Shown here piece by piece: positions 1 through 64,000 of a DNA stretch of 64,000 nucleotides (its first letter is position 1; the number at the start of each line of letters is the position of its first letter). The stretch comes from Rhodobacter sp. SY28-1 (GTDB lineage: Bacteria; Pseudomonadota; Alphaproteobacteria; Rhodobacterales; Rhodobacteraceae): contig NZ_STGH01000001.1 of NCBI RefSeq assembly GCF_005222785.1, positions 1,240,001 to 1,304,000 on the forward strand, written 5' to 3'. A model generated the notes under the pieces. It saw only the letters and a list, made by a program, of their open reading frames with translations. It ran no database searches and was not told where the DNA came from. The position numbers were made by a program, and so were the translations under genes.

Positions 1-1
1 G

Positions 2-904
2 AAGCACCGCGCCCAGTGGCGCAGCACTCTGGACAACTATGCCATTCCTGAAATTGGCGCGATGCCTGTCGGAGCGATTGATACAGCCGCCGTTCTGCGC
101 TGCCTTCAGCCCATCTGGGCGACAAAGACAGAGACCGCTACCCGCCTTCGCGGGCGGATCGAGGCGGTTCTATCGTGGGCTACGGTGGCCGGGCACAGAA
201 GCGGCGACAACCCGGCGCGCTGGTCTGGTAACCTTAAGGAACTACTGCCAGCGGCCAGCAAGGTAGCAAAGGAAAGCAACCACCCTGCATTGCAACTGGA
301 CGATGCCGCCCCGTGGTTTGCGGACTTGCGGGCGCGCGAGGGCTTCCCGGCGAGAGCATTGGAGTTTCTTGCCCTCACTGCCGCCAGATCGGGCGAGGTG
401 CGGGGCGCAAGGTGGGATGAAATCGACCTTGCTAAGGCCCTTTGGATTGTGCCTGCCCACCGAATGAAAATGCAGCGTGAGCACCGCGTGCCCCTAACTG
501 CGGAAGCGGTTGACCTGTTGAAGGCTCTGCCCCGGCTGGACCGCAACCCTCTGGTGTTTCCGGGGGCCAAGGGTGGGCAGCTTTCTGACATGGCTCTCTC
601 CATGCTTATGAAGCGCCAGCACACGGCGGCAGTTGATCGCGGGGCTGAGGGCTATCTAGACCGCGTGAGCAAGCGTCCTGCCGTGCCTCATGGCTTGCGC
701 AGCACCTTCAGGGATTGGGTGGCAGAGCGGACGCAATATCCGGGCGAAATGGCCGAAGTTGCACTTGCCCACCGGATCAGCAATGCGGTGGAGGCGGCCT
801 ACCGGCGAGGCGATATGATCGAAAAGCGGCGGCGGATGATGGCAGACTGGGCCAACTTCCTGTCTGACCGGGCACTGGGCGGCAACGTGGTGAGGATTGG
901 TTGA
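2..904 (+). CDS. Tyrosine recombinase, P4-type integrase (5' end outside window)
   Basis: The frame is open from base 2, so the true start lies left of the window; about 300 residues are visible. The first visible part is the core-binding region typical of P4-like integrases, with the motif PEIG followed by a conserved PIW. The catalytic domain shows the expected tetrad in order: Arg in ARSGEV, HGLR, Arg/His in LAHR and the nucleophile Tyr in AAYRR. It probably moves the island into and out of the chromosome by site-specific recombination. The stop overlaps the next start by one base (TGATG), which suggests translational coupling with the following unknown gene. Confidence 0.93.
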   Translation, partial: KHRAQWRSTLDNYAIPEIGAMPVGAIDTAAVLRCLQPIWATKTETATRLRGRIEAVLSWATVAGHRSGDNPARWSGNLKELLPAASKVAKESNHPALQLDDAAPWFADLRAREGFPARALEFLALTAARSGEVRGARWDEIDLAKALWIVPAHRMKMQREHRVPLTAEAVDLLKALPRLDRNPLVFPGAKGGQLSDMALSMLMKRQHTAAVDRGAEGYLDRVSKRPAVPHGLRSTFRDWVAERTQYPGEMAEVALAHRISNAVEAAYRRGDMIEKRRRMMADWANFLSDRALGGNVVRIG

Positions 905-1653
905 TGTGGTGCCCCGAGGGTTACATCAGCTTGGCCGAGTTGCTGAATGCTTTCTACACGGTTGCCGATGAAAGGCTCTGGTCTGGTGAGCTTGAGCGGG
1001 GAACAACGGACGCCCCAGAACCCCGCTTTCAAATCGACACCGGCCCACCACATGACGAATGCAAGGCATTTGCCAATTGGCTGATGGGCCGCTTTCTCGA
1101 TCAGTATGCAAACGAGATCCGAGTTGCTTCCCCCAGCGGCTCCGTTCTGCACATTGCACCCAGCCTGCTGATGGTCGAAACTGACGACCCTTTTGACTAC
1201 AATGACTACAGGCAGTTTCCTGAGTCGCGGGACGGTCGCCTTAGGGCAGGGAGCGTTCGCACTGTCTGGATAGACTTCGAAGGCATGAAGATTACCGAGA
1301 ATTTAGCGGGCACATTCGACCAAGTTTTCCGCCCCATTGTGAACTTTCCCCTTTGTATTTCCCTTTCCGCAATACCTATGCAGGCAGAAGCGCTCGTTGA
1401 TAAGGTTCTGGAGCGAGCGAGCATTGAAGCGGAGGAAGCCATCGCTTTCAAAAGTGGAAGCGAGTTTAAGGACATAGTGTTGCAGATGGTTGAGGCTTGG
1501 GACCGTGGCGAAATCACAAACAAAGCTATCGGGAGGATGCGTTTCGGGCGAGGAAGGAAGACAGCCGAATGGCTCGCCCTCTGGCGCGAGCTAGGCATAG
1601 CTCGCCCAGCCGCTTCAACGCCTGGGCGAAAGTCAAAGGGTGGAAATCGGTAA
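904..1653 (+). CDS. Island protein of unknown function
   Basis: This protein of about 249 residues is not recognised. ATG 904 overlaps the integrase stop; a TTG three bases upstream is the alternative start. The N-terminal half is acidic and globular. The last 50 residues are basic, with a likely helical DNA-binding-like tail (motifs NKAIGRMRF and RKTAEWLALWREL), as in resolvase-type helix-turn-helix ends. Coupling to the integrase suggests a role in excision, integration or element control, but this is inferred from position only. Confidence 0.75.
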   Translation: MWCPEGYISLAELLNAFYTVADERLWSGELERGTTDAPEPRFQIDTGPPHDECKAFANWLMGRFLDQYANEIRVASPSGSVLHIAPSLLMVETDDPFDYNDYRQFPESRDGRLRAGSVRTVWIDFEGMKITENLAGTFDQVFRPIVNFPLCISLSAIPMQAEALVDKVLERASIEAEEAIAFKSGSEFKDIVLQMVEAWDRGEITNKAIGRMRFGRGRKTAEWLALWRELGIARPAASTPGRKSKGGNR

Positions 1654-1659
1654 ATCATT

Positions 1660-1679
1660 CGAAACGCTTTTCGATTTTT
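1660..1679 (+). terminator. Short hairpin with T-run after the integrase operon
   Basis: CGAAA (1660-1664) pairs with TTTCG (1669-1673) over a four-base loop and is followed by five T. The stem is short, so it may be weak. Confidence 0.3.
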
Positions 1680-1682
1680 CTG

Positions 1683-1693
1683 CCGAAATTCGG
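1683..1693. promoter_or_regulatory. Palindrome upstream of the AlpA-like gene
   Basis: CCGAA and TTCGG flank one central base (CCGAAATTCGG), 41 bases before the AlpA-like start. It is a plausible operator for the small regulator that follows; nothing else supports this. Confidence 0.3.
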
Positions 1694-1734
1694 TTGGCAT
1701 GTTCATCCCAATGCAACACGCAAAAGGGATGCAC

Positions 1735-1959
1735 ATGATGGCTAAACCCGTAACGCCCGATCCGATCCGCAATGCCTATGCAGCGGACACCGACCTAGCC
1801 GCCCATTTCCGAGTTAGCCGGGCCACAATCTGGCGCTGGGCCAATGAGCGGCAATTTCCCGCCCCCGTGAAACTCTCGCCACAGATCACACGGTGGCGCT
1901 GGGCGGACGTGCAAGCGTGGGAAAAGGCTCCAGAACCCAAGACTGACAAGGTGGCCTGA
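1735..1959 (+). CDS. AlpA-like helix-turn-helix regulator
   Basis: About 74 residues. The protein matches the prophage/satellite AlpA pattern: a single helix-turn-helix (DLAAHFRVSRATIWRW), then a short wing with FPAPVKLS and a TRWRWADVQAW tail. Such proteins switch on excision and replication genes of P4-like elements. Three in-frame ATGs lie at 1729, 1735 and 1738; 1735 fits best because AAAGGG (1723-1728) is then six bases upstream. Its place between integrase and replication ATPase is the usual one for a satellite-type element. Confidence 0.85.
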   Translation: MMAKPVTPDPIRNAYAADTDLAAHFRVSRATIWRWANERQFPAPVKLSPQITRWRWADVQAWEKAPEPKTDKVA

Positions 1960-1968
1960 TTGGGTCGC

Positions 1969-2313
1969 ATGGAAAACCCCGGCGCGCTGGCGGGCGCTAC
2001 CGGCGCTGGGCAGTCTGAACATGCGTTCAAGTCCAAAGAATACCGCCTAAGAGCTGAGCGGGCAACGACCCTGTGCCTTGCGATTGCCGAGTGTGAGCCG
2101 GAGGACGCCGCACCGATCCTCTGGGAGGCGCTGGACGACTTCCACCGTAGAGGCCTTCCTGGTGCCCCTCTGACAAACCTTATGACCCATGCGACCGAAT
2201 GGGCAGGGTGGGCGACGGAGAGTGAGCTGAAGGCCTATGCGGTGGCAGCCGCGAGGCGCATGCCCCCTGCGACGCGAGCGGCCTTCCTGGTCTATCTGGG
2301 GGGCGTAGCGTGA
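1969..2313 (+). CDS. Small island protein of unknown function
   Basis: About 114 residues from ATG 1969, or 117 from TTG 1960, which directly follows the AlpA-like stop. No family is recognised. The sequence is Ala/Glu-rich and helical, with segments such as LWEALDDFHRRGLPGAPL and a C-terminal ATRAAFLVYLGG. It sits inside the same tight rightward row as the AlpA-like and ATPase genes and is probably co-transcribed with them. Confidence 0.7.
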   Translation: MENPGALAGATGAGQSEHAFKSKEYRLRAERATTLCLAIAECEPEDAAPILWEALDDFHRRGLPGAPLTNLMTHATEWAGWATESELKAYAVAAARRMPPATRAAFLVYLGGVA

Positions 2314-2347
2314 TGCAGACCCATCCCAGCGACGGTGAGGGCAAGCC

Positions 2348-3478
2348 ATGAGGCCGGACCATGACTTCACCGACTTAGAAAACGAGTATGAAAGCGAATG
2401 GATGAATTACGCCGATCCCGGCGGACGGAAGCCGGGAAGGACGGGCCGCGCCTTCAAGCTGGTTCGGTTTGCCGACCTGCAGGCGACCGAACCCGACTAC
2501 CTTGTGGAGGGCCTGATCGAGCGCGGGAACATGGTGCTGATCTTCGGCGATCCTGCGGCGGGCAAGTCATTCCTGACCATCGACCTAGGCGCGTGTGTTG
2601 CCACTGGCACCAACTTCCACGGGCGGCCAACCAAAGCAGGGGCGGTGATCTACATCGCCGGAGAGGGGCACTCAGGCCTCGCCCGTCGTCGGATGGCTTG
2701 GGAGGCCGACAAGGGCTTTGCGTTGGCGGATCGGCAAGCCCCGCTCTTTGTCAGCACGGTAGCTGGGAACTTCCTGGATACCGTGACCACAGAGGCGGTG
2801 ATTTCCGAGATCAAGGCGACCGTGGAGAGCGAAGGGCCGCCCGTGCTTATCGTTGTGGACACATTGGCGCGGAACTTCGGAGGGGGCGACGAAAACAGCA
2901 CTTCAGACATGAACCGCTTTATCGCTGCGGTTGATCGCGTAAAGGATCAGTGGACGGGCTGCAGTGCCCTGATTGTTCACCACACTGGGCATGGCAACAA
3001 AACGCGGTCACGCGGTTCCTTCGCACTGACTGGGGCAGTGGACGCGGAATTCAGGGTGGAGAAAGACGGCATGGTCATGACCGTTATCAATACCAAAATG
3101 AAGGATGCGCCGACGCCCGCGCCGATGGCTTTTGATATGGTCGAGATGCAACTGGGGCAGGGCATGACTAGCCTTGCATTGCGCGAAACTGAGGTTCAAA
3201 AGCGTGCTTCCAAGGTTTCCGGTCAGGCTGAAATTGCCCTTCAGGCTTTTGGCGACGCGCTTGCCGATCACGGTGAGAAGAAAGTGGGGGAGAGCTTCCC
3301 ACAGAACCGGCAGTGCGTCTCATTGGAGAGGTGGCGCGAGTATTGCGACCGACACGGTATATCGGGAAGCGAGAACCCGACCACTTGGCGAACCGCATTC
3401 CACAAAGCCAAGAACATCCTGCACAAGAAGGGGATCATACGAATATTGGACGGATATGCTTGGAGGGTCGAGGGATGA
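2348..3478 (+). CDS. RepA-like hexameric helicase/ATPase (AAA_25 type)
   Basis: 376 residues. The RecA-fold core shows Walker A GDPAAGKS at residues 67-74 and a Walker B stretch ending in LIVVD at about 167-171, followed by a conserved HHTGH motif that is typical of RepA/RSF1010-like replicative helicases. The C-terminal part (about 290-376) resembles a winged-helix domain. These proteins unwind origin DNA of plasmids, phages and satellites. The start has GTGAGGG a few bases upstream. An iteron-like repeat block begins two bases after the stop, which supports a replication role. The exact subfamily is not certain. Confidence 0.88.
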   Translation: MRPDHDFTDLENEYESEWMNYADPGGRKPGRTGRAFKLVRFADLQATEPDYLVEGLIERGNMVLIFGDPAAGKSFLTIDLGACVATGTNFHGRPTKAGAVIYIAGEGHSGLARRRMAWEADKGFALADRQAPLFVSTVAGNFLDTVTTEAVISEIKATVESEGPPVLIVVDTLARNFGGGDENSTSDMNRFIAAVDRVKDQWTGCSALIVHHTGHGNKTRSRGSFALTGAVDAEFRVEKDGMVMTVINTKMKDAPTPAPMAFDMVEMQLGQGMTSLALRETEVQKRASKVSGQAEIALQAFGDALADHGEKKVGESFPQNRQCVSLERWREYCDRHGISGSENPTTWRTAFHKAKNILHKKGIIRILDGYAWRVEG

Positions 3479-3480
3479 CC

Positions 3481-3576
3481 GTTCCCGCCGTTCCCAACCG
3501 TTCCATGGAACATTTGGAACGCGGGGCATTTCCGTTCCGTGCGTTCCCTCTCCCTTTGGGAGGGAACGTATGGAAC
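3481..3576. other. GTTCC/GGAAC iteron-like cluster, candidate replication origin
   Basis: Nine copies of GTTCC or its complement lie in 96 bases. Forward copies begin at 3481, 3490, 3500, 3534 and 3543; reverse copies begin at 3507, 3516, 3563 and 3572. Neighbouring same-strand copies are spaced 9-10 bases, close to one helical turn. Copies 3 and 4 form the perfect 12-base palindrome GTTCCATGGAAC, and 3543-3567 folds into a second hairpin with a TTT loop. The position directly behind a RepA-like ATPase suggests an origin or an autoregulatory site. Confidence 0.55.
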
Positions 3577-3648
3577 GCCGGTCACTCGTTGTCGCGCGAC
3601 TCCCCGATCTACACTAAACCTCCCTCAACTAGGCGGAACTGAAACTAC

Positions 3649-4290
3649 ATGCCCAGAAAACCAACGCAAAAGGAGCCGAGGCTCGTCACAGCGGCTGAAA
3701 GTCTCGCAAATGAAATCGCTCGCCTTCCGCAAGGGGAAACTCCGGAAGAAGATCAAGCATTACTCAAATGGGCTGCCGAGAACCTTCACCGCGATCTGCC
3801 CAGAACCGAACTTTCCTGGTCGGATGACGGGGTGTTGCAGATCAAAGCCAAGGGCCGATGGGGCAGGCTATACAAAGGCTCGGGTAACCCCACTGTGGCA
3901 AACGGATTGCTTGCGCACCTGGCCTGCCTAGGCTCGCACAAGAGGCGCACAGACGAGGAAGCGACCAACTTCGCGATTGCCTTCGTTGATGCCATGCAGC
4001 CGCGCGATGCGGCTGAGGCGCTACTACTAACCCAAATGGCGTCGGTTCACCTGGCAACGATGATGCTGGCGCGGCGGTTGAACCACATTGAGAACCTTCC
4101 TCAACAGGACTCTGCCGAGCGCGCCTTAAACAAGCTGGCGCGAAGCTATTCCGTCCAGATGGATACTCTAAAGCGCTACAGATCGAAGGGGCAACAGGTT
4201 GTCCGGGTGGAGCGTGTGACGGTCGAGAATGGGGCGCAGGCAATCGTAGGCAACGTGACCCACGGGGGGAGGGCCGAAGATGAAACCTGA
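3649..4290 (+). CDS. Conserved island protein (213 aa), function unknown
   Basis: 213 residues. I recognise the C-terminal half as a pattern common in alphaproteobacterial islands and phage-like elements: MMLARRLNHIENLPQQ, then SAERALNKLARSY, LKRYRSKGQQ and AIVGNVTHGG. No biochemical role is known to me. The N-terminal part contains a WGRLYKGSGNP segment of unclear function. The gene overlaps the next one by eleven bases, so both are probably translated together. A phage-packaging or DNA-binding adaptor role is possible but unproven. Confidence 0.8.
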   Translation: MPRKPTQKEPRLVTAAESLANEIARLPQGETPEEDQALLKWAAENLHRDLPRTELSWSDDGVLQIKAKGRWGRLYKGSGNPTVANGLLAHLACLGSHKRRTDEEATNFAIAFVDAMQPRDAAEALLLTQMASVHLATMMLARRLNHIENLPQQDSAERALNKLARSYSVQMDTLKRYRSKGQQVVRVERVTVENGAQAIVGNVTHGGRAEDET

Positions 4291-4549
4291 CACCTACCCC
4301 ATGCAAAGAGCCCCACGCTGCACAGCCCATAGCAAGCGCACAGGGCTTCCATGCAGCAATCCGGCAGTCAGAGGCTGGGCAGTCTGCCGGATGCACGGAG
4401 CACGCGGTGGCGCTGGGCCTGGGAAGCTAAATCCCGCATATCGGCACGGGGGGCGGACAAGAGAGGTCCAAGAGCTTCGCCGGTGGGTTTCTGAGCTAAG
4501 CAGGGAAGGCAAGGACGCAGCGCAAACCCTTTGCGGCAACGCTGAATGA
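4280..4549 (+). CDS. HGG-motif small protein with Cys/His cluster
   Basis: 89 residues. The N-terminal third holds a Cys/His pattern (RCTAHS, GLPCSNPA, WAVCRMHGA) that could bind zinc. It is followed by a Gly-rich PGKLNPAYRHGG segment and a basic helix EVQELRRWVSEL. This layout is shared by many short proteins of alphaproteobacterial mobile elements that usually follow the 213-residue family. ATG 4280 lies inside the end of the preceding gene, so translational coupling is likely. Function is unknown. Confidence 0.78.
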   Translation: MKPDTYPMQRAPRCTAHSKRTGLPCSNPAVRGWAVCRMHGARGGAGPGKLNPAYRHGGRTREVQELRRWVSELSREGKDAAQTLCGNAE

Positions 4550-4766
4550 GTAGAGTAGCCGCCTGTCAACCGTATTGATCTGCCTAAGAGGAACTGAGTC
4601 TGGACCCAAGGAAGGCAGACCTTCTGCCGGAAGAAAGGCCACCCAAGACTCCCCACAGAATGCAGTCGTGCCCATCGTCTATTGCACTTGAGCCCGACGC
4701 GTCCAGCATGTAGCTTCTTCTCCTTCTGCACGACGTGGCAACCTGAGCAAGGCTGGGTGAATTTGA

Positions 4767-5816
4767 ATGGCAAACAGAAGAAGCATCGACAGCGACCTTG
4801 GGAGCGAGCGAACTGTACTGTTCTGCCACGTAAAGAACGAAGCACCCTTTATGCTAGAATGGATTGCGTATCACCTCGCGATAGGATTTGATGAAATCGT
4901 CATCTGCTCAAACCCGTCGACAGACGGAACAGAAGAGATTCTGGAAATTCTTTCCAAAGCTGGCCGCATCAAGCATCTAAGGACCACAGTCAGAACTGGA
5001 CAATCTCCGCATGAGGCTGCTGTAGCGGAATTCAATCGATCATGTGGCTACAAGCTAGGGCATTGGTATATGTGGCTGGATGCCGATGAATTTCTAAATG
5101 TGCATGTAGGGACCGGCACCGTATCTGATCTACAAGCTGCGCTCGCAGGATACTCCGGAATTCTGATTAATTGGAGGATATTTGGTTCGAGTGGAAATAC
5201 TACATTCCCAGGAAGATTCATAGATCCCGCATTCACAAAGGCAGCTGCCAGCGGGCGTGTTGCGAACCTTGAAGTAAAGAGCTTCTTCAGGTATGGAGCC
5301 GACTTTAGAGGCTTCTCTCCGAAATTTAGCCACCGCCCATTAATCAACTTTGGGACAGAACTTCATCCTGAGTGCTTTCTGACCGGAAGTGGTAAACCAG
5401 CACTTTACACTTCCGACAGGAATATCGAATGGATCACAGGTGGAGGAGAAAAGTCTTTTCACCTCGTGGAGGAAGCAGAGTTTGGCTGGAAACTTGCGCA
5501 AGTAAATCACTATGCAGTTAGAACCCCAGAGATGTTCAAATTAAAGAGAGCGAGAGGTCGGGCATCAGTTCGCATTGGAAAGACTCAACAGAATGAGCGA
5601 TACCGGGACAACTTCTTCAAGCGCTATGATAAGAACGACGTGGATGATACATCAATTCTTCGTTGGCAATCAAGAACAACCTCAATGATCAACGAATTGT
5701 ATCGGTTGCCTGGGATGGCACAAGTCGTCCAGGATGCAACAGCTAAGACTCAAGCTGAGCTAGCCTCATTGGGCGCAGATAGCTTACCAAATACTGACAG
5801 CGCCAAAAACTCGTAA
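4767..5816 (+). CDS. Glycosyltransferase, family 2 (GT-A fold)
   Basis: 349 residues. The start of the protein (VLFCHVKNEAPFMLEWIAYH) and the metal-binding DxD in WLDADEF at about residues 110-114 are typical of the Glyco_tranf_2_4/GT92-like group, which transfers sugars from nucleotide donors. No signal peptide or membrane segment is seen, so it is probably cytoplasmic. The base composition is clearly more A+T-rich than in the surrounding genes, as in the next two genes, which suggests separate acquisition as cargo. Acceptor and sugar cannot be told. Confidence 0.85.
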   Translation: MANRRSIDSDLGSERTVLFCHVKNEAPFMLEWIAYHLAIGFDEIVICSNPSTDGTEEILEILSKAGRIKHLRTTVRTGQSPHEAAVAEFNRSCGYKLGHWYMWLDADEFLNVHVGTGTVSDLQAALAGYSGILINWRIFGSSGNTTFPGRFIDPAFTKAAASGRVANLEVKSFFRYGADFRGFSPKFSHRPLINFGTELHPECFLTGSGKPALYTSDRNIEWITGGGEKSFHLVEEAEFGWKLAQVNHYAVRTPEMFKLKRARGRASVRIGKTQQNERYRDNFFKRYDKNDVDDTSILRWQSRTTSMINELYRLPGMAQVVQDATAKTQAELASLGADSLPNTDSAKNS

Positions 5817-5833
5817 TGTGGAGACTGCGTTAG

Positions 5834-6706
5834 ATGGATCTACCACAACATTTGCTTGAGCAACTGCTCGCACTTCAATCTGCGGACGGAGCGGTCGAAA
5901 TTGTAGACGTTGGCGCGTCAAACGTCTCGAAAAGAGAGTTGCCGTCCTATACCAATCTTTTGACAAGTGGAATCGGGAGATTAACCGCATTTGAGCCAAA
6001 CAAGGCCGAATACCAGAAATTGGAGAGCAACGAAACTCGAAGGTATCTTCCATATGCGATTGGCAGTGGTGGAAGAGCTGCCCTAAGCATAACTCGAAGC
6101 CCAGGATTTTGCTCGACACTGAGCCCGAACGAGAAGGTTACCTCACAGATTATCGGTTTCTCAAAACTATCGAAGGTAACCTCAAGAATTGAATTGGAAA
6201 CGCACCGACTGGACGACCTACAAGAAATTAGCAGAATCGATTTTCTGAAGATCGACATTCAGGGAGGGGAGCTTGAAGCATTCGCGGGAGCGCGAGAAAA
6301 ACTTCGCAATTGTCTTTGTGTGCAAACTGAGACTGCCTTTGTCCCCATTTATGAAGGTCAGCCGCTCTTTGCGGATCAGGATAGATTTCTTCAGTCGATG
6401 GGCCTGCAATTTTTTGCGTTCGCATCTGTGCATCGTTTCGCATATGAGGGGACTCCGAGAAGGTATCAGAGGCGTCTTTCCCGAACTGACTTGTTGCAGT
6501 GGGTCGACGCCGACGCAATCTACCTCCGAGACTTTACAAGCTGGGAAAACTTAGAAACGTCAGAGCTAAGGCGTCTATTTTTGATCCTATTGCTAAGTTT
6601 CCGTGCAGCCAGCGCGTGTCTGCGGCTCGGCCAAATCCTAGTAGGTCGGGGCGGAATCTCTACAGATCTTCTCGACCAGCTAAAGTCTCACCTTCTGCCT
6701 GATTAG
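5834..6706 (+). CDS. FkbM-family methyltransferase
   Basis: 290 residues. The SAM-binding fold shows EIVDVGASN near residue 25, the acidic FEPN strand near 55, and the family signature DFLKIDIQGGELEAFAGA near 136-153. FkbM enzymes O-methylate sugars or polyketides. The gene follows the first glycosyltransferase by 17 bases on the same strand, so the two are probably an operon for a modified surface glycan or glycosylated protein. Its 3' end overlaps the opposing glycosyltransferase gene by 47 bases. Confidence 0.87.
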   Translation: MDLPQHLLEQLLALQSADGAVEIVDVGASNVSKRELPSYTNLLTSGIGRLTAFEPNKAEYQKLESNETRRYLPYAIGSGGRAALSITRSPGFCSTLSPNEKVTSQIIGFSKLSKVTSRIELETHRLDDLQEISRIDFLKIDIQGGELEAFAGAREKLRNCLCVQTETAFVPIYEGQPLFADQDRFLQSMGLQFFAFASVHRFAYEGTPRRYQRRLSRTDLLQWVDADAIYLRDFTSWENLETSELRRLFLILLLSFRAASACLRLGQILVGRGGISTDLLDQLKSHLLPD

Positions 6707-7622
6707 ACTTTTCAAGCATACGCATTGCACCTTCAGTAAATGCGATTAGTCGTCTTAGTAGCTCATCGCGCTCGCTCGTGGTGTATTTGAGCTCGAACGA
6801 CGTCGGCGTTACGAGAGCTTCTCGAAGCATGGCGCTTGGCTTAGTCGAAGCATAATTGAGAGCCAACTCCTGCAAGTCAGCCTCTGTTGGTAGCCAGCCG
6901 GATAGAATGCGGTCTGCTGTGATTCTCCACTGCAGTGCTTCGCCCTTGCTGTTTCTGCTTCGAAGTCGCATGTTCCAAGATCCAATCAGTAGCTTTGAAA
7001 TGACTTGTTCACGAGACCGAATGGGGAAGTGAGCAATGGACAGTCCAGCGATCTGGCGGGGTTCATAGCCAGAGATCTTTGACCTAATTGAGTGACTTCC
7101 TGGGCGAACCCAAGAATGTCCGAATAGTTCTCTTGGCACCGTCACCTTGTAAAACTGTGGCTTCTCTTTAACTCTGCGATGGACGACACGAACAATGGGA
7201 TTTATCTCGGTCTTGTCGTCTTCGCTAGAAGGTATGTATGTGACCCACGGGAGTCGGATGGGGAACCTCGAATGAGTCAGAATATAGCGGAAGAAGTCCC
7301 GATCGGCGTTGATGAACTCATCGGCGTCAAGCAAGACCACTTGACCTACTCGGTCCGTAAAGGCAGGATCCAACAAACACTCGTTAATGATGCTTGTTTG
7401 CGGATGGCCTGACCTCATATCAGATGTTAGGTCGACACGGTCTCCGAATTCTTGTTGAAGTTTTCGTAGAATGGACATCGTTGAGTCAGCGCTGTCGTTG
7501 TTGACTATTCTTAGTCTGTCTAGAAAGCACAGGTTGTGGCGGACCATTGGCTCGATAATGTCGGCTTCGTTCTTTGCAACGCACAGCCCAACAAGCTCAT
7601 TCTGCATTTCATTTTTCTCCAT
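6660..7622 (-). CDS. Glycosyltransferase, family 2
   Basis: 320 residues. The N-terminal ELVGLCVAKNEADIIEPMVRHN and the DxD in VVLLDADEFI at about residues 96-99 identify a GT-A glycosyltransferase of the same broad group as the gene at 4767. ATG 7622 or the internal ATG 7607 may be used. It points against the FkbM gene and overlaps its 3' end, so the three cargo genes form two convergent units. The composition is A+T-rich for this genome. Substrate is unknown. Confidence 0.85.
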   Translation of the reverse strand: MEKNEMQNELVGLCVAKNEADIIEPMVRHNLCFLDRLRIVNNDSADSTMSILRKLQQEFGDRVDLTSDMRSGHPQTSIINECLLDPAFTDRVGQVVLLDADEFINADRDFFRYILTHSRFPIRLPWVTYIPSSEDDKTEINPIVRVVHRRVKEKPQFYKVTVPRELFGHSWVRPGSHSIRSKISGYEPRQIAGLSIAHFPIRSREQVISKLLIGSWNMRLRSRNSKGEALQWRITADRILSGWLPTEADLQELALNYASTKPSAMLREALVTPTSFELKYTTSERDELLRRLIAFTEGAMRMLEKSNQAEGETLAGREDL

Positions 7623-7902
7623 TCGAGCGGCTTAGTTGCAGCAGTGTGGTAAACCTAGCGTCCATTCTGAAGGACGCGGATTGCGACTGTCTTTGGTGCC
7701 CGCCCGCCACGATTGACGCGCTTCCAAAAGCGATGGTGCGGTCCGTGTTCAACCTTAAATGAACGCTCGCATACTGTGACTGTCGTCAGCATCATCTGCA
7801 CTACCCTAACCGCTCCGAAGACTGAGGCAGTTTGAACGACCACTGAGCGGAGCCGCAAGAGCTTTCATTCACGGTTCTTCTATGGGGCAGCCCACTGGTT
7901 GC

Positions 7903-8217
7903 CTACTCGCAACCGATGCCATCACCGTCCCTGTCTAGATGCGCGCCATACCCTGGATCGCCAATGCGAACGGGCGCTGCCCCAGCAGCACGCGCAGCAG
8001 CGCAGTTGCGGAAGGCTCCGGTCGACCCGGTTGGCTGCGTGAAAAGTGTTTGCGCTTTGGGAGTAGGAGCGCGATGGCAATGATAGTCACCGGTCTTTCG
8101 GTTATTGTGGCATCCGTCTGAGTTGAGCCCACCGCCGTGAGCAAGAACGGGTGTGGGCATGGAAAGCGCCGCCATAACCGCGACGGCGGCGTGCAAAATC
8201 ATGAGGCGAAAGTGCAT
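7903..8217 (-). CDS. Secreted YHYH-like/Excalibur-domain protein
   Basis: 104 residues. A signal peptide covers about residues 1-26 (hydrophobic stretch, cleavage near VLAHG). A His/Cys-rich segment follows (HGGG, GCHNN, GDYHCHR), then an Excalibur calcium-binding domain from about 68 with NCAAARAAG and the DRDGDGIGCE end that gives the family its DxDxDGxxCE signature. Such domains often accompany thermonuclease domains in one protein. Here a thermonuclease gene lies divergently next door, so a shared job in extracellular or periplasmic DNA handling is possible. Confidence 0.85.
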   Translation of the reverse strand: MHFRLMILHAAVAVMAALSMPTPVLAHGGGLNSDGCHNNRKTGDYHCHRAPTPKAQTLFTQPTGSTGAFRNCAAARAAGAAPVRIGDPGYGAHLDRDGDGIGCE

Positions 8218-8337
8218 GGCTAAATCTCCCTACAATCGGGCACACACTCCCTCTGGGTTGTGGCGTTTATGTGTTGTGCACGAGTAAACTATGCGATGCT
8301 GTCACGCGGCCGACGGTCTGAATGGGAAGGAACTGCG

Positions 8338-8703
8338 TTGTTTGCCTTGATGGTCTGCGCTAGCCTGACGGCTGTCGATGGCGACACTGTGAAGTGCGAC
8401 GGACAGAACCTGCGCGACATGGGCGATGGAGCGCCGTTTGTCTCGGGATATGACACTCCCGAGTTAGGCAGGAACGCCAACTGTGACCGAGAGAATGCAC
8501 TGGGAAAGGAGGCAAAGAAGCGAATGGCCGAGCTTCTCATGACCCCTGGGCTTTTGATCGAAGACAGCGGCGAAATTGACCGTTACGACCGCCCTCTTGT
8601 GGTTCTGAGGCTTCCTGACGGACGCACCATCGGGAGTGTGATGCTTGCCGAGGGTTTGGCAGTGGAGTGGCGTCCCGGCGGTGACTTCGATTGGTGCCGC
8701 TAG
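8338..8703 (+). CDS. Thermonuclease-family (SNase-like) protein
   Basis: About 121 residues from TTG 8338, which has GGAAGGAA at 8325-8332; longer frames from GTG 8260 or ATG 8296 are open. The motif VDGDTVKCDG is followed by the nuclease residues of the SNase fold: Arg in NLRDMGDG, Glu in DTPEL and Arg in DRYDRPL. The C-terminus shows MLAEGLAVEW, the usual GLA helix. It probably cleaves DNA or RNA outside the cytoplasm, although a signal peptide is weak in the short form. It is divergent from the Excalibur gene. Confidence 0.82.
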   Translation: MFALMVCASLTAVDGDTVKCDGQNLRDMGDGAPFVSGYDTPELGRNANCDRENALGKEAKKRMAELLMTPGLLIEDSGEIDRYDRPLVVLRLPDGRTIGSVMLAEGLAVEWRPGGDFDWCR

Positions 8704-8745
8704 ACGTTAGGCCGCTTCGCAGCCAAGGTGCACCGTAACCTTTAG

Positions 8746-8910
8746 GTCTATCTGTGGCCCTGCGGGAACCCGCGACACCGGAAAGCCCGTGCCCAGCGCA
8801 TCCTGAATGATGCAAGGTGGGGGGAGTGGCCTTGCTTGGAGTGTGGGGAACCAGTGCTGTTCAGCCGCCGCGTGGATGCGGTGTTCCGCTGGGAAGGCTT
8901 TCGCAAGTAA
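8746..8910 (+). pseudogene. Cys-containing reading frame without a start codon
   Basis: This 54-codon frame follows a stop at 8743 and ends at TAA 8908. It reads like real protein (PCGNPRHRKARAQ, then EWPCLECGEPVLFSRRVDA and FRWEGFRK) with a CxxC knuckle, yet it has no ATG, GTG or TTG near its beginning. It is probably the tail of a decayed zinc-finger-type gene. The rest of 8703-9127 holds only a doubtful 31-codon ATG frame at 8975-9070. Confidence 0.4.
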
Positions 8911-9126
8911 GCCCGGAGGCGACGGCGGAAGGCGGCAGTTGGGCTAATATAGGCCGATACAGGCAGGGGACCGGATGGCCCGACGCTTCCAAACTGCCGG
9001 AACTCCGACAGGTGCGCAGCTTGCGACGACCAGGAACCTTGCCCTGAATGCTCCGGCCCGACGCGGTTAACACTGCCTTAAGCTTCGTGGATTATCACTG
9101 TTGCATTGATGTGAAACGAGGAACCT

Positions 9127-9336
9127 ATGCAATCAGCTTTCACTACCTACCGCGACATGCTGGCTGCAGCTAGTGCAGCAGATTTACAGGGCTTCCACGC
9201 TACGGCAGCCGTGTTCCGAGGAATGGCGCGAAGCCTCATAATCGAGACGCTCAGGTCGCAGCCCTGGCTTGACCAGCCACCTTGGAATAGCGACGGTCGG
9301 AACGAGGTTTTGGATCCGGGGCGGGACCCTGCTTAA
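9127..9336 (+). CDS. Small hypothetical protein
   Basis: 69 residues, not recognised. GAGGA lies seven bases before the ATG. The N-terminal two thirds (TYRDMLAAASAADLQGFHATAAVFRGMARSL) look helical and amphipathic; the tail is Pro/Trp-rich. No partner gene is obvious, and the next gene points the other way. Confidence 0.45.
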   Translation: MQSAFTTYRDMLAAASAADLQGFHATAAVFRGMARSLIIETLRSQPWLDQPPWNSDGRNEVLDPGRDPA

Positions 9337-9572
9337 ACTTCAGATCCGCGCAATGTGCTCATTGAGGTCCTCATCGTTCCGTGGAATCTCTCCTTCTGCC
9401 GCATCGGCCTGCGCCGAAACTATTGACGTAAATACTGATGATCCGTTTCACTCGAAACTTTGGACGGCGCACCCATCAAAGCTTCGAAACTGGCAGGATG
9501 ACCATTCAATTCCCATAGTGACCTTCAATGATTGCGCGATTTAGTTAGTGCTACATTCCCGCTGCGGCGACG

Positions 9573-11045
9573 CTAGGCATTGAATCCGAATGTCTCAAGA
9601 ATTTCAAAGGGAGTCCGCACAGAGCTGCGAGACTGCCTTGATGGAGGTTCAAGTCCACTCGCATAGCTCCGCCAATCGCCTTGATGGACGTCTGCCCACA
9701 ACGCGTCAAGTTTTGAAGCCTCTCGCTTTGCTCTTGCTTCAAATTCCTTTGACAGCGGTGAGAACTTACCTCTGATCTGGTCCTCTCTATATTGTTCAGC
9801 CAAGTGTCCATATGTGGCAGAAACGGACCGCGTATCGGAATGTCCAAGTTGCCTCGCCACTAGGCTCAGCGGTACCCCGTTTCGTACCAAGTCACTCGCA
9901 TAGGTATGCCGAAGGCCATGGAAGACGAACTCAGTCGGAAGATCTGACAGCCGAACTGCACGCCGAAACAGATTTGGATGTTGCCGTGCCCAAACTTTGC
10001 CCTTGTCCGAAAGCAGAATGCGTTCGCCAAGCTCCTTTCCTTCGCAACACGAGAGGAAGAATGCCATCGCCTCATCTGGCAGAAAAACGAAGCGAGCAGG
10101 CGCCAGTTTGAACGCAGCAACATGAAGCCCGAAGACTTCTCGGCCTACGTCGCTGACGCGAAGGTTTGCCAGTTCGCCAACACGGCAGCCCGTGTAAAGG
10201 CCGGCCAAGACCAGACGGGCGAGCGCAGGTGTGCAGTTACTTACTAGTTTCCGACACTCTTCGCGGTTTAGAAAAAGGGTTCGAGCAGCAGGTGGAACTG
10301 CAATTCGGTGAAGGCAACGGAGAGGTCGATCAGAAGATAGTCGTCCGCTGTCCCATGCTAGCCCGAACGCCATACGCAGCACAGTGATAATGCTGTTGAA
10401 CACCCTCTTTGCGCGTCTGACCACATCGGCGGCCGGGTCGAGCTTCGATCCTCTACATCTTGCACGTTTGGTGTGCGCTCCAAGAACACGTTGCGCAATC
10501 TCTCGCAGATGACGTGCGTTGAAGTCCTCCAACGCTTCCATCAAGAGGGGGCCGCAGAGATGAAAGTTGATCAACACGACGTTGTTGTAGTGGCTACCTG
10601 GAGAGCGGGCGATGCGTGACCACTCTAAATACTCGGTCAGCGCAGAGCCGACAGTGTAGACACTTCCGTACGGGCAAAAGTTGAGACCTTCTGCTCGGCC
10701 CACGGGTCGGGTGCTTTGCGCTTTGCTGAGAACTGCTTCACTCTCGAACCAGGCGATTGCTCTCCTCAACGCTTCGTCGTAGTCGGCGGCGTCGGGGTCG
10801 CCCATGCGTGCTGAGGCCAGTCTGTGTTGGATGTAGCGCCCTTCAACCGTCATGACGCGTGCCACCCAAGTGCTCACTCGAGCGTTCGGCCTGTAAATCC
10901 CGATGTGTCTACACAAGGCCACAGAATGCCAGTATGGCGTTTCGCGCGCCTTTAGATGCCGTCGATGCTCCAGAAGCGCGAACGGGCAAGGGGGAGTGGT
11001 GGACCAATCCACTGGCGTTGAACGATCTAGGCTTGGCACAGTCAT
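9573..11045 (-). CDS. Tyrosine recombinase/integrase (second of the island)
   Basis: 490 residues. All catalytic residues of a tyrosine recombinase are present: Arg288 in TGCRVGEL, His376 and Arg379 in FHGLRHTYAS, His402 in QLGHSD and the nucleophile Tyr412 in ATYGHL. The long N-terminus (about 1-250) holds the arm and core-binding regions; the last 75 residues form a basic extension. It is unrelated in detail to the P4-type integrase at the left end and points the other way. The island may therefore be two elements side by side or nested. Confidence 0.92.
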   Translation of the reverse strand: MTVPSLDRSTPVDWSTTPPCPFALLEHRRHLKARETPYWHSVALCRHIGIYRPNARVSTWVARVMTVEGRYIQHRLASARMGDPDAADYDEALRRAIAWFESEAVLSKAQSTRPVGRAEGLNFCPYGSVYTVGSALTEYLEWSRIARSPGSHYNNVVLINFHLCGPLLMEALEDFNARHLREIAQRVLGAHTKRARCRGSKLDPAADVVRRAKRVFNSIITVLRMAFGLAWDSGRLSSDRPLRCLHRIAVPPAARTLFLNREECRKLVSNCTPALARLVLAGLYTGCRVGELANLRVSDVGREVFGLHVAAFKLAPARFVFLPDEAMAFFLSCCEGKELGERILLSDKGKVWARQHPNLFRRAVRLSDLPTEFVFHGLRHTYASDLVRNGVPLSLVARQLGHSDTRSVSATYGHLAEQYREDQIRGKFSPLSKEFEARAKREASKLDALWADVHQGDWRSYASGLEPPSRQSRSSVRTPFEILETFGFNA

Positions 11046-11383
11046 GTGAGACTCTCCTCTGCAACGGCGGAGTAGCTTTCAACTGGCCAGACGCAGATCC
11101 GCTTTTACGTGGTGGCCTTTCAGCTTCTGGTGGCAACTCCACCCCGTGATGGAGCGCTATGATTCTCGTTGGCGCATGGCGTGGCGATGAAATTGCTCCT
11201 GCTAGTTGCAGAAGGCTTGACGCTCTACATCCACAGGTAGGCGACTATTGTCCAAATGGATACCTTGAATGGTCAACAATGGTTTGCCCAGTATCGTCTG
11301 CATGGATGATGGCAGCAGTCGTCACCATGTAGCAACGGAAAGCTCGTGACGCACTTCGTACGAATAGCTGGCAGGGGATAAGA
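11046..11383. other. Gene-free stretch upstream of the second integrase
   Basis: I see no convincing gene here. It must contain the promoter of the leftward integrase, but no clear -35/-10 pair stands out. Confidence 0.4.
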
Positions 11384-11566
11384 TTGACTTCAACTAACGA
11401 TGATCAAGCCTCCGACACAGGCTCAGAAAGCACATCGATCGATGTGTCCCTTGCTCGTCTGCGGGCACACATCAAGGCGCTGGAAGAGGAGTTGGCGCTG
11501 TACGCTAGCAAGTACGGCCTTACCGATAGAGCACGAGAACTTCTCGCTCGTCCAGTAGACAGCTGA
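11384..11566 (+). CDS. Small helical protein of unknown function
   Basis: 60 residues starting with TTG; GGGGATAAG precedes it. The N-terminus is acidic and Ser/Thr-rich. Residues 20-55 (LARLRAHIKALEEELALYAS and on) form a long amphipathic helix that could be a coiled coil. It stands alone between gene-free stretches. Its coding character is plausible but not proven. Confidence 0.5.
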   Translation: MTSTNDDQASDTGSESTSIDVSLARLRAHIKALEEELALYASKYGLTDRARELLARPVDS

Positions 11567-11978
11567 GATTTAGGGGTGCCGGCGCCCGTAGCACAGCGCG
11601 ACAATTTCTAACTGCGAGTGTTGGCTTAGCATTCACCATGAAGAAGTGAAGGCCAAGACTGAAAGCAGACCCATATCAGATGCTGCAAGTTCGCCGCCCG
11701 GAACCTAGTATAACCCAAAGGTCGGACCGGCGCGCATGGGTCTTGGGCCGTGAAGGTTCTCCAGGGGTCGGCTGGACGCCCGTTCAAAACAAAGCCGGAT
11801 CAACCGGAAGTGCGCCCAGATCTGCGCTGAAAACAGCACCAGAACAGCTGCCACGGGCCGCTTCTTATGCCCTGCTAACAGGGGCCTGCAAAGCCTGAGA
11901 ACAGAGCCGGATCAGGGTCAAACCCGCGCCTGGTGTTACAGGTTGAAACCGGTCAATCTCAGTTCTTTCTCAGGATGC
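11567..11978. other. Gene-poor stretch with no supported gene
   Basis: Open frames here (for example 11680-11898) lack ribosome sites and protein-like sequence. Two imperfect copies of GCCGGATCA, near 11793 and 11907, are the only repeat I noticed. Confidence 0.35.
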
Positions 11979-12224
11979 TCAGGGCCGAATGTGTTGGCCC
12001 TTCGCTGCAAGAATCTGCGCATGCAGAATTGTGGCATGCATAGCCCGCACTTCCGGGGAGACGAGGTAGCCGACAACCGCGACGGCCCCCAAGAGAACGT
12101 TGATTTGTGGCTCCGGGTTGACGCCGCGCCACCAAAGGCCACCCCAGAAAATGGTAATCACATGGGTAATCACTAGGTTGGGGAGCCATTCTGTTTCATT
12201 CCGAAACTTCCGCAGCTTGGCCAT
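11979..12224 (-). CDS. Small membrane protein of unknown function
   Basis: 81 residues. Two hydrophobic segments, about 17-32 (NLVITHVITIFWGGLWW) and 42-58 (INVLLGAVAVVGYLV), point to a two-helix inner-membrane protein with a basic N-terminus inside. The overlapping plus-strand frames are less protein-like. A start-less helix-turn-helix-like frame lies just upstream on the same strand (12315-12458), so this may be the survivor of a partly decayed gene pair. Confidence 0.5.
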   Translation of the reverse strand: MAKLRKFRNETEWLPNLVITHVITIFWGGLWWRGVNPEPQINVLLGAVAVVGYLVSPEVRAMHATILHAQILAAKGQHIRP

Positions 12225-12314
12225 TTCTTGCTTGAAGTCGTCTTCACGGCCCCGTCGCCACCTCGCCGCTTTCGAGAGATTGGATCCCCGTGCCTCCAGG
12301 GTCAGCCGCAGAAG

Positions 12315-12458
12315 CTACGTAGTAGACGCTTTCCACTCGCCCTTGTCGAGTTTGTTGAGCGTGTTCCAGGGCAGGCCGATGGCCTCTGCAAGCTCCGGGT
12401 TGGCTATCCATTCCCTTCTTTGGCTACGCCAATCACGAAACGTGGGAGGAACATATGG
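12315..12458 (-). pseudogene. Start-less fragment with helix-turn-helix-like end
   Basis: Read on the minus strand, this frame gives FRDWRSQRREWIANPEL, then AEAIGLPWNTLNKLDKGEW and a stop at 12315. It is strongly protein-like, yet there is no ATG, GTG or TTG before the next upstream stop. It is probably the 3' remnant of a small regulator gene of the island. Confidence 0.4.
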
Positions 12459-12568
12459 AATGGGCCACGCGGGGGCTGCCCGAAACTGAGAAGGCGGCGA
12501 TGTATGAGACGTATGGAGCTATGCGGGCAGAGGCAAATGCCCGCGACGTGACGCCGGGTCAGAGTTAG
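12455..12568 (+). CDS. 37-residue small protein with strong ribosome site
   Basis: ATG 12455 is preceded by GGAGGA at 12445-12450. The product is short, charged and helical (LPETEKAAMYETYGAMRAEA). The same frame stays protein-like for some codons upstream (NHETWEEH), so the original gene may have been longer. A good hairpin terminator follows 25 bases after the stop. No family is recognised. Confidence 0.45.
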   Translation: MEWATRGLPETEKAAMYETYGAMRAEANARDVTPGQS

Positions 12569-12593
12569 ACCCATAGCCTTTTCCACATGATGG

Positions 12594-12623
12594 AAAGCCC
12601 CGCCCCTCAGGCGGGTGCTTTTC
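12594..12623 (+). terminator. Rho-independent terminator
   Basis: AAGCcCCGCC pairs with GGCGGgtGCTT around a CCTCA loop and runs into TTTTC. It fits the end of the small gene at 12455-12568. Confidence 0.65.
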
Positions 12624-12682
12624 TCATAGCCTTCGCCCTCACTCATGCCAGTATGGTTCCCGTAGCGAACTTGGAGCGTGCC

Positions 12683-12895
12683 ATGCCAATCGTAAGGGTC
12701 GAGATTGCCAGAGGGGTTGCCACGATAGAGCAGAAGCGGGCGGTCATCCGGCGCATGACAGACGTTCTGGTCGAGGAACTTGGCCGCGACCCCGAGTATG
12801 TGTTCGTGCTCATAGACGAGGTTGATACTGACAACTGGGGACGCAAGGGGAAGTCACTGTCAGAGCTTTGGTCGGAGAGGGATGCCCAGAAATAA
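12683..12895 (+). CDS. 4-oxalocrotonate tautomerase-family protein
   Basis: 70 residues from the ATG at 12683, chosen because the family needs Pro as the first residue after Met removal (MPIVRVEI). It continues with the helical KRAVIRRMTDVLVEELG segment and a C-terminal SLSELWSERD. Pro1 acts as general base in keto-enol tautomerisation. The enzymes are about 60-75 residues long and assemble as hexamers or dimers. It is not next to a catabolic pathway, so the natural substrate is open. The longer open frame from 12587 runs through the terminator and is not used. Confidence 0.85.
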   Translation: MPIVRVEIARGVATIEQKRAVIRRMTDVLVEELGRDPEYVFVLIDEVDTDNWGRKGKSLSELWSERDAQK

Positions 12896-12953
12896 CAAAG
12901 AATCGACCTTTTTGGCTGATTGCAGGTAAGCGCCATGGACGGGAACTGTTTGG

Positions 12954-13118
12954 CTACGGGTTCGAATCTTCCGCTCTCTGAGATGGCTCTACCCTTTCCG
13001 CTTCCAACCATTCCAGCACTGCTCCCCAAACGTCCTGAGAAGTAGGGCGATTCCTGTAGCCTAGCACCGCGTCAAGCTTGCGTCGCAGATCGTCGGGGAC
13101 TGTCTTGGGCCAGGGCAT
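12954..13118 (-). CDS. Small hypothetical protein
   Basis: 54 residues from ATG 13118. The sequence (MPWPKTVPDDLRRKLDAVLG, then TSQDVWGAVLEWLEAERV) is protein-like and helical. The longer upstream frame to 13364 lies opposite the SRAP gene and is ignored. No good ribosome site is seen and no family is recognised. Confidence 0.4.
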   Translation of the reverse strand: MPWPKTVPDDLRRKLDAVLGYRNRPTSQDVWGAVLEWLEAERVEPSQRAEDSNP

Positions 13119-13217
13119 GCCGGAGAACGTATCAGGAACATGGGTGCGGCGATAGCTCTGTGGTTCTCCGCCTGCGAGAATGTTGACGCAGGCCCCAACC
13201 CTCCGCATGGTGATGGG

Positions 13218-13841
13218 ATGTGCAATCGCTACATCCACACGACTGCGGCCGAGGCTATACGCCAGCTTTTCGACGGGATGGAGAACAAGGCAGGCAACGT
13301 CGAGACCGGTGACGTCTATCCTGACCGAATGGCCCCAATCGTAACGGGCAGTGGTCAAGCACATGTCCTGCGCAGCGCCCGGTGGGGCCTGCCGTCACCA
13401 CCTCAGTTCCACAGCCCGTCTGGGATCGACCGGGGCGTGACCAACGTGCGCAACACGAGCTCGCCACACTGGCGGCGATGGCTCGGCCCCGATAATCGCT
13501 GCTTGGTGCCGGTAGCCAAATTCGCCGAACCTAGGCCGGGTGGCAGGGACTCGGGCAATGCCTGGTTCAAACTGCGTGAGGACAAGCCGATGTTCTTTGC
13601 GGGGTTTTGGGTGCCGGAATGGACCTCGATTCGTAAGCTGAAGGACGGAGAGACGAAGGACGACCTCTACGCGTTTCTGACCTGCACACCTAATGCCGAG
13701 GTTGGGGCGATCCACCCGAAGGCTATGCCCGTTATCCTCACTGAACCGGCGGAGTGGGCGGCGTGGCTGTCAGCACCCTGGTCCGAGGCGAAAGTGATGC
13801 AGCGGCCGCTTCCGGATGGGTCGCTGGAGGTGGAGGAGTAG
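13218..13841 (+). CDS. SRAP/HMCES-family SOS response-associated protein
   Basis: 207 residues from ATG 13218. The family requires Cys directly after Met, because this residue makes a thiazolidine crosslink with abasic sites; the start MCNRYIH fits. Other conserved parts are RWGLPSP, NVRNTSS, RCLVPVAKFAEP (active-site Glu) and EVGAIHPKAMPVIL (active-site His). YedK-like proteins shield abasic sites in single-stranded DNA and are often carried by mobile elements. Longer upstream frames would bury the catalytic Cys and are rejected. Confidence 0.92.
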   Translation: MCNRYIHTTAAEAIRQLFDGMENKAGNVETGDVYPDRMAPIVTGSGQAHVLRSARWGLPSPPQFHSPSGIDRGVTNVRNTSSPHWRRWLGPDNRCLVPVAKFAEPRPGGRDSGNAWFKLREDKPMFFAGFWVPEWTSIRKLKDGETKDDLYAFLTCTPNAEVGAIHPKAMPVILTEPAEWAAWLSAPWSEAKVMQRPLPDGSLEVEE

Positions 13842-14055
13842 GCATAGAGGTTCGACCTTGGTTGCATTGACGCAAAGACCTAGCGGCCTACCATACTGAT
13901 TGCCCAATTAACCCGGGCACGGGAGCGGCCGACTGGGACGGCCAGCAGGTTCAGGGATGCGCCACGCTCCGGGAAGGTGAGTCCCTCCCTTCCCGGGCTT
14001 CCGTGCAAGAAGACTCCGCTGATTGGCTCTCGACATCGAGAAGTGCGCAACGGCC

Positions 14056-14280
14056 CTAGGCGTCTGCAAGCGCGTCCAGAATCGATGTCACGTAAGTGTT
14101 CTGCTCATCACGTCGGCACCTGCGCTTGAGCATATTTGCGCAGAGCTTCTTCCCGTCATCATCTGGGCTTGGCGCACTGACCCGAAGGCCGCACCGTGAG
14201 CACTCCGCAACCACTATGTAGACAGTCTCACCGCCCAGAACTTGCGGCCGATACCAGTGCATGAATGTCACTGTGGACAT
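14056..14280 (-). CDS. Small Cys-containing protein of unknown function
   Basis: 74 residues. AGGAGG lies seven bases upstream of the ATG, a strong sign of translation. A CSRCGLRV knuckle sits at about residues 27-34 and a later LCAN...RRC pattern could complete a zinc site. The N-terminus VTFMHWYRPQVLGG is beta-like. Function unknown. Confidence 0.65.
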   Translation of the reverse strand: MSTVTFMHWYRPQVLGGETVYIVVAECSRCGLRVSAPSPDDDGKKLCANMLKRRCRRDEQNTYVTSILDALADA

Positions 14281-14745
14281 TTCTGCCTCCTACTGGCTGG
14301 GAAAGTGAGAGCATACAACTTTTGGGTGAGCGAGTCCTACAGGCCCGACCGCCCCTAAGGATTTCGGCAAAAGGTGGCTGACGTTAGTTTGCCCCAACAG
14401 CGCTGCATCTCCTCGCACAGGCTAGCAGGCGAGCGTCCTGCGGCATTGGCGAAGTTGGCAGGGGATGCCGTCTGGCCATGTCGTGAAAACCTGAAAAGCT
14501 GCCCGACCATCTAGGCCGGGCAGTCAGAATCGAGATCTGGGGAATTAGTGCTGCTCAACTTCGCGAGCGGGGTGGGGACCCTGTTTGCTCGCCCCAGAAC
14601 GATGCCGGATCACTTGGGCAATATGATGGCAAGTTGGCCTCACGCGGAAATCAGGGAAAAGGCGCGCAAGCGTTTTCGAGATAGTGGGTTCATTGATGGG
14701 TATGAAAGCCAAAGTGACCAAATAATCAATGATTTCAAGGGGGAG
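14281..14745. other. Gap between last island gene and tRNA-Arg
   Basis: No supported gene. A hairpin CTGCCCG/CGGGCAG lies at 14499-14523 without a T-run. A GTG-started frame (14548-14790) runs into the antisense of the tRNA and is probably not a gene, or is a remnant. This stretch borders the likely attachment site. Confidence 0.4.
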
Positions 14746-14822
14746 TGGCGGACCCGGAGCGATTCGAACGCCCGACCCTCAGATTCGTAGTCTGATGCTC
14801 TATCCAGCTGAGCTACGGGTCC
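14746..14822 (-). tRNA. tRNA-Arg (anticodon ACG)
   Basis: The 77-base minus-strand gene starts with GGACCCG, pairing with CGGGTCC before discriminator G and an encoded CCA. The D arm (GCTCAGCTGGATAGAGC), the anticodon loop CTACGAA inside a TCAGA/TCTGA stem and the TTCGAAT loop are all present. The 3' end faces the island, the usual orientation when integrases use a tRNA 3' end as target. Confidence 0.96.
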
Positions 14823-14871
14823 GCAATGCCGGGCGATGTAGCCTTGCGTGGCGGGCAATGCAAGGGCGAAA

Positions 14872-16284
14872 TCACGCAGCGATGTCGGTTGTGCCTTTCG
14901 GCAGATGGATGGCGAATTCGGTGCCGTCGGCGTCGCTGCGGGCAAGCTCCAGCCGGCCGCCGTGGCCGCGGACAAGTTCGGCGGCGATGGCAAGGCCGAG
15001 GCCGGTGCCCCCCTTGCGAGCCCCGCCCTGGAAGGCCGAGAACAGATGCTCACGCGCCTTGGGGGGCAGGCCCGGGCCGGTATCTCCGACCCGGATCCAC
15101 CATTCGCCCTCGTCCTCGCCGGCCGAGACCTCGATGGTGCCGGGTTGCCCGGTTGCCTCGATCGCCTGGCGGGCGTTGCGCATCAGGTTCGACAGGACGC
15201 GGTGCAGCTGCTCGCCATCCGCCCGGATCATCATGCCGGGCGGCACGTCGATCAGGCAGGTGATGGCGGTGTCGGCGCCCAGGCCCTCGCCTTCGGCCAC
15301 CTCGCCCACCAGCTGTGCGAGGTTGAGACGGCGGAGCTGCGGCGGCGGTTCTTCGGCCTTGCCGAAGGCCAGCGTCGCTTCGCACAGGCTGACGGCCCGG
15401 CTGATAGAGTTGACGAGTTTCGGGGCGGACCGTGCTACGGCGGGGTCGGCGCTGCCTTCGATCCGGTCGGCAAAGAGCTGTGCCGTGGTGAGGATGTTGC
15501 GCAGGTCGTGGCTGATCTTCGCGACCGCCCCGCCAAGCTGGGCAAGACGCTCCTTCTGTCGCAGGGCGCCCGTCAGCTGGGTCTGCATCATCTGCAGCGC
15601 CTCTTCGGCCATCCGCAGCTCCTCGACATTGGCTTGCGGGGCGATCACGCGGCGGGCGTCCTCGGGTGCCTCGGCGTAGGCCTGCATGTGCTGGACCACC
15701 CGGCGGATCGGCAGGACCAGAAGGCGCCGCACGGCCAGGAACAGAAGGAAGGCCGTCACGACCGAGATCAGCGCGGACAGGATCAGGATCCGCAGGCCGT
15801 AGTCGACCATCGACGCACGCAGGGCGCGGGTCTCCATCGTCACTTCGATCAGCGTGCCCGCATCCTGGACCGGATAGCCGATCACCCGGATGATCCGGTT
15901 TTCGGGGTCGAGCAGGCAGGCAAAGGCGTCGCGGATCAGTTCCCACGGGCCGGCCATACGCAAGTCGAAGGAATCGTGGATTTCTCCTGGCACCGGCGAG
16001 GACAGCACGAGTTGCCGCACCTCGTCGCGGCGCAGGACCACGTTGTAGACTTCGGCGTTCTTCAGAAGCTCGGCCTCCAGCTCGGGCGAGACCATGTCGT
16101 CGGCGGCAAGCTGGGTCAGGGCGGCGATCTGGGCCTGCTTCAGCCGGGTCAGCAGGAAATCGGCCCGGTAGCGGGCGATGGAGGGCACGAAGATCAGCAC
16201 TTCCGCCAGCATCACGAAGATGACTGTCAGAATGAGAAACCGCCCCGAAAGCGTGTTGAGAAAGCCTTTGCGTCTTTCGGTCAC
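14872..16284 (-). CDS. Membrane sensor histidine kinase
   Basis: 470 residues. Transmembrane segments are at about 15-35 and 163-186, with a periplasmic sensor part between them and a HAMP-like linker to about 240. The phospho-acceptor is His259 in KISHDLRNIL. The N box is NLMRNARQAIEA, and the G boxes are DTGPGLP and GGTGLGLAIA. The response regulator is not adjacent, so this is an orphan kinase here. Substrate and signal are unknown. It is the first core gene after the tRNA. Confidence 0.92.
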   Translation of the reverse strand: MTERRKGFLNTLSGRFLILTVIFVMLAEVLIFVPSIARYRADFLLTRLKQAQIAALTQLAADDMVSPELEAELLKNAEVYNVVLRRDEVRQLVLSSPVPGEIHDSFDLRMAGPWELIRDAFACLLDPENRIIRVIGYPVQDAGTLIEVTMETRALRASMVDYGLRILILSALISVVTAFLLFLAVRRLLVLPIRRVVQHMQAYAEAPEDARRVIAPQANVEELRMAEEALQMMQTQLTGALRQKERLAQLGGAVAKISHDLRNILTTAQLFADRIEGSADPAVARSAPKLVNSISRAVSLCEATLAFGKAEEPPPQLRRLNLAQLVGEVAEGEGLGADTAITCLIDVPPGMMIRADGEQLHRVLSNLMRNARQAIEATGQPGTIEVSAGEDEGEWWIRVGDTGPGLPPKAREHLFSAFQGGARKGGTGLGLAIAAELVRGHGGRLELARSDADGTEFAIHLPKGTTDIAA

Positions 16285-16307
16285 CCGAACCTTCCTTGTG
16301 CCCCGCT

Positions 16308-17723
16308 TCAGGGAAGCCAGCGCTGTACAAGGCGCACCAGCCGCTTCAGCGCGGAATTCTCGAACAGCTTGGGGCCAAAGTAAGCGCCCGCGGCGCGTTT
16401 GGAAACCTCTCCCAGTGTGGGATAGGGCGCAACCATGCCTGCAACTGCGGACAGTTTCAGCCGTGCCGATATTGCCAGCGCCCAGAGGCCGATCAACTCG
16501 CCCGCCTGCGGACCTGCGATGCCGGCGCCGACGGGGCGGCCCTTGACCACCATCACTTTGATGAGGCCCTTTGCCTTGCCCTCGGCCTGGGCGCGGTCGT
16601 TGTGGGCAAACTCGGCCCGCACCACTGTCAGAGCGGTGCCATGGGCGGCTCGGGCTTCAGCTTCGGTCAGGCCGACCTGCGCCAGTTCAGGGTCGGTATA
16701 GGTCACGCGCGGGACCGCGCGGGTGTCTGCCTTGGCAGGCAGGCCCAGGACGATCTGGCGGATGACGATGCCCGCGTGCCATCCCGCGACATGGGTGAAC
16801 TGCAGGCCGGCCGCCGCATCGCCCACCGCATAGACCCGACGATTGGACGAGCGGAGCCGGGCATCCACCGTCACGCCCTTCGGGGTGTGGGCGATGCCTG
16901 CGGCCTCCAGCCCCATGCCGTCAAGCGCCACCTTGCGACCGACGGCCATGAGAAGATGCGTTCCCCGGACCTGCGTGCCGTCGCCGAGCGTGACCTCGAC
17001 CGCGCCCGGCTGGCCGGAGAGCCGCACCACGGGCTGGCCTTCGATCAGCCGGATCCCTTCGTCGGCCAGGGCCTGCAGGATCACGGCGGCAAGCTCGGGG
17101 TCGTCACGGCCCAAGGCTTTCGCGGCTTCGATCACCGTGACGTCGCAGCCAAGGCGTCGGTGAGCCTGCGCCATTTCGATCCCGATGGGGCCACCGCCGA
17201 TGATGACCAGATGCCCGGGCCGGTCGCGCAGGTCGAAGATCGTCTCGTTGGTGAAGTAGGGGACAGTATCGACGCCCTCGATCGGCGGGACAAAGGGGCG
17301 GGACCCGGTGGCAATCACGAAGCGGCGGGCGCGGACCATGGTGTCCCCGGCCAGAACCTCACGCGGGCCGGTGAAGCGGGCGAAGGCGCGGATCACCGTG
17401 CAGCCCAGACCTTCGAATCGCTCTTGGCTGTCGACCGGGGCGATCTGGGCGATGACGGCGGCGACATGATCCTTGACCGCGCCGAAGTCGACCTGTGGCG
17501 CGACGGGGGCCACGCCGCGGAAGCCGCGCCGCTGTGCCTCGGCCGCCTTCGCGGCGGCGATCAGCGCCTTCGAGGGCACGCAGCCCGCGTTCAGACAGTC
17601 GCCGCCCATCTCTCCGGCCTCGATCAGCGCCACGCGCGCGCCCATCTGCACCGCTCCGGCCGCGACGGACAGGCCGCCCGACCCGGCCCCGATCACGCAG
17701 ATGTCCGTTTCGATCCGTTGCAT
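16308..17723 (-). CDS. Flavin disulfide-reductase-family oxidoreductase (MerA-like)
   Basis: 471 residues. The FAD site GAGSGGLS is at residues 12-19, the redox pair Cys43/Cys48 in GGDCLNAGCVPSKAL, and the NAD(P) site VIIGGGPIGIE is near 173-183. The C-terminal dimerisation domain carries APYPTLGE where dihydrolipoamide and glutathione reductases have a His-x-His-Pro pattern, so the usual proton-donating His is Tyr. This places it in the mercuric-reductase-like group of unclear substrate. It starts at the base next to the TVP38 stop, so the two are one operon and probably work together. Confidence 0.88.
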   Translation of the reverse strand: MQRIETDICVIGAGSGGLSVAAGAVQMGARVALIEAGEMGGDCLNAGCVPSKALIAAAKAAEAQRRGFRGVAPVAPQVDFGAVKDHVAAVIAQIAPVDSQERFEGLGCTVIRAFARFTGPREVLAGDTMVRARRFVIATGSRPFVPPIEGVDTVPYFTNETIFDLRDRPGHLVIIGGGPIGIEMAQAHRRLGCDVTVIEAAKALGRDDPELAAVILQALADEGIRLIEGQPVVRLSGQPGAVEVTLGDGTQVRGTHLLMAVGRKVALDGMGLEAAGIAHTPKGVTVDARLRSSNRRVYAVGDAAAGLQFTHVAGWHAGIVIRQIVLGLPAKADTRAVPRVTYTDPELAQVGLTEAEARAAHGTALTVVRAEFAHNDRAQAEGKAKGLIKVMVVKGRPVGAGIAGPQAGELIGLWALAISARLKLSAVAGMVAPYPTLGEVSKRAAGAYFGPKLFENSALKRLVRLVQRWLP

Positions 17724-18458
17724 TCAGCGCGCTTTCCTGAAGGCCCGCAGCAGCATGGGCAGCGCGGCCAGCGCGGCGAGGCCCAGAAGCGGCAGCAGGA
17801 CGGGCGGGGTGAAGATGATTCCGAGATCGGGCGCCTCGCCCCGGGCGAAGACCTCGCCCAGGCCCGAGCCGACCGAGGTGAAGACCAGCGCCCCGGGGAT
17901 GATCCCGACAAAGGTCGAGACGGCAAAGCGGAACAGGCTGGTGCCGACGAAGGCCGGTAACAGGTTGGCGATGAAGAAGGGAACCAGGGGCACAAGGCGC
18001 ATCAGGAACAGGACCGACCATTCGTTTTCGCGCAGGGCAGATTGCAGCCGCGCGGCCTTGCCGTCCGCGGCGTCCAGCTTGCGCGCCAGCGCATCGCCAA
18101 ATCCGGTCCGCGCGGCCAGGAATACCAGAACGGCCCCGGTCCCCGCGCCAAGGACATTGTACAGCACCCCCGGGAACAGCCCGAAGAGGAACCCCCCCGC
18201 CAGTGTCGCCACCGTCCCGCCCGGCAGGCTGAGGGCGACAATCGCGACATAGGCCGACAGGAACAGCACCACGGCCCAGACATAATGCGTGTCGCGGAAG
18301 GCCAGAAGCTCTTCCCGGTGCCGGGCCAGGGTCTGAAAGCTCAGCTCGTCGCGCAACGCGATGGCCCCAATCAGGGCCGCCGCCAGAATCACCAGGATCG
18401 GCAGGCGCCGGAGCCAGGGTCGGCTTGGGGGCAGGGGTGGGTCGGCGGGCGTCATCAT
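17724..18458 (-). CDS. TVP38/TMEM64 (DedA-like) membrane protein
   Basis: 244 residues. Hydrophobic helices begin at about 20, 60, 85, 145 and 220. The SNARE-associated core signature GGFLFG followed by NVLGAGTGA and FLAARTGFG is intact. Such proteins are lipid scramblase-like. It comes directly before the flavin oxidoreductase gene on the same strand. Confidence 0.9.
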   Translation of the reverse strand: MMTPADPPLPPSRPWLRRLPILVILAAALIGAIALRDELSFQTLARHREELLAFRDTHYVWAVVLFLSAYVAIVALSLPGGTVATLAGGFLFGLFPGVLYNVLGAGTGAVLVFLAARTGFGDALARKLDAADGKAARLQSALRENEWSVLFLMRLVPLVPFFIANLLPAFVGTSLFRFAVSTFVGIIPGALVFTSVGSGLGEVFARGEAPDLGIIFTPPVLLPLLGLAALAALPMLLRAFRKAR

Positions 18459-18611
18459 GGATCCTGGCTTGGGGGTCGAACATGGCGCAGGACGGCGTGC
18501 GGGGACAGGGGTTTCACGCGGCCTTGATCGGACGGGACCTCATCCTGCGTCCGCTGAAACATTTCCCGCGGCCCGGGGCAGAATTGTTGCAGGAAATCCG
18601 CGCGGGCGACG

Positions 18612-18640
18612 TTGACTTGGGTCCCGACCGCCCGTAAAGG
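18612..18640 (+). promoter_or_regulatory. Possible rpmH promoter
   Basis: TTGACT (18612-18617) and TAAAGG (18635-18640) are 17 bases apart, 65 bases before rpmH. The -10 box is a poor match. A small hairpin around CGAATCC/GGGTTCG follows at about 18664-18680. Confidence 0.3.
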
Positions 18641-18704
18641 ACTGGCTTCAAGTTACGGGCCCTCGAATCCTATGGGTTCGGGTCAAGTCTAATGGAGAGC
18701 CGCG

Positions 18705-18839
18705 ATGAAGCGCACCTTTCAACCGTCGAACCTGGTTCGCAAGCGCCGCCACGGCTTCCGTGCGCGCATGGCCACCAAGAACGGCCGTCTGGTCCTGGCA
18801 GCCCGCCGCGCCAAGGGCCGTCACAAGCTGACCGCCTGA
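18705..18839 (+). CDS. rpmH: 50S ribosomal protein L34
   Basis: 44 residues, starting [19 protein letters not shown] and ending in the conserved basic [17 protein letters not shown] precedes the ATG by four bases. L34 is a structural protein of the large ribosomal subunit. It stands in front of rnpA, the normal order around bacterial origins. Confidence 0.98.
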
Positions 18840-18869
18840 CCTAGCGCCCCACGGGGCGTCGGTTTGCGA

Positions 18870-19277
18870 ATGACACCGCCGGAGACCCAGGGCCAAGGCA
18901 ATGCCGCCGAAGCGCCCGCGAGGCCTCCGGCGGTTTCGCTTTGCGTGATGGCCAAGCGGGCCGATTACCTGAAGGCTGCCTCGGCACGGCGGCAGGGGAC
19001 CGGAGGGTTCCTTCTGCAGGCGCGCGACCGGGCGGACGGAACGGTCGAGGCGCGCGTGGGGTTCACCGCGTCGAAGAAGATCGGCAATGCCGTCTTGCGC
19101 AACCGGGCCAAGCGCCGCCTGCGCGCCCTTGCGCGCGAGATTCTGGCGCCCGAGGCGCGTCCCGGCTGGGACTATGTGCTGGTCGCGCGGCCCGAAGCCA
19201 CGGTGTCCCGGCCCTATGCCGACCTTTGCGCCGACCTGAAGCAGGCGCTGGCCACTGTGCACCGGGGGCGGTCGTGA
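18870..19277 (+). CDS. rnpA: Ribonuclease P protein component
   Basis: About 135 residues from ATG 18870 (TTG 18864 is also possible). The RnpA signature RNRAKRRLRALAR sits in the middle, preceded by VGFTASKKIGNAV. It binds RNase P RNA and helps mature tRNA 5' ends. The 30-residue N-terminal extension is Pro/Ala-rich, as is common in this group. Its stop overlaps the GTG of yidD (GTGA). Confidence 0.95.
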   Translation: MTPPETQGQGNAAEAPARPPAVSLCVMAKRADYLKAASARRQGTGGFLLQARDRADGTVEARVGFTASKKIGNAVLRNRAKRRLRALAREILAPEARPGWDYVLVARPEATVSRPYADLCADLKQALATVHRGRS

Positions 19278-19522
19278 CGCCCTTGGCGCAGATCGTGGCC
19301 CTGCCGGTGCGGGCCTACCGGCTGCTCCTGTCGCCCTGGGTCGGCCACGGTTGCCGCTTCCAGCCCACCTGCTCGGCCTATGCCCTGGAGGCTTTGGAGC
19401 GGCATGGCGCGGTGAAGGGGAGCTACCTGGCCGCGCATCGCATCTGCCGCTGCCATCCCTGGGGCGGGCATGGCTATGACCCGGTGCCGGGGGCCGACCC
19501 TGAGCATGACGCGGAGCGGTAG
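19274..19522 (+). CDS. yidD: Membrane protein insertion efficiency factor
   Basis: 82 residues from GTG 19274, overlapping the rnpA stop. Conserved parts are YRLLLSPWVGHGCRF, PTCSAYALEAL and RICRCHPWGGHGYDPVP, with the usual Cys residues. It is a small amphipathic inner-membrane-associated protein that aids YidC-dependent insertion. The partner yidC is nearby but on the opposite strand. Confidence 0.95.
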   Translation: MTPLAQIVALPVRAYRLLLSPWVGHGCRFQPTCSAYALEALERHGAVKGSYLAAHRICRCHPWGGHGYDPVPGADPEHDAER

Positions 19523-19532
19523 GGCCGGGGGC

Positions 19533-19581
19533 CAAATTTCTTGGGCAAGAAATTTGTCAAAATCCTTGCTTAAGGATTTTG
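19533..19581. terminator. Two tandem hairpins between yidD and engB (copy 1)
   Basis: Hairpin one is CAAATTTCTT/AAGAAATTTG (19533-19556), hairpin two is CAAAATCCTT/AAGGATTTTG (19558-19581), each with a four-base loop. It lies between convergent genes and is followed by GGG and the engB stop. A related pair is found at 44784-44827. Confidence 0.7.
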
Positions 19582-19583
19582 GG

Positions 19584-20234
19584 TCACTCCATCGTCGCGA
19601 TCAGCGCGCGCAGGGTTTCGATCCCCTCGCCCTTCTCGGAACTGGTCACCACGATTTCCGGGTACGCCGCCGGATGCTTCCCCAGCGCGCCCTTCACCTG
19701 TTCGATCACCGCCTCGCGTTCGACGCGGTTGATCTTGTCGACCTTGGTCAGCACCGCCTGGAAGGTCACCGCGCTGCGGTCGAGAAGGGTCAGAATCTCC
19801 TCGTCCACCGCCTTCACGCCATGCCGCGCGTCGATCAGAACGAAGGCGCGACGCAAGGTGACGCGGCCTGACAGGTACTGCTTCAAGAGCGCCTGCCATT
19901 TGGCGACGATGGCCACCGGCGCCTCGGCATAGCCATAGCCGGGCAGATCGACGAGATAGCGTTCCTCGCCCAAAGCGAAGTAGTTGATTTCCTGCGTCCG
20001 GCCCGGGGTGTTCGACGCCCGCGCCAGCGTCTTGCGCCCCGTGAGCGCGTTGATCAGGCTGGATTTGCCGACGTTCGATCGTCCGGCAAAGCAGACCTCC
20101 AGCCGGTCGGCCGGGGGCAGGCCGGACATCGCGACCACGCCCTTGACGAAGGTGACCGGCCCGGCAAACAGCAGCCGGCCGGCCTCACGCGCCTCGTCCT
20201 CGGGCTCGGGGGTCAGAGAGAAGGTCATGGCCAT
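19584..20234 (-). CDS. engB: Ribosome biogenesis GTPase EngB (YihA/YsxC)
   Basis: 216 residues. GTPase motifs are complete: G1 GRSNVGKSS, switch TPGRTQ, G3 DLPGYG, G4 TKVD and a G5-like SS. It assists large-subunit assembly and is usually essential. The start shares a base with the stop of the MOSC gene, so yidC, MOSC and engB are translated from one leftward transcript. Confidence 0.96.
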   Translation of the reverse strand: MAMTFSLTPEPEDEAREAGRLLFAGPVTFVKGVVAMSGLPPADRLEVCFAGRSNVGKSSLINALTGRKTLARASNTPGRTQEINYFALGEERYLVDLPGYGYAEAPVAIVAKWQALLKQYLSGRVTLRRAFVLIDARHGVKAVDEEILTLLDRSAVTFQAVLTKVDKINRVEREAVIEQVKGALGKHPAAYPEIVVTSSEKGEGIETLRALIATME

Positions 20235-20995
20235 CAGCGCACCTCGTCGTTGACCGCGATCCGGCCGCCCGTCAGGACGCGGGCGAAGACGCCGAAATCG
20301 GTATGGCCGTAGGCAGTTTCCAGCGCCCCCATCGTGTCGGCATCCTGCAGGCCGGTCTCGGGGTTCGCTCCTGTCGCGCGGCAGCGGCCGATCGGTTCCT
20401 CGACCCGCAGTCGGACCGGGCCGATCGTGAGCTCCTCGCCGATCAGGTCAAGTTCGGCCCACGGGGCCCAGCCGTCGACCCAGATGTTGCCGCGGAAGCG
20501 GTGCGGCGACAGGCGGGTGCCCATCTGGGCCGAGAGCTCGCCCAGCGAGGTGACCGAGTTGATCGAGACCAGCGGCTGGTCCTGGTCGGTCAGCGCCTGT
20601 CCCGGCACGCGGATCACCCGTGCGGGTTCGGGGCGGTTTTCCGGCCAGAGGGGGCGCAGCCAGTCGATCAGCCGTGCGGCATCCGCCGGGTCGTCGGGGC
20701 GGAAGGTTTCGCTCGGGCGGCGCGGGTGGCTTAGCGTGACCTGACCCGCCGCTGTATCCGAAGCGCAGGAAATCGCCATCAGGTCGGCCGAGCCCCAGCC
20801 GCGCAGGAACTGCAGTTTCGGTGCCCAGGTCGGCGGCTCGGTCAGACGGGCGGCGGCATGGGCCACGGCCCAGACCCGGTCGAAGGGAAAGGCCGCGCCT
20901 TCGGTCAGCACAGCCTCCGCCACGGTCTCATAGCCCGCGGACTTGATCGGGTGGCGCACCAGTTGCGCGATGTGCCCCCCGACAAGCCGTGTCAC
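20234..20995 (-). CDS. MOSC-domain protein
   Basis: 253 residues from GTG 20995, which overlaps the yidC stop (GTGA). The N-terminal MOSC beta-barrel shows LVRHPIKSAGYE. The C-terminal sulfur-carrier part shows RFRGNIWVDGW and EPIGRCRATGANPETG with the conserved Cys. Such proteins bind or transfer sulfur to molybdenum-cofactor-type targets, or act as a YcbX-like reductase partner. The frame is open much further upstream, but that lies inside yidC. Confidence 0.88.
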   Translation of the reverse strand: MTRLVGGHIAQLVRHPIKSAGYETVAEAVLTEGAAFPFDRVWAVAHAAARLTEPPTWAPKLQFLRGWGSADLMAISCASDTAAGQVTLSHPRRPSETFRPDDPADAARLIDWLRPLWPENRPEPARVIRVPGQALTDQDQPLVSINSVTSLGELSAQMGTRLSPHRFRGNIWVDGWAPWAELDLIGEELTIGPVRLRVEEPIGRCRATGANPETGLQDADTMGALETAYGHTDFGVFARVLTGGRIAVNDEVR

Positions 20996-22833
20996 TTCTT
21001 GCCCTTCTTCGGTGCCGGGGCAGGGGGTGTCACAGCCTTGGTCTTGGCTTCGGCCTTCGCGGCCTTGGCCGCGCGGATGTTGCCGAAGATGTCGGGGCGT
21101 TTGCCGTGGCTCCACATGATGAGATATTGCTGGATGAAGGTGATCGTGTTGTTGGTGATCCAGTAGACCACCAGCCCGCTGGCGAAACCGCCCAGCATGA
21201 ACATGAAGACCCAGGGCATCCAGGCGAAGATCTGCTGCTGGACCGGATCGGTGGGCGCCGGGTTCAGCTTTTGCTGTGCCCACATGGTGATGCCCAGAAG
21301 GATCGGCAGCACCCCGATGAAGATCAGGTGCAGCACGGTCCCCGGCATCGGCGCATCCCAGGGCAGCAGGCCGAAGGCGTTGAACAGCGAGGACGGATCG
21401 GGCGCGGACAGGTCCTTGAGCCAGCCGAAGAACGGCGCGTGGCGCAATTCGATGGTGACGAAGATCACCTTGTAGAGCGCGAAGAAGATCGGGATCTGGA
21501 TCAGGATCGGCAGGCAGCCCGCGGCCGGGTTCACCTTCTTGTCGCGGTAAAGCTGCATCATCTCGCGTTGCAGCTTCTGCTTGTCCTCACCCGCGCGTTC
21601 CTTCAGCGCCTCCATCTCGGGCTGCAGCTCCTTCATCCGCGCCATCGAGACGTAGGATTTGTAGGCCAGTGGCAGCACCAGGAATTTCAGGAAGAAGGTC
21701 AAACCGATGATCGCCCAGCCCATGTTGCCGATTTGGGCGTTCAGCCAGTGCAGGACGGCAAAGATCGGCTTCGTCAGGAAGTAGAACCAGCCCCAGTCGA
21801 TGGAATCGATGAAGCCCGGGATGCCGCCTTCGTTTTCATAGGCGCGGATCGTGGCCCATTCCTTGGCGCCGGCGAAAAGGCGGATGGTCGAGACCGTCTC
21901 GGCCCCGGCGGCAAGGCTGACGGCGGCGGGGCGCACGTCGGCAAGATATTCATTCCGGGCCGGGTCGTATTTCAGGACCTGCTTGTAGGGCTGGCCCTGC
22001 TGGGGAATCAGGGTGGTCATCCAGTAGTGGTCGGTGAACCCCACCCATCCGTCCGTCGTCGCCTCGATCACCTCGGCGGGCATGCCTTCGGTGGGCACAA
22101 CCTCGAATTCGGTCAGGTCGGCATAGTCGGTCTCGGTCAACTCGCCATCAGCGCGCTGGATCGCGCCCTCGTGGACGACGAAGATGTTCTGCAACTGGGG
22201 CAGGCCCTGGCGGGCGATCAGGCCATAGGGCTGCAGCGTCACCGCCGTGGCCGAGCCGTTCTGGACGCGGTCGGTGACCGTGAACATGAAGTCTTCGTCC
22301 ACCGCGATTTCGCGGGTGAAGGTCAGGCCCTTGGTATTGGTCCAGCGCAGTGTGACCGGCTGGTCGGGCGCAAGGGTGGTGCCACTTGCAAGCTGCCATT
22401 CCGTCATCGGTCCAGGGACGTCTGCGGCCTCAAGACCGGTGCCATGGGACCAGCCGAACAGCGCGAAGTAGGGCAGCGCCTCACCGGCGGGCGACAGCAG
22501 GCGGACAACCTGCGACTGCGGTTCGATGGTCTCGCGGTAGCCCTTCAGCGACAGGTCGTCGATCCGGCCGCCAAGCAGCGAAATCGACCCCAGTAGCTTT
22601 GGCGTGTCGATGGTCAGTCTCGGCGCTTCGGGCACCGGGGTTGCCTCGGTCTGAGCCGTGGCCGCTGTGGGTTCGGCCGGAGTGACGGTGGCATCGGTGG
22701 TCGCCCCTGTGACGGTCTCGGTCGCCGGGGTCACCGGCGGTTCGGGCGGTGGGAACAGCACGAACCAGACGATCATCACCGCCGCGCTTAGAACCATCGC
22801 CAGGATCAGGTTCTTGTTGTTCTGCTCTTCCAT
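20992..22833 (-). CDS. yidC: Membrane protein insertase YidC
   Basis: 613 residues. The first transmembrane helix is at about 7-26, followed by a large periplasmic domain to about 350. The 60KD_IMP core then has helices near 360, 430, 475, 510 and 555, with the hallmark PAAGCLPILIQIPIFFALYK. The C-terminus is basic. It inserts and folds inner-membrane proteins. It heads the leftward yidC-MOSC-engB unit, convergent with rpmH-rnpA-yidD. Confidence 0.97.
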   Translation of the reverse strand: MEEQNNKNLILAMVLSAAVMIVWFVLFPPPEPPVTPATETVTGATTDATVTPAEPTAATAQTEATPVPEAPRLTIDTPKLLGSISLLGGRIDDLSLKGYRETIEPQSQVVRLLSPAGEALPYFALFGWSHGTGLEAADVPGPMTEWQLASGTTLAPDQPVTLRWTNTKGLTFTREIAVDEDFMFTVTDRVQNGSATAVTLQPYGLIARQGLPQLQNIFVVHEGAIQRADGELTETDYADLTEFEVVPTEGMPAEVIEATTDGWVGFTDHYWMTTLIPQQGQPYKQVLKYDPARNEYLADVRPAAVSLAAGAETVSTIRLFAGAKEWATIRAYENEGGIPGFIDSIDWGWFYFLTKPIFAVLHWLNAQIGNMGWAIIGLTFFLKFLVLPLAYKSYVSMARMKELQPEMEALKERAGEDKQKLQREMMQLYRDKKVNPAAGCLPILIQIPIFFALYKVIFVTIELRHAPFFGWLKDLSAPDPSSLFNAFGLLPWDAPMPGTVLHLIFIGVLPILLGITMWAQQKLNPAPTDPVQQQIFAWMPWVFMFMLGGFASGLVVYWITNNTITFIQQYLIMWSHGKRPDIFGNIRAAKAAKAEAKTKAVTPPAPAPKKGKK

Positions 22834-22971
22834 CTGCCCGCCACCATGCCGATCATCGGATCAGCGGTGCTTCAACGACAGCCCTTGGCAAAGGTCAAGC
22901 AGTTTCGCCCGCGACGGCAGGGCCTGCCGATCAATTCTGAGACTTCGCGGGCCTGTCCCAACCCCGCGGCC

Positions 22972-23211
22972 TCAGCCCTTGCGCTCCAGCCGGTAGCTGC
23001 CCTCGGGCAGGTTCAGCGCAGCCGCCAGGTCGCGCAGCTGGGTCAGGGACAGGGTGATCCGCAGCACCTCATCCGTTTGCGGATCGGCCTGTTCGACCGT
23101 CACGCAATCCTCGAAGGCGTTGATCACGATGTCTTCCATCAAGGGCAGGTCACCGCCCTCGTCGACAAGGGTGATTACGGTGGCGTCGAATTCGTGCTCG
23201 ATGGTGAACAT
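22972..23211 (-). CDS. Conserved hypothetical protein
   Basis: 79 residues. The sequence is acidic with alternating strands (IEHEFDATVITLVDEGG, RITLSLTQLRDLAAAL) and probably one alpha-beta domain. It lies upstream of yidC on the same strand but 138 bases away. I recognise it only as a small protein of this bacterial family without a known role. Confidence 0.7.
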   Translation of the reverse strand: MFTIEHEFDATVITLVDEGGDLPLMEDIVINAFEDCVTVEQADPQTDEVLRITLSLTQLRDLAAALNLPEGSYRLERKG

Positions 23212-23333
23212 GGGGGCAGGCTACCCGCGCGGGTCCGGTTCGGCAATGTCAAAGGCGGGATGACAGCTTGGTGAGCCGCCCTTTCCCTTCCCCTGCGATT
23301 TGCTACCCTTCGCGCATCCCATCGAGGTCCCTG

Positions 23334-24056
23334 ATGCGCCATCCCCTGATCCTTGTCCGGACCTTCGTCCTGGCCCTTGCGCTGGGCGGCTGCGTCGCGC
23401 CCTCTCCCGCCCCGCCGCCGGTCGCCCCGCCGGCCCCGGATGGGCGGGTCCAGCCTGCCCGGGTCGCCGCCGAGACCTTCCTTTCGGTCGTGGCCAGGGT
23501 CGAGCCGGTGGCGGAAAGCTATTGCCGCAGCCGGGCTGTTGCGAAGAACTGCGATTTCCGCATCGTCGTCGATGACCGCCCCGGCCAGCCGCCGAATGCG
23601 TTCCAGACGCTCGACCGGTTCAACCGTCCGGTGATCGGTTTCACGCTGGCCCTGATCGCGGACGCCCGCAACGCCGATGAACTGGCCTTCGTCCTGGGCC
23701 ATGAGGCCGCGCACCACATTTCCGGTCACATCCCGAAACGGCAGGACCAGGCGCTGTCGGGCGCACTCCTGGCCGGGGTGCTGGCCCAGGCAAGCGGCCT
23801 TTCCCCCGAGGAGGTCCGCGCCGCGCAGAACATCGGGGCGGAAGTCGCGGCGCGTAGCTACTCGCGCGAGTTCGAGCTGGAGGCGGATGCCCTGGGGGCC
23901 GAGATTGCCTTCCGGGCTGGCTATGATCCGGTGCGGGGCAGTGGTTTCTTCGACCGTTTGCCGGACCCGGGCGACAGGTTCCTGGGCAGCCATCCCCCGA
24001 ACGCCGAACGCAAGGCGCTTGTCGCCGCCACGATGCGTCGCCTGCGCGGGTTTTGA
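23334..24056 (+). CDS. M48-family lipoprotein metalloprotease
   Basis: 240 residues from ATG 23334. A lipoprotein signal with lipobox LGGC ends at about Cys20, then a Pro-rich linker. The zinc site HEAAHH (HExxH) is at about residues 122-126, and the third ligand Glu lies in ELEADALGAEIAF. It probably acts in the periplasm, tethered to a membrane, as a quality-control protease of the LoiP/BepA kind. Confidence 0.9.
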   Translation: MRHPLILVRTFVLALALGGCVAPSPAPPPVAPPAPDGRVQPARVAAETFLSVVARVEPVAESYCRSRAVAKNCDFRIVVDDRPGQPPNAFQTLDRFNRPVIGFTLALIADARNADELAFVLGHEAAHHISGHIPKRQDQALSGALLAGVLAQASGLSPEEVRAAQNIGAEVAARSYSREFELEADALGAEIAFRAGYDPVRGSGFFDRLPDPGDRFLGSHPPNAERKALVAATMRRLRGF

Positions 24057-24118
24057 TCTGCGTCAAGGCATCCCGGTCGCGCCTTGCGCAGCATGGGCGC
24101 AAGACCGGAGGGAATGAC

Positions 24119-24367
24119 ATGATCGGATATCCAGAGGCGCCGAAGGCCTGGTGGCTTACGCGCGGGATGGCGCGGATTTCCGGGGTCAACCTGCCACGCG
24201 CGGTGGTCGAGGGCTGGCTGCAGCGGGGTGAGTTGGAAGAACTGATCGCCCGCTGCGCGGCCTGTCGACAAAGCGAGGTGTGCGAGACCTGGCTGGTCCA
24301 GTCTGGCACAGCGCTGGCGATGCCGGACTTCTGTCCGAACAAGCCGGGGATCGAAGCTCTCGGCTGA
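24119..24367 (+). CDS. DUF6455-family protein
   Basis: 82 residues from ATG 24119, with GGAGGGAA upstream. It shows WWLTRGMARISGVNLPRAV, then the Cys pattern RCAACRQSEVCETWL and a final FCPN, which is the family hallmark and a possible metal or cluster site. Function is unknown. A clear terminator follows. Confidence 0.8.
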   Translation: MIGYPEAPKAWWLTRGMARISGVNLPRAVVEGWLQRGELEELIARCAACRQSEVCETWLVQSGTALAMPDFCPNKPGIEALG

Positions 24368-24390
24368 ATGCTGCCCGTCCTTCGGGCACC

Positions 24391-24435
24391 GGGGCGGCGG
24401 CCCATCCCCTCTGGCTTGCCGCCCCGTCTTTCTTT
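24391..24435 (+). terminator. Rho-independent terminator after the DUF6455 gene
   Basis: GGGGCGGC (24391-24398) pairs with GCCGCCCC (24418-24425), followed by TCTTTCTTT. Confidence 0.75.
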
Positions 24436-24446
24436 ACCACGGCGCC

Positions 24447-24812
24447 ATGATCGTCCTGGAAGACATCCTGCGCGACCGCGGCTCGCGCTATGCCGCCGCC
24501 GTGGGGACGGTGCGCAGCAAGGCCGAGATCGACGCTTTCCTTGCCAGCCTGCGCCAGCGCCGCAAGTTCGACAAGGCGACGCATCACAGCTGGGCGGCGC
24601 TTCTGGCGGACGGCGGGCCGCTGAAGAACGACGACGGCGAAGCCGGGGCGGGAGCTGTCATCCTGAAGATGCTGGAGCGGGAAGCCCGACCGGACACGAT
24701 CGTCGTGGTCACCCGCTGGTATGGCGGCACGCATCTTGGCGGCGACCGGTTTGCCCATATCGTCACCTGCACCCGTGCGGCGCTGGCTGCCCTGCGCGCC
24801 TCTGGCCCCTAG
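24447..24812 (+). CDS. YigZ/IMPACT-family protein
   Basis: 121 residues. The UPF0029 N-terminal domain is recognised by KFDKATHHSWAALL, NDDGEAGAGAVIL and the signature VTRWYGGTHLGGDRFAHI. The homologues YigZ and yeast Yih1/IMPACT are longer; the second domain is missing here, as in several alphaproteobacteria. It may act in translation-stress control. Confidence 0.85.
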   Translation: MIVLEDILRDRGSRYAAAVGTVRSKAEIDAFLASLRQRRKFDKATHHSWAALLADGGPLKNDDGEAGAGAVILKMLEREARPDTIVVVTRWYGGTHLGGDRFAHIVTCTRAALAALRASGP

Positions 24813-24912
24813 GTCGTATTCGTGAAGTTGAATGAAAATGTTGGTCTGCGATTGGCAGACCTGCTAGCCTTCGGTCACGGGCCGTCAGAGCCCGGCGAAC
24901 GAGGGAACGGAC

Positions 24913-25287
24913 ATGAATATCTCACGCGGTTTCATAGTGATGGGTGCGGTCTATCTGGTCGTTGGTATCGTTTTTGGGTCTTACATGGGCGGCAGCGGCG
25001 ATCATTCTCTTGCGCCCGTCCATGCGCATATCAACCTTCTGGGCTTCACGCTGATGACCGTCTTCGGCTTCGGCTACCGGATGATCCCGGGGCTTGGCGA
25101 CGGCACCTTGCCCAAGGTGCACTTCTGGCTGCACCAGATCGGTGCATTCGGGCTGTTGCTTGGGCTGTTCCTGATGATGTCCGGCCGGGTGGCCGATACA
25201 ACCATCGGCCCGATCTTCCCGGTGCTGGAGGGCGCGATCCTGCTGGGGGCGGTCCTCTGGCTGGTGGGCGTCGTCCGCCGCGCCTGA
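24913..25287 (+). CDS. Small four-helix membrane protein, heme-copper-oxidase-I-like
   Basis: 124 residues with four hydrophobic helices at about 6-24, 36-56, 72-92 and 98-120. The second begins with HAHINLLGF and the third holds WLHQIGAFG. Such His placement resembles short proteins distantly related to cytochrome oxidase subunit I; whether it binds heme is unknown. GAGGGAACGG precedes the ATG. Confidence 0.7.
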   Translation: MNISRGFIVMGAVYLVVGIVFGSYMGGSGDHSLAPVHAHINLLGFTLMTVFGFGYRMIPGLGDGTLPKVHFWLHQIGAFGLLLGLFLMMSGRVADTTIGPIFPVLEGAILLGAVLWLVGVVRRA

Positions 25288-25354
25288 CGACCCGGCCCCG
25301 GAGACTTGGCGCAAGCGGCCTCCGGGGCTAACCTTCCGGAAAACGGGGGGACAC

Positions 25355-25717
25355 ATGCTTCACGCGCTGCAGGCCGAGGCACGGCGGCTGGCCAATACGG
25401 TGATCTGGTCCTGGGACGGCTTCCGCGCCGCCTGGGCCACGGAAAAGACGCTGCGGCAATGGACCCTGGCGAACGTCCTGTCAGCCGCGCTGGCGTTCTG
25501 GCTGGACCTTGCACCAGGGGAACGGGCGCTGATCCTGGCGCTGGGCCTGCTGGTCCTGGCGGCCGAGCTGATCAACACCGCGATCGAGGAAGTGGTGGAC
25601 CACATCTCTCCCAATCCCGATCCGCGGGCGAAGAAGGCTAAGGACTGTGGCTCGGCCTGCGTGGCGCTGGCGGCGATTGCGGCGGGGGTGGCCTGGATTG
25701 TGGTGCTGGTGGGGTAA
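25355..25717 (+). CDS. dgkA: Diacylglycerol kinase
   Basis: 120 residues. Three membrane helices and the catalytic patterns AAELINTAIEEVVDHIS and AKKAKDCGSACV are those of the small prokaryotic enzyme. It phosphorylates diacylglycerol to phosphatidate in the inner membrane, recycling lipid released by periplasmic glucan or surface-glycan modification. The stop abuts the convergent gene at 25718. Confidence 0.95.
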   Translation: MLHALQAEARRLANTVIWSWDGFRAAWATEKTLRQWTLANVLSAALAFWLDLAPGERALILALGLLVLAAELINTAIEEVVDHISPNPDPRAKKAKDCGSACVALAAIAAGVAWIVVLVG

Positions 25718-27370
25718 TCAGGGCAGCGGCTGCAACTCGACGATTTCGTATAACAAGTCCTCCACCGGCGCCTCGCGTTCCACCTTGCAGGCCCCGCGAT
25801 CCGAGACCTCGGAAAAGAGCGTGTTCTTGAGCCCGCTTTCCGACGGAGCAACCCAGACCGAATCCACCAGGCAGGTGTTCACGCCCCACTCGTGTTCGGC
25901 ACATATTGCGTCCACAATCCGGACGGCGCGGACATAGGGGCAGAGATAGACCTCATCCAGCTTTTCGTCACGGTAGGCCGGGGCCGTCCCTGCTGCCATC
26001 CGTTCGCGCAGGGCGGCGTACCGGGCCTTGGCCTCAAGCACGATCTGGCCCACCTGGATTTCCTGATAGTTGGCGTAGATCGCGGCATTTGTCAGAGCGG
26101 ACAGTGCCCAGCGGTCTGTCTGCATTGGGTCGGTGCTGGGGCCTAGAACATGTTTGGCCGCAAAGTCGAGCGCCGCGGCACTGCGGGGCGCAAGCTCGAC
26201 CAGCCTTCTGGAGCGGACATCCAGGTCTGTCATGCGCCACTTCCGCAGGTCGGCCAATTGGCTTGCGATTTCCTTGCGCTCGGCTTCCGTCGGGTCGGGA
26301 ATGTGCAGCACTTGCCCTTCGACGAACAGGTCTTCGATTTCGTAAAGTTCGGCCAACTCGACCAGGGTCTTGGGATCGCCCGGGTCGCGATCCGCAGCAA
26401 GGGTGGCAGCGGCTATGTCCTGATCCAGGGCCGTCGCAAACCCTGCCTTGTCCGGCATGTCACCCATGCGAAGCAGGTCCTTGTTCGGCGCAAGGATCGG
26501 GTAGACCGACATCCTGCCCTCTGCCTTCAGACGGTCGCTAAGCAGGGCCACGGCGTTCTGGGGAAGCAGGTGTTCGCGGGCCAGGCCCATGAGCTCACGT
26601 TCGAGGTATTTCTTGTCGGCCAGGGGCTCCACGACCAGAATGGCCTTGTCCTTCATTTCCCCCCAGACCCGGCCGCGCAGGATTGCCTGAGCAAGGCAGA
26701 TGTCAGGACTATAGTCAGACACATCCGCGACCTGACCGGCAAAGTAGCTGCAAAGCGCCTGCATCAGTTCCACCGAGCCACCCCAGGCAGGTGTCAGATT
26801 GCTGGCGGCCAGGACAAGGCTGTGGCGGTTCGGGTCCACTGCCATGATCCGCTCAAGCTCGACAAGCGAAGCCTCGCCCCTGCCGGTCACGACGCTAAGC
26901 AGAATAACGGCATCCGATGCGGGCAGAAAACGGGGATCGATACGGGTCGCCCGTTCGGCCAGTGACAGGCCCTCCCCATACATCCGATCTGCTTCTTCCA
27001 GAAGCGGCTGCCAAGTGTGACGCCGGACGCGTTCTCCCCTGATCTTTGAGGCCCCCCAGTACAGAGACCAGGCTCGCGCAGTGAGCGCGGTCGCATTGTC
27101 CGGCGCTGCGGCGACCCAGGACCGGGTAAAGTTCACAGTGTCCGGGTCTGTCGCGGCCAGTGCCCAGACAAGATCGCGCTGGGCTGTCCGGTCCGGTGCG
27201 TCCTTGATCTGGGCTTCTACGGCCGCAAAGTCACCTGCATGGGCTGCCTTGAGCAGGGTCTCGATGGGATCGGCCTGGGCCAAACGGACGGGGGAAAGCA
27301 ACGCGATGATCAGAAAGATATGCCGGAACAAAACGGGCCTCTCCGCAGGTGCAAAGTCAAAATTGCGCAC
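25718..27370 (-). CDS. Secreted helical-repeat protein of unknown function
   Basis: 550 residues. A hydrophobic N-terminal stretch (about 14-32, IFLIIALLSPVRLAQA) is a likely signal peptide. The rest is helical and Ala/Leu-rich with repeated helix pairs (for example TALTARAWSLYWGASK and ASLVELERIMAVDPN), resembling TPR-type scaffolds. Several Cys lie in the last 100 residues. It might be a periplasmic adaptor. No enzyme motif is seen. Confidence 0.75.
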   Translation of the reverse strand: MRNFDFAPAERPVLFRHIFLIIALLSPVRLAQADPIETLLKAAHAGDFAAVEAQIKDAPDRTAQRDLVWALAATDPDTVNFTRSWVAAAPDNATALTARAWSLYWGASKIRGERVRRHTWQPLLEEADRMYGEGLSLAERATRIDPRFLPASDAVILLSVVTGRGEASLVELERIMAVDPNRHSLVLAASNLTPAWGGSVELMQALCSYFAGQVADVSDYSPDICLAQAILRGRVWGEMKDKAILVVEPLADKKYLERELMGLAREHLLPQNAVALLSDRLKAEGRMSVYPILAPNKDLLRMGDMPDKAGFATALDQDIAAATLAADRDPGDPKTLVELAELYEIEDLFVEGQVLHIPDPTEAERKEIASQLADLRKWRMTDLDVRSRRLVELAPRSAAALDFAAKHVLGPSTDPMQTDRWALSALTNAAIYANYQEIQVGQIVLEAKARYAALRERMAAGTAPAYRDEKLDEVYLCPYVRAVRIVDAICAEHEWGVNTCLVDSVWVAPSESGLKNTLFSEVSDRGACKVEREAPVEDLLYEIVELQPLP

Positions 27371-27501
27371 CGCCAGTGTTGTCCACAGTCAACCGGAAGT
27401 ATAGCGGATTTCCGTTGGATCAGTCGCAAGCGGGCGCTTGGGGCCGCTATGGCTCCTCCCTCGACGGGCCAGGGATTGCTCGCCCGGGTTGTTCTGGTGG
27501 C

Positions 27502-28059
27502 CTAAGGCCGGTCGCAGATTCCTTCGTCGTCGCGCCAATGATTGCAGTCGACGCCAAAGCCCGAGACGAAGGTGAAATCCGACTGCGTCATGTCATTGCC
27601 AATGCTTTTCGCGCAGCCCGGCCCGCCCCAGATCGACCCGCCCAGATGAAATGTGACCGAGCTCTTGTTCGGCGCCTGGACGCAGCAGACCTCGTGGATC
27701 GCTTCGCGAAAAAGCGAGCGGGGCGGCTCATACAGCCGGATACCCTCCCACGCCATTCTTGCCCCACGTCGGGCCGAAGTCATGTCGGCGCATTGCAACG
27801 GCAGGGCTCCGTCAAAACGATGGTCGGCCCAGACGATGTCCAGGCATTCATCCAACTCGGCGCGCGCACGTTCGCGGCACTTGTCGGCGTTGGCCTTGTT
27901 CTTGCACGGTCCTTGACCGGTCAGGTAAGCCAGCACGACCGCAGGCTTGCCGGAGGTCTGCACTTCGATGCTCGCCCTGCAACTGCGCAGGATGTCGGAT
28001 GTTGCAGGAGCGACGTGGGCCGCAGCCAGAAGGGCGGCAATGACAAACGGGCGGCGCAT
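27502..28059 (-). CDS. Secreted Cys-rich hypothetical protein
   Basis: 185 residues. A signal peptide covers about 1-20 (FVIAALLAAAHVAPA). About ten Cys residues follow, including CKNKANADKCRERA, HEVCCVQAP and a C-terminal GICDRP, suggesting several disulfides in the periplasm or outside. Not assigned to a family. Confidence 0.7.
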   Translation of the reverse strand: MRRPFVIAALLAAAHVAPATSDILRSCRASIEVQTSGKPAVVLAYLTGQGPCKNKANADKCRERARAELDECLDIVWADHRFDGALPLQCADMTSARRGARMAWEGIRLYEPPRSLFREAIHEVCCVQAPNKSSVTFHLGGSIWGGPGCAKSIGNDMTQSDFTFVSGFGVDCNHWRDDEGICDRP

Positions 28060-28141
28060 GGCGACCTCGCATGGGATTGAATGACTTCAGGCAATGCGCA
28101 AGCCTACCACAGGTGGCGCGTCACGTCATCCTTGTCCGGTC

Positions 28142-29521
28142 TTAGACCAGCCGCCCCCACAGATCATACTCACCAGCCTCGTCCACCTCGACCGTCACGA
28201 TGTCCCCCGGCTTCAGCGCCTCGAAGCCCTCGTCAATGAACAGGTTGCCGTCGATCTCGGGCGCATCGGCCTTGGTGCGGCAGGTCGCGCCGTCCTCGTC
28301 AACCTCGTCGACGATGACTTCCAGCACTTTTCCAACCTTTGCGGCCAGTTTCGCCTCGGAAATCGCCTGGGCTTTTTCCATAAAGCGATCGAACCGGTCC
28401 TGCTTCACCTCTGCGGGCACATGGTCGGGCAGGTCGTTCGACCGGGCCCCGGCAACATTTTCGTACTGGAAGCAGCCGACCCGATCCAGCTGCGCTTCGT
28501 CCAGCCAGTCGAGCAGGGTCTGGAACTCGGCCTCCGTCTCGCCCGGGTAGCCGACGATGAAGGTGGACCGCAGGGTCAGGTCGGGGGCAATGGCGCGCCA
28601 GGCGGCGATCTCGTCCAGGGTGCGCGCGGCGGCGGCGGGCCGGGCCATCCGCTTCAGCACCTCGGGGTGGGCGTGCTGGAAGGGGATGTCGAGGTAGGGC
28701 AGCACCAGCCCTTCGGCCATCAGCGGGATCAGGTCGCGGACATGGGGGTAGGGGTAGACGTAGTGCAGCCGCACCCAGGCCCCCAGCTTGCCCATCTCGC
28801 GCGCCAGGTCGGTGATATGGGCGCGCACCTCGCCACCCTTCCAGGGTGACAGGTCATGCTTGCGGTCGACCCCATAGGCCGAAGTGTCCTGGCTGATGAC
28901 CAGAAGCTCCTTCACCCCCGCCTCGACCAGCTTTTCCGCCTCACGCAGGACGGCATGGGCGGGGCGGGACACCAGTCGCCCGCGCATGTCGGGGATGATG
29001 CAGAACTTGCACTTGTGATTGCAGCCTTCGGAAATCTTCAGATAGCTGTAGTGCCGCGGCGTCAGGGAAACCCCTGTCGCGGGCAAAAGGTCGATGAACG
29101 GGTCGGGCGCGGGCGGCACGGCACCATGGACCGCATCCAGCACAGCCTCGTATTGGTGCGGGCCGGTCACCGCCAGCACCTTCGGATGCGCGCCGGTGAT
29201 GTACTCCGGTTCCGCCCCAAGGCAGCCGGTTACAATCACCCGGCCGTTTTCCTGCAAGGCCTCGCCAATCGCTTCCAGGCTTTCCGCCTTGGCCGAATCC
29301 AGAAACCCGCAGGTGTTCACGATCACCGCATCCGCGCCCTTGTAGTCCGGGCTGATCGCATAGCCCTCTGCGCGAAGGCGGGTCAGGATGCGTTCGCTGT
29401 CCACCAGCGCCTTGGGGCAGCCCAGCGAGACCATGCCGATGGTCGGTTGCCCCTCTCTCCGGGTGTCGGGGACAAGGGCGCGGGCAAGGTCGGGGCGAAG
29501 GATCGGCGGGTTCTCGGACAT
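28142..29521 (-). CDS. rimO: Ribosomal protein S12 methylthiotransferase
   Basis: 459 residues from ATG 29521; the far longer open frame lies opposite the AsmA-like gene and is ignored. The N-terminal UPF0004 domain carries the cluster cysteines SLGCPKA, NTCGFLD and TGCLGAEP. The radical-SAM motif is GCNHKCKFC, and the C-terminal TRAM domain runs from about 390. The enzyme adds a methylthio group to an Asp of ribosomal protein S12 with two 4Fe-4S clusters. Confidence 0.96.
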
Positions 29522-29672
29522 GGGCGCCCTATACTCCGCGCCGTTCCGTCTGGAAAGCCCAACGCGGCAAGGGCCTCTCGGCCATTTGATGCCAGTCGGG
29601 CGGCCCTGACTTGGCAATCCGGCGCCGTGGGACGTAAACTTCGGCAAAACAAGAAAATCCGAGGAGTTGAGC

Positions 29673-31688
29673 ATGCGCTGGATCATCCGGGTCGGGATTG
29701 CTTTGGCGGTGGTGGTCGTGCTGGCCTTCGGACTGCTGGCCACCGTTCCGTCCGAACGCATCGCGCAGGCGGTCTCGGGCCAGTTCGAGGCGATGACTGG
29801 CCGCAAGCTGGACGTGCTGGGCGAGATCAAGCCCCGGCTCTGGCCGAGCCTTGGGGTAACCACTGGCCCGGTCAGCATCGAGAATGCCGACTGGGCAGAG
29901 AGCGACCAACCCCTGTTCCGCGCCGAAGGCCTGTCGATCGACGTCAATCTGGGGGCGCTTCTGGGCGGCGAGGTGAAGATCCTTGGCCTGACTGCCGACC
30001 GGCCCGAAATCAATCTTGAACGCGCCGCCGATGGCCAGGCGAACTGGGTCTTCGCGGCAGGCAGCACGGGTGAGGCTGGCGGCGCAGGCGCCGTTCCTCC
30101 CCCCGCCACCGGCTTCACCCTGGACGAAGGCTCGATCACTGGTGGTCGAATCCAGTTCATCGACCGCCAGACCGGACGCAGCATCGCGCTGGATGAGGTG
30201 AACGCCAGCCTGTCGATCCCCGATTTCTCGGGCCCCTTCACCCTGGCTGCGACGGCCCTGTCCAGCGGGCAGCAGGTAGCGGTCGACCTGTCGGGCGAGG
30301 TGTTCTCGGCCTTCGCCATGGGTCGCGTCGTGCCGGTCAAGGCCAGTCTGGTGGCGGGTAGCAGCAAGCTGGGCTTTGAGGGTCGCGGCGGCTATGCGCC
30401 CTTTGCCGCCGAGGGGGCGCTTGTGGCCGACCTGTCCGACCTGCCCGCGCTGGGGTCGCTCATCGGCAGCGATCTTGCCCGGCCCAACCCTGGACTTGGG
30501 CATGACCGGCTGCAGATCAGCGGGCAGCTGACGCTGGACGGAACGGGTGCCGCCTTCCTCCGCGGGGCCGAGATCGTTGCGGACACCAACCAGATCAAGG
30601 GGGACCTCGACCTAACCCCCGGCGAGGCGCGCCCCCGGCTGAAGGCCCAGCTGGCCGCCGGTCCGATCTCCATCGGGACCGGACCTGCCGGCGAGATGGG
30701 CGGTGGCGAGGCCGGGGGGATGCAGGCCGAAGGCTGGCCCGAGGGCGAGATCGACGTCTCGGCCCTTGGCGTGATGGATGCCGAGATCGCACTGGCGGCG
30801 CCCTCGGTCGACCTTGGGGTCCTGAAACTGGGTCAGACCCGGGTGCTGATCACCGTCGACCGCGCGCGGGCGGTGACCGAAATCCGCGAGATGCAGGCCT
30901 ATGGTGGCCAGATCAGCGGTGACTTCGTGACCAACGGGCGGGGTGGCCTGTCGGTCGGCGGACGTCTGTCGTTCGCGGGCCTGCAGACCGAACCGCTGTT
31001 CACCGATCTTGCCGGCTGGGACCGTCTGGTGTCGACCGGCGATTTCGAGCTGGAGTTTCTGGGCGTCGGCAATTCGGTCGCGGCGATCATGCAAAGCCTG
31101 AAAGGTCAGGGAAACCTTGAACTTGGCAAGGGGGAGCTTCGGGGGCTCGACATCGGTGGCATGCTGCGGACGCTGGACCCGGGCTATGTCGGTGAGGGGC
31201 AGAAGACGATCTTCGACGGACTGGCCGGGACATTCTCGATTGCCGACGGGGTCCTGTCGAACAGCGATCTGAAACTGGTGGCACCCTATCTGACCGCTTC
31301 GGGCGCGGGCGAGATCGGTCTTGGGGCACGAACGCTCGACTATCGCATCCGCCCGACGGCCCTTGCGGCAGAAGACGGGACCGGAGGGGTGATGGTGCCG
31401 CTGTTGATCACCGGGCCCTGGGCCAAGCCGCGGTTCCGTCTGGACCTTGAATCCATCGCGCGGGAAAAGATGGAAGCCGAGGCGAAGGCGGTGGCAGAGC
31501 GGTTGGAGGCCGAAGCCAAGGCCGCCGAAGCTGCCGCGAAGGCGGAACTGGAGCAGCGGCTGAGGGAGGAGCTTGGCGTCGAGGTCGCCCCCGACGAGTC
31601 GCTCGGCGAAGCGGCCGAACGCGGCGCACGCGAGGCACTGGAGGACGAGGCGCGCAAGGCGCTGGACGAAATCCTCGGTGGGAACTGA
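29673..31688 (+). CDS. AsmA-family protein
   Basis: 671 residues from ATG 29673. One membrane helix (about 4-26) anchors a large periplasmic part. The AsmA pattern is seen in the N-terminal [14 protein letters not shown] and [16 protein letters not shown], and in the C-terminal [20 protein letters not shown] and [10 protein letters not shown]. The last 70 residues are a charged, Ala/Glu-rich helix, probably a coiled coil. AsmA proteins are bridge-like factors for phospholipid transport to the outer membrane. Confidence 0.9.
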
Positions 31689-31714
31689 GGCCCGGCCCGG
31701 CATTGTGATGGGCA

Positions 31715-31735
31715 CAAGTTTTGATCAAAAGCTTG
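31715..31735. promoter_or_regulatory. Palindrome upstream of the GAPDH gene
   Basis: The perfect palindrome TTTTGATCAAAA is flanked by CAAG and GCTTG. It sits 60 bases before the gene and could be an operator. Confidence 0.35.
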
Positions 31736-31794
31736 TTGATGGTTCGGCCAACCCGTGTTGAGACTGCTTCAGTCTTGGCACAGGAGGCGGACCG

Positions 31795-32769
31795 ATGCGG
31801 GTCTTCATCAACGGGTTCGGGCGGATCGGCAGGTCGGTTCTCCGGGCCTACCTGCTGACCCCCGAAAAATGGCCGGGGCTGGAGATCGTCGGGATCAACG
31901 ACATCGCGGCACCCGAGATGTGCGCCTATCTGTTCGAATACGACTCGGTCTTCGGGCCGTGGCGGGGGACGGTCGGCTTGCAGGACAGCGGGCTGGTGGT
32001 GGATGGCCGGTGTCTGCCGCTGCATCGGACGCCCGACTTGTCGACGCTGGACTTGCAGGGTGTCGATCTGGTGATGGAATGCACCGGCCGGGCCGAGGCG
32101 CCGGAGGTGGCAGGGCGGGGGCTGCGGGCCGGGGCGGGACGGGTGCTGATCTCAGGGCCGTCCGGGGCGGCGGAAGCGACAGTGGTGCTGGGGGCGAATG
32201 ACGGGGTGCTGGACGGGCAGAGGATCGTCTCGAACGCCTCCTGCACGACGAATGCGCTGGCCCCGCTGGCGAAGCTGATTCATCAGAACTGGGGGATCGT
32301 GACGGGGTCAATGACGACGGTCCACTGCTACACCGGCAGCCAGCCGACGGTGGATGCGCCTGCCGCCGACTACCCGCGCAGCCGGGCGGCGGCTTTGTCG
32401 ATGGTGCCCACGACGACCTCGGCGGCGCGGCTATTGGACGGGGTGCTGCCCGAGATCGCGGGGCGGATCGTGGCGCAGGCGGTGCGGGTGCCGGTCGCCA
32501 GCGTGTCCTGTGTGGATTTCCATCTGGTGACGGAAAAACGGCCCTCGGTGGAGGAGGTCAATGCAGCCTTCCGGGCGGCCGGGGGGGTGATCGGGGCGAC
32601 GGACCGGCCGCTTGTCTCGACAGACCTGCGGGCGCGGGCGGAGTCGGTGGTGATGGCCTGCCCGGAGACGAAGGTCTCGGCAGGCGGGATGCTGCGGGTC
32701 TTCGGGTGGTACGACAACGAGTGGGGGTTTTCCAACCGGATGCTCGACATGGCGCTGCTGATGGGGTGA
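31795..32769 (+). CDS. gap: Glyceraldehyde-3-phosphate dehydrogenase
   Basis: 324 residues. The NAD-binding start is INGFGRIGRSV. The nucleophile is Cys150 in SNASCTTN, the base is His177 in TTVHCYTG, and the C-terminal WYDNEWGFSNRM is intact. It converts glyceraldehyde-3-phosphate to 1,3-bisphosphoglycerate. It is a little short for the family and has VLGANDG where most have a VGVN-type loop, so a paralogue such as an erythrose-4-phosphate dehydrogenase is possible. No other glycolytic gene is adjacent. Confidence 0.9.
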   Translation: MRVFINGFGRIGRSVLRAYLLTPEKWPGLEIVGINDIAAPEMCAYLFEYDSVFGPWRGTVGLQDSGLVVDGRCLPLHRTPDLSTLDLQGVDLVMECTGRAEAPEVAGRGLRAGAGRVLISGPSGAAEATVVLGANDGVLDGQRIVSNASCTTNALAPLAKLIHQNWGIVTGSMTTVHCYTGSQPTVDAPAADYPRSRAAALSMVPTTTSAARLLDGVLPEIAGRIVAQAVRVPVASVSCVDFHLVTEKRPSVEEVNAAFRAAGGVIGATDRPLVSTDLRARAESVVMACPETKVSAGGMLRVFGWYDNEWGFSNRMLDMALLMG

Positions 32770-32878
32770 GTGTCAACGGTGGACAAACGCCGGGATTCCT
32801 GTGATTTCAACAGGTTGGGCGCGGGCGTTAGGGATTTGGAAAGGTTTGCCTTCCGGGGCTTCCGGACGGCTCGTCGGG

Positions 32879-32923
32879 GACTTCGCCCTCCTCGCAGGCA
32901 TCCTCCAACGAGGAGACGAAGTC
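32879..32923. terminator. Long inverted repeat between convergent genes
   Basis: GACTTCG and CTCCTCG (32879-32894) pair with CGAGGAG and CGAAGTC (32909-32923) over a 14-base loop. There is no T-run. Position between the GAPDH and acetyltransferase gene ends fits a bidirectional transcription end. Confidence 0.45.
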
Positions 32924-32936
32924 GAACGAGGAGGCG

Positions 32937-33518
32937 TCAGATGGGCTTAGTGAACAGGATCCACTCCCGCGCGTCAACCTGCCAGTCTTCCTTGACGACG
33001 GGGCGGCGGGCGATCTCGGTAAACCCCTTTGCGCGGTACAGGCGCAGCGCGTCCTGATGGGTGTCCTCGGCGATCAGGCTGATGGTGGTGCGGCCCATGT
33101 GACGAGTCACCTCCTCGGCCTTTGCCAATAGCGCGGACCCAAGCCCCTTGCCGCGATACTGGGGATAGGTCGCCAGCACGTTCAGATACCACGCACCCGG
33201 CGCAAGGTTCTCCAACTCGATCAGCGGCACGAACAGGGGTTGGGTGTCGGGCTCGATGGGTTCGGGCTCCAGCGCAGCGGGGTAGCCCAGCAGGCAGGCG
33301 GCGACCTGGCCGTCGACTTCGGCCAGCCAGGCGTTGCGGTAGGAGAAATTCCCCGTCTCGCGCGCGGCCCTTTCGCGACCAAGCGCCATCGGGTCGCCGT
33401 CAGGACCGACCGACTTCTTCCAGAAATGCAGCGGCAGGTCGTCGGCGGCCATGTTGATGAAACGGACCAGATGGTCAGCGTCACTGGGTTTGGCGTCACG
33501 GATCAGCATCGGTTGCAC
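32937..33518 (-). CDS. GNAT-family N-acetyltransferase
   Basis: 193 residues. The acetyl-CoA site is seen in LNVLATYPQYRGKGLGSALL, followed by LRLYRAKGFTEIARRP. The N-terminus (MLIRDAKPSDADHLVRFINM) is the usual start of the fold. Acceptor unknown. Confidence 0.88.
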   Translation of the reverse strand: MQPMLIRDAKPSDADHLVRFINMAADDLPLHFWKKSVGPDGDPMALGRERAARETGNFSYRNAWLAEVDGQVAACLLGYPAALEPEPIEPDTQPLFVPLIELENLAPGAWYLNVLATYPQYRGKGLGSALLAKAEEVTRHMGRTTISLIAEDTHQDALRLYRAKGFTEIARRPVVKEDWQVDAREWILFTKPI

Positions 33519-33650
33519 CTCCTGTCAGGCCAAGGGTGAACCAGACCGGGCATCGCCTTGCAAGGCGGAAACCGACGGGAAATGGCGCGTACCGGCCTTG
33601 CGTGATCGGGAGCGGGAACCTACCAAAGGCCGATGACAGGGAGAACCGCC

Positions 33651-34004
33651 ATGACCGACACCGTTTTCCGCTTTCCCGCCCCCGGCCCCGAGCCGATGGT
33701 GACCGACCTTGAAGGCTGGGTGAAGACCGAAGGCACACCCTCGATGAAGACCTGGGTCCAGCATACCAGTGCAGATGGCAGCGTCATCAGCGGGACCTGG
33801 GAGGCGACTGTGGGGTCGTGGCACGCATCCTACAAGTTCTACGAATTCGTCCACCTGATCGACGGCCAGATCACCATCACCCCGGACGGTGGCAGCCCGG
33901 TGACCCTGCGACCGGGCGATGCCTTCGTGGTGGAGCCGACCTTCAAGGGGACCTGGAAGATCGAGGCTCCGGTCCGGAAGCATTTCTGCATCAAGCTGAA
34001 GTAG
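33651..34004 (+). CDS. Cupin-domain protein
   Basis: 117 residues from ATG 33651. It has the RmlC-like EutQ/DUF861 style with GTWEATVGSWHA, the FVHLIDGQITITPDGG strand pair and LRPGDAFVVEP. It is likely a small-molecule isomerase or binding protein; no substrate can be inferred. Confidence 0.85.
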   Translation: MTDTVFRFPAPGPEPMVTDLEGWVKTEGTPSMKTWVQHTSADGSVISGTWEATVGSWHASYKFYEFVHLIDGQITITPDGGSPVTLRPGDAFVVEPTFKGTWKIEAPVRKHFCIKLK

Positions 34005-34169
34005 GCCTTGCGGACCTGCTGTCGGGGAAGGTGACCGTTTGCAGGAAGGAACTGCCCGATCCCGGTGGGGGCAGGCATAGCCTGCTGAAGTCACTGCAAA
34101 ACAAGGCCCGCGCTGGTGCGAAGCATGCTATGTAGGTCCCATCAGTCACGGATGAGTCGAGGGACCGAC

Positions 34170-35039
34170 ATGCTGTCACGCTCTGCCCCTTCAGTTTCTC
34201 TGCGCGGTCTGCTGGTCGCTGTAATCCTGATCGCCTTTCAAGCGCTTGCGGCACCGCCTGTGGCCGCGCAGGCCACCGAGCGGGCCGAGCCGGTCACGGG
34301 ACCGGGGGTGGTGACGATCGGCAACATCGCCGCAAACACCCGGGTCAACGTCCGGGCCGGTCCGACGGCGCTGTTTCCCGTGGTTGGGACGCTGTCATTC
34401 GGAACCCGGGTGAACAAGGGCGTGTGTGTCGGTGGCGGCAGTGCGCGGTGGTGCGAAGTCACCACGATGGACGGCAGGATTTCCGGCTATGTCTCGGGTC
34501 GCTTTCTGGTCGAGGGTGCGGCCCCGCCGCCCGACGATGGCCTGACCGGCGGACCGGATTACTGGAAGGTGCGTGGTCTGGCGTCGAACGAACGGCTGGG
34601 CGTGCGCCTGGAGCCTAAATCCGGATCCGCGGTTCTGGCGACGCTGCGCAATGGCGAGATCGTCCGCAATCTGGGTTGCCGGATGACCGGATCGACCCGG
34701 TGGTGCCGGATCCGGTCGACCACGGGGATGGACGTGACCGGCTGGGTGGCGGGGCGCTATCTGACGGAATCCGCGAGACCTCCGGTCACGCCGCCACCAA
34801 TCCCGGATGACGGGGGCCCCGATTTCTATGTCGTGCGGGGCCTGACGGCAGGCGACACGCTGAACGTGCGGACCCGGCCATCGACGCAGGGCGAAGTGAT
34901 TGCCCGTCTGGCGCAGGGGGCCAGGGTGCGGAACCTGGGGTGCGAGACCTCGGGGCAGACGCGGTGGTGCAAGATCCAGACAACGGGCGGCGTCCAGGTC
35001 ACCGGCTGGGTCAACGGGCGCTATCTGCGCGAGGGCTGA
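34170..35039 (+). CDS. Secreted protein with three bacterial SH3 domains
   Basis: 289 residues from ATG 34170 with GAGGGA upstream. A signal peptide ends near residue 35 (VAAQA). Three SH3b units follow at about 45-115, 125-200 and 220-289, each with an LNVR/VNVRAGP-like strand and a final GWVxGRYL or GYVSGRFL. Such repeats bind cell-wall peptides or proteins outside the cytoplasm. There is no catalytic domain. Confidence 0.88.
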   Translation: MLSRSAPSVSLRGLLVAVILIAFQALAAPPVAAQATERAEPVTGPGVVTIGNIAANTRVNVRAGPTALFPVVGTLSFGTRVNKGVCVGGGSARWCEVTTMDGRISGYVSGRFLVEGAAPPPDDGLTGGPDYWKVRGLASNERLGVRLEPKSGSAVLATLRNGEIVRNLGCRMTGSTRWCRIRSTTGMDVTGWVAGRYLTESARPPVTPPPIPDDGGPDFYVVRGLTAGDTLNVRTRPSTQGEVIARLAQGARVRNLGCETSGQTRWCKIQTTGGVQVTGWVNGRYLREG

Positions 35040-35082
35040 CGCTTCGCATTTGGCCGGGGCGTGAGCCTGCTGCGCTTCGGTC

Positions 35083-35859
35083 TCAATCCAGCCCGTCGTC
35101 GGGGATGTTCAGCACGGTCCCGCAGGCCTTGCAGTGGACGGCGTCGTGGTCATGCCGGCGCAACCCGCAGGTCGGGCAGGGGAAATGCGCCTTGGGCGGG
35201 CGCAGGACGACCTGAACCAGCCGCAGGAACAGGCTGATGCCGAAGATCATGATGGTGACGGCAATCAGCTTGCCGCTGGTGCCGACCAGCGTGATATCCC
35301 CGAAGCCGGTCGTGGTCAGGGTGGTCACGGTGAAATACAGCGCATCGACGTAGTTGGTGATCTTGTCATTCACCTGGCCTTGCGTCTGGTAGACCAGCGA
35401 GGTCATCGCGAAGATGAAGATCACAAGATTAAGCGCGGCGCGGATCGTGGTTTCGTTGCGGCGGAATCCGGGAATGTCGTCGCGCAGTTGGGCCAGCGTC
35501 TGCGGCGAGTGGACCACCCGGTAAAGCCGCAGGACGCGCAGGAACGCGAGCCCCTCGCCCCAGATCGGGACGAGGAGCGAGACGATGACCAGAATGTCCG
35601 CGATGCCCCAGAAGCTGAGAAAGTCCTTCAGCGGGCGGCGCGAGATCCAGAGCCGCGCCATGAAATCGGCCAGGAAGACGAGACCGATACCAATGTCGAT
35701 CCGGATGTGGTGCGGCCCGCGTTCGAGGAAAGAGGAAGCGACAAGCCAGGCGACGGTCAGCAGGTCAAAGGCGAGGAGGCCATAGCGGAAGCGGTCTCCG
35801 GTCGGGCCAGCGCCTTCGTACAGCGCGCGGAGGCGGGAGCGGAGGGTTGTGTCGGTCAT
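35083..35859 (-). CDS. Potassium-channel-like protein with C-terminal zinc ribbon
   Basis: 258 residues. Membrane helices are at about 27-44, 55-72, 85-100, 140-158 and 196-218. A short S4-like stretch (LRVLRLYRVV, 107-116) and the selectivity filter TTGFGD (183-188) mark a voltage-gated ion-channel fold. Unusually, the cytoplasmic tail is a zinc ribbon with CPTCG (Cys228, Cys231) and CKACG (Cys243, Cys246), which could sense redox state or metal. The long opposite plus-strand frame is a shadow. Confidence 0.88.
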   Translation of the reverse strand: MTDTTLRSRLRALYEGAGPTGDRFRYGLLAFDLLTVAWLVASSFLERGPHHIRIDIGIGLVFLADFMARLWISRRPLKDFLSFWGIADILVIVSLLVPIWGEGLAFLRVLRLYRVVHSPQTLAQLRDDIPGFRRNETTIRAALNLVIFIFAMTSLVYQTQGQVNDKITNYVDALYFTVTTLTTTGFGDITLVGTSGKLIAVTIMIFGISLFLRLVQVVLRPPKAHFPCPTCGLRRHDHDAVHCKACGTVLNIPDDGLD

Positions 35860-35966
35860 GCGGGTCCTGCCTGGGGCGCTTGGGCCGAGAGTAGCCGGGC
35901 CGGGGCAGGCTGTCAGGGGGGAAAGCGGGGGCGGCCCTACCGGTCATGGAAGGGCCGCGCCTTGTG

Positions 35967-37451
35967 TCAATGGTCGGCCTGCGCAGCGGCGGCCTTGATC
36001 GCGTCGGTCTGATCTTCGGTGCCGTTGAAGAAGGCGTTCAGGATCACGGCGGTGATCGAGGCGAGGAGGATGCCGCTTTCGATCAGCGGGTGGATGTCGT
36101 GCGGCATCCACTGCTTGAAGTTGGGGGCCACCAGCGGGATCATCCCCATTCCGACCGAGACCGCGACGATGAACAGGTTGTTGCGGTTCCTGGCAAAGTC
36201 GACGCCCGCAAGGATGCGGATGCCGGTGGCGGCAACCATGCCGAACATCACGAGGCCCGCGCCGCCGAGGACCATGGTGGGTACGGATTCAACCAGTGCG
36301 CCCATCTTGGGGACGAGGCCGAGGACGATCAGGATGATGCCCCCCGCGACGCAGACAAAGCGCGAGCGGACTCCGGTCACCCCGACGAGGCCGACGTTCT
36401 GGCTGAAGGACGTGTAGGGGAAGGTGTTGAAGATCCCGCCAATCAGGGTGCCAAGGCCGTCGGTCCGCAGGCCCGAGGAGAGCATCGGTTGCGTGACGGG
36501 CTTGCCGGTCATGTCGCCCAAGGCCAGGAACATGCCGGTGGATTCGATCATCACCACGATCATGACGAGGGTCATGGTCACGATCATCACCAGGTCAAAG
36601 GTCGGCGTTCCGAAATGGAAGGGTGTGATCAGGCCGAACCACGAGGCATCGGCGACCTTGTCGAAGGTCATCTTGCCCAGCGCCACGGCGATGACGGCGC
36701 CGATGATGATGCCGAGAAGGACCGAGATGTTGGCGACGAAGCCCTTGGCGAAACGGGCGATCATGAGGATGGACACCAGCACGATGGCCGAGATAGCCAC
36801 ATTGCCCAAGGGCGCGTAGGCCGGGTTCATCATCGTCGGGGCCGGGGCGAACTTCGCGGGAAGCTCAGGCAAGCCGGTCACGGTGCCTGCGGCGGCGCCT
36901 TCGGTCACGGCTTTCAGCCAATCGGCATGGGCCGGGTCGATGATCGATGGGGCGGTCGGGCCGACGGGGTTGCCGAAGATCCAGTTGATTCCGATCCGCA
37001 TCAGGCTGACGCCGATGACGAGGATGATCGTGCCGGTCACCACGGGCGGGAAGAAGCGCAGCATCCGGCTGACCAGCGGCGCGATGATGATCGAGATGAT
37101 CCCGGCGGCGATGATCGCGCCGAAGATCGCGCGGGCGCCTTCCGGGCCGGGGTTGGCGTTGGCCATCGCGACCATCGGGCCGACGGCGGCGAAGGTCACG
37201 CCCATCATCACCGGCAGTTTGATCCCGAACCACTGGGTCGCGCCCATGGACTGGATCAGGGTGACAAGGCCGCAGACGAAGAGGTCGGCCGAGATCAGGA
37301 AGGCCACGTCGGCCGGTTCCAGTTTCAGCGCGCGGCCGACGATCAGGGGGACGGCGACGGCGCCGGCATACATGACGAGAACGTGCTGCAGGCCAAGCGT
37401 GAACAGCTTTGGCGGGGGCAGCATCTCGTCCACGGGGTGCGTGGTGGACAT
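35967..37451 (-). CDS. Urate/xanthine permease (nucleobase:cation symporter-2)
   Basis: 494 residues from ATG 37451. The NCS2 pattern is clear: QHVLVMYAGAVAVPLIVG, GVTFAAVGPM, the signature FNTFPYTSFSQNVGLVGVTG and about fourteen membrane helices. It probably brings urate or xanthine into the cell with protons. It is the first gene of the purine cluster on this strand and follows allA by position. Confidence 0.93.
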   Translation of the reverse strand: MSTTHPVDEMLPPPKLFTLGLQHVLVMYAGAVAVPLIVGRALKLEPADVAFLISADLFVCGLVTLIQSMGATQWFGIKLPVMMGVTFAAVGPMVAMANANPGPEGARAIFGAIIAAGIISIIIAPLVSRMLRFFPPVVTGTIILVIGVSLMRIGINWIFGNPVGPTAPSIIDPAHADWLKAVTEGAAAGTVTGLPELPAKFAPAPTMMNPAYAPLGNVAISAIVLVSILMIARFAKGFVANISVLLGIIIGAVIAVALGKMTFDKVADASWFGLITPFHFGTPTFDLVMIVTMTLVMIVVMIESTGMFLALGDMTGKPVTQPMLSSGLRTDGLGTLIGGIFNTFPYTSFSQNVGLVGVTGVRSRFVCVAGGIILIVLGLVPKMGALVESVPTMVLGGAGLVMFGMVAATGIRILAGVDFARNRNNLFIVAVSVGMGMIPLVAPNFKQWMPHDIHPLIESGILLASITAVILNAFFNGTEDQTDAIKAAAAQADH

Positions 37452-37533
37452 TCGGTTTCCTTTTCCCTTGGGGCTTGTTTGTATTCGCGCCGTCTGCACA
37501 AGGCCCCTGCCTGCGCTCCGGTTAGGCGCCCCC

Positions 37534-38007
37534 TTACGGGGCGAGGACCGTCCACGGTTCGGTGTAACGGTGTTCTTCCAGGTTCGGGGTCGGCCCGATA
37601 CGGTCGACCACGGCAAAGATGCCGGGGGCGGAGAGCGGTGTCAGCACGCCGTGCCAGGTGCCGCGATGGAGGTTGATGCCCTGCGACCCGTTTGTCAGGA
37701 AAGCGCGCGGCTCTGCCTGCGGATCAGGCGCCACGATGACAAGGAAGGGGGCGTCCGTCATCGGCAGGAAGGCTTGCGAGCCTTCAGGGTGACGTTCGAT
37801 CAGGTCGAAGCTGTAGGGGAGCGACCGGGGCCTTGCATTGAAGATCGAGATGCCTGCGCGGGCATCGCCGAAGTCGAGCCTTGCCCGGTCGTGATGGCGT
37901 TTGCACATCCCTTCGTTGATCAGGCGGTGGTCGCCGGTGGCCTCCAGCACATCGCCGAAGGGGGCGAAGGCTTCGGCGGTGAGGGGAAGGGGGCGCAGGG
38001 TTCTCAT
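37534..38007 (-). CDS. allA: Ureidoglycolate lyase
   Basis: 157 residues. The AllA fold is recognised from LTAEAFAPFGDVLEA, FNARPRSLPY, ERHPEGSQAFLP and INLHRGTWHGVLTPL. It splits ureidoglycolate into glyoxylate and urea. It lies between allE-like and permease genes on the same strand, in the order of the pathway. Confidence 0.93.
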   Translation of the reverse strand: MRTLRPLPLTAEAFAPFGDVLEATGDHRLINEGMCKRHHDRARLDFGDARAGISIFNARPRSLPYSFDLIERHPEGSQAFLPMTDAPFLVIVAPDPQAEPRAFLTNGSQGINLHRGTWHGVLTPLSAPGIFAVVDRIGPTPNLEEHRYTEPWTVLAP

Positions 38008-38045
38008 GGTGCTGCGCCCTGTGGCTGGCCATCATGGGGCTTCAC

Positions 38046-38085
38046 GCCCCCCGGACCCCCCGTGGAGTATTCTGGACATGAGCAA
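38046..38085. repeat. GC-rich intergenic repeat (copy 1)
   Basis: On the minus strand this reads TGTCCAGAATACTCCACGG, then GGTCCGGGGGGCGTGAAG and CCCC. The same arrangement occurs on the plus strand near 59872-59912, with small changes. Probably a short dispersed repeat. Confidence 0.5.
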
Positions 38086-38089
38086 GCCA

Positions 38090-38932
38090 TCAGCGGACCG
38101 GTCCAAATGCGCCTGGGCCGCGGAGTTTGGCGTGGCGGTTGACGTCCTTGTAGAGGAGATAGCGGAAGCGGCCCGGACCGGCGGCATAGCAGGCCTGCGG
38201 GCAGTAGGCGCGCAGCCACATGAAATCGCCCGCCTCGACCTCGACCCAGTCCTGGTTCAGCTTGTAGACAGCCTTGCCCTCCAGCACATAAAGCCCGTGC
38301 TCCATGACATGGGTTTCCTCGAACGGGATCACGCCGCCGGGCTGGAAGGTGACGATATTGACATGCGCGTCGTGGCGGATGTCGTCGGGTTCGACAAAGC
38401 GGGTGGTGCCCCAACGGTCGTGGGTGTCCGGCATCCAGCGGATCGGCACGTCGCGTTCGTTGATGACGAAGGCTGCGGGGGCGGCGACCCCGGGGGCGGG
38501 TTCGTAGATCTTGCGCAGCCAGTGGAAGCGGGCGGGCCGGCTGCCTTCGGCGAGAAGCGTCCAGCGGGTGCCTGCGGGGAGATAGGCGTAGGAGCCTTCC
38601 TCCATCTCATACCCCGTTCCGTCGATGGTCAGGGTGGCGAGGCCGCAAGTGAAGAAAAGCCAATGTTCGGCACCTGTGTCCGGGTCGGGCGCGTCCGAGC
38701 CACCGCCGGGTTGGACCTCCATGACGTATTGGGAGAAGGTCTCGGCAAAGCCCGACATGGGCCGCGCGATCAGCCAGAGGCGGGTCTTCGTCCAGCCGGG
38801 CAGGTAGCTGGTGACGATGTCGGAAAAGCAGCCTTTCGGGATGAAGGCATAGGCGGTGGTGAAGACCGCACGCTGGGTCATCAGCGCGGTCTGCGGGGGC
38901 AGGCCGCCGGGGGGCGTGTAGTAGCCGGTCAT
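38090..38932 (-). CDS. allE: (S)-ureidoglycine aminohydrolase
   Basis: 280 residues with two cupin repeats, about 45-125 and 175-260. Metal-site patterns are GAEHWLFFT in the first and EETHVMEHGLYVLEGKAVY in the second. It releases ammonia from ureidoglycine to give ureidoglycolate, the substrate of AllA downstream. The start overlaps the allantoinase stop by four bases. Confidence 0.93.
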   Translation of the reverse strand: MTGYYTPPGGLPPQTALMTQRAVFTTAYAFIPKGCFSDIVTSYLPGWTKTRLWLIARPMSGFAETFSQYVMEVQPGGGSDAPDPDTGAEHWLFFTCGLATLTIDGTGYEMEEGSYAYLPAGTRWTLLAEGSRPARFHWLRKIYEPAPGVAAPAAFVINERDVPIRWMPDTHDRWGTTRFVEPDDIRHDAHVNIVTFQPGGVIPFEETHVMEHGLYVLEGKAVYKLNQDWVEVEAGDFMWLRAYCPQACYAAGPGRFRYLLYKDVNRHAKLRGPGAFGPVR

Positions 38933-40344
38933 GGCAATTGGTCCTTGAGACGCAGTTCGGCGATGCGCTCCACCTGTTTGCAGGCGGTGGCGAATTCGGT
39001 CGGGGTGTCGTTGGATATCCGGGTTTCAAAGGCCTGCAGGATCGAGGCCTTGCTGTTGTCGCGGACGGCGATGATGAAGGGGAAACCGTGCTTTGCCACA
39101 TACTCCTCGTTCAGCCGCTGGAAGCGGCTTCGCTCCTCGTCTGTAAGTGCGTCGAGGGCAGCGGAGGCCTGTTCGGCGGTGGATTCAGGCGTCAGGCGTT
39201 TCGCGGTGGCGAGTTTCCCGGCGAGGTCTGGGTGGGCCTTTAGGACGTTGAGACGTTCCTCCGCGCTGGCGCTGCGGAACATGCGGGTCAGGGCATTGTG
39301 AAGGCCCGTGGCGCTGTCGTGGGCGGGGCCGAGTTCCAGGTCGAAGGCGCGTTCGGCGATCCAGGGGGAATGTTCGAAAATGGAACCGTACTTCTCGACG
39401 AAGCGGGTGCGCGGCATCTGGCTGGGTCGCTCGAACCTCTTGTGAGGGTGGGTTTTTTCCCAGTGCCGCGCAATGTCGATCCGGCGCGGGAACCAGACGC
39501 CGGTGTGGGATTTTGCATAGTCGAGGAAGCGCTTCAGCCCTGCGATCTTGCCGGGGCGGCCGATCAGGCGGCAGTGGAGGCCGATCGAAAACATCTTGGC
39601 TGCGCCTGCCTCGCCCTCGGCATAAAGCGTGTCGAAGCTGTCCTTGAGATATTGGAAGAACTGTTCCCCGGTGATGTAGCCCGGGGCGGTGGCAAAGCGC
39701 ATGTCGTTTGCTTCCAGCGTGTAGGGGATCACCAGCTGGTCATAGTCGCCATATTCGCGCCAGTAGGGCAGGTCGTCGTCGTAGGTGTCGGAGATCCAGG
39801 CCAGTTTCCGGGTCTCGGCGGTGAGGCGCACTGTGTTCATGCTGCAGCGACCGGTGTACCAGCCTTGCGGCGGGGTCCCGACGACTTCCTCATGCAGGCG
39901 GAAGCTTTCTGCGATCTGGCGGGCTTCCTCTTCGGGGGTCATGTCGCGGTGATCGACCCATTTCAGGCCGTGGGAGGCGATCTCCCACCCGGCAGCCTTC
40001 ATCGCGGCGACCTGTTCGGGGTTGCGGGCAAGGGCAGAGGTCACACCGTAGATCGTGACGGGGATGTCCATCCCGGTGAACAGCCGGTGCAGCCGCCAGA
40101 ACCCGGCGCGGGCGCCGTAGTCGTAGATCGATTCCATGTTCCAGTGGCGTTGCCCCGGCCAGGGGGCGGCCCCTGCGATGTCGGACAGGAACGCCTCGGA
40201 CTGGGCGTCACCGTGCAGGAGGTTGTTCTCGCCGCCCTCTTCATAGTTCAGGACGATGGACACGGCGATCTTCGCAGCCCCGGGCCAGCGGGCGTCGGGG
40301 GGATTGGGGCCGTGGCCACGGAAATCTCGGGGGTAGCGGTTCAC
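38929..40344 (-). CDS. puuE: Allantoinase (PuuE) fused to OHCU decarboxylase
   Basis: 471 residues. Residues 1 to about 305 are a polysaccharide-deacetylase-fold allantoinase ([39 protein letters not shown]). From about 310 the OHCU decarboxylase follows, with [26 protein letters not shown] and [13 protein letters not shown]. One protein thus decarboxylates OHCU to allantoin and opens allantoin to allantoate. Its ATG is divergent from hydroxyisourate hydrolase, which makes the OHCU. Confidence 0.93.
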
Positions 40345-40488
40345 GGGGTGCTCTCCTTTGTGGCGAGACTAGGGGAAGATCGCGGAAGATATTTTCAGGA
40401 TTTCACGAAAGGTCATATGCGCACAACGCCGGGTCGCAGTGGCGCCGGTTTCGTGGTCAGATACCGGGCAAACGATGGAGGATGTGGC

Positions 40489-40842
40489 ATGGGACGGCTG
40501 TCGACGCATGTGCTGGACACCGCGAAGGGCAAGCCCGCGGCGGGGGTGAAGATCATGCTGTACCGGATTTCCGGGCAGAGTCACCGGAAGGTGAAGGAGG
40601 TCGTGACCAACGCGGACGGGCGCACCGACGGGCCGCTTCTGGAAGGCGACACGCTGGAGGCGGGGACGTACGAGCTGGTCTTCTGCGCGGGCGACTATCT
40701 GCGGGTCAGTGGGCAGGCGGGCGAAGGTATTCTTTTCCTTGATGAAATCCCGATCCGCTTTGGAGTGCCGGACGCCAGCCAGCATTATCATGTGCCGCTT
40801 CTCATCTCGCCCTTCGGCTATTCGACCTACCGGGGGTCCTGA
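40489..40842 (+). CDS. uraH: 5-hydroxyisourate hydrolase
   Basis: 117 residues from ATG 40489, with GGAGG upstream. The transthyretin-like enzyme starts [18 protein letters not shown] and ends with the family tail [18 protein letters not shown]. It hydrolyses hydroxyisourate to OHCU, the substrate of the fused decarboxylase encoded divergently. A TTTCACGAAA palindrome lies in the shared promoter gap at 40401-40410. Confidence 0.96.
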
Positions 40843-40946
40843 CCGGTTAGGTTTTCCCCAAAAAGGTCTTGAAAGCGTCACTTGCGATTTCCGCCCGACC
40901 GGCATTATGTGGCGGCGTAAAATTTATTCGGCTCAAGGAGAACCGC

Positions 40947-42446
40947 ATGTTTCGGATGAATAGTTTCATAGCAGCCCCTGCAATTGCTTTGTTGCTCAGC
41001 GGCACCGCCCATGCCGCGCTGACCGCGGATCAGGTCTGGCAGTCCTGGAAGGATGCTGGCGCGATGGTGGGTCTGACCATCTCGGCCGCGACCGAGAACA
41101 ATTCCGGTGGTGTGTTGACGCTGAATGGCGTGTCGATCGCCCCGGAAGGCGTGGCGGGCCTGACGATTTCGGACATGACCCTGACCGAACAGTCGGACGG
41201 GTCGGTGGCGATTGTCCCGGGTGCGGACATCGGCGTGGCGATGACCGGCGATACCGAAGGCTCGGTCAAGCTGACGCATGACGGGCTGACCATCACCGCG
41301 CGGGAAGCCGATGGCGGCGTGGCCTATGACTATGCCGCGGCCAAGCTGGACGTGGTCTACGACAGCACCTATCCGGGCATGTCCTTCGACGGATCGGAAG
41401 CGCCCAAGGTCTCGTCCTCGGGCGATGTCAGCTTTGCCAACCTGTCGGGCACCTATTCCGACACCCCCGGCACCAACCGCACCTTCGGCTGGTCGCTGAA
41501 GGCCGACACTCTGGCCTATACGACCAATTCCGACGATCCGGGGATGGAGCTGAAGCAGACCTCGACCAGCACCACCCAGGGCATCGACCTGGCGCTGAGC
41601 TTTGCGCTGCCCACGACCATCGCACTGACCGCCATCGCCTCGCCCGCCGATTTCACCACGGCGCTGAACGAGGGGCTGGCTGTCACCATGTCGACCAAGC
41701 AGGGTGAATCTTCGGGCACCATGAAGCAGGAAAGCGCCTTCATGCCGATGGACCTGGTGATGAAGGCAGGTGGCGGCGAAGGCACGGCGGTGTTCAACAA
41801 GGACACCTTCTCGATCAAGTCGATGGCGGCCGGGCTGGAAATCGAATCCGCGGCGGGTGCGTTGCCGGTGCCGGTGAAGGTGACCAGCGGACCGCTGGAG
41901 TTTGGCCTGACCTCGCCGGTGATCGCGACCGAAGCGGCGGGCGACTATGGCTTTGTCCTGAAGCTGGCCGATTTCAGCATCAACGAGGAAGCCTGGGCGA
42001 TGTTCGACCCGAACGCCGCCCTGCCGCGCGATGCGGCGCAGATCGCCATCGACATCTCTGGCAAGACCAAGATGGATCTGCCCGCACTGGTCGCGGCGGA
42101 AGAGACCGGGGTGCCCTATGTCCCGGCGCTGGAAAGCCTGAACATCACCGAACTGGGCCTGAAGGTCGCGGGCGCGGCGCTGGCCGGGACCGGGGCGTTC
42201 ACCTTCGACAACTCGATGGGCATGCCGATGCCGCTGGGCGAGGCGAACGTGACCGTGACCGGCGCGAACGCGCTGATCGACGGGCTGATCGCGACGGGCC
42301 TGATGGCCGAGGAAGACGCCATGGGCGCGCGGATGATGATGGGCATGTTCATGGTGCCCGGCGCGAACGCGGACGAGCTGACCTCGAAGATCGAGGCCAA
42401 GGAAGGCATGCAGATCCTGGTGAACGGCCAGCCGCTGCCGATGTGA
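40947..42446 (+). CDS. DUF2125-type secreted protein
   Basis: 499 residues from ATG 40947, with AAGGAG upstream. A signal peptide ends at about residue 23 (GTAHA). The mature part is beta-rich and repetitive with many Thr/Ser/Gly strands, ending in MQILVNGQPLPM. I place it in the DUF2125 family of periplasmic proteins with no known role. It sits inside the purine cluster but may be unrelated to it. Confidence 0.8.
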   Translation: MFRMNSFIAAPAIALLLSGTAHAALTADQVWQSWKDAGAMVGLTISAATENNSGGVLTLNGVSIAPEGVAGLTISDMTLTEQSDGSVAIVPGADIGVAMTGDTEGSVKLTHDGLTITAREADGGVAYDYAAAKLDVVYDSTYPGMSFDGSEAPKVSSSGDVSFANLSGTYSDTPGTNRTFGWSLKADTLAYTTNSDDPGMELKQTSTSTTQGIDLALSFALPTTIALTAIASPADFTTALNEGLAVTMSTKQGESSGTMKQESAFMPMDLVMKAGGGEGTAVFNKDTFSIKSMAAGLEIESAAGALPVPVKVTSGPLEFGLTSPVIATEAAGDYGFVLKLADFSINEEAWAMFDPNAALPRDAAQIAIDISGKTKMDLPALVAAEETGVPYVPALESLNITELGLKVAGAALAGTGAFTFDNSMGMPMPLGEANVTVTGANALIDGLIATGLMAEEDAMGARMMMGMFMVPGANADELTSKIEAKEGMQILVNGQPLPM

Positions 42447-42466
42447 TCCTGACCTTCGGGTCTGGA

Positions 42467-42496
42467 AAAGGGGGCGGGGCTTTGGTCCCGCCCTTT
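42467..42496 (+). terminator. Hairpin terminator after the DUF2125-type gene
   Basis: AAAGGG and CGGG (42467-42478) pair with CCCGCCCTTT (42487-42496) with a two-base bulge. A second 13-base stem with a GAT loop follows at 42503-42531, overlapping the LysR stop on the other strand. Confidence 0.55.
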
Positions 42497-42526
42497 CCTG
42501 TTCGTAGGGTGGGCGGATCGCCCACC

Positions 42527-43444
42527 TTACGATTGCGCGATGCGCCGAAGGTCGTCGCGGATCTGGGCCGCCATGTAGTCGGTGAAAAGCTGGACCTTCG
42601 GGTCCTTCAGCCTGCGGTGCTGGCTGAGGGCAGAGAGCTGGATCGGCAGCGGCGGGGTCGCGGTGGCGACCGGGACAAGGCGGCCGTCGCGCAAGTAGTC
42701 GGCGACCTCGAACAGGGGTTTCAGCACGATCCCGCGCCCATCCAGCGCCCAGCCGGTCAGGACATCGCCGTCGTCGGACTCGAATGGCCCGGTGATCTCG
42801 AACCGCCGAGGGCCTTCGGGGGTCTGCAGCGTCCACTGAAATTCCTTGGCGCCGGGGAAGCGCAGGTTCAGGCAGTCGTGCCGGTCGTTCACCAGTGCGG
42901 GCCCGTCCTCGGGCATGCCTCGGCGCGCGATGTATGCAGGCGCCGCGCAGAGCAGGCGGGGGCAGTCGGCGATGGTGCGGACCTTCAGGGTGGAATCCTC
43001 CAGAAGCCCAAGGTGGAAGGCCACGTCGATGCCTTCGGCGACCACGTCGATGCCGCGGTCCGACAGGCGCAGGCGGACGTCGATCTGGGGGTAGAGGTCC
43101 TTGAAGGCCGGAACCCGGGGCGCGATCAGGCGGCGGCCGATGCCAAGGGGGGCCGCGACGAAGATCGTCCCGCGCGGGTTCTGCGTCACGTCCATCACGG
43201 CCGCTTCGGCATCGTCGATGGCTTCCAGAACGCGGCGGGCGCCGTCATAGAAGATGCGGCCGTTCTCGGTCGGCTGCAGGCTGCGGGTGGTGCGGCTGAA
43301 CAGGCGCACGCCGAGGTGTTTCTCCAGCTCGGATATCCGGGCCGAGGCGACGGCGGGCGAGGTGCGCTGATCGCGGGCGGCGGCGGACATGCTGCCCAAT
43401 TCGTAGACACGGACGAACATGCGGATGTTGTTCACATAGGACAT
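42527..43444 (-). CDS. LysR-family transcriptional regulator
   Basis: 305 residues from ATG 43444. The helix-turn-helix is at about 19-40 (SMSAAARDQRTSPAVASARI), the effector-binding domain from about 90. It is divergent from puuD across a 97-base gap that carries two GCGTTTCGA copies, so it probably controls urate breakdown and responds to a purine intermediate. Confidence 0.93.
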   Translation of the reverse strand: MSYVNNIRMFVRVYELGSMSAAARDQRTSPAVASARISELEKHLGVRLFSRTTRSLQPTENGRIFYDGARRVLEAIDDAEAAVMDVTQNPRGTIFVAAPLGIGRRLIAPRVPAFKDLYPQIDVRLRLSDRGIDVVAEGIDVAFHLGLLEDSTLKVRTIADCPRLLCAAPAYIARRGMPEDGPALVNDRHDCLNLRFPGAKEFQWTLQTPEGPRRFEITGPFESDDGDVLTGWALDGRGIVLKPLFEVADYLRDGRLVPVATATPPLPIQLSALSQHRRLKDPKVQLFTDYMAAQIRDDLRRIAQS

Positions 43445-43471
43445 TTTACGTCCGTGCTTGAAAGTGATGCG

Positions 43472-43519
43472 GCGTTTCGATGGATTAACAGAAAGGTGGC
43501 GCGCGGTATAGCGTTTCGA
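43472..43519. promoter_or_regulatory. Direct repeats in the LysR-puuD promoter gap
   Basis: GCGTTTCGA occurs at 43472-43480 and 43511-43519, 39 bases apart. The second copy is part of TTTCGAAA. They are likely binding sites of the LysR protein. Confidence 0.45.
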
Positions 43520-43541
43520 AAATGCCAAAGGGGAGGCCGCG

Positions 43542-44774
43542 ATGTACGACTGGGTCGTCTTGTGGGAATGGGTCGAGATCGCGGCGCGCTGGCTGCATGT
43601 GATCACCGCCATCGCCTGGATCGGGTCGAGCTTCTATTTCATCGCGCTGGACCTTGGGCTGCACCGGGACCGGAACCTGGCCAGCGGCGCGGATGGCGAG
43701 GAATGGCAGGTCCACGGCGGGGGGTTCTACCACATCCAGAAATATCTCGTGGCGCCCGCCTCGATGCCGGATCACCTGGTCTGGTTCAAGTGGGAAAGCT
43801 ATGCGACTTGGCTGAGCGGTTTCGCCATGCTGGTGCTGGTCTACTACCTGGGCGCCGAGATGTTCCTGATCGACCCGACGGTGATGGAGCTGTCGGTCTG
43901 GCAGGCGGTAGCGATTTCCCTGGCGTCACTGGCCTTCGGCTGGGTGGCCTACAACACGATCTGCAAGGTCTTCGTGAACGCGGATCAGAACGTGCTGATG
44001 CTGGCGCTGTTCGTCGTGCTGGTCGGGATGAGCTGGTTCTACACTCAGGTGTTCAGCGGACGGGCGGCGATGCTGCATCTGGGGGCCTTCACGGCCAGCA
44101 TCATGTCGGGGAACGTGTTCTTCGTCATCATGCCGAACCAGCGGATCGTGGTGGCGGACCTGAAGGCCGGGCGGAAGCCGGACCCGAAGTATGGCAAGAT
44201 CGCCAAGCAGCGGTCGACCCACAACAACTACCTGACGCTGCCGGTCGTGTTCCTGATGTTGTCGAACCATTACCCGCTGGTCTTTGCGACCGAGTGGAAC
44301 TGGGTGATCGCGTCGTTGGTGTTCCTGATGGGCGTGACGATCCGGCACTGGTTCAACACCAATCACGCCCGGAAGGGCAACCCGCACTGGACATGGTTTG
44401 TGACGGTGCTGCTGTTCCTGGTCATCGCCTGGCTGTCCACCGCGCCGATGCGGGTGGTGGAGGGCGAAGCCAAGCTGCACGGTGCAGCGCTGGTCTATGC
44501 CTCGGCGGACGGGTTCGAGGATGTGGTCGGCATCGTGCAGGGCCGCTGTTCGATGTGCCATGCGGCCGAGCCGGGCTGGGAGGGCCTGCACTGGCCGCCG
44601 AAGGGCGTGGTGCTGGAAACCGAAGCCCAGATCGCGCATGAGGCGCGGCGGATCTATCTGCAGGCGGGGGTGACCCATGCCATGCCGCCCGGCAACCTGA
44701 GCTACATGGAGCCCGAAGAACGGGCGGCGATAGTGAAGTGGTTCCGCAAGGCGGGGTCGGAGGACCCGGTTTAG
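43542..44774 (+). CDS. puuD: Membrane urate oxidase PuuD
   Basis: 410 residues, with AGGGGAGG before the ATG. About eight membrane helices form the N-terminal urate hydroxylase (ARWLHVITAIAWIGSSFYF, MSGNVFFVIMPNQ). A C-terminal cytochrome c domain has the heme site CSMCH near residue 330 and a distal Met in THAMPPGNL. It oxidises urate to 5-hydroxyisourate, feeding electrons to the respiratory chain. Together with uraH and the fused enzyme it gives the full path to allantoate. Confidence 0.95.
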   Translation: MYDWVVLWEWVEIAARWLHVITAIAWIGSSFYFIALDLGLHRDRNLASGADGEEWQVHGGGFYHIQKYLVAPASMPDHLVWFKWESYATWLSGFAMLVLVYYLGAEMFLIDPTVMELSVWQAVAISLASLAFGWVAYNTICKVFVNADQNVLMLALFVVLVGMSWFYTQVFSGRAAMLHLGAFTASIMSGNVFFVIMPNQRIVVADLKAGRKPDPKYGKIAKQRSTHNNYLTLPVVFLMLSNHYPLVFATEWNWVIASLVFLMGVTIRHWFNTNHARKGNPHWTWFVTVLLFLVIAWLSTAPMRVVEGEAKLHGAALVYASADGFEDVVGIVQGRCSMCHAAEPGWEGLHWPPKGVVLETEAQIAHEARRIYLQAGVTHAMPPGNLSYMEPEERAAIVKWFRKAGSEDPV

Positions 44775-44783
44775 GCGGGGGGG

Positions 44784-44827
44784 CAAAACTCTTCGAAGAA
44801 TTTTGCAAGTTCCTTCGAAGGAGTTTG
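44784..44827. terminator. Two tandem hairpins after puuD (copy 2)
   Basis: CAAAACTCTTC/GAAGAATTTTG (44784-44805) and CAAGTTCCTTC/GAAGGAGTTTG (44806-44827) form two stems. As at 19533-19581, the pair lies between convergent genes and is followed by GG and the leftward stop codon. Confidence 0.65.
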
Positions 44828-44829
44828 GG

Positions 44830-45222
44830 TCAGCCCTCGGTCCGGCTGTCGTTCTCGCGATCCCTTTCGTAGTGCCGCATCCACGGAAACTCTGGCAGCC
44901 AATCCTCGCGCCGGATGGTCCACAGCTCATAAGTCGGCCGGAAGACCGACGGCTCGTCCAGGCAGCCAAGGTTGATGCCGATCTCGTCCCCGATATGGGC
45001 ATAGACCGGCGAGCCGCAGGTCGGGCAGAAGCTGCGATCGCGGTAGTGCCGCGCCTCGCCGGCGATGGTCACGGCGGTCTCGGGGAAGATCGCCGAGGCA
45101 TGGAACAACGCGCCATGGTTCTTGCGGCAGTCCATGCAGTGGCAGATGCCGACGCGGTAGGGTGCGCCGGTCGCCGTGAAACGCAGCGCCCCGCAGAGAC
45201 AACCGCCCGTCACCTCGTCCAT
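44830..45222 (-). CDS. GFA-family (Mss4-like zinc) protein
   Basis: 130 residues from ATG 45222. Zinc ligands are in GGCLCGALRF, ICHCMDCRKN and FCPTCGSPVY. Homologues include glutathione-dependent formaldehyde-activating enzyme, but most small members have no proven activity. One base separates it from the sulfotransferase stop, so the two are co-transcribed. Confidence 0.9.
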   Translation of the reverse strand: MDEVTGGCLCGALRFTATGAPYRVGICHCMDCRKNHGALFHASAIFPETAVTIAGEARHYRDRSFCPTCGSPVYAHIGDEIGINLGCLDEPSVFRPTYELWTIRREDWLPEFPWMRHYERDRENDSRTEG

Positions 45223-45223
45223 G

Positions 45224-46138
45224 CTAGTCCCCCAGCTTGGCGTGAACCTCGTCCAGGTCAACCGGACCCTTGGGCATCTTGTTCCCCGGGTTGTCGAAGT
45301 CATAGCGGAAGAGCTGGAAGTCGCGTTTGTAGATCTCCCACATCAAATGCATCGAGAGATCGTCGAAATAGGCCTCGACCGGGTGGGCGCGTTTCGGCCC
45401 GTGACCTTCGCTTTCGTTGAAGCGGGGAATTGCGGCCAGATCAACCGGGTGCTTCGTCTGGATATTGTCCAGCACCACCTGCATGCCGGGATTGAAATCC
45501 TCGGTGAAGAAGATGTGGTTGTAGCGCCCGCCGTTGACGATGAAGGTCGAGACATGGCCCGCCATCGCCGACCAGTGGATGTCCGGCTCCATCGGCTTTT
45601 TCCAGCGGATGGTGTCGCGGGCGAAGAGGAGAAAGCGGCGGAAGCTGGCGATCTGGTCGAAGTCCTGCTTGCCGTCGTCGCCCCCGACGTCGATCCCGTA
45701 TTTCTGCACCAGAAGCGGTACGAGGTTGCCACGATAGCGTTTGCCGTTCCTTTGGATGCCGCAGATCTTGTCGAAGAACGACGACAGGATGCGGGTGTAG
45801 GGGTTCCGCACGCAGGTGAAGGCGTAGACCTGCTGGCCGCGAACGGCGCGTTCGATCTTCTGCTGGCTGCCTTCAATCGCCCATTTGTGTAGGCCGCTTG
45901 TCGCGTCGTGGATGTCGCCGTCGAAGAACCGACCGTGGTCGGAGTAGAACATGATCTGCCCGATGGTCGAGCAGGCACATTTCGGCACCACCCGGTAGAC
46001 GACGCTTTCGCTTTCCGTCATCCATGTTCCGGGAAAACCCATTACCAAAGGTCCTTCTGCAGCCCAAAGACGTGAACCCGACATCTGATCCACGATTGCG
46101 GCAATCAAGCAGACATATTCGGGCTTTTCAAGGAACAC
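45224..46138 (-). CDS. Sulfotransferase, family 2
   Basis: 304 residues, or 272 from ATG 46042, which starts right before the conserved part. The PAPS 5'-phosphosulfate loop is VPKCACSTIGQIM and the 3'-phosphate site is FTCVRNPYTRILSSF. This group sulfates carbohydrates. Its gene is divergent from a branching GlcNAc-transferase-like enzyme, so both may build or decorate one surface glycan. Confidence 0.88.
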   Translation of the reverse strand: MFLEKPEYVCLIAAIVDQMSGSRLWAAEGPLVMGFPGTWMTESESVVYRVVPKCACSTIGQIMFYSDHGRFFDGDIHDATSGLHKWAIEGSQQKIERAVRGQQVYAFTCVRNPYTRILSSFFDKICGIQRNGKRYRGNLVPLLVQKYGIDVGGDDGKQDFDQIASFRRFLLFARDTIRWKKPMEPDIHWSAMAGHVSTFIVNGGRYNHIFFTEDFNPGMQVVLDNIQTKHPVDLAAIPRFNESEGHGPKRAHPVEAYFDDLSMHLMWEIYKRDFQLFRYDFDNPGNKMPKGPVDLDEVHAKLGD

Positions 46139-46190
46139 CCGGGCGGTCTAACCAGTCACAAGCACGCATTTCCCGACAGACCCAGGACCG

Positions 46191-47768
46191 ATGACGCAGA
46201 TCGCCTTCATCCTTCTTTGCCACAAGGACCCCGAAGGCATCATTGCGCAGACCCTGCGGCTGACAGCGGCTGGCGACTGTGTGGCGATCCATTTCGACGC
46301 CCGGGCCGCCCAGGCCGACTATGCCCGCATCCGCGAGGCGCTGGCCGGAAATCCCCAGGTCACCTTTGCCCGTCGCCGCATCAAATGCGGCTGGGGGGAA
46401 TGGAGCCTGGTCGCCGCCACCCTGTCCGCGCTGAAGGCGGCGGTGACGGATTTTCCTGGGGCCACGCATTTCTACATGCTGTCGGGCGACTGCATGCCGA
46501 TCAAGACGGCCGAGTTCATCCATGCCCGGCTGGAGGAAGAGGACGTCGACTATATCGAAAGCTTCGACTTCTTCGGCTCGGGCTGGATCAAGACCGGGAT
46601 CAAGGAAGAGCGGCTGATCTACCGGCACTGGTTCAACGAACGGCAACGGAAGTGGCTGTTCTACACCTCGATGGAATTGCAGAAGAAGTTCGGACTGTCG
46701 CGGAGGATTCCCGAAGACCTGAAGATGCGGATCGGCAGCCAGTGGTGGTGCCTGCGCCGCCGCACGGTCGAGGCGGTGCTGGACTTCGTGGCCAAGCGCC
46801 GCGACATCCCGCGCTTTTTCGCGACGACCTGGATCCCGGACGAAACCTTCTTCCAGACGCTGGTCGCCCATCTGGTGCCTGACCGGGAAATCCGGTCGCG
46901 CACGCTGACGTTCCTCATGTTCACCGACTATGGCATGCCGGTGACCTTCTATGACGATCACTACGACCTGCTTCTGGCGCAGGGGTTTCTGTTTGCCCGC
47001 AAGATCAGCCCCGAGGCGAAGGCTCTGAAGGATCGCCTTGGGGCGCTCTATTCCGAGACCGGGCGCGATTTTGCCATCTCGGACGAGGGGCGGCGGCAGT
47101 TCGCCTATCTCACCTCGCGGGGGCGGGAGGGTCGGCGCTTTGCGCAAAGGTTCTGGGAGGCGGAGACGAGCCTTGGCCGCAACCGGACGCTGCTGATGGT
47201 GGCCTGCAAGAAATGGCATGTCGCCAAGCGGCTGGTGGGCCGGCTGCGCGGGCTGACCCAGGTGCCGGCGGTGGACTATCTGTTCAACGAAGAGGCGACG
47301 GCGCTGCCGGACCTTGGCGGGATCGAATCCCGGCTGGACAAGCGGATGCGCCACCGCCGGGCACTGGTGCGGATGCTGTTCGAGCACTGGCAGACCGACC
47401 GGCTGGTGGTTTGCGTCGATCCCGGCAGCATCGAGCTGATCCAGGATTTCGGCAACGACCGGGCGCAGCTGCGGCTTCTGGAAATCGACTGCCAGTTCAC
47501 CGACGACTACCTGATCGGCCATGCCCGCCGGGTTGGCCTTGCCGGGCCGCACACGCCGGTGACCGCGATGGACCAGCTGTTGCCGACGATCCGCTATGAT
47601 GTGAAGTTCGAAAGCGACCGGCTGCGCGATCTTGATCTGGCGGCGCATTACCGGATGCGCCAAAGTGGAACAATCGAGGAAAACACGATGGCCCTCGCCG
47701 AGTTCCTGGATATCCCGGCCGAGACCGCGCGAGAGATTGCCACAACCGATTACCTATTCGTGGATTGA
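46191..47768 (+). CDS. Core-2/I-branching beta-1,6-GlcNAc-transferase-like protein with DUF5928
   Basis: 525 residues. The N-terminal 270 residues have the branching-enzyme pattern AFILLCHKDPEG, IKCGWGEWSLV, HFYMLSGDCMPI and an acidic DETFFQTL active-site region. The C-terminal half matches DUF5928, which usually follows it in Rhodobacterales. It likely transfers an amino sugar to an exopolysaccharide or protein. The HIT gene starts six bases after its stop. Confidence 0.87.
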   Translation: MTQIAFILLCHKDPEGIIAQTLRLTAAGDCVAIHFDARAAQADYARIREALAGNPQVTFARRRIKCGWGEWSLVAATLSALKAAVTDFPGATHFYMLSGDCMPIKTAEFIHARLEEEDVDYIESFDFFGSGWIKTGIKEERLIYRHWFNERQRKWLFYTSMELQKKFGLSRRIPEDLKMRIGSQWWCLRRRTVEAVLDFVAKRRDIPRFFATTWIPDETFFQTLVAHLVPDREIRSRTLTFLMFTDYGMPVTFYDDHYDLLLAQGFLFARKISPEAKALKDRLGALYSETGRDFAISDEGRRQFAYLTSRGREGRRFAQRFWEAETSLGRNRTLLMVACKKWHVAKRLVGRLRGLTQVPAVDYLFNEEATALPDLGGIESRLDKRMRHRRALVRMLFEHWQTDRLVVCVDPGSIELIQDFGNDRAQLRLLEIDCQFTDDYLIGHARRVGLAGPHTPVTAMDQLLPTIRYDVKFESDRLRDLDLAAHYRMRQSGTIEENTMALAEFLDIPAETAREIATTDYLFVD

Positions 47769-47773
47769 GTGAC

Positions 47774-48145
47774 ATGAGCTGGACTTACGACCCGACCAAC
47801 ATCTTCGCCCGCATCCTGCGCGGGGAGATTCCGAACAAGACGGTGATGGACACGCCGCATACGCTGGTGTTCCACGACATCCACCCGCAGGCTCCAGTAC
47901 ATGTGCTGGCGGTGCCGAAGGGGGCCTATGTCAGCTTTGACCATTTCGCGGCCGAAGCCTCGGCCGAAGAACTGGTCGATTTCCACCGCACCGTGGCCAA
48001 GGTCTGTGCGATCCTCGGGTTGACCGGTGAGGACGGGTTCCGCGCGATCACCAATGCCGGGGCGCACGGGATGCAGGAGGTGCCGCATTACCACTTGCAC
48101 ATCCTGGGGGGCCGGGTGCTGGGCCGCCTGGTCGAGAGGGACTGA
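47774..48145 (+). CDS. HIT-family nucleotide-binding protein
   Basis: 123 residues from ATG 47774; TTG 47765 overlaps the preceding stop. The triad is in HYHLHILGG near the end, after IFARILRGEIPN at the start. It is an HINT-type hydrolase of nucleoside phosphoramidates and similar compounds. Confidence 0.94.
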   Translation: MSWTYDPTNIFARILRGEIPNKTVMDTPHTLVFHDIHPQAPVHVLAVPKGAYVSFDHFAAEASAEELVDFHRTVAKVCAILGLTGEDGFRAITNAGAHGMQEVPHYHLHILGGRVLGRLVERD

Positions 48146-48212
48146 ACCCGCAAGGATCGGGTCGTCTTGGGTGCTGGTCGCGGGCATCTTCCGGGGAAAG
48201 ATGGAGGATGAC

Positions 48213-48668
48213 ATGCGATTTGTGGCGATACCGACAGATGTGGTGCGGGCCTATCAGGCCGGGGGGCCGGATGCGAACGGGCAGGTGCCCGAGCGTTCGG
48301 TTTCGGATGGCGGCGGCAATCCATGCCGGCATTGTCTGAAGATGATCCCGCAAGGGGCCGGGATGCTAGTCCTTGCGCACCGCCCTTTCCCAAGCCTGCA
48401 GCCCTATGCCGAGGTGGGGCCGATCTTCCTGTGCGCGGATCCCTGTGAAGCGGGGGGAGGCGAGGCGCTGCCGGAAGTTCTGGCTTCGCCCGACTACATC
48501 GTCCGCGGCTATGGGGCGGATGACCGGATCGTCTATGGCACCGGCGGGGTCGTCGCGACCGGGTCGATCCCGTCGCGGGCCGCGGCGCTGTTCGACGATG
48601 CTCGGGTGGCCTATCTGCATGTCCGCTCGGCGCGGAACAACTGCTATCAGGTCCGGATCGACCGCTAG
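48213..48668 (+). CDS. DUF1203-family protein
   Basis: 151 residues from ATG 48213, with GGAGG just upstream. It begins MRFVAIPTDVVRAYQ, then CRHCLKMIPQGAGMLVLAHR and FLCADPC, and ends ARNNCYQVRIDR, all typical of the family. The Cys pair may bind metal. Function unknown. Confidence 0.88.
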   Translation: MRFVAIPTDVVRAYQAGGPDANGQVPERSVSDGGGNPCRHCLKMIPQGAGMLVLAHRPFPSLQPYAEVGPIFLCADPCEAGGGEALPEVLASPDYIVRGYGADDRIVYGTGGVVATGSIPSRAAALFDDARVAYLHVRSARNNCYQVRIDR

Positions 48669-48843
48669 GCCGGGGCGGTTTTCAGATTGAGCGCTGACGC
48701 GCGAGGCTGTTGTCTCGTCGTCGGCCTTCGCCTCCTCCTCGGGCCAGACGAGGGGCGCTGCCCCTCCGGCCCAATGGCCTCTTGAACCGGTGGCGATCCC
48801 ATTGGGCCACCCCGGGATATTTGCGGAGGAGAAAAGGCCTGGG

Positions 48844-49203
48844 TCACAGGGGCTGATTGGCCGCATCCCAGGCCTTGAGCCAGCGCTTCGGGGCCGCATC
48901 GCGCCACTGCTGGATGAGGCGGGCAGTGGCCCAGCCTTCGTCGATCCGCCCGGCGCGGACCAGGATCAGGTTGTGCGGTTCGTAGTGGGGGTGAAGGGTG
49001 AAGGTGTCGGGGTCGGCCTGCAGCAGCATCTCGCGTTCGTCGTGGCTTGCCTTGAAGACGGCGGCATCGACGTAGGGCGACCACCAGCACCACATCTTGC
49101 CGTGGGCCTTCAGGCATTCGTTGCCCCAGGGGTGGTCGATGATGACCTCGGGGAGGTTAAGGCCGAGGGCGAGGGATTTGAGTTCGGGCCAGGTCGAGAT
49201 CAC
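48844..49203 (-). CDS. MmcQ/YjbR-family protein
   Basis: 119 residues. The CyaY-like fold is recognised by LPEVIIDHPWGNECLKAHGKMW, ASHDEREMLLQADP and the end AAPKRWLKAW. DNA binding has been proposed for the family. It overlaps the end of the preceding secreted-protein gene by four bases. Confidence 0.88.
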   Translation of the reverse strand: MISTWPELKSLALGLNLPEVIIDHPWGNECLKAHGKMWCWWSPYVDAAVFKASHDEREMLLQADPDTFTLHPHYEPHNLILVRAGRIDEGWATARLIQQWRDAAPKRWLKAWDAANQPL

Positions 49204-49526
49204 TGCGGGACGCAGGCCGGGTTGTCGAAGGGCGTGGCACCATCAAAGCTGACCGTCTGGGTGCCCGAGACGATGATGCGCCAGCCGCTATCAACTGCTT
49301 GCCAGGCGCCAAGGCCGTAGAGCGGGTGCTTGGCGTAGCAGTCCTGCGTCAAGAGATAGGTGTCGATCTCGCCGTCCAGCTTGTTTGCAAGCGGCAGTTC
49401 ACCGTCTGCGTTGGCGTTGCCAAGGATGTAGATCGCGCCAGTGCCCTTGTCGGCAAGTTCGGTGTCGGCAAAGGCGGGCGTGGCGAAGGCTGACAGGGCG
49501 AGCAGGATGGTCAAGGTCTTCGGCAT
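49200..49526 (-). CDS. Small secreted protein of unknown function
   Basis: 108 residues. The signal peptide is MPKTLTILLALSAFATPAFA. The mature part has two Cys (QDCYAKHP and a C-terminal PACVPQ) and beta-like strands. It lies 15 bases after polA on the same strand. Confidence 0.75.
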   Translation of the reverse strand: MPKTLTILLALSAFATPAFADTELADKGTGAIYILGNANADGELPLANKLDGEIDTYLLTQDCYAKHPLYGLGAWQAVDSGWRIIVSGTQTVSFDGATPFDNPACVPQ

Positions 49527-49541
49527 GGCTTGTCCTTTCGG

Positions 49542-52379
49542 TCAGTGCGCCTCGGCCCAATTCTTCCCCGTTCCAGCCTCTACGGCAAGGTGGACCTTCA
49601 GGCTGACGGCGGGGGCGGAGGCGGTTTCCATGACCTCTTTGGCGATGGGGATCAGTTTCGACGCGTCCGCCTCTGACACTTCAAACAGAAGTTCGTCGTG
49701 GACCTGGAGAAGCATCCTTGCGTCGAGGTCCTTGATCGCGGCAGGCATCCGGATCATCGCGCGGCGGATGACGTCGGCGGCGGTGCCCTGGATCGGGGCG
49801 TTGATCGCGGCGCGTTTGGCGAAGCCTGCGCCGGGTCCCTTGGCGTTGATTTCGGGAGTGTTGATTTTCCGACCGAAAAGCGTCTGAACATAGCCGTTTG
49901 CTTGCGCAAATTTGACAGTATCGGACATGTAGCCCTTGATGCCGGGGAAACGCTCGAAATAGCGGTCGATGAAGCCCTGCGCCTCAGCGCGCGGGATGCG
50001 CAGGTTGCGGGCGAGGCCGAAGCCGGAAATCCCGTAGATGACGCCAAAGTTGATCGCCTTGGCCTTGCGGCGGATGTCGCTGGTCATCTGATCGAGCGGC
50101 ACGTTGAACATCTCGGACGCGGTCAGGGCGTGGATGTCGATCCCATCCTCAAAGGCGCGGCGTAGTTCCGGGATATCGGCGATGTGGGCGAGGATTCGCA
50201 ACTCGATCTGGGAGTAGTCGAGGCTAACCAGAACCCGGCCTTCGGGGGCCACGAAAGCCTCGCGGATGCGGCGGCCTTCTTCGGTGCGGACGGGGATGTT
50301 CTGCAGGTTGGGGTCGGTGGAGGCAAGGCGGCCGGTGTTGGCCCCGGCAATGGAGTAGGAAGTGTGGACGCGGCCCGTATCGGGGTTGATCGCCGTCTGC
50401 AGGGCGTCGGTGTAGGTGGATTTCAGCTTGGCGATCTGGCGCCAGTCGAGGATGCGGGCCGCCAGTTTCGCGCCTTGCGGATGGCTGTCCTCCAGCGTGG
50501 TGATGTCTTCCAGGATGTCGGCGCCAGTGCCATAGGCCCCGGTCTTGCCCTTCTCGCCACCGGGGATTTGTAGCCGGTCGAAGAGAATTTCGCCCAGCTG
50601 CTTCGGCGAGCCGACGTTGAACTTCTCGCCGGCGATGTCCTGAATCTCCTCTTCCAGCTGAACAAGCTTTTGCGCGAAGACGTTGGACATGCCGCGCAAG
50701 ACCTCGCGGTCGACCTTGATCCCGGCCATTTCCATGTCGGCAAGGACCGGGACCAGCGGGCGTTCCAGGGTTTCGTAGACGGTGGTGACCTTCGCGCGGT
50801 GCAGGCGCGGCTTGAAGGTCTGCCAGAGGCGGAGCGTCACGTCGGCGTCTTCGGCCGCGTATTTCACCGCGTCGTCGATGGCAACCTTGTCAAAGGTGAT
50901 CTGGCTTTTGCCGCTGCCGAGGAGTGTCTTGATCGAGATCGGCTGGTAGCCGAGATAGCGGTCGGAAAGCTCATCCATGCCGTGGTTATGGAGCCCTGCG
51001 TGCATCGCGTAGCTCATCAGCAGCGTGTCGTCGAAGGGCGTGATGCGGATGCCGAGGCGGGCGAAGATCTTCCAGTCGTATTTCATGTTCTGACCGATCT
51101 TGAGGATCACCGGGTCCTCCAGGAGCGGCTTCAGGGCGGCGATGACCTCGGTCAGGGGCAGCTGGTCCGGGGCAAGGGCCGTCGCGCCGAACAGGTCGCC
51201 CCCGCCGGTGGTGTGGCCGACGGGGATGTAAGCCGCCTTTCCGGCATCGACCGACAGCGAGATGCCGACGAGGTCGGCCTGCATCTCGTCCAGGCTGGTG
51301 GTTTCGGTGTCGACGGCGACCTGGCCGACCTCGGTGATCCGGGCGATCCAGCGATCGAGCGCGTCGCGAGTCCTGACACATTCGTAGGCGGAATGGTCGA
51401 AGGGAAGCTGCGGGTCTTCGTGCGCCTTCGGCTTCTCATCGCTGGGGGCGACCTGCAGTTGCGAGACCTCCGGCAGGGACGGGGCAGCGATGCCTAGCTT
51501 GTCGGCGACGCGCTTGGTGAGCGTCCGGAATTCCATCTTCGTCAGGAAATCCATGATGGTGTCTGCTTCCGGCAGGCGGATCTCCAACTCGTCGAGCGAG
51601 GTGTCCAGCGGCATGTCGCAGGTCAGCGTCACCAGCTGGCGCGAGATGCGGATCTTCTCGGCGTTGTCGATCAGCGCCTCGCGGCGTTTCGGCTGCTTGA
51701 TCTCATGGGCGCGGGCCAGAAGCGTGTCGAGGTCGCCATATTCGTTGATGAGAAGTGCTGCGGTCTTGAGGCCTATGCCGGGCGCGCCGGGGACGTTGTC
51801 GACGCTGTCGCCGGCCAGCGACTGCACGTCAATCACCCGTTCGGGCGGGACGCCGAATTTCTCCATCACCTCGTCCGGGCCGATGGCGCGGGATTTCATC
51901 GGGTCGAACATGTCGACGCCGGGGCGGATCAGCTGCATCAGGTCCTTGTCCGAGGAGATGATTGTGCAGGTCCCCCCGGCCTCGACCGCGCGGCAGGCGA
52001 GGGTGGCGATGATGTCGTCGGCCTCATAGCCTTCCGTTTCAAGACAAGCGACGTTGAAGGCACGGGTGGCCTCGCGGGTCAGCGGGAACTGCGGGCGCAG
52101 GTCCTCGGGGAGTTCGGGGCGGTTCGCCTTGTATTCCGGGTAGATCGTGTTGCGGAACGTGTCGGCGGAATAGTCGAAGACAACGGCCAGATGCGTCGCG
52201 GCCTTGCCGTTCGAGGTGGCGCGCGAAAGTTCGTTCCACAGGATGTTGCAGAAGCCCGCGACAGCACCGACCGGTAGGCCGTCGGACTTGCGGGTCAGGG
52301 GCGGCAGGGCGTGATAGGCGCGGAAGATGTAGGCCGAGCCGTCGATGAGGTGGAGGTGGTGGCCTTTGCCGAAAGTCAT
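49542..52379 (-). CDS. polA: DNA polymerase I
   Basis: 945 residues. The 5'-3' exonuclease (1 to about 310) starts HLIDGSAYIFRAYHALPPL. The 3'-5' exonuclease (about 335-530) keeps its metal-binding start VDTETTSLDEMQADL. The polymerase follows from about 560 with motif A DYSQIELRILAHI, motif B RRKAKAINFGVIYG and motif C LLQVHDELLFEV. It fills gaps and removes RNA primers. Proofreading therefore appears intact. Confidence 0.97.
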   Translation of the reverse strand: MTFGKGHHLHLIDGSAYIFRAYHALPPLTRKSDGLPVGAVAGFCNILWNELSRATSNGKAATHLAVVFDYSADTFRNTIYPEYKANRPELPEDLRPQFPLTREATRAFNVACLETEGYEADDIIATLACRAVEAGGTCTIISSDKDLMQLIRPGVDMFDPMKSRAIGPDEVMEKFGVPPERVIDVQSLAGDSVDNVPGAPGIGLKTAALLINEYGDLDTLLARAHEIKQPKRREALIDNAEKIRISRQLVTLTCDMPLDTSLDELEIRLPEADTIMDFLTKMEFRTLTKRVADKLGIAAPSLPEVSQLQVAPSDEKPKAHEDPQLPFDHSAYECVRTRDALDRWIARITEVGQVAVDTETTSLDEMQADLVGISLSVDAGKAAYIPVGHTTGGGDLFGATALAPDQLPLTEVIAALKPLLEDPVILKIGQNMKYDWKIFARLGIRITPFDDTLLMSYAMHAGLHNHGMDELSDRYLGYQPISIKTLLGSGKSQITFDKVAIDDAVKYAAEDADVTLRLWQTFKPRLHRAKVTTVYETLERPLVPVLADMEMAGIKVDREVLRGMSNVFAQKLVQLEEEIQDIAGEKFNVGSPKQLGEILFDRLQIPGGEKGKTGAYGTGADILEDITTLEDSHPQGAKLAARILDWRQIAKLKSTYTDALQTAINPDTGRVHTSYSIAGANTGRLASTDPNLQNIPVRTEEGRRIREAFVAPEGRVLVSLDYSQIELRILAHIADIPELRRAFEDGIDIHALTASEMFNVPLDQMTSDIRRKAKAINFGVIYGISGFGLARNLRIPRAEAQGFIDRYFERFPGIKGYMSDTVKFAQANGYVQTLFGRKINTPEINAKGPGAGFAKRAAINAPIQGTAADVIRRAMIRMPAAIKDLDARMLLQVHDELLFEVSEADASKLIPIAKEVMETASAPAVSLKVHLAVEAGTGKNWAEAH

Positions 52380-52668
52380 GCGTCGTCTCCCGAGTCTGGC
52401 AGAGAGATTGGCAGAAGGCGGGGCGAAGGGCTACCCGGTTCGGGCGCTTCTGGCGGGCGCATGTCGGGGCTTGACGCGGACACCAACCCGACGCAGTGTG
52501 CCACCCATGCTGACCCTGATGATCCCCGTATCGTTTTATTGGACCTGCGCCACATAGGCGGCAGGGCAGCGTTTCACGACTGAGACAAACCCCGAGAAAG
52601 CCGCCCGCGAGGGTTCGGCCAACCGGTTCAAGTTTCCCTCGCAGGGCCCCCAGCGAAGGAAACACACG

Positions 52669-53151
52669 ATGCCAGACCTCAAACCTCTCCAGAATACTCC
52701 GCCAGTCACCGTCCGGCTCGCCTGCGCCGATGACCTGCCGGAAGTCCACCGCATGCTGATCGCGCTTGGCGCGCAGGCGGGCGAGCGGGTGGCGATCACC
52801 CCTCGCATCCTGGCCCGGATCGCGCTCGACGGACCAGCCACGCGGCTTCTGGTGGCGCACCGGCCTGACAGCCCGCAGCGCCATCCGGTGGGCTATGCGC
52901 TGATGCTGGTCGGGCGAAACATGGTGACGGGGACGGGTTGGGGGTTCGTCGAACAGCTCTATGTGCAACAGCCCGACCGAGGGCGCGGCATCGGGCGGGC
53001 GCTTCTGGCCGAGGTCCGGGCCGAGGCGGGGCGCATGGGTTGCGAAGGCGTGACGGTCAGCTCGCGGCCGGTGATGGACGGGTCTGCGCTGGGCTACCGG
53101 GCACTGGGGCTGGACATGGACGCAGCCGAGCCGCGCTTTGCGGCGGAGTGA
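52669..53151 (+). CDS. GNAT-family N-acetyltransferase
   Basis: 160 residues. The acetyl-CoA loop is QQPDRGRGIGRALLAEV, preceded by GWGFVEQLYV. It is divergent from polA. The acceptor cannot be told. Confidence 0.88.
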   Translation: MPDLKPLQNTPPVTVRLACADDLPEVHRMLIALGAQAGERVAITPRILARIALDGPATRLLVAHRPDSPQRHPVGYALMLVGRNMVTGTGWGFVEQLYVQQPDRGRGIGRALLAEVRAEAGRMGCEGVTVSSRPVMDGSALGYRALGLDMDAAEPRFAAE

Positions 53152-53201
53152 CCGGCAGTCCGGGCCCTGCGCCCGGCCGCCCCGGCGTCAGTGCCCCGAA
53201 G

Positions 53202-53387
53202 TCAGTGGTCGTCGTGGGCGTGGTCGCGGTCGATGACGTAGCGCTTGTCGCAATAGCCGCACTCGACCCAGCCGGTGTCCGCAGGGATCGTTAGCCAGAC
53301 CCGGGGGTGCCCCAGGGCGCCTTCGCCGCCATCGCAGGCCACTTTCCAGGTGGTGACGACTTGGGTTTCCGGGGCTGGGGTGGGCAT
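53202..53387 (-). CDS. NDUFS6-like zinc-finger protein (zf-CHCC)
   Basis: 61 residues. The CHCC site is seen as KVACDGG, then GHPRVWL and [11 protein letters not shown]. It matches the small alphaproteobacterial relative of the mitochondrial complex I subunit NDUFS6. It probably helps complex I assembly or stability. Confidence 0.9.
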
Positions 53388-53529
53388 GGGTCAGTATCCT
53401 GTTCGGTCCGCGCCGCCATTTAGCGGGCGAGGGGGCGGGGATACAAGGGGAATGCGCAGGGTTGATCGGCGGGGCGGTGGGTCAACCCGGCCTCGCCGGC
53501 CGGAACGACCCACCCTACGGGCGTGGCCC

Positions 53530-54306
53530 TTACCCCCCGATCAGGGTCCCGCGAGATTTCAATGCGGTCAGCCAGCCCAGCCCCTGCGCGGTGCCGCGGG
53601 CGGGCCGGTATTCACCCGAGATCCAGACATGGCTGCAATGTTCATCGACCGCATCGCAGAGGTCGGGCAGCGAGAACCCCCCGCCGCCCGGTTCGTTGCG
53701 GCCGGGAAAGCCGGAAATCTGGATATGGCTGATGCGGCTCCGGTGGTCCTGCCAGACCTGCCCGGCATCGCCATGCAGCCGCGCGGCGTGCCAGAGGTCG
53801 AATTGCAGCCCGATCCGGGGATTGGCAAGGTCGTCGACGATCCGGGCCGCCTGATCGTAGTCGTTCAGGAAGTAGCCCGGCATGTCGTCGGGGTTCAGAG
53901 GTTCCAGCGTCAGCGACAGGTCCGGCGCCTGATCCAGGGCCCAGGTCAGGTTCTCGACATAGGCCTGTTCGGCCTGCGGGCCCTTGGCCACGCCCGCCAT
54001 CACATGCACCCGGCCCGCGTTCAGCCGGGTCGCGTATTCCGCGGCGCGCAGGAAACTGTCGCGAAAACGCAGCTCCATCCCCGGGACGGCGGCAAAGCCC
54101 CGGTCGCCGCTGGCCCAGTCGCCGGGCGGCGTGTTGATGAGTGCCAGAGGGATGCCGTTCAGCGCGCGTTCCCAGTCGGCCATTGGCTGGTCGTAGGGGA
54201 ACAGCACCTCGACCCCGTCAAACCCGCAGCGCGCCGCCCAGTCGGGGCGGTCGAGCATCGGGACTTCGGTGAAGAGGTAGGTCAGGTTGGCGGCGAAGCG
54301 GGGCAT
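53530..54306 (-). CDS. hyi: Hydroxypyruvate isomerase-family TIM-barrel protein
   Basis: 258 residues from ATG 54306. The AP-endonuclease-2 TIM barrel shows FAANLTYLFTEVPMLDRP, VHVMAGVA, LTLEPLNPDDMPGYFL with the metal Glu, LQFDLWHAA and SGEYRPA. It interconverts hydroxypyruvate and tartronate semialdehyde. It starts five bases after the DUF1285 gene, so the two are one operon. Confidence 0.9.
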   Translation of the reverse strand: MPRFAANLTYLFTEVPMLDRPDWAARCGFDGVEVLFPYDQPMADWERALNGIPLALINTPPGDWASGDRGFAAVPGMELRFRDSFLRAAEYATRLNAGRVHVMAGVAKGPQAEQAYVENLTWALDQAPDLSLTLEPLNPDDMPGYFLNDYDQAARIVDDLANPRIGLQFDLWHAARLHGDAGQVWQDHRSRISHIQISGFPGRNEPGGGGFSLPDLCDAVDEHCSHVWISGEYRPARGTAQGLGWLTALKSRGTLIGG

Positions 54307-54311
54307 TTCGA

Positions 54312-54884
54312 TCAGGGCAATTCCGAAGAAGGGATGACCGGGAAGAACTGCCCCGAGGACCATATTCCGAACCACTTATGCCCGTCGTGGTCCTCATGGC
54401 AACCCAGATCGATCAGCCGGTAGAAGGATTTCCGGTCGATCAGCGCCCAGAGATTGCTGCGAATCAGGATATAGGGAGCGGGCTCTCCGCTGGCGGGGTC
54501 GCGCTCGACCCGCAGGGGGTGGTCGGGGCCAAGCACGGCCTCGTCCTCGGTCCTGGTGACAAAGGTCAGGGTCTGGTGGCGGCCTTGGCCCTGCACCTCG
54601 AAATCCTGCGCGAGCAGAGGGGCATCGTCGACCTTGATTCCGACCTTCTCGACCGGGGTGACAAGAAAGTAGCCGTCCCCCTCGCGCTTGAGGATCGAGG
54701 AGAAGAGCTTGACCAGGGGCGCCCTGCCGATGGGCGTGCCGAGGTAGAACCAGGTCCCGTCACGGGCGATGCGCATGTCGATGTCGCCACAGAACGGCGG
54801 ATTCCACAGATGCACCGGAGGCGCGCCCTTGGCGTTTGCGGCCTTGGCGGCGGCGGCAAGGGTATCGGCGTTGGGTGTCGGCAT
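54312..54884 (-). CDS. DUF1285-family protein
   Basis: 190 residues from ATG 54884. Typical parts are PPFCGDIDMRIARDGTWFYLG, LVKLFSSILKREGDGYFLVTP and the C-terminal YRLIDLG. The family fold is known but not its role. Confidence 0.9.
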   Translation of the reverse strand: MPTPNADTLAAAAKAANAKGAPPVHLWNPPFCGDIDMRIARDGTWFYLGTPIGRAPLVKLFSSILKREGDGYFLVTPVEKVGIKVDDAPLLAQDFEVQGQGRHQTLTFVTRTEDEAVLGPDHPLRVERDPASGEPAPYILIRSNLWALIDRKSFYRLIDLGCHEDHDGHKWFGIWSSGQFFPVIPSSELP

Positions 54885-54990
54885 CGGCGGGCACTCCGGC
54901 GGCAGGGTCCGAGGGGAACCGGACAACAGACCGGGCTACGGTCACAACCCCGTCGGCCCGGCCTGCGTTCCCAAGGCGTGGACGGCGGCC

Positions 54991-55590
54991 TCAGCGGCGC
55001 CGGTCGCGCCGGGCGCTCATCGGCTGGAAGGCCACGCCGACATGCGCCTCGCAATAGGGCTTTCCGGGCAAGGACGGCAGGCCGCAGAACCAGAAATCCT
55101 CGGTCGCCGGGTCGCCGATCGGCCATTTGCAGGTGCGCTCGGTCAGTTCCATCAGCGTGAGCTTGCGGGCGCGCTTTTCCACCTCGCGAACCGAGGCCAG
55201 CGCCTCGGGGCTGATCTCGTTCAGGCTGGGCTGCGGTGGCAGGGGCTGGCCCGCCGGGATGATCGCCTTGCGCACCGGCAGGGGGGTCACGTTCGACGCC
55301 GGAGCCGCAGCCGGGGTTGGCTGGGCTGCCGGGCGCGGCGCTTCGGTGCGCGGCGCAGGGTCGGGACGCGGCGCTGGTTCGGGCTTTGCCGCCGCGACCG
55401 GAGCCGCCGCAGGTGCGGCCTCGTCCTCGTCGTCCTTGCCGCCGACCCGGTTTGACAGGCCCAGCCTGTGCACCTTGCCGATCACCGCGTTGCGGGTCAC
55501 CCCGCCCAGCTCCTTGGCGATCTGGCTGGCCGACTGGCCCTCGTTCCACATGCGCTTGAGCGTCTCGACCCGCTCGTCCGTCCAGGACAT
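54991..55590 (-). CDS. gcrA: Cell-cycle regulator GcrA
   Basis: 199 residues. The N-terminal sigma-interacting helix-turn-helix is WTDERVETLKRMWNEG, ASQIAKELGGVTRNAVIGK. A Pro/Ala-rich linker spans about 58-135, and the C-terminal domain shows CKWPIGDPATEDFWFCG with conserved Cys. GcrA works with CcrM methylation to time S-phase genes in alphaproteobacteria. Confidence 0.96.
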   Translation of the reverse strand: MSWTDERVETLKRMWNEGQSASQIAKELGGVTRNAVIGKVHRLGLSNRVGGKDDEDEAAPAAAPVAAAKPEPAPRPDPAPRTEAPRPAAQPTPAAAPASNVTPLPVRKAIIPAGQPLPPQPSLNEISPEALASVREVEKRARKLTLMELTERTCKWPIGDPATEDFWFCGLPSLPGKPYCEAHVGVAFQPMSARRDRRR

Positions 55591-55678
55591 CCCGTTCTCC
55601 GCCTGTCTGATTACCGGTGCATACTATCCGTCCGGAGCGGGGGGCCGCAAGGGCGGGCCGCAGAATCCCCGGGAACGG

Positions 55679-56125
55679 TCAGCCGGGCGGGGACTCCTCC
55701 CAGGTGAACATGACGATGTCGGGGGTCTCCTCTCCCTTTGCCGCGCGGTAAAGCGCAAGGGCGGGATGGTTGTCACCCTCGGTCGCGACCCAGGTGGTGC
55801 CGCACCCCCGCGCCCGCCCCTCGGCCCGGATTGCGTCCAGCAAGGCCAGACCGATCCCCTGCCGCTGAAAGGCTTCGTTCACGCCAAGCTCGTTGATGAA
55901 CAGCGTCAGCGGCTTGTCGGGGTGATCGAGCAGGACCGCCGTGACGAAACCCTCGATCCGACCCCGAACCTCGGCCACCAGCATCAGGTTGCGCGTATCG
56001 GGAGCGCCCGGACGGCCAAGGAACCGGGTAACGCTGTCTTGCAAGGCCGGGCCGTCGAAGACATCCGCCCGCAGCACCTGATCAGCATCCCCAGGGTCGA
56101 GCTTCCGTATCCGCCACTCTGCCAT
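55679..56125 (-). CDS. GNAT-family N-acetyltransferase
   Basis: 148 residues. The CoA loop is NEAFQRQGIGLALLDAIRAE, followed by HPALALYRAAKGEE. Acceptor unknown; it stands alone, divergent from the serine hydrolase. Confidence 0.87.
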   Translation of the reverse strand: MAEWRIRKLDPGDADQVLRADVFDGPALQDSVTRFLGRPGAPDTRNLMLVAEVRGRIEGFVTAVLLDHPDKPLTLFINELGVNEAFQRQGIGLALLDAIRAEGRARGCGTTWVATEGDNHPALALYRAAKGEETPDIVMFTWEESPPG

Positions 56126-56260
56126 CCCGCCTGCGCCGCTTCTGTCATCAGTCTGAAACCGTCCGTGACAAGTCTAGCCCGGTTTCGCGGTTGCCACAAA
56201 GGATTGCCTTACTTGTGCCCCACCCGACCGGACCTATCCTTCGCCCATCAGGAGGCCGCC

Positions 56261-57400
56261 ATGCCGCTGCGCACCCATCCCAATCCCGATCTGTCGGTCG
56301 GCCCCGACCTGCACCCGCGGTGGAATTCGGCCCCGCACCGTCGGCAAGGGTTCCACAGCCTGCACCGGATCGCGCGCTATACACAGACCTTTCGCTCGGC
56401 CCAGGTTCTGGACCTGCGCCTGGCCGCCGACCTGTCGATACCCGCGCGTGACGATGTGCGCCGACTGACCGCCAGCCCTTGGTTTTCCGCCATGGCGGTG
56501 ATCGAAGGCAACCGGCTCCTCCATGAGGCCTATGCCCCGGATTTCCGGCCCGACCAGCCGCATGCGATCATGTCGATTTCCAAGATGGCGGCGAACCTGA
56601 TCCTGGGCCGCTTGTGGGAGGAGGGCCACCTTGACCTTGATGCGCCCCTTGGCTACAGCCTGCCCTGGATCGGCCCCGGATACCGCGACGCCCGGGTGCA
56701 GGACATCCTGGACATGAACGTCCACAACGCATTCAACGAGGATTACACCGACCCGCACACCACGGTCTTCCAGCACGAGGTGGCGATGGGCATGCGGCTG
56801 CCCCAGGGGCGGGAGCCTTTGATGGCCGATCTTCTGGCCGGCATCGGGCTGGCCCCGGGGGCACCAGACACGGTTAACCGCAGCGGCATGAGCCTCTACA
56901 AAAGCGCCAACACAGATGTCCTGATGCTGGCGGCCGAGGCGCGGGGTGGCCGTCCCTTGCGCGCCTGGCTGGCCGATCTGGCCGATGCGGCGGGGGTCGA
57001 GGGCGCGCTGCACATGGGGACCGACCGCGCGGGCACGCCGATCTTCAGCGGGGGTCTTTGCCTGACCGCCCGCGACCTCTGCCGCTATGGCGCATTGTTC
57101 GCGCGGATGGGGAAGGGGGTGGACGGGCGCGCCTTCGGATCGGCGGCGTTTCTGGAGCGGACCCTGACTGGCGGCGTGCCGATGCCCGCCCCCCGCGCGC
57201 ATCTGCGCTATTCCAACCAGACCAATACCGATGGCACCTGGGTAGGGCATGGCGGCTATGGCGGACAATATCTGGTCGCAAACCCGCAGACCGGCCGCGT
57301 GGCCTGCTTCCTGTCGGTCCTGCAGGACGCGCATGGCTTCGACCCGGCCTGGTATCCGCCGATCATCACCATGCTTGCCGAGATCTGCGCCGGGACCTAG
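56261..57400 (+). CDS. Beta-lactamase-like serine hydrolase
   Basis: 379 residues from ATG 56261 with AGGAGG six bases upstream. The nucleophile motif is SISK in AIMSISKMAAN (S-x-x-K) near residue 106, with Tyr in SLYKSAN and a C-terminal GHGGYGGQY in the KTG place. This is the class C/esterase fold, likely a D-peptidase or esterase. There is no signal peptide, so a cytoplasmic enzyme is likely. The stop overlaps the convergent Hint-domain gene by four bases. Confidence 0.88.
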   Translation: MPLRTHPNPDLSVGPDLHPRWNSAPHRRQGFHSLHRIARYTQTFRSAQVLDLRLAADLSIPARDDVRRLTASPWFSAMAVIEGNRLLHEAYAPDFRPDQPHAIMSISKMAANLILGRLWEEGHLDLDAPLGYSLPWIGPGYRDARVQDILDMNVHNAFNEDYTDPHTTVFQHEVAMGMRLPQGREPLMADLLAGIGLAPGAPDTVNRSGMSLYKSANTDVLMLAAEARGGRPLRAWLADLADAAGVEGALHMGTDRAGTPIFSGGLCLTARDLCRYGALFARMGKGVDGRAFGSAAFLERTLTGGVPMPAPRAHLRYSNQTNTDGTWVGHGGYGGQYLVANPQTGRVACFLSVLQDAHGFDPAWYPPIITMLAEICAGT

Positions 57401-58329
57401 GGCTGCAGGCGCAAGGCCCGCGCTTCCGAGTTGCGGACGATGGGAAAGGCCGCCCGGCGCCGGGTCAGCTCGGCCTCGGGGATCAGCGCGGCAATCTCTG
57501 CCCGCGCCTGCGCGGATAGGCCTGCAAGCCCGGCATCGCCGGGATGAAAGCTTTCCGACAGCGCGCCTTCGGCCAGAAGCACCTCGTGCCGGTCACAAAG
57601 AAGAATGACATAGTCGAAGCCATCGACCGGCAGCACGACCCGTGCCGTCTGGTCGTCGACCAGCGCCTGCGCCGCGACCAGCACGCGATCCTCGCCGAAA
57701 TAGACGGCAGCCCGCCAGTCGTCGATCAGCATCCGCTGGCGCTGCGACACCAGAAGCGCCCGGTCGTTGGCCGCAGCACCCGGGGCGAATTCCACCGGAC
57801 AAAGGCCGGGATGGGCCAGCATCTCCACCGGCTCGACCCGGCGTCGCCCGACCCAGCGCAGCGGGCGCGAGCCGTTGGCCAGCGTCGTGACCACATCGCC
57901 GGGGGCAAGGCTTTCGACCGCGCGCGGTCCGTCCGGCGTGTCGATCCGGGTGCCCAGCGCATAGCCCGCCAGTGCCTCCGGCTCCTTGGCCCCGTCACGC
58001 TGATGCGCGCCAGCTTCCCAGGGCGTGGCGCTTGCCAGCCCCGTGGCCTTGCCGTCGACCCGGACGAGGAACAGTCCGGGCCGCCCCTCGACCGCATCGA
58101 CCTGGACCCGCCGCCCCGCATGCAGCCGCACGCCCGACAGCGTCACCGTCTCGCCCAGCGCCCAGCCTTCGGCGCTCAGGACCAGCTGGAAGGGGCAGGT
58201 CGTGGCCCCCATGACCAGGCTTGGCGCAGCCTCGGCCAGACGCGCCGTCCAGCCCTTTGCGGCCGACGGTTTGGGCAGGATCACCTGGTCCAGCGCGAAG
58301 ACGCCGACAGTGATGCAGTCTGCAGCCAT
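57397..58329 (-). CDS. Hint-domain protein
   Basis: 310 residues. A beta-rich N-terminal part (about 1-120) is followed by a Hint domain with TRIDTPDGPRAVESLAPGDVV, RWVGRRRV and LLVSQRQRMLIDDW. Such Hint domains, common in Rhodobacterales, are distantly related to inteins and hedgehog; many have lost self-splicing. There is no Cys at the start of the domain (GTRIDTP), so autoprocessing is doubtful. Confidence 0.85.
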   Translation of the reverse strand: MAADCITVGVFALDQVILPKPSAAKGWTARLAEAAPSLVMGATTCPFQLVLSAEGWALGETVTLSGVRLHAGRRVQVDAVEGRPGLFLVRVDGKATGLASATPWEAGAHQRDGAKEPEALAGYALGTRIDTPDGPRAVESLAPGDVVTTLANGSRPLRWVGRRRVEPVEMLAHPGLCPVEFAPGAAANDRALLVSQRQRMLIDDWRAAVYFGEDRVLVAAQALVDDQTARVVLPVDGFDYVILLCDRHEVLLAEGALSESFHPGDAGLAGLSAQARAEIAALIPEAELTRRRAAFPIVRNSEARALRLQP

Positions 58330-58672
58330 GCCTGTCCCGAAACCCGGTCCCTTGTTGTGCCCGATGGGGCCTTGGCGCCCTTCGCGTTTCCCACTCTGCC
58401 TTGCCAGCGTTTACAGGTCATTTCCAGCGAAAAGCGGTTGTGACCCGGGCCACGGGCCGGACCCGCAGGAATCCGCTTTACCGGGGCGGGCAATCCCGCT
58501 ATGCCCCAAGGCATGACCGCTGGACCCCATCTTGCTGCTGACCTGCGCCGACGCCGTCGCGTCTGACGCCTGTCCCGCTGTCATCGGCGCCCCTGCGCCA
58601 TTCCTTCCCCAAGTTGACTCACAGCCAGCCCTCGGGCACCCATTGGCTTTCATCCTGCGAGGACCCCGTTCC
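58330..58672. other. Gap between Hint-domain gene and argD
   Basis: No gene is supported. The long argD frame is open from 58532, but the family start is at 58673, where GAGGA precedes the ATG. No distinct promoter is visible. Confidence 0.4.
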
Positions 58673-59863
58673 ATGATCCCGTCCGTCCTGCCGACTTACA
58701 ACCGCGCGCCCATTGCCTTCGTCAAGGGCGAAGGCAGCTGGCTGATCGCCGAGGACGGGCGCCGATACCTCGACCTTGGCTCGGGGATCGCGGTGAACTC
58801 GCTGGGCCACGCCCATCCCGCGCTGGTCGCGACACTGACCGAACAGGCGCAGAAGCTGTGGCATGTCTCGAACGTCTACACGATCCCCGAACAGGAACGG
58901 CTGGCGAAGCTTCTGACCGAAAACACCTTCGCCGACACTGTCTTCTTCACCAACTCGGGCACCGAGACCGCCGAACTTGCGATCAAGATGGCGCGCAAGC
59001 ACCATTATGACGCGGGCCACCCGGAACGGGTGGAGATCGTCGCCTTCGAGGGCGCGTTCCACGGCCGCTCCACCGGTGCCATCGCGGCAGCTGGGTCGGA
59101 AAAGATGGTCAAGGGTTTCGGCCCGCTGATGCCGGGCTTCGTCCATCTGAAATGGCCGACGTCCGACGAAGATCACGCCGCCATCCGCGCGGCCATCACC
59201 GACAAGACCTGTGCCGTCATCATCGAGCCGATCCAGGGCGAGGGCGGCATCCGGCCCGTCCCCGACCAGTGCCTGAAGGGCCTGCGCGACCTCTGCGACC
59301 AGACCGGCACGCTCCTCATCTTCGACGAGGTGCAATGCGGCATGGGCCGCACCGGCCGCCTTTTCGCGCATGAATGGGCAGGCGTCACCCCCGACATCAT
59401 GATGGTCGCCAAGGGCATCGGCGGCGGCTTCCCCCTGGGGGCGGTCCTTGCCACCGAACGCGCGGCTTCCGGCATGACCGCCGGGACCCACGGGTCCACC
59501 TACGGCGGCAACCCCCTGGGCTGCGCCGTGGGCGCGAAGGTTACCGAAATCATCTCCGACCCTGCCTTCCTGGCCGAGGTCGCCCGCAAGGGCGCGCTGA
59601 TGCGCCAGGGCCTCGAATCCCTCGTCGCCCGCCACCCCACGGTGTTCGAAGCAGTCCGTGGCGAAGGCCTGATGCTGGGCCTGAAATGCAAGCCGGCCCC
59701 GGCCGATGTGGTCAAGGCCGGCTATGAGGCCGGTGTCCTGACCGTCGCCGCCGCCGACAATGTCCTGCGCCTTCTCCCCGCGCTGAACATCCCTGACACC
59801 GACATCGCCGAGGCCCTCACCCGCCTCGACCAGGCCGCCACCCATCTGGAAAAGGCTGCCTAG
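58673..59863 (+). CDS. argD: Acetylornithine/succinyldiaminopimelate aminotransferase
   Basis: 396 residues from ATG 58673. PLP enzyme of class III: FFTNSGTETAELAIKMAR, FEGAFHGRS, FDEVQCGMGRTGRLF and the Schiff-base Lys in VAKGIGGGFPLGA. It makes acetylornithine in arginine synthesis and probably also acts in lysine synthesis. It is followed by argF, the next arginine enzyme in this window. Confidence 0.95.
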   Translation: MIPSVLPTYNRAPIAFVKGEGSWLIAEDGRRYLDLGSGIAVNSLGHAHPALVATLTEQAQKLWHVSNVYTIPEQERLAKLLTENTFADTVFFTNSGTETAELAIKMARKHHYDAGHPERVEIVAFEGAFHGRSTGAIAAAGSEKMVKGFGPLMPGFVHLKWPTSDEDHAAIRAAITDKTCAVIIEPIQGEGGIRPVPDQCLKGLRDLCDQTGTLLIFDEVQCGMGRTGRLFAHEWAGVTPDIMMVAKGIGGGFPLGAVLATERAASGMTAGTHGSTYGGNPLGCAVGAKVTEIISDPAFLAEVARKGALMRQGLESLVARHPTVFEAVRGEGLMLGLKCKPAPADVVKAGYEAGVLTVAAADNVLRLLPALNIPDTDIAEALTRLDQAATHLEKAA

Positions 59864-59871
59864 GCATTTTC

Positions 59872-59924
59872 TGTCCACAAGTATCCCACGGGGGTCCGGG
59901 GGTGTGAAACCCCCGGCTTCACGG
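59872..59924. repeat. GC-rich intergenic repeat (copy 2)
   Basis: Reads TGTCCACAAGTATCCCACGG, then GGGTCCGGGGGTGTGAAAC and CCCC. It matches the minus strand of 38046-38085 over about 40 bases. CCGGGGGT pairs with ACCCCCGG to form a hairpin between argD and argF. Confidence 0.5.
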
Positions 59925-59943
59925 GTCCAAAAAGCGAAACGAC

Positions 59944-60870
59944 ATGAACCACTTCCTCGATATCCACAAGACCGACCCCGCGCACCTGCGGGCCATGATC
60001 GACTCGGCGCAAGCCATGAAGACCGCCCGCAACGGCCGTCCGAAGGGCTCGCCCGATGACGAGCAGCCCCTTAAGGGCCACATGGTCGCGCTGATCTTCG
60101 AAAAGCCCTCGACCCGCACGCGCGTCTCGTTCGACGTTGGCGTCCGCCAGATGGGCGGCGAGACGATGGTACTGTCGGGCAAGGAAATGCAGCTCGGCCA
60201 TGGCGAGACGATCGCTGACACCGCCCGCGTGTTGTCGCGCTACGTCGACCTCATCATGATCCGCACCTTCGAGGAAGCAACGCTTCTGGAGATGGCCGAA
60301 CACGCCACCGTCCCGGTCATCAACGGCCTGACGAATCGCACCCATCCCTGCCAGATCATGGCCGACGTCATGACCTATGAGGAACACCGCGGCCCCATCG
60401 CGGGCAAGAAGGTCGTCTGGTGCGGCGACGGCAACAACGTCTGCGCCTCCTTCCTGCATGCCGCGGGACAGTTCGGCTTTGACTTCACCTTCACCGGGCC
60501 GGAAACGCTTGACCCCGAAGACAAGTTCGTCGCCTTCGCCCGCGAAAAGGGCTCGAAGGTCACGATCCAGCGCGACCCCTTCACCGCCATCGAGGGCGCC
60601 GATCTGGTCGTCACCGACACCTGGGTCTCGATGCACGACCCCGAATCCGCCAAGGAACGCCGCCACAACCAGCTGCGCCCCTATCAGGTGAACGAACAGC
60701 TCATGTCCCGCGCCAAGCCCGACAGCCTCTTCATGCACTGCCTGCCCGCGCACCGGAACGACGAGGCGACGAGCGCGGTGATGGACGGCCCCCATTCCGT
60801 GATCTTCGACGAGGCCGAAAACCGCCTGCACGCCCAAAAGGCCGTCATGCGCTGGTGTCTGGGGGTCTGA
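59944..60870 (+). CDS. argF: Ornithine carbamoyltransferase
   Basis: 308 residues. Carbamoyl phosphate binds at [14 protein letters not shown] near residue 52, ornithine at the [12 protein letters not shown] region near 265, and [11 protein letters not shown] is intact. It makes citrulline. It is followed by a strong terminator, closing the argD-argF unit. Confidence 0.97.
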
Positions 60871-60900
60871 CCCCTCGGACCAATCCCGACCGACAGACCC

Positions 60901-60937
60901 AAGGCCGATTTCCGGGCGGAAGTCGGCCTTTGCTTTG
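60901..60937 (+). terminator. Terminator after argF
   Basis: AAGGCCGATTTCC pairs with GGAAGTCGGCCTT over a GGGC loop, with TGCTTTG after it. Confidence 0.8.
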
Positions 60938-60977
60938 TCGTGGCATCGTGTTCCCTTGGCATCAATCACAAAAACGG

Positions 60978-61013
60978 TTGAATGATCGGCATATGCGTGA
61001 TAATTCCACCATA
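60978..61013 (+). promoter_or_regulatory. Possible promoter of the ArsR gene, perhaps leaderless
   Basis: GATAAT (60999-61004) is a good -10 box; TTGAAT (60978-60983) upstream is a weak -35 with a 15-base spacer. A start seven bases after the -10 box would fall at the ATG itself. No ribosome site precedes that ATG. GCATATGC at about 60989-60996 is palindromic. Confidence 0.35.
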
Positions 61014-61381
61014 TGGTTGAACGAATCGACTCCGACCCCGCACCCGACCCCCAGGGCGACCCGCTCTCCCTTCCGCTCAAGGCCGCGGGCGATCCCACCC
61101 GGCGGGCGATCCTGACGCATCTGGCGCAGGAAGGCCCGGCCCGCGTGACGGACATCGCCGCGCGCTTCGACATCAGCCTCAATGCGGTGTCGAAGCACAT
61201 CATGGTACTGGAGAAAGCCGGTCTGGTCAGCCGCCGGACCAAGTGGCGCGAACACCTGATCGAGGTGAACCTCGCCCCCCTGCACCAGGCCTTCCGCTGG
61301 TTCACCGACCTGCGGTCGATCTGGGATCTCCGGCAGGATGCGTTGCAAGCCCATTTCGAGAAGGACCAAACCGATGACTGA
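61013..61381 (+). CDS. ArsR-family regulator
   Basis: 122 residues. The winged helix is at about 20-90: KAAGDPTRRAILTHLAQEGPAR, RFDISLNAVSKHIMVLEKAGLV. There are no metal-binding Cys, and the protein belongs to the group paired with SRPBCC proteins. It overlaps the next gene by eight bases and probably represses the pair. Confidence 0.92.
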   Translation: MVERIDSDPAPDPQGDPLSLPLKAAGDPTRRAILTHLAQEGPARVTDIAARFDISLNAVSKHIMVLEKAGLVSRRTKWREHLIEVNLAPLHQAFRWFTDLRSIWDLRQDALQAHFEKDQTDD

Positions 61382-61805
61382 CCTGACCCTTTCCATCCGC
61401 CGCACGATCAAGGCCACGCCGCAGGCGCTCTATGCCGCGTGGCTCGACCCCGCCACCATCGCCCGTTTCATGGCGGGCGGGGCCGACCAGACGGTGACCG
61501 GGGCGCACACCGACCCCCGCGTCGGCAGCAGCTTCCGCATCGTGATGACCGCCGACAAGCCGATCCCGCATGAAGGTGTCTACAAGGACATCGTGCCCCA
61601 TTCGCTGATCCGCTTCACCTGGTCCTCGCCCTACTCCCCCGCCGACAGCGAGGTGACGATCCGCCTTGCCCCGGTGGCCGAGGGGACCGAAGTCACGCTG
61701 TCCCAGGTGAAGTTCCTGTCCGAAGGCGCGCGGGACGGGCATCGCGACGGCTGGGCGCGGATCCTGGAGCGGCTTGCCACGCTGCTGACGGAAGCCGCAG
61801 CCTAG
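61374..61805 (+). CDS. SRPBCC (Aha1-like) protein
   Basis: 143 residues from ATG 61374 inside the end of the ArsR gene. The fold starts LSIRRTIKATPQALYAAWLDP and ends DGWARILERLATLL. It binds a small hydrophobic ligand in a START-like pocket; the usual pairing with ArsR suggests ligand-linked control. Confidence 0.9.
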   Translation: MTDLTLSIRRTIKATPQALYAAWLDPATIARFMAGGADQTVTGAHTDPRVGSSFRIVMTADKPIPHEGVYKDIVPHSLIRFTWSSPYSPADSEVTIRLAPVAEGTEVTLSQVKFLSEGARDGHRDGWARILERLATLLTEAAA

Positions 61806-62914
61806 CGGTCAGGTACTGGCCCCGGTCTGCCCGGGTCAGTCCCGCGCCCCAGGACCAGCCGACACAACGCATCGGTGTCGATCCCCGGGCAGACCGCGCC
61901 CGCTGGCTTGATGCAAGGCACATCCTCGCCCTGCACGATGGCGTTGATGACCGCCTCGTCCACCGCCTGCACGGCGGCCTCGTAGACCGGGTCCATCCCG
62001 TTCCAGTTCAGGCTGTGTCGGGTGATGACCGGCCCCGCGTGAATCGGTTCGGGCATCGGGTCGGCGGTCGAGAACGCCAGGAAGATGTCGCCCGAGGAAT
62101 TGCCGCCCACGGTCCCCGACCGCCCGATCCCCAGGGCCGCCCGTTTTGCCAGGCCCCGGAGCAGCGCATCCGACAGAGGCGCGTCGGTCGCGAGGATCAC
62201 GATGATCGACCCCCGTTCCGCGTCCTCAGGCACCGCCAGCGGCATCGCCCGGCCGACCGGCACGCCCAGAACGGTGAACCATTCGCGCCGCCCATAATTC
62301 GCCTGCACCAGTGCCCCCACCGTGTAGACCTGCCCGCCCACCGTCACCCGGCGCGACGAGGTCCCCGTGCCGCCCTTGAAGCCATAGGCGATCATCCCGT
62401 TCCCGCCGCCCGTGGATCCCTCGGCCACCGGCCCCGAGACCGCCGCATCCAGCGCCGCCACGGCATGTTCCGGCCGCACATGTAGCGCGTTGATGTCGTT
62501 CAGCGTGCCGTCATAGGTTTCGGCCACGATGGGCATGGCCCAGGCATGTTCCTCGCGGAAATGGGTATCATAGTGGCGGATCATCCACTCGGTCGCGCCA
62601 TGGTGGCAGGCGCCGATGCCGTGGGTGTTGGTGACCAGGATCGGCCCCAGGAAATAGCCCGCGTCGTTCACCCAGTGCGTCCCCGTCATCTCGCCGTTGC
62701 CGTTCAGCGCATGGACCCCCGCCCAGACCGGCATCGGGCGGCCCTTGTCGGGCCGGGGCCGGATCGCCGTGACCCCCGTCCGCATCGCGCGTGCCGGGTC
62801 GGTCAGGGTGGTGAAGCCCACCGACACGCCCGCGACATCGGTGATCGCGTTCCAGGGTCCGGGAGTGCCGGGGAAAGGCAGGCCAAGCTCGCGGGTGCGG
62901 GGTTTCAGGGACAT
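61802..62914 (-). CDS. P1 (DmpA)-family peptidase
   Basis: 370 residues from ATG 62914. The DmpA fold shows GPWNAITDVAGVSVGFTTL and the autocleavage site GGTGTSSR, where the chain is cut before a nucleophilic residue into two subunits, as in L-aminopeptidase D-Ala-esterase. A later GGNSSGDIFLAFST supports the family. It cleaves N-terminal residues of short peptides. The four-base overlap with the SRPBCC gene is convergent. Confidence 0.92.
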   Translation of the reverse strand: MSLKPRTRELGLPFPGTPGPWNAITDVAGVSVGFTTLTDPARAMRTGVTAIRPRPDKGRPMPVWAGVHALNGNGEMTGTHWVNDAGYFLGPILVTNTHGIGACHHGATEWMIRHYDTHFREEHAWAMPIVAETYDGTLNDINALHVRPEHAVAALDAAVSGPVAEGSTGGGNGMIAYGFKGGTGTSSRRVTVGGQVYTVGALVQANYGRREWFTVLGVPVGRAMPLAVPEDAERGSIIVILATDAPLSDALLRGLAKRAALGIGRSGTVGGNSSGDIFLAFSTADPMPEPIHAGPVITRHSLNWNGMDPVYEAAVQAVDEAVINAIVQGEDVPCIKPAGAVCPGIDTDALCRLVLGRGTDPGRPGPVPDR

Positions 62915-63051
62915 CTCGACGGCCTTCCCGGTTGTGTCCCCGAAGCCTAGGCAGCGCCACCGTCCCGGCCAAGGGGGCGCACACGTTTCCCCCTTCACCT
63001 TCGCCCGCAAACCGGCCAACATCGCGCCATCCTGCACCATGAGGCCCCCCC

Positions 63052-63546
63052 ATGCATCGCCGTTCCGTTGCCGTCTTCGACCGGTTCCTCTCTGCCCTCG
63101 CCACCATCCTCGACAAGGCCGAGGCGCATTGCAGTGCGAAAAACATCAAGCCCGAGGTGATCCTTGCGGCCCGCCTCTTCCCCGACATGTTCTCCTTTAC
63201 TCGTCAGGTGCAACTGGCCTGTGACTTCGCTGCCCGCGGCACCGCCCGGCTGGCGGGGGTCGAGCCGAAGGGCTTCCCCGACACCGAGACGACCTTCGCC
63301 GAGCTGAAAGACCGCATCAGCGCCGCGCGGGGCTACATGGGCAGTTTCCAGGCCGCCGACTTCGCCCATGCCGACACGCGCGACGTCCATTTCAAGGCAG
63401 GCGGCCGCGACATGGTTCTGAAGGGGGACGAGTTCCTGTCCTTCTATTCGCTGCCGCAGTTCTTCTTCCACGTCACCACCGCCTACGACATCCTTCGCGC
63501 GAACGGGGTGGAACTGGGCAAGCGCGACTACATGGGCGCACCATGA
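63052..63546 (+). CDS. DUF1993-family protein
   Basis: 164 residues. The pattern LATILDKAEAHCSAKNI, LAARLFPDMFSFTRQVQLACDF and FFFHVTTAYDILRANGVELGK is that of the DinB-like DUF1993 group. Function is unknown. It overlaps the isochorismatase start (ATGA), so the two are coupled. Confidence 0.9.
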   Translation: MHRRSVAVFDRFLSALATILDKAEAHCSAKNIKPEVILAARLFPDMFSFTRQVQLACDFAARGTARLAGVEPKGFPDTETTFAELKDRISAARGYMGSFQAADFAHADTRDVHFKAGGRDMVLKGDEFLSFYSLPQFFFHVTTAYDILRANGVELGKRDYMGAP

Positions 63547-64000
63547 GCCGCGCGGTTCTGGTCATCGACATGCAGGAAGGCATGGCTGACCGCATCCGCG
63601 CGGGCCGACCGACCGCGACCTCGGACGCGCCCGACCGCATTGCAGCCCTGCTGTCGGATGCCCGGACCACCGGCACGCCGGTCCTGCATGTCCTGCACGA
63701 CGACCCCAACCCGGCCTCGCCCTTCCGCAAGGGGGAGCCGGGGGCCGAGCCGATGCCCTGCGCGGTGCCCCGGACTGGCGAGACGGTGTTCTGGAAACAC
63801 GGCTCCTCGGCCTTCCACGGCACCGGCCTTGACGCCTATCTCAAGTCGCAGGGCATCACCGATCTTGTCATCGCCGGGGCGGTTGCCGCCTTCTGCGTCA
63901 CCTCGACCGTGCGGCAGGCCTCGGACCTTGGCTACAAGGTGCTGTTGCCGCAGGACGCGCTCCTTGGCTTCGACCTGCCCGCACATGACGGGGGCCAGAT
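63543..64000 (+). CDS. Isochorismatase-family hydrolase (3' end outside window)
   Basis: The frame is open to the window end, so about 150 residues are visible. The Asp of VIDMQEG, the Lys in FWKHGSSAF and the Cys in AAFCVTSTVRQA form the D-K-C triad of the cysteine hydrolase fold. Substrate is unknown; many such enzymes act on nicotinamide-like amides. It is translated with the DUF1993 gene. Confidence 0.9.
   Translation, partial: MSRAVLVIDMQEGMADRIRAGRPTATSDAPDRIAALLSDARTTGTPVLHVLHDDPNPASPFRKGEPGAEPMPCAVPRTGETVFWKHGSSAFHGTGLDAYLKSQGITDLVIAGAVAAFCVTSTVRQASDLGYKVLLPQDALLGFDLPAHDGGQ

Follow-up and report, generated by a model that had tools for sequence, protein, structure and literature searches.

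A candidate iteron origin behind a RepA-like helicase gene in a Rhodobacter island, and covariation of its repeated word with a predicted helicase helix

A block of nine GTTCC/GGAAC words directly behind a RepA-like helicase gene of Rhodobacter sp. SY28-1 is probably the iteron origin of an integrative phage-satellite-like island. The helicase would be the initiator and its predicted C-terminal winged helix would bind the words, as judged from sequence comparison and a structure model.

The repeat block

The window, which is the whole 64-kb stretch of DNA analysed here, contains the word GTTCC or its complement GGAAC nine times within 96 bases (3481–3576), as direct reading confirms. This is the densest cluster of any 5-mer in the window, the runner-up having seven copies, and its Poisson P is 2e-12 per place and about 1.5e-7 across the window. 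The spaced pair GTTCCN4GTTCC occurs four times in the window, always in the block, against 0.13 expected, and elsewhere in the organism's own genome (4.28 Mb) same-direction words in the form GTTCCN3-6GTTCC are present only as single pairs and one triplet. The initial annotation, which had called the block far above chance, was thus correct on this point, as it was in placing the block two bases 3' of the ATPase stop (TGA at 3476–3478, first GTTCC from 3481), in giving steps of 9 or 10 bases between words of one group and in describing a perfect central palindrome, which is GTTCCATGGAAC at 3500–3511. The described order of forward pairs followed by reverse pairs stands for the reverse pairs, but the first group is a forward triplet and the arrangement reads FFF-RR-FF-RR. 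The words fall into two sets:

3480–3521, no strand: iteron set 1, with words at 3481 (+), 3490 (+), 3500 (+), 3507 (−) and 3516 (−), by direct reading; homologue locus L036 has equal offsets with another word
3533–3577, no strand: iteron set 2 as a hairpin in a DNA fold, with words at 3534 (+) and 3543 (+), the central stem CTCCCTTTGGGAG, and words at 3563 (−) and 3572 (−)

Folding with DNA parameters gives one long hairpin for 3533–3577 (z −6.1), which none of 200 shuffles equalled. The 13-nt spacer between the two sets is 31% AT, so that an AT-rich spacer is absent from the window, and no DnaA-like box was found near the array, the single one lying at 1145. Readings of promoters, terminators and RNA families, together with PADLOC on seven proteins, gave no support to other interpretations.

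The helicase and its C-terminal domain

The gene in front of the block encodes the proposed initiator, and its codons close to the 3' end encode the proposed recognition helix:

2348–3478, + strand: RepA-like helicase, proposed initiator (AAA_25, E 1.2e-37; closest solved structures, RSF1010 RepA; model pLDDT 86.8)
3377–3427, + strand: codons of helix 344–360 (PTTWRTAFHKAKNILHK), proposed recognition helix (helical in the model; the helix predicts the word)

The earlier naming of a RepA-like helicase upstream of the block is upheld by the AAA_25 match and by the RecA-type core, for which RSF1010 RepA is the best of the solved structures (profile E 2.2e-13; Foldseek ranks 1–4). The core spans residues 44–282 approximately and is followed by a predicted winged helix at about 290–376. 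In the model this C-terminal domain has helices at residues 292–308, 326–335 and 344–360 and strands at 364–367 and 370–373, and by the order of these modelled elements it is a winged helix. Modelled in isolation, the domain has a pLDDT of 69, and a fold search with it returned winged-helix proteins among the matches, none of them at E 0.001 or better.

Borders and content of the island

The surroundings of the helicase gene are those of an integrated element, with the following features:

1–904, + strand: tyrosine integrase of 435 aa, the listed ORF beginning 404 bp before the window
901–1653, + strand: ORF of 250 aa without assigned family (no Pfam, PHROG, PADLOC or NCBIfam match)
1699–1959, + strand: AlpA-like regulator or excisionase (PF05930, E 4.2e-06; phrog_66)
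1960–2313, + strand: ORF of 117 aa before the helicase gene (no family match in Pfam, PHROG, PADLOC or NCBIfam)
3649–4290, + strand: ORF of 213 aa behind the array (no Pfam, PHROG, PADLOC or NCBIfam match)
4280–4549, + strand: ORF of 89 aa with an HGGxSTG-like motif (phrog_3678; NF041373 at 25.5 bits, below the cut-off of 29)
14745–14759, no strand: right end of the island, a 15-bp repeat at the 3' end of tRNA-Arg, with its left copy at −562 to −548

The integrase, AlpA and the tRNA-Arg border bear out the earlier assumption of an island. The tRNA-Arg(ACG) gene lies at 14746–14822 on the minus strand, and its 3' end at 14746 is the right border; four congeners match the window rightwards from 14740–14746 and not leftwards. 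The left border is placed by the 15-bp repeat, which matches the 3' end of the tRNA; the left copy lies about 145 bp upstream of the integrase ORF, and 0.09 such repeats are expected by chance across the searched stretch. The tRNA-Arg border and the left repeat copy therefore give an island of about 15.3 kb. A search of the congeners for an empty site found none; the two flanks lie apart there, so that this comparison confirms the right border only. To the left of tRNA-Arg(ACG), the DNA of the four congeners is unlike that of the window, as at an integration hot spot.

As in Gram-negative PICIs, the island has an integrase with a specific attachment site, and an AlpA-type regulator with a rightward direction from int to rep, the latter up to 4549, beyond which gene directions are mixed. 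The domains of its cargo are glycosyltransferase, FkbM, Excalibur, SNase, tautomerase and SRAP. Genes for an FkbM methyltransferase and for two proteins of glycosyltransferase type occupy 4767–7622, between the replication module and a second integrase, and divergent genes for Excalibur-domain and SNase-like proteins lie at 7903–8703. The second integrase, also of the tyrosine type, is encoded within the island at 9573–11045 on the minus strand, in the opposite direction. Since this gene is accompanied by varied cargo, the island may be composite, perhaps two elements in tandem.

Arrays at the 3' ends of helicase homologues

Relatives of the helicase were found in 25 of 295 genomes of the family, 11 of 385 of the class and 27 of 398 of the phylum, with the own genome counted in all three sets, and in 15 phage or plasmid records among the 70 matches listed. 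Loci were taken from genome contigs (18) and from viral contigs (19 and a further 80, the best 80 of 563). Among 208 sequences, 200 contain a helicase ORF, the other eight being chromosome-flank loci; 161 were retained at 90% identity, and the 159 with a stop and enough downstream DNA were scanned. An array was any over-represented 5–7-mer between −250 and +350 of the stop at a log10 P of −7 or below, and the controls were 562 gene ends of other ORFs in 150 of the homologue loci.

Arrays were present at the helicase 3' end in 122 of the 159 non-redundant homologues as compared to 8 of the 562 control gene ends, while 37 homologues did not reach the cut-off. When the threshold was relaxed to −5, the counts were 135 and 34, respectively. 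Repeats behind the homologous ATPase, which the initial annotation had named as the check on its proposal, are thus found at that place. The GTTCC pattern itself does not recur in the same manner, for the word mostly differs among elements. A search of the homologues for GTTCC only, in which 2 of the first 63 loci had at least 6 words per 100 bp, had looked like a refutation for this very reason and was overturned by the scan for any word.

The cut-off is reached by 5 of 6 plasmid records and by 6 of 9 phage records, namely Rhizobium 16-3, RHph_X2_25 and RHph_N65, Roseobacter CRP-406 and CRP-823, and Alteromonas PB15. In protein sequence the nearest relative is L125 (51%), among the best 80 of 563 viral loci; it belongs to an element with an integrase, an array and a phage portal gene. 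The view that the block is not coding sequence is right for the window but not for 35 of the 122 array-bearing homologues, where the array begins inside the helicase reading frame. The arrays at helicase 3' ends support the original suggestion of an origin of replication; replication itself we infer.

Varied words in a conserved geometry

The words of the arrays vary by element and include CGTTCC, CGTTAC, CGTCAC, CGTGAC, CGTAAC, CGGGACA, CGGACA, GGCGACA, ACTGGAA, CACCTA and more. In a frequent layout, forward copies 9–11 apart are followed by inverted copies and, beyond a gap, by a short GC-rich palindrome (e.g. CCCCTATAGGGG) with two forward copies before it and two inverted copies after it. 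Steps between same-direction words peak at 9 (155), followed by 10 (98), 11 (66) and 8 (62). A centred stem of at least 4 bp between opposed words is present in 82 of the 122 loci and in 221 of 4240 single shuffled gaps, two counts in different units, a locus offering several gaps. This count replaced an ungapped inverted-repeat scan (45 of 159 homologues against 27 of 562 controls at a score of at least 10), which was too blunt a measure because the spacings differ. In 96 homologue spacers the mean AT content is 51% as compared to 45% for the locus, and 32 of them exceed their own locus by more than 10 points.

The offsets of the words in the window are 0, 9, 19, 26−, 35−, 53, 62, 82− and 91−. 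In locus L036 the word is GTCAC and the offsets are 0, 9, 19, 26−, 35−, 54, 63, 84− and 93−; GTTAC fills eight of the nine slots of the window in L064, L065 and L066. Each of 22 loci of kept geometry has 5–9 copies of its own word, counted with the leading C, and no more than three of any other of the five words. Nearly all copies have changed jointly with their positions kept, as expected for the binding sites of one protein.

A short helix of the helicase tracks the word

Covariation with the word was computed for the helicase core, the C-terminal domain, the helix and the stretch nearest the array, with relatedness among loci handled by the 90% filter and partial correlation only. Over the 122 array loci, similarity of the word follows similarity of the C-terminal domain given the core (partial Mantel 0.395, 0/500 permutations) and not similarity of the ATPase core given the domain (0.017, 153/500). 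The 74 loci whose nearest neighbours differ between the two parts have the more similar word in the domain neighbour in 48 cases and in the core neighbour in 26. As the C-terminal domain is physically nearest to the array, linkage could explain this correlation, a point addressed by a finer division of the domain.

The motif [polar]-x-[ASC]-F of the helix is recognisable in 56 of the 122 loci, the remaining 66 being left out, and nine of the 56 were dropped for too short flanks, leaving 47 usable loci. In these the 12-residue helix predicts the word (0.428, 0/1000), in a test devised on the same data that yielded the pattern, while the rest of the C-terminal domain hardly does (0.067, 129/1000) and the stretch between helix and array, with the helix accounted for, does not (0.029, 265/1000). 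The prediction extends across divergent core backgrounds (0.439, 0/1000). When the helices are classed by the second and sixth letters of the motif, T+K goes with CGTTCC in 5 of 5 loci, K+R with CGGGAC in 12 of 16, Q+R with CGTGAC in 5 of 7, T+R with CGTCAC in 4 of 5 and M+R with CGTAAC in 3 of 4. This covariation suggests that one short helix at the C-terminal end of the helicase reads the repeated word.

Loci found by the DNA pattern alone

In the reverse direction, viral contigs and family genomes were searched by the DNA pattern alone. GTTCC yielded 85 loci, 53 of them with at least 6 words, and 32 of these 53 lie at the 3' end of a profile-found helicase (two rows, L417 and L421, are one array). 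For GTTAC, 81 of 93 matched stretches were analysed, of which 53 have at least 6 words, and 14 of these 53 lie at a helicase end. The pattern alone is not diagnostic. Some of the arrays fall within coding repeats or follow the genes of other proteins.

All six new R-x-A-F helicases behind GTTCC carry R[TS]AFHK (L282, L283, L305, L322, L323, L417), as compared to none of the three behind GTTAC (L391 RVAFKR, L395 RKAFHS, L397 RKAFFA); the nearest known helicase to any of these is 76% identical or less, so that this small set is separate from the data in which the pattern had been noticed, and other C-terminal types, e.g. L243, L252, L258, L327, L329, L356 and L382, are excluded from these counts. 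Natural pairs differ in the same sense. L163 and L189, 87% identical, combine RTAFMR with GTCAC and RVAFKR with GTTAC, while L322 and L397, 76% identical and with domains much alike outside the helix, combine RTAFHK with GTTCC and RKAFFA with GTTAC.

Other types of C-terminal domain also occur at GTTCC or GTTAC arrays. As several pattern-found helicases have unrelated C-terminal parts, other domains can reach the same word. In L243, L252, L258, L295 and L318, helicase homologues with a proline-rich C-terminal tail have GTTCC arrays at the gene end, perhaps a convergent use of one word. In L347, L358, L352, L373 and L386, GTTAC/GTAAC arrays lie within or close to frames that encode other proteins, and some of these have coding repeats of the NVT type. 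By analogy with lambda O, whose gene contains the origin, these arrays are possibly origins inside initiator genes.

Discussion

The initial annotation had offered as an alternative an operator, through which the helicase, or some other protein of the island, would control the next genes or the helicase gene by binding the words, with replication starting elsewhere. We consider this unlikely. Although the inverted word pairs are operator-like and the next ORF (3649) has the same direction and begins 72 bp past the array, the array lies 3' of the helicase gene and not 5' of it, a consensus scan found no promoter-like site at 1600–4700, and the word tracks the recognition helix of the helicase. 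In L102 and L104, which both have arrays, the next annotated gene is convergent, so that the array does not lie at the promoter of that gene.

The block could also be an origin with a different reader (AlpA, the product of the 117-aa ORF or a host protein), the helicase being recruited only. RSF1010, which has 20-bp iterons bound by a separate RepC, and also a primase RepB, provides a precedent. A Pfam scan named none of the ORFs scanned here RepC or RepB. The power of the helicase helix to predict the word across divergent cores speaks against another reader, and we regard one as very unlikely. Least credible to us is that word and C-terminal domain are inherited together as DNA neighbours without any binding. 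The array does adjoin the C-terminal codons, and recombination would consequently move both together, but the stretch nearest the array has no predictive value for the word when the helix is allowed for, and linkage leaves the joint change of nearly all copies unexplained.

For the reading as an iteron origin, the course that we infer from the computed position, geometry, word–helix covariation and island borders would be as follows. The integrase, probably with AlpA, would excise the element. The C-terminal winged helix would bind the GTTCC words via the helix containing RTAFHKAK, by which the attached RepA-like hexamer would be loaded and would then unwind the DNA. With two iteron sets, helicases would come to sit on either side of the melting region, and melting or priming may take place at the hairpin of set 2.

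Several known systems bear a resemblance to this arrangement. The present helicase has a RepA-type core like that of RSF1010 RepA (IncQ), and the profile match covers the core only. In an E. coli satellite-like region on pSTEC1024_3 (L109), AlpA and a homologous AAA ATPase are likewise followed by an array right behind the gene, then by SSB and capsid genes; in contrast to the window, the word there is AAGTGGG and no centred hairpin was found. Regions such as this go by the label 'capsid-forming PICI'.

The closest likeness is to the rep-ori of SaPIs and PICIs. There, short iterons in two sets lie directly behind the initiator-helicase gene and are recognised by the C-terminal domain of the helicase (PMC6092414, PMC7581432). 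Binding by an initiator to iterons that immediately follow its gene thus has a precedent in print, described for SaPI Rep as recognition by the C-terminal domain of the iterons directly downstream (PMC7581432). The present element is similar in that a short-repeat array stands immediately 3' of the helicase gene, two iteron sets are present, the C-terminal domain appears, by covariation only, to determine the origin sequence, and an integrase and AlpA-type regulator lie upstream on the same strand. It differs in the RecA-type AAA_25 core, in having no AT-rich region between the sets of the window, in the iteron-armed hairpin of set 2 and in the occurrence of the layout in phages too.

According to PMC7581432, the SCCmec helicase Cch2 has a C-terminal domain which, in isolation, binds short repeats located close behind the gene. 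The combination of a helicase C-terminal domain with short repeats just behind the gene is shared with the present case, for which the binding that was demonstrated with Cch2 would be presumed, whereas Cch2 is a D5-type helicase in that paper's wording, with three AAGTG repeats, from a Gram-positive cassette (PMC7581432). In the PLE satellites of Vibrio, according to PMC8263062, the RepA DNA-binding domain and the origin covary, which makes the replicon modular as it appears to be here; unlike the present helicase, the PLE initiator is of the RepA_N type without a helicase, and its iterons are semi-palindromic and about 30 bp long. The PLE iterons are the target of a phage nuclease that may select for their change (PMC8263062), and by analogy such selection is a possible driver of word diversity here. 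In view of the likeness to the SaPI/PICI, SCC Cch2 and PLE replicons, our best reading is that the present origin works like a SaPI/PICI rep-ori. We found no closer description of this origin or of the helix–word relation in the open-licence literature.

More broadly, we lean towards the view that the AAA_25 helicases which serve as initiators in satellites, phages and plasmid-like elements constitute a single large family of self-reading replicons. In such a family a few residues of one helix of the winged helix (R-x-A-F-x-x) would set the variable bases of a 5–7 bp iteron; almost every copy in a conserved central-hairpin array would change along. The layout that PMC6092414 describes as common to PICIs and to no other known replicon occurs in phage genomes too, in 6 of the 9 fetched. 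A rule for placing origins follows, which is to look 3' of a RepA-like helicase gene for any iterated word rather than for a fixed one. In many satellites and phage-like islands of non-model species the origin is, to our knowledge, unmapped. As word and recognition helix are mutually predictive, replicon specificity, compatibility and module exchange become testable with natural pairs that differ mainly in one helix. If the view of one self-reading family is true, it would amount to a readable code of protein–DNA recognition that lets the sequence alone assign origins and probably also compatibility groups.
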